37,882 nucleotides of DNA from Patescibacteria group bacterium (GTDB lineage: Bacteria > Patescibacteriota > Patescibacteriia > Patescibacteriales > UBA12465): contig JARRBY010000005.1 in assembly GCA_029982795.1 (NCBI GenBank), positions 1 through 37,882 on the forward strand. Reading direction: 5' to 3'. Position numbers and translations under genes: made by a program. Below are positions 1 to 37,882 of this stretch, piece after piece; the stretch's first letter is position 1; every line of letters starts with the position of its first letter. The notes below the pieces were generated by a model. That model saw only the letters and a list, made by a program, of their open reading frames with translations. It did no database searches and was not told the DNA's origin.

Positions 1-9
1 ATGTTTATC

Positions 10-37
10 TTGACAATAGTTTAAATTTCGATATAAT
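10..37 (+). promoter_or_regulatory. Sigma70-type promoter for tRNA-Ala
   Basis: TTGACA (10-15), 16-nt spacer, TATAAT (32-37), just upstream of tRNA. Confidence 0.75.
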
Positions 38-70
38 TTTAGAGATATATTGTTCCTTAAGGAACATTTT

Positions 71-144
71 GGGCCATTAGCTCAGTTGGCTAGAGCGCTT
101 CCATGGCATGGAAGAGGTCAAGGGTTCAAGTCCCTTATGGTCCA
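71..144 (+). tRNA. tRNA-Ala (anticodon GGC)
   Basis: Acceptor GGGCCAT/ATGGTCC; anticodon arm CTTCC-ATGGCAT-GGAAG; T arm GGGTTCAAGTCCC. Confidence 0.95.
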
Positions 145-218
145 CTGAATAAAATATAAATATTTAATTATTTTTTTAATTTAAAATTTTTAATAAACTT
201 TGGTTTTTATTTATCATT

Positions 219-247
219 CCCAAGCATTTTTGCATGGGTATTTTTTT
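219..247 (+). terminator. Rho-independent terminator after tRNA-Ala
   Basis: CCCAAGCA-tttt-TGCATGGG stem (one A-A mismatch), then T-run. Confidence 0.6.
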
Positions 248-860
248 AAAAAATAGAAACAAGCTTAGTTATCAATGTTAGGGACAACAATTATTAATAT
301 TGATCACTTATTGATAAATTTATTCTTTGATATTAATAATAGAGACGGTTTTTCTTTCTTAATTTATATTTTTCTTTCTTTTTTGTTTTTAATATTTATA
401 TTTATATAATTAGTATTAATTTTATTTTACATGATTAAAAAAATGTTCCTCAAGGAACATTTTAATAATAATTATTTTTATTTTAAAAATTATTACATAC
501 CACTTAATAAAATTAAAAGAAAAATAAATATTAATAAGTTGTTTTGATGTTTTAGACAATAAAATAAATTTTATATATTCTTTATGATTAATTTAAATAA
601 TTTTTAATTCATATTTTGTTACTTTTAGTCTACATTATTCTGGACTTTTCTTTATTAATTTATTAAATATTAGCAAAATATTTTAATGTGAAAAAAATGT
701 TAATAATTTTTATTTTTTCGCTAGTATTAGTATAATTATTTTTTTATTAATAAATTAGAAAAATAAAAAATAAATTAAAAAAATAACTTGAATAGAGCTT
801 ATTATTATTGTATAATTAAAAAGTTAAAGCTAAAAAATCTTTTTAAAAATTTATAATTTT

Positions 861-1778
861 ATGTATGATGTTATAATCATTGGTTCTGGTCCAGCCGGTA
901 TGACGGCCGGCATTTATGCCGTTAGACGGGAGATGAAGACTTTAATAATTGGGAAAGAATTAGGTGGTCAGTTAATATGGACGAATAAAATTGAAAATTA
1001 TCCAGGTTTTGAAAGTATACAAGGCTTGGAATTAATTAATCGTATAAAAAATCAAGCACAAAAATTTGGTGTTGAATTTAAAGATGATGAAATAAAAAAA
1101 ATAGAAAGAGATGCTGATGACGGATCATTTCGTGTTTTTACAACCCGGGAAAAATATAGTGCAAAAACTATTATAGTTACTATGGGTTTGGCGCCTCGTC
1201 GTTTAGCTGTTCCCGGTGAAGTTGAATTATCAGGTCGTGGTATATCCTATTGTGCTAATTGTGATGGCCCTTTTTATAAAGATAAAAAAGTGGCTATTAT
1301 TGGTGGTGGCAATTCAGCTCTTGATGCGGCTGAATATATGTCTAAAATCGCCAGTGAAGTATATCTGGTTCATCGTGGTGAGTCTTTTCGGGCTTTTGAT
1401 ATTTTGGTAAGTGAAGTGATGGAGAGGAAAAATATTTTTATTTATAAAAATACTGAAGTCAAGCAAATTGTGGGTCAAGATAAGGTGGAAAAAATAATTA
1501 TTTTTGATAAGGTTAAAAATCAAGAAAAAGAAATAGCTGTTGATGGCGTGTTTATTGAAATAGGTCGTATTGCTAGTACAGATTTGTTAGCTGATTTTGT
1601 AGAAAGAGATGAAAGAGCTCAGATTATTGCAAAACCTAATATGGAAACCAAAACGCCTGGTATTTTTGCGGCGGGAGATGTTGTTTCTTGTGAATTTAAG
1701 CAAATAACAATTGCTATGGGGCAAGCAACAATTGCCGCTCTAAGCGCCTATCAATTCATTCAAATGAAAGAAAAATAA
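861..1778 (+). CDS. trxB: Thioredoxin reductase (NAD(P)H-flavin disulfide reductase)
   Basis: GSGPAGMTAGIYAVR FAD motif, SYCANCDGPFY redox site, GGGNSALDAAEY second Rossmann motif, C-terminal GIFAAGDV. Confidence 0.93.
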   Translation: MYDVIIIGSGPAGMTAGIYAVRREMKTLIIGKELGGQLIWTNKIENYPGFESIQGLELINRIKNQAQKFGVEFKDDEIKKIERDADDGSFRVFTTREKYSAKTIIVTMGLAPRRLAVPGEVELSGRGISYCANCDGPFYKDKKVAIIGGGNSALDAAEYMSKIASEVYLVHRGESFRAFDILVSEVMERKNIFIYKNTEVKQIVGQDKVEKIIIFDKVKNQEKEIAVDGVFIEIGRIASTDLLADFVERDERAQIIAKPNMETKTPGIFAAGDVVSCEFKQITIAMGQATIAALSAYQFIQMKEK

Positions 1779-1877
1779 AGAATTAGTTTATAATGACAAA
1801 GCTTGTTAGTTGTTTTTTTGTAGGAAAATAAGAATATTATTGCTATAATAGAATTATAAAAATATAATTTAAATTTT

Positions 1878-3158
1878 ATGGCTAAGGAAAAATTAATTAA
1901 TTTGGTAGCGGCTGATATGGGTTATGGGCACCAAAGGGCAGCTTATCCTCTTTTAGGTTTAAGTGGCGGTGAAATGATTACAGTTAATGATTATAAAGGA
2001 ATTCCTGAGTGGGAAAAAGATATTTGGCTTGGTAATCTAAAATCTTATGAAAATATTTCTCGTTTTAAAAAGGTACCGGTAATCGGTAAGGGGGTTTTTG
2101 CAACGATGAATTATTTGCAACGAATAAAACCATTTTATCCTTTTCGTGATTTATCAAAACCAACCTTACAACAAAAATATTTTTATAAGCTAATAAAAAA
2201 AGGTTTAGGGAAAGATTTAATGGAAAAATTAGGAGATTCAAGGTTACCGTTAGTAACTACTTTTTTTGTTGGTATGTATATGGCAGAAGAGCATAATTAT
2301 CGTGGTGATATTTATGCTGTTGTTTGTGATGCTGATATTTCTCGTGCTTGGGCGCCACTTAACGCTAAAAGAAGTCGTGTAAAATTTTTTGTGCCAAATA
2401 GTCAGGTTAAAGCGAGATTAATTATGTATGGTGTTAAAGAAGACAATATAATTATTACCGGTTTTCCTTTGCCAACTGAAAATATAGGGGAGAAGAAAGA
2501 AATTTTGAAAAAAGATTTAGCGGTTCGGATTGCTAATCTTGATGTGGATTATGTTTATCGAGAAAAAGAAAAAGCATTATTAAAGAAAATAATTCCCGAT
2601 ACACTGGAGAACAGAAAAAAGAAAGCGATAAGTATTACTTTTGCGGTTGGTGGTGCAGGGGCCCAAAAAGAAATTGGTGGTGAAATTGTAAAAGAATTAG
2701 CTCCTTTTATAGTTAAAAATGAATTTGTGGTTAATTTAGTTGCTGGTATTAGACCGGAAGTGAAAGATTATTTTGAAATGGTGGTAAAGGACAATAATTT
2801 AAAATTAGGGAAAGATGTAAATATAATTTTTCATAAAGATAAGATTGAATATTTTAAATTGTTTAATAAAACTTTACGTCAAACAGATATATTGTGGACC
2901 AAGCCATCAGAATTATCTTTCTATAGTGGTTTGGGATTACCAATTATTATGTCAGAGACAGTTGGATCACAAGAGGATTTTAATCGTGCCTGGTTAATTG
3001 CAATTGGGGCCGGTATTGATAGTAAAGATGTCCGTCATGTAGATGAGTGGTTATTTGATATGTTAAAATCAGGGCGTTTAGCACGAGCAGCTATGGATGG
3101 ATTTTTAAATGCAGAGAATCAAGGAACATATAATATTGAGAAGGAGATAAAAAAATAA
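1878..3158 (+). CDS. GT-B fold glycosyltransferase-like protein (MGDG synthase/GT28-like)
   Basis: N-terminal DMGYGHQRAAYPL resembles GxGHxxAA; C-terminal KPSELSFYSGLGLPIIMSETVGSQEDFNRAWLIAIGAG resembles the donor-binding region. Confidence 0.6.
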   Translation: MAKEKLINLVAADMGYGHQRAAYPLLGLSGGEMITVNDYKGIPEWEKDIWLGNLKSYENISRFKKVPVIGKGVFATMNYLQRIKPFYPFRDLSKPTLQQKYFYKLIKKGLGKDLMEKLGDSRLPLVTTFFVGMYMAEEHNYRGDIYAVVCDADISRAWAPLNAKRSRVKFFVPNSQVKARLIMYGVKEDNIIITGFPLPTENIGEKKEILKKDLAVRIANLDVDYVYREKEKALLKKIIPDTLENRKKKAISITFAVGGAGAQKEIGGEIVKELAPFIVKNEFVVNLVAGIRPEVKDYFEMVVKDNNLKLGKDVNIIFHKDKIEYFKLFNKTLRQTDILWTKPSELSFYSGLGLPIIMSETVGSQEDFNRAWLIAIGAGIDSKDVRHVDEWLFDMLKSGRLARAAMDGFLNAENQGTYNIEKEIKK

Positions 3159-3160
3159 AT

Positions 3161-4099
3161 ATGAATTGGTTAACAGTTGCTCTAACAGCTTATTTATTAT
3201 TAGCCATCGCTAATCTTTTAGACAAATTTTTAGTTGATAATGTTTTAAAAAGTAGTAAAGCTTACGCCTTTATTAATGGTATTATGGGGTTACTGGTTTT
3301 TGTTGCAGCTCCCTGGTTTTTGAATTGGCCTGGATTTTTTTGGTTTTCATTTAATATATTTTCTGGGTTTTTATTTGCTCTTGCTCTGTGGTCGCTTTAT
3401 GAATCTTTAAAACGGGGCGATGCTTCTCGAGTTTTAGTTTTTATTGGTGGCCTTACCCCGCTTTTTTCTATTTTATTTTCCATTATATTATTTCAAGAGA
3501 AATTTAGTGTAAATCAGTGGTTTGGGATGGGGTTTATGTTATTAGGGGTTTTGCTAATTGCTTTTTTACCTCAATCAAGAAATTTTTTATGGCGATTTCT
3601 TCATTGGCTTGGTTTGAAAAAAGAAAATTTAAAAGCGGGGTTAGACGTTGCTTTAGCTTCTGCCTTTTTTTATTCTCTTTATTTTATAGCAACAAAATAT
3701 GCTTATAGTAATCAGCCATTTGTTAGTACTTTTTTATGGACTCGTTTGGGCGCAGCTATCTTTGTCTCTTTCTTTCTTTTTAATAAAAAAAATAGAGCTG
3801 ATATTTATGATTTGTTTAAGAAAAAGACCCCAACTAAAAATCAAGGTTTAGTAGTATTTAATCAAGCTTTAGGTTCAGGTGGTTTTTTGTTGCAGAATTA
3901 CGCTATTTCTTTAGGATCAGTTGCCATTATTAATGCTTTACAAGGCTTTCAGTATGCTTTTTTATTAATAATTAGTTCTATTTTAGCGGTTTTTTATCCT
4001 AAATTATTAAAAGAGACTTTTTCTTGGCCTATTATTTTACAAAAAACTGGAGCGGTTTTGTTAATTGGTGTGGGATTATATTTTATTGCTCTCTCATAG
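3161..4099 (+). CDS. EamA/DMT-type transporter-like membrane protein
   Basis: About 10 TM segments; SLYESLKRGDASRVLVFIGGLTPLFSILFSIILFQEKF is EamA-like. Confidence 0.8.
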   Translation: MNWLTVALTAYLLLAIANLLDKFLVDNVLKSSKAYAFINGIMGLLVFVAAPWFLNWPGFFWFSFNIFSGFLFALALWSLYESLKRGDASRVLVFIGGLTPLFSILFSIILFQEKFSVNQWFGMGFMLLGVLLIAFLPQSRNFLWRFLHWLGLKKENLKAGLDVALASAFFYSLYFIATKYAYSNQPFVSTFLWTRLGAAIFVSFFLFNKKNRADIYDLFKKKTPTKNQGLVVFNQALGSGGFLLQNYAISLGSVAIINALQGFQYAFLLIISSILAVFYPKLLKETFSWPIILQKTGAVLLIGVGLYFIALS

Positions 4100-4109
4100 T
4101 TAAATCATT

Positions 4110-5162
4110 ATGTTTTTTAAAAGGATAAAAAAATTATTTCATCATCAGAAAACGTGGTTAGGACGTAATAAAAAATGGTTGTGGTTATTTTTTATTTTAT
4201 TAATAATTATAGTTATTTTTTATTTTTTAAAAATTGCTAAAAATTATCCCCTAAAACAAGATTTGAAACATGATCCTGATTTTTTTGGTGTTACCTTCTC
4301 TACTAAATTCTGTGAAGAAATTGGCCTTGATTGGCAAGAAACTTATTTGGCTATACTTGATGATTTGAAGGTAAAGGAAATTCGTTTGCCAATTTATTGG
4401 GATGAAATTGAAACTGAGCCTGGTGTTTTTGATTTTTCTCAGTATGATTATATGATACAGGAAGGTGAAAAGAGAGGCGTTAATTTTGTAGTTAATATTG
4501 GTTGGCGTTTACCACGCTGGCCAGAGTGCCATGCTCCTGACTGGACCAATAAGGAAACCTTAGAATCCACAAAAGCAAAAGTTGTTAGAATGTTAATTGC
4601 AACAGTTAGTCATTATAAAGATTATGATTCTATTGTTGCTTGGCAGTTGGAAAATGAGCCTTTTTTTAATGAATTTGGTGTTTGTCCCCAAAGTGATGAA
4701 TGGTTTTTTGAGAAAGAGTTAGAAACAGTAAGAGCGCTTGATAATCGGCCAATTATTATTTCTGCTACCGGAGAATTGAGTTTATGGCGTAAGGAAGCGA
4801 AGTTGGCTGATATTTTTGGGAGTACCATGTATCGAGTTGTTTGGGGTAGTTGGACCGGTTATGTGCGTTATCCTATCCCTGCTTGGTTTTATCGTTTTAA
4901 GGCATATTTAGCTAATATTAAACCTGAAAATAGAATAATTATTGAACTACAAGCAGAGCCATGGGTTCCAAAAGGAAGCATTATTTATCTTTCTGATGAA
5001 GAAGCTAATAAATCATTTAATATTGATCAGTTTAAGGCTAATTTGCAATTTGCTATTAACACTAAGTTTAAAAAAGCCTATTTATGGGGGGTTGAATGGT
5101 GGTATTATAAATATAAAAATGGTAATCCCGAATATTGGGAATTAGCTAAAACATTATTTTAA
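4110..5162 (+). CDS. Membrane-anchored clan GH-A-like glycoside hydrolase
   Basis: N-terminal TM anchor; IRLPIYWDEIETEPGVFDFSQYD, LENEP and IIIELQAEPW motifs typical of TIM-barrel glycosidases. Confidence 0.7.
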   Translation: MFFKRIKKLFHHQKTWLGRNKKWLWLFFILLIIIVIFYFLKIAKNYPLKQDLKHDPDFFGVTFSTKFCEEIGLDWQETYLAILDDLKVKEIRLPIYWDEIETEPGVFDFSQYDYMIQEGEKRGVNFVVNIGWRLPRWPECHAPDWTNKETLESTKAKVVRMLIATVSHYKDYDSIVAWQLENEPFFNEFGVCPQSDEWFFEKELETVRALDNRPIIISATGELSLWRKEAKLADIFGSTMYRVVWGSWTGYVRYPIPAWFYRFKAYLANIKPENRIIIELQAEPWVPKGSIIYLSDEEANKSFNIDQFKANLQFAINTKFKKAYLWGVEWWYYKYKNGNPEYWELAKTLF

Positions 5163-5870
5163 ATGTTGTCTATTATTATTCCAACTTTAAATGAAGAGAA
5201 ATATTTACCGCGTTTACTAGAGTCAATAAGAAGACAAAGTTTTTCGGATTATGAAATAATAGTTTCTGATGCTGGTTCAACTGATAAAACGGAATTTGTG
5301 GCTAAAGAAGCGGGGGTGATTTTTATTTTAAGTAATAAAATTAAACATCCATCATATCAACGTAACGCAGGCGCACGTGTAGCTAAAGGTGATATTTTAT
5401 TATTTTTAGATGCAGATTCTCAATTGCCAGAAAATTTCTTAATTAAAGCGATGGGGGAATTTAAAAAGCGTAATTTAACGGGCGCAGGTTTTTATATAAA
5501 ATTTAATCCTAATCGTTTTTATTATAATTTCTATTCGGGGATATCTAATTTTATTTGTTTCTGTAAACAGTGGGGTAATTATCCTGTTGCTGTCGGTGCC
5601 GGTCTTATGTCGTTTAAAAATAGCCATGATATAATTTCTGGTTTTGATCCTGAGGTGCGTTTGGCTGAAGATTATGATTATTGTTATCGTTTATCAAAAG
5701 TAGGAAAGTTTAGAATGATTAAGGGGGTACGTTTACTTTATTCTGCTCGTCGGATTGAAAAAGAGGGTTTTATAGTTTCTGGTTTAAAGTGGCTACATAT
5801 GGGTTTTTATACATTAACGCACCAAACGATTAAAAAAGATATTATCAAATATGATTTTGGTAAATTTTAA
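5163..5870 (+). CDS. Glycosyltransferase family 2
   Basis: MLSIIIPTLNEEKYLPRLLESIRRQSF...DAGSTDKT...LFLDADSQLP. Confidence 0.92.
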   Translation: MLSIIIPTLNEEKYLPRLLESIRRQSFSDYEIIVSDAGSTDKTEFVAKEAGVIFILSNKIKHPSYQRNAGARVAKGDILLFLDADSQLPENFLIKAMGEFKKRNLTGAGFYIKFNPNRFYYNFYSGISNFICFCKQWGNYPVAVGAGLMSFKNSHDIISGFDPEVRLAEDYDYCYRLSKVGKFRMIKGVRLLYSARRIEKEGFIVSGLKWLHMGFYTLTHQTIKKDIIKYDFGKF

Positions 5871-6249
5871 AAAAAATCCAGAAAATTTATTACGTTTATG
5901 TATTGCCCTTGTATTTATAAGTGCCGGTACTTATAGAATATTTAATCCTGAGGCAGCTATGTTAGAATTAAATAATTTATATTTACCTACATTTTTAAGT
6001 TGGTTTTTAATTTTTTTTGAAATTATAGGAGGAGGGTACTTATTATTTAAAGGAAAGTATTGGCGAAAAGTAGCTTTAGTTTTTGTTCTTTTTTTATTTC
6101 TTGCGCTTATTAATGCTTGGCGAGTAAATTGGCGGTATTTATTGGATAATATTGGAGAATTGTTTATTTTTAATATAACGCCAACCGATTTTTTTCTTCA
6201 CTTTGTTTTTCTTATTATACTTCTTTCTTTCTTTTTGAAACCAGATTAA
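5851..6249 (+). CDS. DoxX/MauE-like small membrane protein
   Basis: 4-TM pattern; overlaps the upstream GT2 gene by 20 nt. Confidence 0.55.
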   Translation: MILVNFKKNPENLLRLCIALVFISAGTYRIFNPEAAMLELNNLYLPTFLSWFLIFFEIIGGGYLLFKGKYWRKVALVFVLFLFLALINAWRVNWRYLLDNIGELFIFNITPTDFFLHFVFLIILLSFFLKPD

Positions 6250-6253
6250 AAAT

Positions 6254-6281
6254 AAAAACAATCTTTAAAGAGATTGTTTTT
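6254..6281. terminator. Bidirectional terminator
   Basis: Perfect 11-bp stem AAAAACAATCT/AGATTGTTTTT with 6-nt loop, between the + operon and minus-strand tRNA-Gly. Confidence 0.8.
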
Positions 6282-6288
6282 ATTTATG

Positions 6289-6361
6289 AGCGGGTAACGG
6301 GAATCGAACCCGTCTCTTCAGCTTGGAAGGCTGACATAATGAGCCACTATACGATACCCGC
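6289..6361 (-). tRNA. tRNA-Gly (anticodon TCC)
   Basis: Reverse complement GCGGGTA...CAGC-CTTCCAA-GCTG...GGGTTCGATTCCC...TACCCGC. Confidence 0.94.
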
Positions 6362-6416
6362 TTTAAGGAAAACTATTTTTAATATTATAAGAAAATATTG
6401 GGAAAGTCAATTTTTA

Positions 6417-7586
6417 TTATTTAGTATCTTTTATAAAATAAATTGAGAAAAAGGCGGGAATAATAATTAAAGCTAGAACTAAGAAGACATAATTAATTGG
6501 TAAAAATAAAAGGGTTAAAGCGGCAAAGGCAGTGCCAATTACAAAACCCAAGGGATTGGTCATTCGAAATATATTAATAAGACCCAAGTCTTTGGCATTT
6601 ATATTTTTGAAGAAATATGAGTCACGTGTTGCTTCTACCATTGCGGCACCAATACGACTAAAGAATAAGGTAATTGCCCATAAAATAACAGCCGGAGTTT
6701 TAATATAAAAAAACAATAAAGAAGAAGCGAAAATAATTAGTAAACCTAAAAGCATTATTTCTTTTTCGCCTAAATATTTATCAGCCATTAAACCAATTGG
6801 AATTTCAAAAATAATAAAAGGTAAAAGCATAAAAGAGAAAATCCAACCTAATTGTGACCAGTCCATACCTAAAGTTTGATTAAGATATAAAGGGATATAT
6901 AAAACGGCACCACTAAAAAAGATGTTTAAAGCAATCGCCGCAATAAAAACCCCTTTTAAATTTTTATTTTTCCAAATTTTTAAAAAACTAACTCCAATTT
7001 TTTCCTTAGTTTTTTTTGTTTTATCTTTTAAATTATTTTTTTGTTTTATAATTACTAAAAATACAGGTATTAATAATAATGATGCTAATAAAAATGATAA
7101 AGGATAACCACCTTTTTCAATTAAGTTAGCTGAGATTATTGGGCCTATGATCCAACCCAGATTATAGCAGGTTAAATAGATCGTTCTTATTTTTCCGGTA
7201 TTTTTATCATCTGAAACTTCTTCTAGAAAAATATCAATATTAATCCAAATTAAATTAGAGGTAACGATAAAAAACATTAAGCTGATAGTGGCTGAAACTG
7301 GTCCGCTGGTAGCTGCCAGTGACAATAAACTAGCGCCAAGTAAGATAAGGATGTTTTTGCTAGTAAAATAATTACCTAATTTATAAATTAGATTAGGAAA
7401 GCTTGCAATGGCGATTATAGTAATAAGGTTGCTAAAAACAAAAAATAAACTTACCCAACTAAGACTGATATATTTTCCTAAAAAACTTGATTGTATATAT
7501 GATATAAGGGCAACTGAGGAGGCAATTACAAACCCTAGAAAATACAAAGTAGTTCTCCTCATTTTATTGGTTTTTTTTGCTGACAT
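6417..7586 (-). CDS. MFS transporter
   Basis: About 12 TM; GLMADKYLGEKEIMLLG loop. Confidence 0.8.
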   Translation of the reverse strand: MSAKKTNKMRRTTLYFLGFVIASSVALISYIQSSFLGKYISLSWVSLFFVFSNLITIIAIASFPNLIYKLGNYFTSKNILILLGASLLSLAATSGPVSATISLMFFIVTSNLIWINIDIFLEEVSDDKNTGKIRTIYLTCYNLGWIIGPIISANLIEKGGYPLSFLLASLLLIPVFLVIIKQKNNLKDKTKKTKEKIGVSFLKIWKNKNLKGVFIAAIALNIFFSGAVLYIPLYLNQTLGMDWSQLGWIFSFMLLPFIIFEIPIGLMADKYLGEKEIMLLGLLIIFASSLLFFYIKTPAVILWAITLFFSRIGAAMVEATRDSYFFKNINAKDLGLINIFRMTNPLGFVIGTAFAALTLLFLPINYVFLVLALIIIPAFFSIYFIKDTK

Positions 7587-8397
7587 GAAAGTAAAAAATT
7601 AAAGTAAAAATAGCCACAAAAATAAAAAATAAACTGATTATTTGTGGCCATCGTAGATTAAGAAAGATTAAAGTATCATCAAGACGAATAAATTCTAAAA
7701 AGAAACGTAATATAGAATATAATATCATATAAGTGACAGTCACTACAACATAACCACGCTTGAGAGTTAAATCACTTTTTTTATTTTTATGAATTTTTTT
7801 AATCATTATAATTAATCCAATAAAAATTAAAAATGATCCAATGCTTTCGTATAAAAAAGTTGGTTGAAAATAGGTGTAATTTAAATAGCCAAGAGGACGA
7901 TTAATAATTTCAATTGGAATTCCCCAGGGAAGATTTGTCGGAAGCCCAAACAGTTCTTGATTAAAATAATTACCAAAACGTCCGATTGCTTGTCCTAAAG
8001 CTAATCCTGGTACAAGTAAGGCGGTAATTTTAAAAAATGATAGATTGGCTTTTTTTGCAAAAAAATAAACGACAATTAGTCCGGCAATAATTGCACCATG
8101 AATAGCCAAGCCTCCTTGCCAAATTTTTAAAATTTGTAGAGGGTTATCAAGATAATAGGGGAAAAATAATAACACGTCATATAAACGAGCACCAATTAAA
8201 CCAAAAATAATTAAATAAAAACTTAAATCAATAATTTTTTCTGAATTTAAATGAAAATATTTTTTTCCTAAGTGAATGGTAATTAGAAGGGCAGCAAGAA
8301 TTCCTAGACTAATAAAAAGGCCATACCAGTGTAGAGCAAAAGGGCCAAAATTTATAATTATTGGTTGTGGAAAAAAATTGTGAAGAAAATTAATCAT
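7564..8397 (-). CDS. lgt: Prolipoprotein diacylglyceryl transferase
   Basis: HWYGLFISLGILAA, GLIGARLYDVL, GRFGNYFNQELFG; overlaps the MFS start. Confidence 0.95.
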   Translation of the reverse strand: MINFLHNFFPQPIIINFGPFALHWYGLFISLGILAALLITIHLGKKYFHLNSEKIIDLSFYLIIFGLIGARLYDVLLFFPYYLDNPLQILKIWQGGLAIHGAIIAGLIVVYFFAKKANLSFFKITALLVPGLALGQAIGRFGNYFNQELFGLPTNLPWGIPIEIINRPLGYLNYTYFQPTFLYESIGSFLIFIGLIIMIKKIHKNKKSDLTLKRGYVVVTVTYMILYSILRFFLEFIRLDDTLIFLNLRWPQIISLFFIFVAIFTLIFYFHVSKKNQ

Positions 8398-8435
8398 ATT
8401 TAAATTTTAGCAATTAACGATAATTAAAGCAAAAG

Positions 8436-8462
8436 AAAAAACACTTTTTTTAGTGTTTTTTT
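8436..8462. terminator. Terminator-like hairpin
   Basis: AAAAAACACT-loop-AGTGTTTTTT. Confidence 0.6.
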
Positions 8463-8463
8463 G

Positions 8464-8545
8464 TGCGGACGGAGAGACTCGAACTCTCAAGGGTTGCCCC
8501 GCTTGGTCCTAAGCCAAGTGCGTCTACCAGTTTCGCCACGTCCGC
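8464..8545 (-). tRNA. tRNA-Leu (anticodon TAG)
   Basis: Reverse complement GCGGACG...CTTGG-CTTAGGA-CCAAG...long variable arm...GTTCGAGTC...CGTCCGC-A. Confidence 0.94.
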
Positions 8546-8627
8546 TTGTTTTATATATTAAATTATATTTTTAAGAAAGTAAAGTTTGTGTTATAATTTA
8601 AAAATAATAAAATAATTAATTTTATCT

Positions 8628-11039
8628 ATGGGAAAATATAAATTCATTAAATTTTTTGAGGAGATAACTATTAAAGATGTTCCTTATGTGGGTGGGAAAA
8701 ATGCTTCTTTGGGAGAAATGTATCGATCTTTATCTAGTCAAGGTTTGAGAGTACCTAATGGTTTCGCTACTACTTCAGAAGCGTATCGTTATTTTTTAGA
8801 TTCTGCCAACTTAAAGCCAAAAATTAGAAAAATTTTAAAAGATCTTGATACCCATAATGTTAAAGATTTAATGAAACGTGGCAAGGAGGTAAGAGAATTA
8901 ATTTTAAACGCACCTTTTCCAGAGGATTTTAGTTCGGAAATTAAACAAGCTTATAAAGAATTATCAACTTTTTATAAAACTAAGAGATTGGATGTGGCGG
9001 TTCGCTCAAGTGCTACTGCTGAAGATTTGCCCGATGCTTCTTTTGCGGGGCAACAAGAAACTTTTTTAAATGTCTATGGAGAAAATAATTTATTACAAGC
9101 GGTAAAGGGTTGCATTGCTTCCCTTTTCACCAATCGAGCGATTTCTTATCGAGTTGATAAAAAGTTTAATCATTTTTCTATTGCCTTATCAGTTGGTGTT
9201 CAAAAAATGGTTAGAGCTGACTTGGGTTCATCGGGGGTAATGTTTACAATTGATACAGAATCAGGTTTTAAAGATGTCGTACTTATTAATTCTATTTACG
9301 GATTAGGAGAAAACATTGTTCAAGGAAAAGTAAATCCTGATGAATTCTATTATTTTAAGCCAACAGGAACGATTATATCTAAGAATATAGGACAGAAGGC
9401 TATTAAAATGATTTATGATACTAAGGGTAAAAAGCCGGTAAAAAATATAGCAGTTAGTGAAACGGATAAGAGTAAATATTCTATTTCCGATAAGGAGGCT
9501 ATTCAGTTGGCACAATGGGGGGTAATTATAGAAAAACATTATAAACGACCAATGGATATTGAGTGGGCACTTGATGGTAAGGATAAAAAACTCTATATTA
9601 CTCAAGCTCGTCCGGAAACCGTGCAGAGTCAAATTAACCCTAATGTCATAGAACGATATAGTTTAAAAGAGAAATCTAAAATTATTTGTTCTGGCCAAAG
9701 TGTCGGTAATAAAATTGGTGTTGGAGTAACTAATAGAATAATGGAAGTAAAAGATATTAATAAGTTTAAACCCGGCCAAGTTTTAATTACTGATATGACT
9801 GATCCTGATTGGGAACCTATTATGAAAATCGCTTCTGCCATTGTTACCGATAAAGGCGGGAGGACTTGTCATGCCGCTATAGTGTCGCGTGAACTTGGTA
9901 TTCCTTGCGTGGTTGGTACTAAAAATGCTTCTAAAAAGATTAAAAGTAACAAAAAAATAACTGTTGATTGTTCTCAGGGTGAAGTCGGTTATGTATATGA
10001 TAAAGAGTTGCCATTTGTGATAAATAAAACAGATATTTTAAATTTAAAAAGGCCAAAAACTAAGATAATGTTAAATATTGCTGAACCGGATAAAGCATTT
10101 TTAAATTCCTTTATTCCTAATGATGGTGTTGGTTTAGCTCGTTTGGAGTTTATTATTAATAATTATATAAAAATTCACCCGCTTGCTTTGGTTAATTATA
10201 ATAAATTAACAAATAAGAAGGCGAAGCAAAAAATAGATTATCTTACTCAAGGCTATACTAATAAAAAACAATATTTTGTTGACCGTTTAGCCCAAGGCAT
10301 GGGAATTATTGCTGCCGCTTTTTATCCTAAAGAAGTTATTTTTCGTTTAAGTGATTTTAAAAGTAATGAGTATGCCAATTTAATTGGGGGTGCTGAATTT
10401 GAGCCAATAGAGGCTAATCCTATGATTGGTTATCGGGGAGCGAGTCGTTATTATTCAAAACAATTTTTACCAGCTTTTAAAATGGAGTGTCAGGCAATAA
10501 AAATAGTGAGAGAGAAGATGAAGTTGGACAATTTAAAATTAATGGTTCCTTTTTGCCGTACCATAGAAGAGGGTGAGATGGTTTTGCAAATTATGGCTGA
10601 AAATGGACTTAAGCGGGGGGACAAAGGTTTAGAGATATATGTTATGGCTGAAATTCCGGCTAATATCATTTTAGCAGAACAGTTTTGTAAAATTTTTGAT
10701 GGTTTCTCCATTGGCTCTAATGATTTAACGCAGTTGGCTTTAGGGATAGATCGGGATTCGGGAGGATCTTTAGAGATTTTAGGATTATCTGATGAAAGAA
10801 ATGAAGCTGTTAAAGAATTAATCAAAAAAATTATTGTTATAGCTAAAAAAAATAAGAAAAAGGTAGGTATTTGTGGGCAGGGACCTAGTGATTTTCCTGA
10901 AATAGCATCATTTTTAGTTGAGAATGGGATAAATAGTATGTCTTTAACTCCTGATAGTGCAGTTGAAACAACAATAGCAGTTTATAATACTGAGAAAAAG
11001 ATGAAAAAAATAAAGAGTTTATTAAGTTATTTTTTCTAA
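8628..11039 (+). CDS. ppsA: Phosphoenolpyruvate synthase (PEP-utilising enzyme)
   Basis: N-terminal VGGKNASLGEM, AVRSSATAEDLPDASFAGQQ, phospho-His loop GGRTCHAAIVSRELGIPCVVGT, C-terminal FSIGSNDLTQLALGIDRDS. Confidence 0.95.
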   Translation: MGKYKFIKFFEEITIKDVPYVGGKNASLGEMYRSLSSQGLRVPNGFATTSEAYRYFLDSANLKPKIRKILKDLDTHNVKDLMKRGKEVRELILNAPFPEDFSSEIKQAYKELSTFYKTKRLDVAVRSSATAEDLPDASFAGQQETFLNVYGENNLLQAVKGCIASLFTNRAISYRVDKKFNHFSIALSVGVQKMVRADLGSSGVMFTIDTESGFKDVVLINSIYGLGENIVQGKVNPDEFYYFKPTGTIISKNIGQKAIKMIYDTKGKKPVKNIAVSETDKSKYSISDKEAIQLAQWGVIIEKHYKRPMDIEWALDGKDKKLYITQARPETVQSQINPNVIERYSLKEKSKIICSGQSVGNKIGVGVTNRIMEVKDINKFKPGQVLITDMTDPDWEPIMKIASAIVTDKGGRTCHAAIVSRELGIPCVVGTKNASKKIKSNKKITVDCSQGEVGYVYDKELPFVINKTDILNLKRPKTKIMLNIAEPDKAFLNSFIPNDGVGLARLEFIINNYIKIHPLALVNYNKLTNKKAKQKIDYLTQGYTNKKQYFVDRLAQGMGIIAAAFYPKEVIFRLSDFKSNEYANLIGGAEFEPIEANPMIGYRGASRYYSKQFLPAFKMECQAIKIVREKMKLDNLKLMVPFCRTIEEGEMVLQIMAENGLKRGDKGLEIYVMAEIPANIILAEQFCKIFDGFSIGSNDLTQLALGIDRDSGGSLEILGLSDERNEAVKELIKKIIVIAKKNKKKVGICGQGPSDFPEIASFLVENGINSMSLTPDSAVETTIAVYNTEKKMKKIKSLLSYFF

Positions 11040-11672
11040 TTATTCAATAACTTCTATTTTTGCTATTTTGACGCCAAATTTTTTTGCAGCTTGATAGTCT
11101 TTCATCCAAATATCAACTCGATCAGAATAACGTTGATTCATGCGGTCTCGAACTATAAATACACGATCGCCAAATAGTTCAGGAATTCTAACTTTAGTGC
11201 CAAAACGAAGGAAGTTAGCGGCGATAGTATCCTCTATTTCATGTTCGCAGACATTGAAACCATTGGCGGTTATACAAGGAGTACTATCAGTTTGGCGAGG
11301 GTCAGAATTATAGGCGGTCATAGTATGAAAGCTGGTACTTATTACCTTGATTTCTTTTTCAGCATGAGTGGGTAAAAAGTTCCGTTCTATTGATTCGTCC
11401 ATTGTTTCACTTTTGATTAATAATTCATTACTTATTAAGGAATTATCAATAATTGTGTTATTTGCTGATAAATCATTGCTTTGTGCCACTGCTTGATTGG
11501 CCAGAGTTGGTGTAAAAAATAGGACGAATTGAAAAATACAGGCAATAATAATAAAAAGTAATAAGCTTTGCTTGCTACTGAGAGGAATAATTTCTTCTCG
11601 CAACAATTTCATTTGTTTCATATAGATTAATTTTCTTAAATAAAAAATCCCTAGCATAATCATAATTATCAA
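11040..11672 (-). CDS. 3D-domain (double-psi beta-barrel) secreted/anchored protein; start may be the internal MKQMKLL
   Basis: TM near N-terminus; C-terminal TMTAYNSDPRQTDSTPCITANG...FGTKVRIPELFGDRVFIVRDRMNQRYSDRVDIWM. Confidence 0.8.
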   Translation of the reverse strand: MIIMIMLGIFYLRKLIYMKQMKLLREEIIPLSSKQSLLLFIIIACIFQFVLFFTPTLANQAVAQSNDLSANNTIIDNSLISNELLIKSETMDESIERNFLPTHAEKEIKVISTSFHTMTAYNSDPRQTDSTPCITANGFNVCEHEIEDTIAANFLRFGTKVRIPELFGDRVFIVRDRMNQRYSDRVDIWMKDYQAAKKFGVKIAKIEVIE

Positions 11673-11746
11673 GCTTGGGATTTTCTTAACCGTTTATTAT
11701 AGCATTTTATTGAAAAAAGTCAATAGTACTTAAGATTTTGTTAATA

Positions 11747-11775
11747 TTGACAAATCTATTCAATTATGATATATT
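11747..11775 (+). promoter_or_regulatory. Sigma70-type promoter
   Basis: TTGACA (11747-11752), 17-nt spacer, TATATT (11770-11775). Confidence 0.65.
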
Positions 11776-11818
11776 ATAGCTATAAAAAATCGATCTTTAA
11801 CATTTAAAATATATAGAG

Positions 11819-12574
11819 ATGAAACAATTGATTGTATTTTTGTTGCTAGTTTTCATCGCTAGCCATTCAATGGCACAATCTGCCTATGAAAAAGAGAAGA
11901 TGAATTTAATTGAGTCTGAAATTTCTCGTTTGGAAAAGAAACAGGCTAAATTAAAGAAAGAGTTGGACCGGGAAAAGAATGATCAAATTTTAAAATTGAG
12001 AGAAGACTTGGCGAGGTATAAAAATTTGTCATCCTATACTGAAGAAGTGGACAGAATTCAAGCAAAAATTGATTCTATTGAAAATATAGAATCTAATTTT
12101 GAACTTGATTTACTTGGTTTTAATCTTGAATATTATCAAAATGAGAGGTTGAAGCTAATTACATCCTGGATAGAGCAAGATGTTCCGAAGGAATTATCAA
12201 TCTATCATAAAAACAGACGATCTCGTGCTAATGTTATTCGTCGTGAGGAATTAGTGCTATCAAAAATTGAAGCCAATATTAGTCAATCTATTGAAGGGGG
12301 AGTTGCCGAAAGTGGTTATAAGGTGATATTTGATAATAAATATAGCCTTAACGTAACTTTTATATTAAAATCTTTAGACGGCAGTCAAAGATTTGCCGTT
12401 TCACTTGCTCCCAGAACAAAAGAACGGCACTACATTTTACCAGGTAGATACCAGGTTGAATGTATTATTTCAGGCAGAAGATTTAAAGATGTTAGTTATC
12501 TAAATATTGATGGACAACAACATTTTTATGAAACAGAACCATGTTTTGGTTTTGTTTTAAAAGAAATTTATTAG
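11819..12574 (+). CDS. Secreted coiled-coil hypothetical protein
   Basis: Signal peptide MKQLIVFLLLVFIASHSMAQ, then coiled coil and beta-rich C-terminus. Confidence 0.65.
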   Translation: MKQLIVFLLLVFIASHSMAQSAYEKEKMNLIESEISRLEKKQAKLKKELDREKNDQILKLREDLARYKNLSSYTEEVDRIQAKIDSIENIESNFELDLLGFNLEYYQNERLKLITSWIEQDVPKELSIYHKNRRSRANVIRREELVLSKIEANISQSIEGGVAESGYKVIFDNKYSLNVTFILKSLDGSQRFAVSLAPRTKERHYILPGRYQVECIISGRRFKDVSYLNIDGQQHFYETEPCFGFVLKEIY

Positions 12575-12593
12575 AAATTTCTTAGACTAAATA

Positions 12594-12626
12594 AAAGAGA
12601 GTCATCAAGGACCCTCTTTTTTTCTT
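12594..12626 (+). terminator. Rho-independent terminator
   Basis: AAAGAGAGTC...GACCCTCTTT with one mismatch, then T-run. Confidence 0.6.
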
Positions 12627-12643
12627 TTTAATTTATTAAATAA

Positions 12644-13057
12644 TTAGCCACTAGTTGTTATTCCTCCTGCCGGAGATGAGCCAAAGGGTAAATTAGCGAA
12701 TACGAAGTAGGTAATGGTGTAGGCAGCTAAAACAATAACTAAACCAATTATGGCACTTGTTATAGTGCCTTGTGCTTTTTTTATCGTCTCTTCGTTACCA
12801 CCTGCTGTCATCCATCTAAAACCAGATACTATGGTTAAACTTAAAAAAATTATTGCCAGAAAACCCAAGATAACTTGAATGCCACGAGCAGCAATTTGTC
12901 CAATTTCAACTTTTCCTAAATTAGCTGCCAAACCAGTTTCTGTAGTCATTTTTTCTAATTCTTGGGGGTTATTTATTAATTGTCCTGAAGCTTGACTGAC
13001 AGCGATAATAGGAAAAATGAGAAGAGAAAAAAGAGCGAGCAAGAAGGATTTCTTCAT
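12644..13057 (-). CDS. TrbC/VirB2-like pilin paralog 6
   Basis: Signal peptide, two TM helices, GFRWMTAGGNEETIKKAQGTITSAIIGLVIVLAAYTIT. Confidence 0.75.
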   Translation of the reverse strand: MKKSFLLALFSLLIFPIIAVSQASGQLINNPQELEKMTTETGLAANLGKVEIGQIAARGIQVILGFLAIIFLSLTIVSGFRWMTAGGNEETIKKAQGTITSAIIGLVIVLAAYTITYFVFANLPFGSSPAGGITTSG

Positions 13058-13061
13058 AGTT

Positions 13062-13511
13062 TTATAAAATTAAATTAACAAATATAAAGTTCCAAATAGT
13101 CCAAGCTGAGAGGGTGAGAATTAAACCAATTACAGCGGAAGTTAAAGATCCAGTTGCTTTTTTTACCGTTTCTGGATTACCACCTGATGTCATCCATCTA
13201 AAACCAGCAATAACTGTTAAAAAAATAAAGATAAGACCGGTAAGACTAAGTAAAGCATTAATAACAAGGCCAACTATTCTTGGAATAGAGGTAGTATTTT
13301 CATCAGTTGAATAGCCACTTTTTTTAGCAATATTTTCCATGCGATTAAGAAGATGATTGCTATTACTTGATTGTATTTCTCCACTTTCTTCAAAATTTAA
13401 ATCTTGAAATTCTACATTTTGTTCTACTTGAGCATAGCTGGCGTTGGTTAAAGGTAAAATTAAAAAAGCACTGAAAACAATAAGAAGATAGAATTTAAAT
13501 TTATTTTTCAT
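13062..13511 (-). CDS. TrbC/VirB2-like pilin paralog 5
   Basis: GFRWMTSGGNPETVKKATGSLTSAVIGLILTLSAWTI. Confidence 0.75.
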   Translation of the reverse strand: MKNKFKFYLLIVFSAFLILPLTNASYAQVEQNVEFQDLNFEESGEIQSSNSNHLLNRMENIAKKSGYSTDENTTSIPRIVGLVINALLSLTGLIFIFLTVIAGFRWMTSGGNPETVKKATGSLTSAVIGLILTLSAWTIWNFIFVNLIL

Positions 13512-13515
13512 ATTT

Positions 13516-13920
13516 TTAATTAGCTATTACACTAGCTAGTATTCTTGAAATCCAAGAACTAAGAGCGTAGGCAGTTAACACTATAACAAGACCAATACTT
13601 AAGGATAAAATTTTCTTTTGCGCTTCTTCAATCTTTTCTTTATTACCTTGGGCCGTCATCCAATTATTACCCGCTAAAAACATTAATACTAAGAAAATTG
13701 TACCTAAGGCTGTCATCACCATTCTAATAATTGAGCTTATTATATCATCTAAACTGTTGGTAGTATTAATATCAGTTTGGTCAACAATTTTATTTATATT
13801 TTCATCGTATTCATTTCTTTTTTCAGTATTTAAAAAATCTGCTCTTGTGGGATTGGCAAAAACAAAGGTTATGATAAAAAATAATAGAATCAGCCCTTTT
13901 TTTGTAATTACCTTTGTCAT
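13516..13920 (-). CDS. TrbC/VirB2-like pilin paralog 4
   Basis: GNNWMTAQGNKEKIEEAQKKILSLSIGLVIVLTAYAL. Confidence 0.75.
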   Translation of the reverse strand: MTKVITKKGLILLFFIITFVFANPTRADFLNTEKRNEYDENINKIVDQTDINTTNSLDDIISSIIRMVMTALGTIFLVLMFLAGNNWMTAQGNKEKIEEAQKKILSLSIGLVIVLTAYALSSWISRILASVIAN

Positions 13921-13923
13921 ATT

Positions 13924-14325
13924 TTAAATAAAGTAAGAAATAAGAAAATAAGAAATGGCGTAGGCGGCAATAGTAATAACTAGACCAATAATAGCATTAA
14001 TAAGGCCTTCTTGGGCTTTTTTTATCGTTTCTTCATTACCATTTGACGTCATCCATTTAACACCACTGAAAATAATTAAGCCAAAAAATATTACCCCAAC
14101 TAAACCTAAGATAGCGTAAATAATGGTGCCAATAATACTATCCACGGTTTCCGCGTTTTCACCGGTGGCAAATCCGGCTTCTTCACTGGTTATATTAAGT
14201 CCGCTATCATTGTTAAAATTAAAGCTTTGGGCGGCAACGATACTTAAAGGCGCTAGAGTTAAAACAAAAAAAATAAAAGAAAAAGTTAAAGCTATAAGTT
14301 CTTTTTTTCTAATAAATTTAGACAT
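13924..14325 (-). CDS. TrbC/VirB2-like pilin paralog 3
   Basis: GVKWMTSNGNEETIKKAQEGLINAIIGLVITIAAYAI. Confidence 0.75.
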   Translation of the reverse strand: MSKFIRKKELIALTFSFIFFVLTLAPLSIVAAQSFNFNNDSGLNITSEEAGFATGENAETVDSIIGTIIYAILGLVGVIFFGLIIFSGVKWMTSNGNEETIKKAQEGLINAIIGLVITIAAYAISYFLISYFI

Positions 14326-14326
14326 A

Positions 14327-14731
14327 CTAATTTAGTATTTCGTTACCGATAAATGAGGTAATAGCATAGGCAGAAAAGACAATGATTAGGCCAATAATAC
14401 CATTCATTAACAAATTCTTAGCTTTAGCTACTTGGGTTTCATTTCCTTGAGCTGTCATCCATAAAATACCAGCATAAATCATCAGAACCAAAAATAAGAC
14501 ACCAACAAAAGATAGAACTGTACCAATTATTTGACCAGCTTTAGTTTGTAAAAAGTTATCGTAGTTTGCGTTTGCACCAGTTTGTGTCTTAAAAGCCTTT
14601 ACTGCGCCGGCAGTTTCATCCAAGCCTTCTAAAGGATTATATTCTTGAGCTTGTAAGCTATTAACGAAAAAAGCACCATTTAGAAGAAATATGCTTAGAA
14701 TAACTAGAAATATAGTTTTTTTTATTTTCAT
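14327..14731 (-). CDS. TrbC/VirB2-like pilin paralog 2
   Basis: GILWMTAQGNETQVAKAKNLLMNGIIGLIIVFSAYAI. Confidence 0.75.
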   Translation of the reverse strand: MKIKKTIFLVILSIFLLNGAFFVNSLQAQEYNPLEGLDETAGAVKAFKTQTGANANYDNFLQTKAGQIIGTVLSFVGVLFLVLMIYAGILWMTAQGNETQVAKAKNLLMNGIIGLIIVFSAYAITSFIGNEILN

Positions 14732-14743
14732 AAAAATAATTTA

Positions 14744-14804
14744 CACTGGTCTGGAAACAAAAAATTGCGTCCAAACCAGTGATTCCCAATTTTACTGAGA
14801 ATCA
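14744..14804 (-). other. Tandem stem-loops between pilin paralogs 1 and 2
   Basis: CACTGGTTTGGA/TCCAGACCAGTG (12 bp, one G-U) and TGATTCTCA/TGGGAATCA (9 bp, one G-U) in the minus-strand transcript. Confidence 0.65.
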
Positions 14805-14875
14805 CATATTATTATTTATAATATATAAATAATTTTCAGTAGTAATCTTTTCTCGTTATATTAAAGAAATAAGCA

Positions 14876-15262
14876 TTAGACACCACTGGTAGCATTATAA
14901 ATAGCATTAATAACGAAGGTGGAAATTGCCCAAGCTGCTAAAATAATAACTAAACCAATAACTCCGGCTCCTAATATTTGCTGAGCTTTAGATACTTTTT
15001 CTTCGCTACCACCTGCTGTCATCCATTGAAAACCTCCCATTAAGATGATACCCACAGCAATTACTCCTAAAAAGCCAAGAACAACGTTGATGATGCTACC
15101 AACAATTTCTCTCGGATCACGGTTTGATAAAGCATTGTCTAAACCATTATTAACTTGATTTAAACCAAAATCAGCTTGTGCTGATACCTGTACAGCAAAT
15201 ACAGGGGTTAATAATAAAGCAACGATAGCAATAGACAATAAGTGTTTGTAAATTTTTTTCAT
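14876..15262 (-). CDS. TrbC/VirB2-like pilin paralog 1 (lead gene, candidate major pilin)
   Basis: Signal peptide ending VSAQA; GFQWMTAGGSEEKVSKAQQILGAGVIGLVIILAAWAI; strong SD. Confidence 0.8.
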   Translation of the reverse strand: MKKIYKHLLSIAIVALLLTPVFAVQVSAQADFGLNQVNNGLDNALSNRDPREIVGSIINVVLGFLGVIAVGIILMGGFQWMTAGGSEEKVSKAQQILGAGVIGLVIILAAWAISTFVINAIYNATSGV

Positions 15263-15267
15263 ATTTT

Positions 15268-15337
15268 CACCTCCTTTCTTAAGTAATAATATTTTATTTA
15301 TATTCTTAATTCTAGCATATTATTTTTAACAAGACAA
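15268..15337 (-). promoter_or_regulatory. Promoter and Shine-Dalgarno of the pilin lead gene
   Basis: Minus strand: TTGTCT, 17 nt, TAGAAT (TGC before it, extended -10); AAAGGAGGTG 5 nt before ATG. Confidence 0.7.
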
Positions 15338-15380
15338 ATAAAAAAAGCTATGCTAAGATAAAAAAAGAGGCTTAGATTTT

Positions 15381-16976
15381 ATGTGGGAGAAATTGAAAAA
15401 AGTAAAATTTGTCAATATTTTTTGGGTGCTATTTTATAGCCTTATTTTTTTAGTTTTAGTCAATACTGGGTTTAACTATTTAGATCCTGATTTGGGATGG
15501 CATTTGAAGGTTGGACAAGAAATTGCGATAAATAGACAAGTACCAACTGTTAATCTGTATAATTATACTTATACTGGCAATTGGGTGGATCATGAGTGGT
15601 TGGGAGATTTATTAGCTTATCTCGCTTTTGATAATTGGGGTTATGAGTTTTTAGTAATTTTTTTTGCAGCCTTAATTACATTTACTTTTATAATCTTAAA
15701 TCTTTTTATTTATAAAAGTTTAAATAAAAAGACAATTTTTCCTTTTGTCGCTATTTTTCAGCTTTTAGGAATTTTTGCTTCCCTTCCTCATTTTGGAGTT
15801 AGAATGCAGGAATTTGGGGTTTTGTTTTTATTATTACTGCTTATTATAATTGATTTGTATAGTCGAAGTGGAAAAAGAAAGTATTTATTTTTTCTGCCGC
15901 TTCTCTTTCTGTTTTGGGCAAATTTACACGCCAGTTTTATCTTAGGTCTTTTTATTTGTTTTGCTTGGTTAGGGATAAAAATAGGAGAAAGGATACTGCT
16001 TTTTAAAAAAAATAACCTATATTTTTTAAAATTAGATAAAGCTTTACCTATTTATCAGATAAAACATTTTTTTTATTTTACTCTTTTATCGCTAGGAGCA
16101 ACTCTAATTAATCCTTATACCTATAAATTGTATAGTTTTTTGGGAGGGTATAAGAATCAAGCTTATTTATCACTAATCCAAGAATGGTTACCACAATACA
16201 GGTTTCCTTTGCATTATGATCAATTAATTTATTTAGCTTTAGGCACAATTGTTTTGCTTTTTGTTACTTATCGCGCCTTTAAAAGAAAAGACAAGATTGA
16301 GCTTTGGCCCTTCTTTTTAACTTTTTTATTTTTAATTCTTAGTTTTAAATCAAGACGACATTTCCCTTTATTTGTAGTTGCCTCTTTTTTGCCCCTCATC
16401 TCTTTTTACAGTGATTTCTTTTCGGGGTTAAGCCTAAAAAGTTACCGGGGGTTTTTAAAGGCATTGACTATATTGTGCTTATTATTGGTTATTTTAAATC
16501 AAGCACTTAGTATTAACTTTATTACGCAGCCTTTTTCTTCTTTTTGTAATCGTTATCCCTGCGCAGCGGTAGACTTTATTAAAGAAAATGATGAATATAA
16601 ACAAGCTAAGTTATTAAATGTCTATGATTGGGGTGGATTTTTAATATGGACCTTACCAGAGAAAAAAATATTTATCGATGGTAGGTTGCCACAAGTGGAA
16701 TATAACGGCAAAACCTTTATTGAAGAATATAGACGTTTTTTTAATAAGGAAGAGGATAAAGCATATTTATTGAATCAATATGGAATTGATTTAGTTTTAC
16801 TCAAAAGTAGTGAGGAGCCTTTAAGATTGAAGAAATGGGAAAGAATATTTTTTCAAATTAGAAAAGAACAATTAAATTCTAAAAATTATCTTCGTGATTA
16901 TTTAGAAATTGCTCCTGAGTGGGAGCAAGTTTATCAGGATGAGACAGCGTTAATTTATAAGCGACGAGCTTTATAA
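15381..16976 (+). CDS. Multi-pass membrane protein, GT-C/PMT-like
   Basis: NYLDPDLGWHLKVGQEI, WVDHEWLGDLLAY; many TM segments; soluble C-terminal domain. Confidence 0.6.
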   Translation: MWEKLKKVKFVNIFWVLFYSLIFLVLVNTGFNYLDPDLGWHLKVGQEIAINRQVPTVNLYNYTYTGNWVDHEWLGDLLAYLAFDNWGYEFLVIFFAALITFTFIILNLFIYKSLNKKTIFPFVAIFQLLGIFASLPHFGVRMQEFGVLFLLLLLIIIDLYSRSGKRKYLFFLPLLFLFWANLHASFILGLFICFAWLGIKIGERILLFKKNNLYFLKLDKALPIYQIKHFFYFTLLSLGATLINPYTYKLYSFLGGYKNQAYLSLIQEWLPQYRFPLHYDQLIYLALGTIVLLFVTYRAFKRKDKIELWPFFLTFLFLILSFKSRRHFPLFVVASFLPLISFYSDFFSGLSLKSYRGFLKALTILCLLLVILNQALSINFITQPFSSFCNRYPCAAVDFIKENDEYKQAKLLNVYDWGGFLIWTLPEKKIFIDGRLPQVEYNGKTFIEEYRRFFNKEEDKAYLLNQYGIDLVLLKSSEEPLRLKKWERIFFQIRKEQLNSKNYLRDYLEIAPEWEQVYQDETALIYKRRAL

Positions 16977-16977
16977 A

Positions 16978-17724
16978 ATGATTATGAAAACTATTGAAAT
17001 ATGTTTGCCAATTAAAGATGAAGAGAAAATAATTGCTGATAAAATTAAATTTTTAGATAGTGAACTTTCAAATTTAGATTTGGAAGTAAAGTGGATTTTA
17101 TCAGGCGTAGTTAATGGCAGTTTAGATGCTTCTTATAATATTTTAGAAAGTTTAATCCCTGTTTTAGCACATAAATTAAAGATTTTTAATATTAAAAAGG
17201 GTGGCAAGGCGCGGGCAATAAAAGTTTGTTGGCAACAAAGTGAAGCTGATATTTTGGTTTTTATGGATATTGATTTGGCGGTTCCGCCATATTTTTTAGA
17301 GCCATTACTCTTACCTCTTATTAATAAAGAAGCTGATTTGGTGATAGGTTCACGTTTTTTGCCGGAGTCAGATATAACGCGATTATGGCAACGTCGACTT
17401 ATTTCTCAATTTTATATCTTTTTTTCTCGTTTGCTTCTTCATCATAAACAAAGTGATCTGCAGTGTGGTTTTAAAGCAATCACAAAAGAGGCTTATCAAA
17501 AAATTGCCTGTCATTTGAAAGATAATAATTGGTTTCTGGATACTGAACTTATAATGTTTTCCAAGTCATATAATATGAGAATAAAGGAAATTCCGGTAAA
17601 ATGGCAGGAGCGAGAAAATGTTGTTAAGAAAAGTAATATTCATGTTATAAAAGATAGTTGGCGTTTTTTTAAGAACTTAATTATTTTACGGGGTCGTTTA
17701 AAAAAATTTAAAATTAAACAATAA
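16978..17724 (+). CDS. Glycosyltransferase family 2 (dolichyl-phosphate-mannose-synthase-like)
   Basis: LPIKDEEKIIADKI, GKARAIKVCWQQSEADILVFMDIDLAVPP, DLVIGSRFLPESD, DLQCGFKA. Confidence 0.88.
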   Translation: MIMKTIEICLPIKDEEKIIADKIKFLDSELSNLDLEVKWILSGVVNGSLDASYNILESLIPVLAHKLKIFNIKKGGKARAIKVCWQQSEADILVFMDIDLAVPPYFLEPLLLPLINKEADLVIGSRFLPESDITRLWQRRLISQFYIFFSRLLLHHKQSDLQCGFKAITKEAYQKIACHLKDNNWFLDTELIMFSKSYNMRIKEIPVKWQERENVVKKSNIHVIKDSWRFFKNLIILRGRLKKFKIKQ

Positions 17725-17750
17725 AAAATACCGCTAAGAGCGGTATTTTT
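17724..17750. terminator. Bidirectional terminator
   Basis: Perfect 12-bp stem AAAAATACCGCT/AGCGGTATTTTT, 3-nt loop, between convergent genes. Confidence 0.88.
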
Positions 17751-17766
17751 ATTGATTGATTAATAA

Positions 17767-18150
17767 TTAGGGTAAATATTTTCTTTTTTCTTTTTCTGCT
17801 TCAAGTTCTTTTCTTTTTTCTGGAATTTTTTTTATTTTTTTAAAGATAAAGTAAAGCCATATAACTATGCCAATAAACCAAAGGGCTAGCCAAAAACGAG
17901 CGGTAAAGAAAGGAATATTTTCATAATGGAAGAATAAAAATAGTAAGCCGAGTATAAAATTAGCAACTGAAAAATCATAAAAACTATTAAAAACACCACG
18001 GTATATTCCTTTTTTTCTTTTTAAAATAATAGTAATTATGCCTAAAAGAAAAAGAGCTAGAGTTAAAGCTAACAATAAATTAAAGCCAAGGCTGACAAGA
18101 GAACCGGGATTAACAGAAAACCAATATTTGATGGTTAGAAAATTTGTCAT
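17767..18150 (-). CDS. Small membrane protein, hypothetical
   Basis: Three TM segments, charged C-terminus; operon-like position. Confidence 0.55.
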   Translation of the reverse strand: MTNFLTIKYWFSVNPGSLVSLGFNLLLALTLALFLLGIITIILKRKKGIYRGVFNSFYDFSVANFILGLLFLFFHYENIPFFTARFWLALWFIGIVIWLYFIFKKIKKIPEKRKELEAEKEKRKYLP

Positions 18151-18186
18151 ATTTTTTCAAATTCGTTAATTTCAAATTAATTAAAT

Positions 18187-18738
18187 TTATAATTTTGTTA
18201 AGATTAGACCATAATGATAAGGTCCGGCAGAAAACTCTTCTTCAACTTCAAAACCTAATTTTACAGCAGCCGATTTTAAAGATTCTAATTTTATTTTTCG
18301 TTCTGGACTTGGCCCTAGTGGTGAATCAACGGCGCTCCAGTCAATAATAATTAAGCGCCCTTTAGTTCGTAGGAGGCGATAAGCTTCTCTTATTATATCA
18401 ACTCTTTTATTGGATTGGTGCAAGACATTTACTAAAAAAGCAGCATCTAAACTATTTGATTCAATTTTTGTTCCTTTGAAAACTTCAAGATTGGCCCAAA
18501 CTGTTTTAATTTGCGATAAGTTTTCTTCTTCAGCTCTTTTTTTTATTTCTTCCAAGTAATTTTTAATAATATCAACAGCGAAAACAACCCCATTTTTTCC
18601 AACTAATTTTGCTATAGGGAAGGTAAAAAAGCCAAAATTACCACAGCCTAGTTCGGCTACTCGCTGTCTTTCCCCTATTGCCATTTTATTGATAATTTTA
18701 TCAATGTCAAATAAAATGGTTTTTTTTACTTCCATCAT
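18187..18738 (-). CDS. Class I SAM-dependent methyltransferase
   Basis: VAELGCGNFGFFTFPIAKLVGKNGVVFAVDI; LDAAFLVNVLHQS; GRLIIIDW. Confidence 0.9.
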   Translation of the reverse strand: MMEVKKTILFDIDKIINKMAIGERQRVAELGCGNFGFFTFPIAKLVGKNGVVFAVDIIKNYLEEIKKRAEEENLSQIKTVWANLEVFKGTKIESNSLDAAFLVNVLHQSNKRVDIIREAYRLLRTKGRLIIIDWSAVDSPLGPSPERKIKLESLKSAAVKLGFEVEEEFSAGPYHYGLILTKL

Positions 18739-18743
18739 ATATT

Positions 18744-19403
18744 TTACTCTACTAATATTTGTCTTATAACAACATTTTCTCGGCTATATTTCTTTTTTGC
18801 GACGATTTCTATATTATTTAAACCTTTTTTTAAATTTATATCATGTGAGAAGACGCCATCTTTATCAGTTAAAATTAACTCTTTATTTATATTTATCTCA
18901 GCACCAGGATCAGTTTTGCCGCTTAGTGTTATTTGATTTTCGCTTGTCATAATATTTTGGGTAGGGTTAGTGATTTCCAGGCTGGGAGAGACAATGAGAT
19001 TGCGAAAATAAAAGCTGAGGTAAAGGATAAAAACAGAAAAAACAAGGATTAATAAAATATTTTTTAAAATTTTAGGAAAAACTAAGAATTCTTTCTTTTT
19101 AATAATTTTTTGAGCAAAAGGATCCTCTTTTTCAAATTCATTTTCTAATTGAGTGAGGAATAAGTCTATTTTTTTTTGATCAATTTCTAGAAAATGAGCG
19201 TATTTTTTTAAGAAACTTTTACAATACATGCCAGAAGGGAGACAATTAAAGTTTTCGGATTCTAAGTTTAATAGGTAATCTTTTCTAATTTGAATAGCAT
19301 CAGCAATTTCCTCAATACTTAATTTTTTTTCATTACGTGCTTGTCTTAATTCTTCTCCTAAGCTAAAAGTGGGACTTATTTTTTTTGAAACAAAGGTATT
19401 CAT
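18744..19403 (-). CDS. RodZ-like HTH, single-TM protein with Ig-like C-terminal domain
   Basis: LGEELRQARNEKKLSIEEIADAIQIRKDYLLNLE; TM; ITNPTQNIMTSENQITLSGKTDPGAEI. Confidence 0.75.
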   Translation of the reverse strand: MNTFVSKKISPTFSLGEELRQARNEKKLSIEEIADAIQIRKDYLLNLESENFNCLPSGMYCKSFLKKYAHFLEIDQKKIDLFLTQLENEFEKEDPFAQKIIKKKEFLVFPKILKNILLILVFSVFILYLSFYFRNLIVSPSLEITNPTQNIMTSENQITLSGKTDPGAEININKELILTDKDGVFSHDINLKKGLNNIEIVAKKKYSRENVVIRQILVE

Positions 19404-19429
19404 TAGATTAAACAGTATTTTTTGTTAGT

Positions 19430-19885
19430 TTAATATTTATTAGATCCAGCCGGAGTAGTCGCTTCTACTTCTATTTCTAAAGAATCATCTGCAACTGTAC
19501 TTGCTCCCAAGGAAGTGATAACAAAACTAATAATTAACCAACTTGAAAAGACAATAACCAAACCAATCACTGCGGAGACAATCACTTGTTGCGCTCTTTG
19601 CACTTTTTCTTTTGATCCGGCAGAAAGCATAAACATTACTCCACCAATAACAAAGGCAAGTAAGGAAAGGGAGCCAACTAGACCAAGAATTATATCAGAT
19701 ACGTTAACCATCATTTTAACGATATCATTAACTTCATAATTTCCACAATAAGTGGCGTCACCTTCATCACAATTTTCTCCACTTGCTTCTATTAATAAAG
19801 TTTGGCCATAACTAAGGGTGGGAATAGATAGTAAAGCAAAAGAGAAGACTAAAATAATAAGTATATTTTTTATTATATTTTTCAT
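19430..19885 (-). CDS. TrbC/VirB2-like pilin paralog 7 (diverged)
   Basis: Signal peptide; GVMFMLSAGSKEKVQRAQQVIVSAVIGLVIVFSSWLI. Confidence 0.7.
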   Translation of the reverse strand: MKNIIKNILIILVFSFALLSIPTLSYGQTLLIEASGENCDEGDATYCGNYEVNDIVKMMVNVSDIILGLVGSLSLLAFVIGGVMFMLSAGSKEKVQRAQQVIVSAVIGLVIVFSSWLIISFVITSLGASTVADDSLEIEVEATTPAGSNKY

Positions 19886-19888
19886 ATT

Positions 19889-21268
19889 TTAGTAAATTGT
19901 TTGTTGTACTTTAACAGCGCCATTTGTAATTATTTTACGCATATCTTCTTCGTTATTGCTTAAAACACTATCTATCATTTCTTTAAAGGCCAATTCAGCC
20001 GCAGTTACATTGCGACCTTTGTACCAACTTTTAGCGGTTAAAACTTGATCGGCAAAAACACCAACCACATCATCTTTAATTTGTTCTGACACAAGTGATC
20101 TTAAAGCGGTTGGTTTTTGGGTTTTAGCTAAATAAGTTTTGGCTTGTTCTGCTTGGGTCATAAATTGAATAAAATCCCAAGCTTCATTTTTATGCTTACT
20201 TTTTTTAGAAACCGTTTCCACCCAATAATTAGCAAAATTGATATTAGTTGGTGGATTGCCTTCAATTTGCGGAAACTTAGCAACAGAGAAATTTAATTTT
20301 GGTGCAGCTGTTTTAATGGTAGGAATATGATAAGCATAACCAAACATAAGAGCAAGATTGCCGTTTATAAACATCTCCAGGGAATTATCCATTTCACTAT
20401 TCCAGGTATAAGACTCTTTGGTGGGATTAGCAAAATCAGTGTAGAAACGAAGAGCTTCTAAACCGGGGTTGTAGTTAGTTTCTTTAGCAAATTCAGGAAT
20501 AAGTTGAAAGGAGACTTTTAAATCATCATTTATCATTGTGGCCCCATTTTGCATCATTAAAAGACTCAAAATATCGCTAAAACGTTCGATATTATCACTA
20601 CTACCCATGGCTACCCCTGATTGAATTAAACCTTTTTTAGGATCTTGTTTTGTTAGTTTTTTTACTGCTTGTAGAAATTCACGATTCCAATATTTTGGTG
20701 GTTCACTAATACCAGCATTATTAAGCAAATCTTTGTTATAAAACATGGCTAAAGTGTCAACAGAAAGAGGGAGACCATAAACCTTGTTATCTTCTAAGAC
20801 CACATCATTACTGACAACATCAACAAAGTTATCTCTAATTTCACGTAAGGTGATACTGGGCGTATTTCTGATTTCATAAACAATTTCCTTTTTAATTGAG
20901 CCTTTTTCCACCGGATAAACCATGGAGGTGAAATCAGGCATAGGTTCAATTTTTGTTTGGTATTTTCTAATCCACGTATTGTGAATGGAAAATATATCCG
21001 GTCCTCTATCTTCAGCTAATGCATTTAATAATTCTTGTTCGTACTCTTCATAGCGTAATTTTCTATAGTCAATGGAAATAGATGGGTGCATGGCGGTATA
21101 TTTTTGGATTATTTCTTCAAAGGCATCCGGCCCTTCAAAGACACGCCAGTATGATAAAGTGACAGGCTCCATTTTTTCAATTTCAACGCTATTATCTATT
21201 TTGCAACCAAAACCAGAACTAATTAAAAAAATGGCAAGCAGTACTAAGAGGCTAATTTTTTTTCTCAT
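19889..21268 (-). CDS. Extracellular solute-binding lipoprotein (sugar ABC type)
   Basis: Lipobox SSGFGC; VTLSYWRVFEGPDAFEEIIQKYTAMHPSI; GLPLSVDTLAMFYNKDLL; AWDFIQFM. Confidence 0.88.
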   Translation of the reverse strand: MRKKISLLVLLAIFLISSGFGCKIDNSVEIEKMEPVTLSYWRVFEGPDAFEEIIQKYTAMHPSISIDYRKLRYEEYEQELLNALAEDRGPDIFSIHNTWIRKYQTKIEPMPDFTSMVYPVEKGSIKKEIVYEIRNTPSITLREIRDNFVDVVSNDVVLEDNKVYGLPLSVDTLAMFYNKDLLNNAGISEPPKYWNREFLQAVKKLTKQDPKKGLIQSGVAMGSSDNIERFSDILSLLMMQNGATMINDDLKVSFQLIPEFAKETNYNPGLEALRFYTDFANPTKESYTWNSEMDNSLEMFINGNLALMFGYAYHIPTIKTAAPKLNFSVAKFPQIEGNPPTNINFANYWVETVSKKSKHKNEAWDFIQFMTQAEQAKTYLAKTQKPTALRSLVSEQIKDDVVGVFADQVLTAKSWYKGRNVTAAELAFKEMIDSVLSNNEEDMRKIITNGAVKVQQTIY

Positions 21269-21347
21269 ATTGTAATAATTAAATCTGTTTTAATTATACC
21301 AAAAACAAAAATATAGTTCCAATTTGTTAGATTTTTAGGGGTATAAA

Positions 21348-24300
21348 TTATCGGGCTGCAATTTTGTTAATATCCACCTCATCCAATTTAATGCTGATAA
21401 TTTGACTTACCCCATCATTTTTCATAGTAACACCGTAAATGATATTAGCACGACGCATAGAAGCACGGTTATGAGTGATAACAATAAATTGACTTTTATC
21501 TGATAAATCATCTAGAATTTTTGCCAGTCTTTCTGAATTTGATTCATCTAAAGCTGCATCAACTTCATCTAAGACTACAAAGGGAGCGGGATTGGCGCTT
21601 ATTATGGCACAGATTAGGGCAATGGCAGTAAGCGCTCTTTCTCCACCAGAAAGCATGGTTACCGATTGAATTTTTTTACCAGGCGGATTTGCTTGAATTT
21701 CAATACCGGCCAAACCAACCGCATTATGTTTTTTAAGGAATTTTATTTTTCTCATTTTTTCATCAGAGGTTAATTTTATTTCTGCTTCCGGTTTACTTAA
21801 GCCAGTTTCAATATAATCTGATATTTCCCTTACTTTATCTTTTTCTTGATTTTCTAAATCCTCTAACATTACTTTTGAAATTTTTGCATTACCGCCACTA
21901 AATAAGATTTGAAAATATTCATTAAACTTTTCTGAGATAATTTTAAATTCTTTGTCAAAACGTTCTTTAATTTTTATATCAAGTTCTTTGATGATTTGCT
22001 CTAGTGATTTAATAGTTTTATTTAAATCATCAGTTTGTTTAAAGAGAAAATCATATCTTTCTTTGGTATTAGCATATTCTTTTTCGGTTTCTTCATCTAT
22101 CCCACCAATTTGTTCAAGTTGGTTTTTATAATTGTTGATATTTTTTTGTAGAGCGTCAAGATCAGGTGGAGTTTTAGGGGCAGGATGATTTTCTACTTCG
22201 TTTAAATTTAAATTATTATTTCTAATATTATTTTCTAAATCTTCTAATTTTGTTTCTTGTCGAGCAGCATCGATTTTAAGATTGTTTAATTCATTTAAAT
22301 AATCGGTTAATTCAGTTTGTAATATTTGAATCTTTTTTTGACAAATAAACATCTGATTTTTTTCTTCCTCTTTGGCTTGGTTTAAAAGACTTAGCTCATT
22401 ATTAAGAGTAGTTTCTTCTTTTTCAATTGCTGTAATTTTTTCTAGTAATTTTGTTTTTTCTTTTTCAATTTGAAAGGCATCAAATTTAGTTTGGCCTTTT
22501 TGAATTTTAATCTTGATTTCTTCAATTTCAGTAGCGATTTTTTCTTTTTGTTCGTTTAATAATTTAATTTTCTCTTTTAGAGTGGAATCTTTAAAACGAC
22601 AATTTTGTAATTTATTTAAAATAGTTTGTTTTTTTTCAAGCAGGTAATCAGTTTTATTTTGTTGGATAAGACGATTTAATTCTTCAGTTTGTAGGTGCAA
22701 ATTTTGTTTTATGGAGTTAATGTCATTTTTTAAAGTCTCTTCCTTTTCTATATCTTCTTTTTTTAAATCCTGTTCAAGAGTAACAAGCTCCCATTCAAGA
22801 CGAGTCTTTCTTTCCAAAAGAGCATTTATTTCTTCTTTAATTTTTGCTTTTTGATTATTATTTTGATTAATCTTTTCGTTAATTATTTGTCTATTTTCGG
22901 TTAATTCAATTATTGCTTGTTGTAAGCTCTGAATGCGTCTGGTATCTTCATCGCTTTCACCGGTTAGAATCGCTTTTATCTCTTCTTGGAATTTACTCTT
23001 AGCAGTTTTTAATAATTTTTTCGCTTCTTTAAAATCGGTAATAGTTTCAATTTGATCTAATTTTTGTAAGAAATCTTTTATGATGTTATTTATTGTTTCT
23101 TCTTTTCCTCCCGATTTTGCTGCTTTTTGAATTTTTTCATTTATTTGTTGTAGTTCAATATTTAAAGTTTTAATTTTTTCTTGGAGAGAATGTAATTCTT
23201 CCAGTAAAGGGTTATTATTTTTTTTATTATATTTAGCAGTTAACTCGGTAATTTCTTTATTTAAATTTTCCCCTTCTTCTTTTAATTTCTTACGTTTTTC
23301 TTTTAGACTTTTAAAGTTTATTCCTGCGCGAGCAGTTAAATTTGCTTCTAAGACAGCTTCAAGACGAGTTAATTTATTTTTATTTTCTTCTTTGTCATTA
23401 TTTAAGCGATTGATTTTCTTTTGTATTTCGGCTGAGCGATTAAGTTCTTTTTCAATATCAGCCAGTTCTATTTTTAGAGTTTCTTCTTCTTGGTGAGAGT
23501 AACTTTTTTGGAGGGATTCTATTTCTAAATTTATATTTTCAAGTTCTGATTTTAATTCTGACAATTTGCTATTTAACCACGAAAGGTCAAATTGACCACG
23601 TGATTCTAATTGAGTTTCAAGTTCTATTTCTAATTTTGCTAATTTTTTTTGGTAAATATTTTTTTGATCTGACAGGTCTCGAAGAAGGGGTTGTAATTCA
23701 TTAATTCTTTGAAAATTATTATTAGTACGAATACGATTTAATTCATCATTCAGACTTTCAAGATTTTTTTCTTTGCTCCGTTTTATTTTTTCTAATTCAA
23801 GATAATTTTTATTGATGGTATTTAATTTTTGGTTAATATCTTGCCAGAGATAGCTGTAGTAATTAATTTGTGAATCATTTAATTTACTTTCAATTTCTGT
23901 TCTTTTTTTCAGTTTATCCATTTGTCGGGTTAGACTCTTAAGACGAGGCCTAATTTCAGAAAGTAACATTTCTACTTGTTGTAGATTGTTATAACTAAGC
24001 TCTAACTTGTTTAAAGCATTATCTCTTTTTATTTGAAATTGTTTTACACCGGTGGCTTCATCAAAAAAGTCTTTACGATCAGCAACGGAGGAATTTAAAA
24101 AGTTATCAACCATTCCTTGACCGATAACACTATATGTTTTTTGGCCAAAACTAGCTTTAGCTAATAACATCTGGATATCACTTAGACGAGAGCGGGTGTT
24201 ATTAATTAAATATTCACTTTCACTGTTTCTAAATACTCGTCTAGTGATGACAATTTCAGTGCAGGTATTAATAATTTTATCTAAATCACTTTCATTTTCT

Positions 24301-24626
24301 TGATTTATGTTTTTATTTTTTGCAACGCCGTCTTCATTATTTAAGTATAAAGAAACCTCAGCTAAACCAAGTCGACTTTTTTTATCAGATCCGGAGAAAA
24401 TAACATCTTCACTTTTTTTACTACGTAAAGTTTTCAAGCTTTGTTCTCCTAATACCCAACGGATAGCATCGGCAATATTTGATTTGCCGGAACCATTGGG
24501 GCCCACTATTGCCGTTAATCCTTTTTTATTCTTTGAAACAAAACCCGGGAAGATTAATTTATTTTTATAGGCGAAAGATTTAAATCCTTGAATTTCTAAT
24601 TTTTCTAAATACATAGCAAGTTTCAA
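21348..24626 (-). CDS. smc: SMC-family chromosome segregation ATPase
   Basis: GPNGSGKSNIADAIRWVLGEQS; coiled coil; LSGGERALTAIALICAI; VVLDEVDAALDESN. Confidence 0.92.
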   Translation of the reverse strand: MKLAMYLEKLEIQGFKSFAYKNKLIFPGFVSKNKKGLTAIVGPNGSGKSNIADAIRWVLGEQSLKTLRSKKSEDVIFSGSDKKSRLGLAEVSLYLNNEDGVAKNKNINQENESDLDKIINTCTEIVITRRVFRNSESEYLINNTRSRLSDIQMLLAKASFGQKTYSVIGQGMVDNFLNSSVADRKDFFDEATGVKQFQIKRDNALNKLELSYNNLQQVEMLLSEIRPRLKSLTRQMDKLKKRTEIESKLNDSQINYYSYLWQDINQKLNTINKNYLELEKIKRSKEKNLESLNDELNRIRTNNNFQRINELQPLLRDLSDQKNIYQKKLAKLEIELETQLESRGQFDLSWLNSKLSELKSELENINLEIESLQKSYSHQEEETLKIELADIEKELNRSAEIQKKINRLNNDKEENKNKLTRLEAVLEANLTARAGINFKSLKEKRKKLKEEGENLNKEITELTAKYNKKNNNPLLEELHSLQEKIKTLNIELQQINEKIQKAAKSGGKEETINNIIKDFLQKLDQIETITDFKEAKKLLKTAKSKFQEEIKAILTGESDEDTRRIQSLQQAIIELTENRQIINEKINQNNNQKAKIKEEINALLERKTRLEWELVTLEQDLKKEDIEKEETLKNDINSIKQNLHLQTEELNRLIQQNKTDYLLEKKQTILNKLQNCRFKDSTLKEKIKLLNEQKEKIATEIEEIKIKIQKGQTKFDAFQIEKEKTKLLEKITAIEKEETTLNNELSLLNQAKEEEKNQMFICQKKIQILQTELTDYLNELNNLKIDAARQETKLEDLENNIRNNNLNLNEVENHPAPKTPPDLDALQKNINNYKNQLEQIGGIDEETEKEYANTKERYDFLFKQTDDLNKTIKSLEQIIKELDIKIKERFDKEFKIISEKFNEYFQILFSGGNAKISKVMLEDLENQEKDKVREISDYIETGLSKPEAEIKLTSDEKMRKIKFLKKHNAVGLAGIEIQANPPGKKIQSVTMLSGGERALTAIALICAIISANPAPFVVLDEVDAALDESNSERLAKILDDLSDKSQFIVITHNRASMRRANIIYGVTMKNDGVSQIISIKLDEVDINKIAAR

Positions 24627-24725
24627 ACTAAAATCATTAATAAGTAAAAAGGCCTAGGGCCTTAATGTTTTTATTATAAAGCAATTGATTGATTTTTAAA
24701 AGCACTTTAGTTATTATAAAGATAT

Positions 24726-25286
24726 ATGATTATTTCATTTAGTGGTGCTCAAGGTTCAGGCAAGAGCACAATTGCTAAAAGATTAGCAGAAAAATTAAAG
24801 ATTCCTCGTTATTATATGGGGGCACTAAGGCGCGAGGCTGCTCAGAAAAAAGGATTAACTTTAGCAGAATATAATAAATTAGGAGAAGAAGATCCACAGA
24901 CTGATTTTGAGGTTGACGAATATCAACGTCAATTAGGCAAAAAACAGGATAATTTTATTATTGAAGGACGTACTTCATGGTATTTTATCCCTCATTCTCT
25001 AAAAATTTATCTTGATGTTGCGCCTGAAGTTGGTGCTAAAAGGATATTTACAAGTCTGCAGAAAGAAAATAATCGCAATGAGGATAAGGGGCTTGAAACT
25101 TGGAAAGATGTTTTAGAAAGTAATAAAAGAAGACAAGAGAGCGATCGTTTGCGTTATCAAAAATATTACAATATTGATGTAAATGATCCTAATCATTACG
25201 ATTTTTATCTCGATACGACCAATTTAAATGTAGATCAAGTTTATGATAAAGTAGAGAGATTTGTGCTAAGTAAAAATAAAAAATAA
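24726..25286 (+). CDS. Cytidylate-kinase-like P-loop kinase
   Basis: IISFSGAQGSGKSTIAKRLAEKL; FIIEGRTSWYFIPHSLKIYLDV; DRLRYQKYYNIDV. Confidence 0.8.
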   Translation: MIISFSGAQGSGKSTIAKRLAEKLKIPRYYMGALRREAAQKKGLTLAEYNKLGEEDPQTDFEVDEYQRQLGKKQDNFIIEGRTSWYFIPHSLKIYLDVAPEVGAKRIFTSLQKENNRNEDKGLETWKDVLESNKRRQESDRLRYQKYYNIDVNDPNHYDFYLDTTNLNVDQVYDKVERFVLSKNKK

Positions 25287-25322
25287 AAAGGAAGACAAGT
25301 TGTTTTATTATTGTCATAAATC

Positions 25323-25349
25323 TTGACATATTTAAAATTAAACTATAAT
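25323..25349 (+). promoter_or_regulatory. Promoter for rplS
   Basis: TTGACA (25323-25328), 15-nt spacer, TATAAT (25344-25349). Confidence 0.6.
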
Positions 25350-25380
25350 ATTAGACAAGAAATAAATTATAAAAAAGTAA

Positions 25381-25406
25381 AAACGAGATTTCAATTAATC
25401 TCGTTT
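25381..25406 (+). promoter_or_regulatory. Leader hairpin upstream of rplS
   Basis: Perfect 10-bp stem AAACGAGATT/AATCTCGTTT, 6-nt loop, between promoter and start codon. Confidence 0.6.
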
Positions 25407-25422
25407 CTAGCTTATAAATTAT

Positions 25423-25749
25423 ATGGTTGAAACTAAAATGGAATTAAAACCGGGACTGACTGTCAGGGTTTACCAAAAAATTAAAGAATTGAATTCAAAA
25501 GGAGAGGAAAAGGAAAGAGTTCAATATTTTGAAGGCATAATTATTGCCCGTAAACATAATAAAGAAAAGGGGGCAACAATAACAGTACGTAAGGTATCTG
25601 AGGGTATTGGTGTAGAAAAAATTTTTCCTTTGAATTTGCCAACAATTACTAAAATAGAAATTAAAAAAGAAGCAAAGGTAAAACAAGCTAAACTATACTA
25701 CCTTCGTTCTGGTTATAAAAAGAAGTTAAAAGAAAAGACTGTAAAGTAA
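25423..25749 (+). CDS. rplS: 50S ribosomal protein L19
   Basis: [13 protein letters not shown]...[13 protein letters not shown]...[27 protein letters not shown]...KQAKLYYLR. Confidence 0.96.
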
Positions 25750-25764
25750 TTTTTAGCTTTTTCA

Positions 25765-25848
<84 letters not shown>

Positions 25849-25878
25849 CAGATTTGCCATACGCATTGAAATCGTTTT

Positions 25879-25952
25879 GGGCGCATAGCTCAGTTGGTTA
25901 GAGCACTTCGTTTACACCGAAGGGGTCCAGGGTTCGAATCCTTGTGCGCCCA
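25879..25952 (+). tRNA. tRNA-Val (anticodon TAC)
   Basis: GGGCGCA/TGCGCCC acceptor; CTTCG-TTTACAC-CGAAG; GGTTCGAATCC. Confidence 0.95.
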
Positions 25953-25963
25953 CCCGTATAATG

Positions 25964-25988
25964 AAAACAGGTTAATACCTGTTTTTGT
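25964..25988 (+). terminator. Rho-independent terminator
   Basis: AAAACAGGT-taat-ACCTGTTTT. Confidence 0.8.
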
Positions 25989-26063
25989 TTATTTCTAGGG
26001 AAAAATTACGGTTTATTGGTATATTGGTTAAAAAGTGCAAAATGTGTGTGGATTTACCAAATA

Positions 26064-26092
26064 TTGACAAAATTAGTATTATGATGTATAAA
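26064..26092 (+). promoter_or_regulatory. Promoter for GreA/B-like gene
   Basis: TTGACA (26064-26069), 17 nt, TATAAA (26087-26092). Confidence 0.55.
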
Positions 26093-26133
26093 GAGAAGGT
26101 TATTTAAAATAAACAATAAAAAATAGAAAGTAA

Positions 26134-26562
26134 ATGGAGAAAATCTCTAGAGGTTTAAAGAACTACTTGGATAAAGAATTATCTCAATTATTAACCCAAT
26201 ATGAGAAAAGACGCTTAGCTCTAGCAAAAGAAGCGGAGGCTGGCTTTGACATCTCATTTTCATTAGAAGAAGAAGTTTGGGAAAGAAAAATCAAATTTTT
26301 AAAAAATCTAATGAAAAACAAGGAAATTATTTCCTTTCAAAAGAAGGGCGAAGAAATTGTTTTGGGAAGTTATGTCACTATTAATTTTCAAGGATTTAAA
26401 AAAAGCTTTATTCTTGATGGTGTTGGTTATAAAAAAGATGACATTATAATAATAAGTAGTAAAAGTCCAATAGGTTCTATCTTGTTAGGAAAAAAAAGGG
26501 GAGAAACTATTCTTTTTCAGGGAAAAACCATAAAAATAGAAACGGTTTCATTTGCCTGGTAG
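26134..26562 (+). CDS. GreA/GreB-family transcription-elongation-factor-like protein
   Basis: C-terminal IIIISSKSPIGSILLGKKRGETILFQ matches the GreA/B C-domain pattern; helical N-terminus. Confidence 0.75.
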   Translation: MEKISRGLKNYLDKELSQLLTQYEKRRLALAKEAEAGFDISFSLEEEVWERKIKFLKNLMKNKEIISFQKKGEEIVLGSYVTINFQGFKKSFILDGVGYKKDDIIIISSKSPIGSILLGKKRGETILFQGKTIKIETVSFAW

Positions 26563-26571
26563 TTTAATTTT

Positions 26572-26600
26572 AGTCGTCTTATAAAGGCGACTTTTTTTTA
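26572..26600 (+). terminator. Rho-independent terminator
   Basis: AGTCGTCTT-ata-AAGGCGACT (one G-U) then T8. Confidence 0.85.
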
Positions 26601-26645
26601 TTTGTGATATAATTAAAATTATAAAAATAAAGTTAAATTAATTAT

Positions 26646-27533
26646 ATGTCTTTTGAGAAAAATTTTGTTAATTTGAAGAATAATGATAAAACGTTTCTTT
26701 CTTCTGACGAAGAAGAAGAAAGTCAAGTTGATGCAAAGCTTAAGAAGAAGGGGGTAAATAGAAAATTTTTATATAGTCCTGATCAATTGCGTTCATTTAA
26801 GCTTAGTAAAAATCGTGAAAAAAGAGCGATTTATGAAGCGGTTGAGAAAAAAGTGCAAGAGCTTACAAAAGACGCTAAGTTAGATGTTTTTAATACTATA
26901 ATAGAGCTAAGAGAAAAAGGAGAAAAAGATTGGGAGAGTAAGCTATGGGATGAAAATATTAATAAGTTAATAAAAAAATATGGTTATTCAGATGAAACCT
27001 TATTGATTGATTTAGATGAAGAAACTTTAGGTAAATTATTACAACCTTTACGGAAAGAATTAAGAGAAAATACTTATGTGGCAAGGGATAAAATACCTTT
27101 AAATAGATTTACAAAAGAAGGTTTAGGTAGGGCTAAAGATGACGTTTTAGTTTTTCATGTTAGTCCGGAGAAAATTGAAGGTGGACTAAAACCGGCAAAA
27201 GGAGAGGAATATATCTATTTTAGTAGTGATTTGAAGCGCTTATTTAATTTAAATACAGCAAAATATATTTATGCTTTACGGGTTAATAAAAGCCAATTGC
27301 CGAGTACTTTATATTGTGCAGCTGATTGTTTTCATCGGGTAAGATTTACCGATGTTCAAGATTTTGTAATTGAAGATAGTATTAAAATTTTTTCTGAAGA
27401 AGATCCAGGTTATCGAAATGCTGTTTTAAATCGTCTGGGAGCTGACTTTAACACACTTTATACTACTGCGACCGGTCGGGGGGAGTCTTTTATAAAACAG
27501 AAAAATCAAGAGGAAGATAATTTAAAATTATAA
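26646..27533 (+). CDS. Hypothetical protein (295 aa)
   Basis: Long ORF; charged N-terminus; globular C-terminus VFHVSPEKIEGGLKPAKGEEYIYFSSDLKRLF. Confidence 0.65.
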   Translation: MSFEKNFVNLKNNDKTFLSSDEEEESQVDAKLKKKGVNRKFLYSPDQLRSFKLSKNREKRAIYEAVEKKVQELTKDAKLDVFNTIIELREKGEKDWESKLWDENINKLIKKYGYSDETLLIDLDEETLGKLLQPLRKELRENTYVARDKIPLNRFTKEGLGRAKDDVLVFHVSPEKIEGGLKPAKGEEYIYFSSDLKRLFNLNTAKYIYALRVNKSQLPSTLYCAADCFHRVRFTDVQDFVIEDSIKIFSEEDPGYRNAVLNRLGADFNTLYTTATGRGESFIKQKNQEEDNLKL

Positions 27534-27537
27534 AAAA

Positions 27538-27568
27538 AGACTCAAAATCATAATAGATTTGAGTCTTA
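27538..27568. terminator. Terminator hairpin between convergent genes
   Basis: AAGACTCAAAATC...GATTTGAGTCTT with one bulged A. Confidence 0.6.
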
Positions 27569-27575
27569 AAAGAAT

Positions 27576-27899
27576 TCATTTTTTCATTTTTGTAATTAAG
27601 GCTAAGTTTATAAAACCCGCCTCTTTTTCTTTTTTTAGCACATCACGATAGATAATGAAATCTCGAATTCCATTTCTTTGGTTGTAGGCATCATGAATGG
27701 CATTAAATAATTTTTCTCCTTTGTCGAAATTAGGACCAATAATGAAGAGTCTGCTTATTTCATGCAAGATAATGGCATGATTAAATCCTTCTCTTCCTTT
27801 TAAATTAGTCATTTTTTCTTCATAAGCAATTTTATCAAAAGAATCAATAAACTCAATTATTAGAGTTTGGACGATTTTTGCATTTTCTCCAAATATCAT
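27576..27899 (-). CDS. Hypothetical protein (107 aa)
   Basis: ORF preceded on minus strand by AAGGAGGTT SD and a consensus promoter. Confidence 0.75.
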   Translation of the reverse strand: MIFGENAKIVQTLIIEFIDSFDKIAYEEKMTNLKGREGFNHAIILHEISRLFIIGPNFDKGEKLFNAIHDAYNQRNGIRDFIIYRDVLKKEKEAGFINLALITKMKK

Positions 27900-27901
27900 G
27901 T

Positions 27902-27978
27902 AACCTCCTTTTTTATTTTATGAAAGAACTTTAAGTTATTAGTTAGTTATTTATACCATTTAATTAAAAAAGTGTCAA
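27902..27978 (-). promoter_or_regulatory. Consensus promoter and SD for the 107-aa gene
   Basis: Minus strand TTGACA (27973-27978), 17 nt, TATAAA (27950-27955) with TGG before it; AAGGAGGTT at 27902-27910. Confidence 0.75.
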
Positions 27979-27998
27979 TGTTTGGTGGTAATATGCAT

Positions 27999-28080
27999 TC
28001 AAGAAGTAAGTGCAACACCTGTCATTTCATAGAATACCTCATAAGGGGTCTTCCAGCCAAGTTAATTAGATTTTAGTATA
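27999..28080 (-). pseudogene. C-terminal remnant of an IS30-type transposase
   Basis: Minus-strand translation ILKSN*LGWKTPYEVFYEMTGVALTS* matches the IS30 C-terminal pattern (K/R)TPxEVF; in-frame stop and no upstream ORF. Confidence 0.7.
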
Positions 28081-28082
28081 TT

Positions 28083-28142
28083 AATTTATCTGTTAAATAT
28101 TGTTTTAAACTCAGTTTTTAAGTAAAAAGTGACAGATAAATT
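28083..28142. repeat. 11-bp perfect inverted repeat
   Basis: AATTTATCTGT (28083-28093) / ACAGATAAATT (28132-28142), 38-nt spacer. Confidence 0.6.
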
Positions 28143-28162
28143 GTTTAGTTTTTATTGTTATA

Positions 28163-29263
28163 CTATTTATTATGAGAATTTATAAATTTATTTAAATTGT
28201 CATTTGAGGAATTAACAATACGTTCTGGTTCAATATTATTTTTTTGAAGAAGATCGATGAGTTGTAATAATCTTTGTGTTCCTTTTCGACGAGCGGGGTT
28301 TTTAATATCAGGCGGGTTATTGGTATAATTTTTGTTATCGTAATTGTCTAATTGTCCCAAGTTATGGAAATCATAAGTAATGGAGAATAATAATTCTGGG
28401 TAAGAGCTCGCTTTTTTTAAAAGTGTTTGATAAAATTCTTTGTCGGGATTGAATGAAGACAAGTTAAGCTCAAAGCATTTTTTATTTTTAGCCATAGCGT
28501 CTAACACCTCATTCCAAGTCTGCCAATAATCTTTTTTTAAATTATCAAATAAAATTTTATATTTTTCAACACTATTATTAGTTAAATCTTTTTTGCCAAT
28601 AATTTGTTTTATACTATCCCAATCGCCATTTTTTTCTAAATAATTAAGGTTGGCGCTTATCTCTTCATCTTGGGTATAATATTTTTTAAAATAATTCCAA
28701 TCATTTTCATAAAATTCAATATAACGATAAGGGTGACCAATGATATCCACATCTTTATTATTAATAGCAGCGAGTAAAGACTCTTTTATTTTACGGGGGT
28801 CTAATTTATCTGCTATTTTATGTCTGGAAGCAACCACTAAATCAAGCTGTGCTAAAATTTCATTAGGTACATCTATTATTGCTTCGCCGTTATCAAAGAA
28901 TATATTAGCTTCAACTGCAGAATAAGCTTTTGTTTTGTATTTTTGAGAATTATTTAAATTGTCCACCTTCTCTTTTTGTTTTAGAAGTGACTGACAAATT
29001 GGATGATTTATTTCTAATTTTTTTGGTGCGCCTGGGTTAGAAGAGTGTTCGGAAAAAAAGATGAAATCTAGACCTAATTTATCGGCATATTGCATTAAAC
29101 GAGTATCGCTGTGGACCATTTCTTCTTTGGCGCCATCAATTTCTAAACGGTTGCCATTTAAACTATGAGAGTGAAAATCACCCTTGTAGTATTTTCTAAT
29201 CTTTTCTAACCAATCTTCTTGTTTTTTTGGCTTTTCCGCTTTAAAAATTTTATCAAAATTCAT
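28163..29263 (-). CDS. PHP-domain protein (metal-dependent phosphoesterase-like)
   Basis: YKGDFHSHSLNG, LGLDFIFFSEHSS, DIIGHPYRY. Confidence 0.8.
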   Translation of the reverse strand: MNFDKIFKAEKPKKQEDWLEKIRKYYKGDFHSHSLNGNRLEIDGAKEEMVHSDTRLMQYADKLGLDFIFFSEHSSNPGAPKKLEINHPICQSLLKQKEKVDNLNNSQKYKTKAYSAVEANIFFDNGEAIIDVPNEILAQLDLVVASRHKIADKLDPRKIKESLLAAINNKDVDIIGHPYRYIEFYENDWNYFKKYYTQDEEISANLNYLEKNGDWDSIKQIIGKKDLTNNSVEKYKILFDNLKKDYWQTWNEVLDAMAKNKKCFELNLSSFNPDKEFYQTLLKKASSYPELLFSITYDFHNLGQLDNYDNKNYTNNPPDIKNPARRKGTQRLLQLIDLLQKNNIEPERIVNSSNDNLNKFINSHNK

Positions 29264-29374
29264 ATTTTATCATTATGCTATTATAATAATATTATAATAT
29301 AAAAAACAGTATATAGAAAGTTTGCTTTTTATTTATTTTTATATAAAAATAAGAACAAGATATGTCTTATAATT

Positions 29375-29830
29375 ATGAAATATAAAAATATTTTTAATAC
29401 AGAGCATTTTACTAAAACTTTATCCGATACAGAGTCTTTAGCGCTCGCTTTATCAAAAAATATAAAAGGTAATGAAGTTTTGTTATTTTTTGGAAACTTG
29501 GGGGCCGGTAAAACAGCTTTTATTAAATTTTTAGCAAAGTTTTTAGGAGTTAAAGGTGTGGTAAGTAGCCCTACTTTTAACATTTTAAAAATTTATGATG
29601 TTAAGGGTAATGAAAAGGTAAAGCATTTTTGTCATATTGATGCCTATCGTCTTAATTCTGGAAAGGAGTTAATAGATTTAGGTATTGATGAAATATTAAT
29701 TCAACCGGGAATGGTAACGGCGATTGAGTGGGCGGAAAAAATTAAAGATATTTATCCTTCAAGGTATATAAAAATTGAAATTGAGGTTTTAGCTAACGAA
29801 AGTCGATTATTTAAGATTACAAAAAGATAA
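29375..29830 (+). CDS. tsaE: tRNA t6A biosynthesis ATPase TsaE
   Basis: FGNLGAGKTAFIKFLAKFLGVKGVVSSPTFNI, HIDAYRL, AIEWAEKI. Confidence 0.94.
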   Translation: MKYKNIFNTEHFTKTLSDTESLALALSKNIKGNEVLLFFGNLGAGKTAFIKFLAKFLGVKGVVSSPTFNILKIYDVKGNEKVKHFCHIDAYRLNSGKELIDLGIDEILIQPGMVTAIEWAEKIKDIYPSRYIKIEIEVLANESRLFKITKR

Positions 29831-29832
29831 AT

Positions 29833-30312
29833 TTAAGAGGGGGAATTATTTTTGTATAATTTAACAAGATAAAGAAGAGCCCCAAGGCTAATCATTAAAT
29901 CAGCTAGATTTAGAACTGAGAAATTTTTGATATAAAGATAATCTATTATATATTTAAATTCAAGACGATCAATTAAATTAGAGATTGCTCCGAAGATAAT
30001 TAAAAGTAAAGAGAAAAGATATAAATTATTTAATTTCTCTTTTTTTATTAAAAAAATAAGAAAGGCAATAAGGCCAGTAATGATAATAATAGTTAAGGGC
30101 AGAGTAATATTAATAGGGAGTGGTAAGGAAAAGGCAATATTGCGGTTTGGTGTAAACTGAAAACTAAATAAGTTTTTGATAAGTATTAATTCTTTTTCTT
30201 GAAAACTTATGGCTACTTTTTTTAAATAACGATCAATTATAAAAAATATAGCTATTATAAAAATAATAGCTATATTATTGAGTTTAAATTTTTTTTTCTT
30301 GGTTTTATTCAT
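29833..30312 (-). CDS. lspA: Signal peptidase II
   Basis: FIIDRYLKK, NRNIAFSLPL, GAISNLIDRLEFKYIIDYLYI, LNLADLMI. Confidence 0.88.
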   Translation of the reverse strand: MNKTKKKKFKLNNIAIIFIIAIFFIIDRYLKKVAISFQEKELILIKNLFSFQFTPNRNIAFSLPLPINITLPLTIIIITGLIAFLIFLIKKEKLNNLYLFSLLLIIFGAISNLIDRLEFKYIIDYLYIKNFSVLNLADLMISLGALLYLVKLYKNNSPS

Positions 30313-30718
30313 TTTCCTGAAGTTCTGTTTTACAGGAAATACAAGCGCCAGCGGTAGGTCTGGCCATTAAACGTTTTTCACCGATTGGTTTGTGACAATA
30401 TTTACAAATACCATAGGTATTATTTTCGATTCTTTTTAAGGCGCTTTCAATATCACTTAAATTTTTTTCTAAAACTTTTTGAGTGGCAAGCGTTGTTGAA
30501 AAATCATTTATTTCTTGGGCATTTTCATCTGGTTTATCACCATATTCAGGAAATTGCACCCCTCTCTTGTCGGCTTCATGACTATCTTTTTTTGACATCT
30601 TTTCTAAATTTGATAGAATTTCATTTTTTTGCGCTAAAAGATCATTCTTGATTTTTTCAAGTGCTTCTTTGGTTATGATAGTTTCTTTATTTGCAAAAAA
30701 ATTTGCTTCTCTTTCCAT
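30305..30718 (-). CDS. DksA/TraR C4-type zinc-finger protein
   Basis: CKYCHKPIGEKRLMARPTAGACISCK; overlaps lspA by 8 nt. Confidence 0.9.
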   Translation of the reverse strand: MEREANFFANKETIITKEALEKIKNDLLAQKNEILSNLEKMSKKDSHEADKRGVQFPEYGDKPDENAQEINDFSTTLATQKVLEKNLSDIESALKRIENNTYGICKYCHKPIGEKRLMARPTAGACISCKTELQENE

Positions 30719-30818
30719 ATGTTTAATAGTAAGTTAAAAAAATCGAACTCCTAAAGTTCTATATAAATCATAGCTTATATTAGTATTTTTAGCAAGTCCT
30801 TCTTATTTTTGCCAACCT

Positions 30819-30847
30819 TTGACAAGAAAAAAAGATTTTGCTATGAT
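30819..30847 (+). promoter_or_regulatory. Promoter for tRNA-Asp
   Basis: TTGACA, 17 nt, TATGAT. Confidence 0.7.
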
Positions 30848-30888
30848 TTTTTTGTAATGGCCCTTTAGTTTGCCATTTTTTAAAATTA

Positions 30889-30962
30889 GGAGCGGTAGTT
30901 CAGTTGGTTAGAACGCCTGCCTGTCACGCAGGAGGTCGCGGGTTCGAATCCCGTCCGTTCCG
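30889..30962 (+). tRNA. tRNA-Asp (anticodon GTC)
   Basis: GGAGCGG/CCGTTCC; CCTGC-CTGTCAC-GCAGG; GGGTTCGAATCCC. Confidence 0.95.
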
Positions 30963-30966
30963 CAAT

Positions 30967-30997
30967 AAAAATCACCGTAAAGGTGATTTTTTCTTTT
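30967..30997 (+). terminator. Rho-independent terminator after tRNA-Asp
   Basis: AAAAATCACC-gtaaa-GGTGATTTTT then T-rich. Confidence 0.85.
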
Positions 30998-31166
30998 TGT
31001 TTTTGCTTATAGTGATAACAATAATTATAATTAAGATAAGACCTATTCCTTGTAATCCCGGACTATCATCAAATTCACCGAATACAATAAAAAATATTCC
31101 CAATAATATCGCTAAAATTTTTGGACTCCAGTATAAAATTTTATTTTTTGTGTTTGAGTGTTTCAT
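30972..31166 (-). CDS. Small two-TM hypothetical protein (64 aa)
   Basis: MKHSNTKNKILYWSPKILAILLGIFFIVFGEFDDSPGLQGIGLILIIIIVITISKNKKKK; downstream in the ABC operon. Confidence 0.5.
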   Translation of the reverse strand: MKHSNTKNKILYWSPKILAILLGIFFIVFGEFDDSPGLQGIGLILIIIIVITISKNKKKKSPLR

Positions 31167-31187
31167 TTATTTTTTTATTGATAATAT

Positions 31188-33056
31188 TTATATTTTTGCA
31201 AATTGACTATTGTATAAAGATGTATAAAAGCCGTTTTGGGAAAGAAGTTGTTTATGATTTCCTTGTTCAACAATATTTCCGTCTCGCATAACTAGGATGA
31301 GATCGGAATTTTTTATAGTAGAAAGTCGATGGGCAATAACAAAACTTGTTCTCCCTTTCATCAATTTCTCCATGGCTTTTTGAATTAATAACTCGGTACG
31401 TGTATCTACGGAGCTAGTGGCTTCATCTAAAATTAACATTGGGGCATTAGCGAGCATTGCTCTGGCAATGGTTAGAAGTTGTTTTTCCCCTTGTGAAATG
31501 TTATCTGTTTCTTCATTTAGTTTCATATTATAACTTCCCGGAAGGGCACGGATGAAATGATCGGAATGGGCGGCTTTAGAAGCTGCCACAACTTCTTCAT
31601 GAGATGCTTTAGATTTTCCATAAGCAATATTGTCTTCAATTGTTCCGGTAAAGAGCCAAGTATCTTGTAATACCATACTAAAAAGAGCTCGTAAGTCAGC
31701 GCGTTTCATATCTCTTATATCTATACCATCAATCTTTATTGCTCCACTATTTACATCATAAAAACGCATGAGGAGATTGACTATAGTTGTTTTTCCTGCT
31801 CCGGTTGGACCGACGATTGCTACTCTTTGTCCCGGTTTAACGCTTGTAGTAAATCCATGGATTATGGTTTTGTCGGGAGAATAACCGAATACGACATTAT
31901 CAAATTCCACCGCACCTTTAATATTTGGCAATAAAACTGGAAAAGCGGTCTCAGTAATTTCATTTTTTTCTGCCAGGAATTCGAATACACGTTCAGCCGC
32001 AGCTGCCGTGGATTGAAGCACATTGGCAATGTTGGCAGTTTGGGTAATCGGTTGGGTAAATTGATTCATATATTGTATAAAGGCTTGGATATCACCGATT
32101 TTAATTTTTCCGTTTATTGCCAGCCAGCCTCCCAGTACAGCAACTGCTACATAGCCGAGATTTCCGATAAAAGTCATAATTGGCATGAGAAGCCCGGAGA
32201 AAAAATGAGATTTCCATGCGCCGTCGTATAGTTCGTTGTTAATTGCATGGAAAGTTGCGATTGATTTTTTTTCACCATTAAACGCCTTCATGATTGTATG
32301 GCCAGAAAACATTTCTTCGATATGGCCGTTGATTTTTCCTAAAGAGACTTGTTGCTTGGAAAAATATTTCTGCGATTTACCAACCACAAGATTTATAAGT
32401 CCTAAACTTATTGGCAAAATAATTATTGCTACCAATGTCATTTGCCAGCTGATTGTTAGCATCATGATAAGAATACCAATGATGCTGGTGATAGCGGTTA
32501 CAATTTGAATTAAGCTTTGGTTTAGAGTTTGGCTTACCGTATCAACATCATTTGTAACACGACTTAAAACTTCTCCATGAGTACGATTATCAAAATAACT
32601 GAGGGGAAGTCGGTTGATTTTTAGAGAGATATCTCGTCGTAGATTAAAAGTTACTTTCTGTGAAACACCGGACATTATCCATCCTTGGATGTAGCTGAAT
32701 AAAGCGCTTAATAGATATAAGCCTATCAGTAGTTCAATCAATTTTAGAATAGCACCATAGTCAATCATGTGGTTTAAGTAGCCGGCGACGATATTGTTAG
32801 TAACATTACCTAAAATTTTTGGACCAATAATTGTAAATCCCGTACTAATAACAGCAAAAACCAGTACGATTATAATAGAAATTCGAAATGGTTTTAAATA
32901 TTTGATTAAGGCAGCCATAGTGGCTTTGAAATTTTTTGGTTTTTCAACCGGACCTTTTAGACCACCCATGCCGCCATGACCTCTTTTCCTGCCAAAACCA
33001 CCACTAGCACCGGGTGAAGTTGTAGATTTATTTGATTTTTGGTTATTCTTTTCCAT
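31188..33056 (-). CDS. ABC exporter half-transporter (TMD-NBD), catalytically consensus partner
   Basis: GPTGAGKTT Walker A, ISQGEKQ signature, LILDEATSSVDTRTE. Confidence 0.93.
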   Translation of the reverse strand: MEKNNQKSNKSTTSPGASGGFGRKRGHGGMGGLKGPVEKPKNFKATMAALIKYLKPFRISIIIVLVFAVISTGFTIIGPKILGNVTNNIVAGYLNHMIDYGAILKLIELLIGLYLLSALFSYIQGWIMSGVSQKVTFNLRRDISLKINRLPLSYFDNRTHGEVLSRVTNDVDTVSQTLNQSLIQIVTAITSIIGILIMMLTISWQMTLVAIIILPISLGLINLVVGKSQKYFSKQQVSLGKINGHIEEMFSGHTIMKAFNGEKKSIATFHAINNELYDGAWKSHFFSGLLMPIMTFIGNLGYVAVAVLGGWLAINGKIKIGDIQAFIQYMNQFTQPITQTANIANVLQSTAAAAERVFEFLAEKNEITETAFPVLLPNIKGAVEFDNVVFGYSPDKTIIHGFTTSVKPGQRVAIVGPTGAGKTTIVNLLMRFYDVNSGAIKIDGIDIRDMKRADLRALFSMVLQDTWLFTGTIEDNIAYGKSKASHEEVVAASKAAHSDHFIRALPGSYNMKLNEETDNISQGEKQLLTIARAMLANAPMLILDEATSSVDTRTELLIQKAMEKLMKGRTSFVIAHRLSTIKNSDLILVMRDGNIVEQGNHKQLLSQNGFYTSLYNSQFAKI

Positions 33057-33071
33057 AATTTATTGTGTTAA

Positions 33072-34811
33072 TTAAGCCCTAGCGTTGGCTAGTTCTTGTT
33101 CAGATAATTGAGATGAAGCAATTTCTCTATATACAGTGCAGTTGCGAAGTAATTCAGAATGAGTTCCTTTGCCGACAATTTTCCCGGCATCAAGCACTAC
33201 GATTTTTTCAGCGTGCATAATTGTACTGATACGTTGGGCGACAATAAGTACTGTTTTGCCCTTGATTCTTGTTTGTAGAGCTTTTCGTAAGGCGGCGTCG
33301 GTTTTGAAATCTAAAGCGGAAAAGCTATCATCAAAAATAAATATTTCCGGGTTTTTTGCCAGAGCTCGGGCAATAGCTAGTCGTTGTTTTTGCCCACCGG
33401 AAATATTAGCCCCAGCTTGAGCAATATGGCTTTCAAATTTTTCTTCAAGTTCTTCTATGAATTCTAAGGCTTGAGCAATTTCTGCTGCTTGCATTACGTC
33501 TTTATCATCTGCATTTGGCATACCATATTTAATATTTTCTCTGATTGTGCCAGAGAATAGGATAGCTTTTTGAGAAATATACCCAATGCGAGAACGTAGC
33601 TCTTTTTGTGACATTGCGCGCACATCTACTCCATCAACAAGAATTTGTCCTGCAGTGACATCATAAAATCGGGGGATAAGATTAACAACTGTTGATTTAC
33701 CACTGCCGGTACTGCCAACAATAGCGGTTGTTTGCCCAGGCATAGCGACAAAAGAGAGGTGTTGTAGGACAGGCTCTTCAGATCCGGTGTAGGAGAAGGC
33801 AACATCTTTGAATTCGATTCGGCCTCCTAGATTTTTCGGTTTAATAGGATGCTTAGGATCTTTAATTGTTGTTTCTGATTCTAAAACTTCGGCGATGCGA
33901 GTGGCGGAAACTGAAGCGCGCGGTATCATGATAAAAATAATGGAAATCATAAGAAAGGCGAATATTGCTTGCATCGCGTATTGCATAAACGCTAACATGT
34001 TGCCAATTTGAAGAGTTCCGGCATCAATTTGGCCGGCTCCTAGCCAAACAATTGTAATTACAGTGAGATTGAGAATAAGCATCATGGCTGGCTGTAGAAT
34101 TACCATGAGACGGTTTACAAAAAGATTTACACTTGTGAGTTCTTGATTAGCTTCTTTAAATTTATTTTCCTCGTATTTTTCTTTATTGAAGGAACGAATT
34201 ACTCGTAGACCAGTCAGCATTTCGCGGGTTACTAAATTTAGTTTATCAACAAGTTTTTGTAATTTTTTGAATTTTGGCATCGCAATTTTGAAGATAACGG
34301 CGATGATGACAACTAAAGCAGTTATTGATACTGCCATAATCCAACTCATAGAAGGGGCAAGACTGTAGGCCTTTGCGATGGCTATAATGCCCATAAATGG
34401 CGCCATTAAAGCTAAGCGTAGAAGCATGATAAGGACTCTCTGAATTTGCTGAATATCATTGGTGCTTCTAGTAATTAAAGAAGCGGTTGAAAATTTATTG
34501 AATTCAACAAGAGAGAAGCTTTCAATTTTGGTAAAAAGAGCATCTCGTATTTTTCTGGAAAATCCAGTTCCTATTTTTGAGGCAAGATACCCAACTCCAA
34601 TTGTAGCGAGGCCACCAGCGAAGGTAATAAGTAACATAATTAGGCCAAAGTGATAAATAACACCGGAATCTCCCCCTACTATCCCTTGGTTAACGATGTT
34701 TGCCATGTAATCGGGTAAAGCAAGATTCGCCATGGTTTGTCCGAATGTGAGAATAGTTAAAAAGACTAATGGCCAGATATACGGTTTGAAATATTTTAAT
34801 AATTTAGTCAT
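33072..34811 (-). CDS. ABC exporter half-transporter (TMD-NBD), degenerate Walker B partner
   Basis: GSTGSGKST, ISGGQKQRLAIARAL, FIFDDSFSALDFKTD. Confidence 0.93.
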   Translation of the reverse strand: MTKLLKYFKPYIWPLVFLTILTFGQTMANLALPDYMANIVNQGIVGGDSGVIYHFGLIMLLITFAGGLATIGVGYLASKIGTGFSRKIRDALFTKIESFSLVEFNKFSTASLITRSTNDIQQIQRVLIMLLRLALMAPFMGIIAIAKAYSLAPSMSWIMAVSITALVVIIAVIFKIAMPKFKKLQKLVDKLNLVTREMLTGLRVIRSFNKEKYEENKFKEANQELTSVNLFVNRLMVILQPAMMLILNLTVITIVWLGAGQIDAGTLQIGNMLAFMQYAMQAIFAFLMISIIFIMIPRASVSATRIAEVLESETTIKDPKHPIKPKNLGGRIEFKDVAFSYTGSEEPVLQHLSFVAMPGQTTAIVGSTGSGKSTVVNLIPRFYDVTAGQILVDGVDVRAMSQKELRSRIGYISQKAILFSGTIRENIKYGMPNADDKDVMQAAEIAQALEFIEELEEKFESHIAQAGANISGGQKQRLAIARALAKNPEIFIFDDSFSALDFKTDAALRKALQTRIKGKTVLIVAQRISTIMHAEKIVVLDAGKIVGKGTHSELLRNCTVYREIASSQLSEQELANARA

Positions 34812-34814
34812 ATA

Positions 34815-35249
34815 TTATTTTTCTAAAAGACTGTCAATTATTTTTTCGTTTAAATTGGCATACTGTTCAAGTTCTTTATCAGAAAGAGTATCAAAAAGTT
34901 CTATCATTTTTTGTAATCCTTGTTCTTTAAATTCTTTAAAAAGTTTTTTACCTTTTTCAGATAATGATAGAGTTACAATTCGTCTGTCATCGGGATTAGC
35001 TTGACGGACTAAATATCCTTTATCGACAAGGCCACCGACTAATTGCGTTGCCGCACTGCTAGTAATATTAAGTGTTTGAGTAATGGTTTTTATATTTGTA
35101 GGACTATTTTTAGCGACAAAACGTAAGATAAAACCCTGGGAGGGGGTAATAACTACTTCTTTTTTAGAGGCACAGTTATCTATTAACTTGTGTCGTAGCG
35201 CATACATATTTTGCAGAAGATTTTCAATTATTTTTTTGCGATTTATCAT
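34815..35249 (-). CDS. MarR-family transcriptional regulator
   Basis: TIKTITQTLNITSSAATQLVGGLVDKGYLVRQANPDDRRIVTLSLSEKGKKLF. Confidence 0.93.
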   Translation of the reverse strand: MINRKKIIENLLQNMYALRHKLIDNCASKKEVVITPSQGFILRFVAKNSPTNIKTITQTLNITSSAATQLVGGLVDKGYLVRQANPDDRRIVTLSLSEKGKKLFKEFKEQGLQKMIELFDTLSDKELEQYANLNEKIIDSLLEK

Positions 35250-35276
35250 AAAATAAAATTATTTAATAAAGTGTTT

Positions 35277-35299
35277 ATTATGTTAGCACCTTACATAAT
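35277..35299. promoter_or_regulatory. Candidate MarR operator
   Basis: ATTATGT-N9-ACATAAT dyad overlapping a candidate minus-strand extended -10 (TGCTAACAT). Confidence 0.55.
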
Positions 35300-35534
35300 T
35301 TAAGTAAATAGGATTGTTGGTTGATTGGTTAACAATTAGTTATAAATAAAAAATAACGACTTAAAAATCGTTGTTTTTCTTTATAATTTTTTATCTAGTC
35401 GGGTTGTAATTAAATTATAATTATTTAACCCTATTTAATTGTGGAAATATTAACAAATGGCAGAATGTCAGATTTTACCAAGATTCTTTGCCGGCTAGTT
35501 TTATCAATCAAGCCTTGAGATGGCTTAATTATTT

Positions 35535-36077
35535 TTATTTAATTATATTAACATTATCAGGAAGATTATCGATTATAATTTGTAAATCTTGCTCGGAATA
35601 GTTGTTGCCAGAAATATTAAGTGTTTTTAGATTCTTTAAATTTCCCAGTTCATAAGGAAGTCCGGTTAAATTATTGTTTGATAAATCTAAAATTTCTAAA
35701 TTTTGTAATTGACCAATTTCGGCAGGAACACCAGTCATTTGATTATTGCTAGCATTAAGTATGGTTAATTTACTAAGCTGTCTTATTTCTGCTTGAATAG
35801 CCCCTGTTAAATTATTATTTGATACATCCAGCTCTTCTAAAGAGGCACGAGAAAATACATCATTTGGAATTTTGTCTAAATTTTGACCACTTAAATTAAG
35901 ACTAATATCTAAGGTCTTACTTTCATTATTTTGAATCTCACTATTTGGAGCCTCATTATTTGTTTGAGAATCATTGGGAGTATAAATAAAAGAAGAGCAG
36001 CCGCCTAAGATAAAAGGAATTATTATTATTAAAAATGAGATATATTTCATAGACTTATATTTAAATTTATTAGTCAT
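35535..36077 (-). CDS. Leucine-rich-repeat lipoprotein; start may be internal MKYIS
   Basis: Lipobox ILGGC; LRRs LEELDVSNNNLTG, LTILNASNNQMTG, LEILDLSNNNLTG, LKTLNISGNN. Confidence 0.85.
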   Translation of the reverse strand: MTNKFKYKSMKYISFLIIIIPFILGGCSSFIYTPNDSQTNNEAPNSEIQNNESKTLDISLNLSGQNLDKIPNDVFSRASLEELDVSNNNLTGAIQAEIRQLSKLTILNASNNQMTGVPAEIGQLQNLEILDLSNNNLTGLPYELGNLKNLKTLNISGNNYSEQDLQIIIDNLPDNVNIIK

Positions 36078-36562
36078 GAAATTATAGCAAAAAAATAACT
36101 AAAATGAAAGAGTGGGGTAATTAATATTAATTGCGTTTCTTTTTATTATAAGGCTTAAAATATAAAAATAAATAAACAAGACTTTGTTTTTAATTTTTAA
36201 CATAATCAAATATGAAAATATTTAGTACTAAAATTAATACAAAAATATCCGCCAATTTGCATTAATTAGACAATAGGCTCAAATTGTAATTACAAAAAAC
36301 ATCAAGGCTTCTGGTTTTAAAAATTTAATAGTGCTTTTTGTAAAATTTGTATATTTATTATAACATTTGCGCTGAGGTACAAATGAATCTGTATGTATTT
36401 GCCCTACCCGCCCAGTACGCGCGCAATACTCCCTTGCTTTCAGGGAAAATTATAAAATGGTAGTGATTAGTTTGTTCCTTTAGAAAATAATACCAATAAT
36501 AATGATGAGGGTCGTAGTTATTTTCCAATCAAAGATATTTGTAAAAGCTATTTTTCTCTTGG

Positions 36563-37678
36563 CTATAATCCATGAGAGTAATTATTAAAATCATTAAATA
36601 TGGAGTTCCATTTATCTTTGGTGAATTCTATTTCCCACGGCTCAATATAACGGGCGCCGATGTTTTTGGCTTGTTTGAATGATTCTGAAAAATCCCCATT
36701 TAGAAATCTATCTTTTTGATTGGAGTTACCTATCAGTTGAACATAGATATCTCCATCATAATTCTTAAGAGCATTTATAAGATCATGTTGATATGTTGTT
36801 TTTCCGGATAACCACCAAACCGCAACACCGGCACGCTTTTCAAATGAAGGATCGTTCCACAAAGTATTCATTATTCTTATAGGCACATTTTTATTTTCCA
36901 ACACCTCATGAACTTCAACAGCAATAGCTTTATTTTTAAAAGCATTAGAAAAATATCCGGCAATCTCAGTAACAGCGTTTACCCATACATCTTCGGTCCA
37001 TCCTTTCTGTTCCCAAGAAGAATCAGTAAGCATATTATTGAATGGTAATTGGCCTTCTATTCCATTTTGAGTGAACTGTGTTACATACACAAGGGCGAGA
37101 TTAGGGTCATCGCCAAATTCTTCTGCAAGTTTTTCTGCCAATATCTTTACCCTTTCTTTTGGTATCTCATTCCACGCAAGAGGCAAACGATTCTCAGATC
37201 CTCTCCAATTATAAGTTACATAGTCGGTATTGAATGCATAGTCGTCTATCAGCCACTTCGGAGAAAAAGGCCCACCTAAAACAGCAAGCGACCAAAGCTT
37301 TCCATGTTTCTTGATAGCATCTATTTGGGCTTTTAGTAAACTAAAATTAAATTGGCCAGGTGAAGGCTCTATATCTTTCCACTCTACTCTTACAAGAACA
37401 CCTTTTAATTCAGGATTTTCATAAATAGCTTCATTAAATGCTCCGGAACTAGAAAAAACACCTGTCGGCTTAAAAACCACGTTTTTAATTGTAGTATCCG
37501 CTTCAAAGCTTTTAAGATCAGTAGCGGGATTATCCGCCAGAGTTTTATTCTCATTTTCTTCTATTTCAGTATCCGAAAACATTATACCTTTTCTTTTTAA
37601 ATCTCTTGCAAAAAGAGATCCTAAAATAATCACAATCAAAAAAAACACAGCGACCAAAAAGATTTTTTTATTTTTCAT
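36563..37678 (-). CDS. Membrane-anchored TIM-barrel glycosidase-like protein
   Basis: N-terminal TM; GVLVRVEWKDIEPSPGQFNFSLLKAQIDAIKKHGKLWSLAVLGGPFSPKWL. Confidence 0.65.
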   Translation of the reverse strand: MKNKKIFLVAVFFLIVIILGSLFARDLKRKGIMFSDTEIEENENKTLADNPATDLKSFEADTTIKNVVFKPTGVFSSSGAFNEAIYENPELKGVLVRVEWKDIEPSPGQFNFSLLKAQIDAIKKHGKLWSLAVLGGPFSPKWLIDDYAFNTDYVTYNWRGSENRLPLAWNEIPKERVKILAEKLAEEFGDDPNLALVYVTQFTQNGIEGQLPFNNMLTDSSWEQKGWTEDVWVNAVTEIAGYFSNAFKNKAIAVEVHEVLENKNVPIRIMNTLWNDPSFEKRAGVAVWWLSGKTTYQHDLINALKNYDGDIYVQLIGNSNQKDRFLNGDFSESFKQAKNIGARYIEPWEIEFTKDKWNSIFNDFNNYSHGL

Positions 37679-37787
37679 ATTACTATTTACTTATTTGTAT
37701 TATTTTAATAAATCTTTAATAGAAGAAACGTTAAGTATTTTAGTGGTTAGTGAATAGCGAGGCGCGCAGAATTGGTGGGGATATGTG

Positions 37788-37812
37788 TACGTAGAAGCAT
37801 AGAATCTACGTA
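37788..37812. repeat. Hairpin in GC-rich intergenic island
   Basis: TACGTAGA (37788-37795) / TCTACGTA (37805-37812), 9-nt loop. Confidence 0.6.
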
Positions 37813-37882
37813 TTTGGCGCGTTGCAGGCTAATTGCTTTGCGCTTTGTGCAAAAAAAGTTTGCGCAACGGTCATAATCTCTC

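Follow-up and report, generated by a model that had tools for sequence, protein, structure and literature searches.

A six-gene array of VirB2-like pilin paralogs in a Patescibacteria genome: a possible mixed type IV secretion pilus with a marked major subunit

The pilin array and its surroundings

The window, i.e., the whole stretch of 37,882 nucleotides analysed here, is one contig (C16) of a 669 kb Patescibacteria genome that is 98.8% complete. Between positions 12644 and 15262 it bears six consecutive minus-strand ORFs coding for pilin paralogs of 128, 134, 133, 134, 149, and 137 aa, and both the coordinates and the size range (128-149 aa) given in an initial annotation made from the sequence alone were confirmed exactly. 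In the order of transcription, the genes, hereafter designated slots 1 to 6, are separated by 144, 1, 3, 4, and 4 nt, in agreement with the spacing of 1-4 nt already reported for genes 2-6. The conserved W-M-T loop, the conserved second transmembrane segment and the divergent N-termini described at the same time are visible in the alignments. The features of the locus are as follows:

14876..15262, minus strand: slot 1 pilin, putative major pilin, 128 aa; PF18895, 34.7 bits; conserved class-wide; strong Shine-Dalgarno sequence in 19/19 family genomes
15268..15276, minus strand: Shine-Dalgarno sequence of slot 1, AAGGAGGTG; pairing energy -12.9 kcal/mol
14740..14809, minus strand: two-hairpin RNA element in the gap between slots 1 and 2; covariation; model R1, 68.4 bits, E 4.9e-12 in its own genome; without Rfam match
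14327..14731, minus strand: slot 2 pilin, 134 aa; PF18895; slot assignment
13924..14325, minus strand: slot 3 pilin, 133 aa; PF18895; slot assignment
13516..13920, minus strand: slot 4 pilin, 134 aa, the least conserved slot; PF18895; slot assignment correct in 18/19
13062..13511, minus strand: slot 5 pilin, 149 aa; PF18895; slot assignment
12644..13057, minus strand: slot 6 pilin, 137 aa; PF18895; slot assignment
12593..12620, minus strand: hairpin resembling an intrinsic terminator, placed where the array ends (3′); 11 pairs and a T-rich tail
19430..19885, minus strand: slot 7 pilin, 151 aa; PF18895, 33.9 bits; class-level layout
19889..21268, minus strand: SBP_bac_1-type solute-binding lipoprotein, ending 3 nt before slot 7; PF01547, E 2.4e-35; adjoins pilin arrays elsewhere

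A profile search of the whole genome retrieved 12 genes of the PF18895 type, seven of which lie in the window, the others being two lone genes on contigs C1 and C4, two genes for giant proteins on C6 and a gene on C25 coding for a protein of 379 aa. The latter (L016:8342-9481) combines a PF18895 module with a C-terminal region that resembles a VanY/M15-type peptidase by eye, without a Pfam match there. Another protein, encoded at 11040-11672 of the window, is conserved immediately 3′ of the array in most loci of the family, and its C-terminus looks like a 3D (double-psi barrel) domain, again by eye and without a Pfam match.

Five genes lie between slot 7 and the array in its own family; slot 7 adjoins slot 1 in most of the class, where the typical order is a solute-binding lipoprotein gene, one or two slot-7-type genes, a slot-1-type gene (in most loci), and a variable number of other pilin genes. 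All 12 loci fetched at class level with sufficient flanking sequence have the lipoprotein gene (19889-21268 in the window; L080-L091 and L096-L098 elsewhere) upstream, as do G154, G155, and G156, which are not members of the class, and the 17 loci of the family that extend to this position. Slot 7, the lipoprotein and the array represent one ancestral operon. A classical role of the lipoprotein in sugar import is doubtful because a search for the BPD_transp_1 permease, which is present in 14/14 control genomes, found none in the genome of the window.

Family membership and secretion machinery

All six array proteins score above the gathering threshold of PF18895 (T4SS_pilin; 34.7-46 bits against 26.6), slot 7 reaching 33.9 bits, and a match shared by six genes is not a product of chance. 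Matches to TrbC (PF04956) were obtained for 15 of 36 slot-1 homologues at E ≤ 0.01 (best E 8.6e-7); slot 2 of the window reaches 15.5 bits, below the cut-off of 27.9. The HMM search supports the initial assignment to the TrbC/VirB2-like pilins, and it is these weak sequence matches, not the fold, that support the kinship. The best NCBIfam match of slots 1, 6, and 7 is NF045849 (Mbov_0395 pilin-like conjugal transfer protein of mycoplasma ICEs), which covers the hairpin at 24.8-30.2 bits, below its cut-off of 40. Slot 1 is predicted to form a helical hairpin after the signal helix (pLDDT 76, pTM 0.50). A fold search with this model, a helical hairpin being an uninformative query, yielded no match in the PDB at E ≤ 0.001, solved conjugative pilins included, and the slot-1 profile matched nothing among the sequences of solved structures. 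The likeness to TraA of the F plasmid and VirB2 of the T-pilus lies in the signal peptide and the two-helix hairpin with its short loop, whereas both of these pilins are described as homopolymers and neither by sequence nor by fold did slot 1 match a solved pilin significantly. The initial annotation had itself raised a holin and an assembly error as ways in which it could be wrong. Holins and other non-pilin families gave weak, sub-threshold matches only (Holin_9, E 0.044), and an assembly artefact is ruled out, as some 20 further genomes carry the array too.

The same annotation, having seen neither a VirB4 nor a VirD4-type gene in the window, had suggested that the machinery is encoded elsewhere. 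No VirB4 or coupling-ATPase match was indeed found inside the window, and the whole-genome search led to contigs C25, C24, and C17. C25 carries a VirB4 above the cut-off of NF045971 (CD1110-family), a PrgI/VirB3 (35 bits against a cut-off of 27), a protein with a weak TraC match upstream of VirB4, and a putative VirB6 and a possible VirB8-like protein, both named by position and inspection alone; C24 and C17 each hold a coupling-ATPase candidate. VirB4 and PrgI/VirB3, the pair that marks a patescibacterial T4SS with monoderm (MPF-FATA) kinship, are both encoded in the genome. The stretch of C25 that holds VirB4 also contains ORFs that look RecG- and RadA-like on inspection. The lineage of the array presumably belongs to class ABY1. 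In that class, recG and radA are reported beside T4SS loci (PMC12102498). A pilin gene adjoins virB4 in 1135 published assemblies (PMC12102498), which is not so here, the nearest pilin gene on C25 being more than 20 kb off.

These data bear on the possibility that the six proteins are membrane hairpins of a secretion channel or a surface layer that never build an extended pilus, slot 1 being simply an abundant surface protein. We consider it unlikely given the PF18895 and TrbC matches, a signal peptide and two-helix hairpin of the kind seen in conjugative pilins, and the VirB4, PrgI, and coupling-ATPase genes of the same genome; it draws on the uninformative fold search, on a family module that also anchors large ectodomain proteins, and on reports of monoderm T4SSs without pili (PMC12102498).

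Translation signals and an RNA element at slot 1

The strength of the Shine-Dalgarno sequence sets slot 1 apart from its siblings, with pairing energies of -8.3 to -12.9 kcal/mol in 19/19 family genomes; the medians of slots 2-6 lie close to zero, and that of the 27 other genes of the window is +0.6 kcal/mol. Among 80 named loci, whose genomes overlap with those used for training, a pairing energy reaching -5 was found for 66% of the slot-1-class genes vs. 4% of the slot 2-6 genes. T4SS pilins are reported among the highly expressed genes of related Paceibacteria (PMC10936435).

The RNA element consists of two adjacent hairpins 3′ of slot 1, for which 89.8% of the cells pair in an alignment of 19 genomes. 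Two-sided changes affect 18 of the 23 pairs, and the observed values were reached by 0/500 shuffles and 0/6 slid controls; since the structure was read from the same 19 sequences as the covariation, the held-out test weighs more. A covariance model built from 18 genomes found the element directly 3′ of the slot-1 gene in 15/18 held-out genomes, with a best E of 5e-6 or lower. The sole other match of the model in the window's own genome is the antisense of the same palindromes, and G-U pairs together with lower antisense scores favour an RNA rather than a DNA palindrome. No Rfam family was matched in a search with the element. It is also found 3′ of slot 1 in another family of the order (G046), and it is repeated along with repeated slot-1 genes in G028, L157, and L168. 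Of the three sense matches in G028, one sits at the beginning of a contig and precedes a slot-1 gene. At L157:1910-4069 and L168:2458-3935, several slot-1-type genes stand in tandem, some each with their own copy of the element. A weak match on contig C15 of G028 (E 0.02) has no pilin gene nearby and was taken as chance.

The position of the element, after a gene with good initiation signals and ahead of genes with weak ones, would also suit an ordinary transcription terminator of slot 1, with slots 2-6 expressed from a promoter of their own and no dosage device involved. T-rich tails do follow the element in some relatives, and promoter-like matches occur nearby, yet these are no commoner than in shuffles. 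Such a terminator appears rather improbable to us: in the window's own genome a terminator is called after slot 6 and not at the element, the post-slot-6 hairpins of relatives carry the usual A- and T-tracts, like ordinary terminators, and two adjacent covarying hairpins exceed what a terminator needs. The element may instead act by stabilisation, processing or attenuation of the message.

Fixed slots within the family

The array was fetched from 21 genomes of the family, the window's own included, 19 of which contain exactly six array genes and two of which (G021 and G022) contain seven. The slot-6 gene of G014 (L060:1923-2687) codes for two pilin domains in one frame. Between six-gene family genomes, the best match comes from the corresponding slot in 95-100% of comparisons for slots 1, 2, 5, and 6, in 85% for slot 3 and in 32% for slot 4, and leave-one-genome-out profiles assigned 113 of 114 genes to the correct slot, at a mean identity of 36% among the paralogs of one genome. 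The dN/dS ratios per slot are 0.06-0.20 between G000 and its relative G010, rough values from a single species pair with dS >1 in four slots, and they indicate purifying selection in this one close pair. The fixed number and order of the slots, their one-to-one orthology and the low dN/dS in one pair argue against a diversifying bank in this family; the copy-number comparison thus went against the diversified or stepwise-expanded bank of the initial annotation. Outside the family, arrays comprise 6-8 genes in the order and more or fewer across the class, so that the five minor pilins are not universal. Beyond the class, the profile scores are too low for slot orthology to be called.

Arrays of this kind have been described on a large scale, with 441 arrays of 2-11 VirB2-like genes, 25% identical on average, in 383 Patescibacteria assemblies, for which host versatility was suggested by analogy with Bartonella and Anaplasma (PMC12102498). 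The present array has in common with them the tandem PF18895/VirB2-like genes, the low mutual identity, and the monoderm-type T4SS machinery in the genome, and differs in lying away from virB4. Tandem pilin duplication is likewise known from the trwL (VirB2) copies of the Bartonella Trw T4SS, but these are interpreted as variants of the pilus that diversifying selection acts on (PMC2610397), whereas the array described here is fixed in number and order within the family. A diversifying repertoire of alternative pilins, whose paralogs vary the pilus surface for different hosts as with trwL, would fit the 36% identity within a genome, the strongest divergence in the N-termini (outside by analogy with the F pilus), the variable array length outside the family and the published suggestion for Patescibacteria (PMC12102498), but the fixed, ordered and one-to-one slots of the family and the low dN/dS of the pair compared make it the least probable of the alternatives, and a poor candidate.

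Giant proteins with a slot-1-type module

Two neighbouring genes on C6 specify large proteins, one of 889 aa and the other of 819 aa or more, in which Big_5 or TIG domains come after a pilin module. Over 127 aa these modules share 47 and 54% identity with slot 1, which makes them more similar to it than any of its siblings in the array. Long open frames that match PF18895 are found side by side in pairs in other loci of the family and the class as well, and Ig-like or TIG domains are present in the two pairs inspected (896 and 1950 aa; 654 and 3296 aa). Giant pairs with an N-terminal pilin module and Ig-like/TIG ectodomains, of up to 3296 aa, are located at L014:3-5160, L211:2117-10701, and L212:979-12830. 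In the F pilus, the loop of the pilin points toward the lumen and the termini are outside (PMC5018250), and because of this outward orientation the filament could display an ectodomain that is attached C-terminally to a slot-1 module.

A model for a mixed pilus

To our knowledge, each of the solved conjugative pili is built from a single pilin species. The best reading of the array described here, to which we assign a probability of about 0.5, is a fixed heteromeric VirB2-like set in which slot 1 is the major pilin and slots 2-6 are fixed minor pilins, their unequal dose being brought about by the Shine-Dalgarno sequence and the RNA element. The features on which it builds are legible in the DNA itself: the pilin family, the fixed order and number, the low dN/dS of one pair, the Shine-Dalgarno contrast, the covarying element tied to slot 1, the machinery genes and the giants' kinship to slot 1. 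Slot 1 would be translated from its strong Shine-Dalgarno sequence to give an abundant major pilin, the RNA element would stabilise or process the slot-1 message or limit read-through, and slots 2-6 would be produced at a lower dose through coupled translation as non-interchangeable minor pilins. Polymerisation into a filament of a given stoichiometry is what we infer from this arrangement, with VirB4, PrgI/VirB3, the putative VirB6 and VirB8 and the coupling-ATPase candidates as the likely assembly machinery. If the F pilus is a guide, the conserved loop would line the lumen and the variable termini would face outward, and giants with a slot-1-type module and Ig-like ectodomains may enter the filament as tip or side adhesins.

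The complete proposal is put forward more tentatively, the odds lying somewhat against it: a heteromeric T4SS pilus of one major and several obligatory minor VirB2-like pilins, whose ratio is set by a previously undescribed two-hairpin mRNA element, and giant adhesins that are the major-pilin module fused to Ig-like ectodomains. The heteropolymeric pilus first envisaged in the initial annotation is nonetheless a reasonable inference; what that annotation missed is the unequal expression signals, the RNA element, the giants of slot-1 type, and the seventh pilin and the lipoprotein, which both go back to the ancestral operon of the array.

Significance for Patescibacteria

A T4SS pilin cluster is essential for the epibiotic growth of Ca. 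S. epibionticum, the one Patescibacterium tested (PMC10633639), and this cluster, a VirB2-like array comparable to the present one, is described as six pilins (PMC12857230). The array reported here is itself of an already published kind, and what appears to be new are the fixed slots, the signals that mark a major pilin and the RNA element; the portions of the literature on Patescibacteria arrays available to us do not mention slot orthology, slot-1 expression signals or the RNA element. Should the model be confirmed, the element would count as a novel regulatory element, and the major pilin gene could be recognised by it in a simple way at the DNA level. From a set that is fixed and ordered and in which one major subunit is marked, one would expect an obligate mixed pilus of defined stoichiometry, as opposed to the host-range variation favoured in the published comment.
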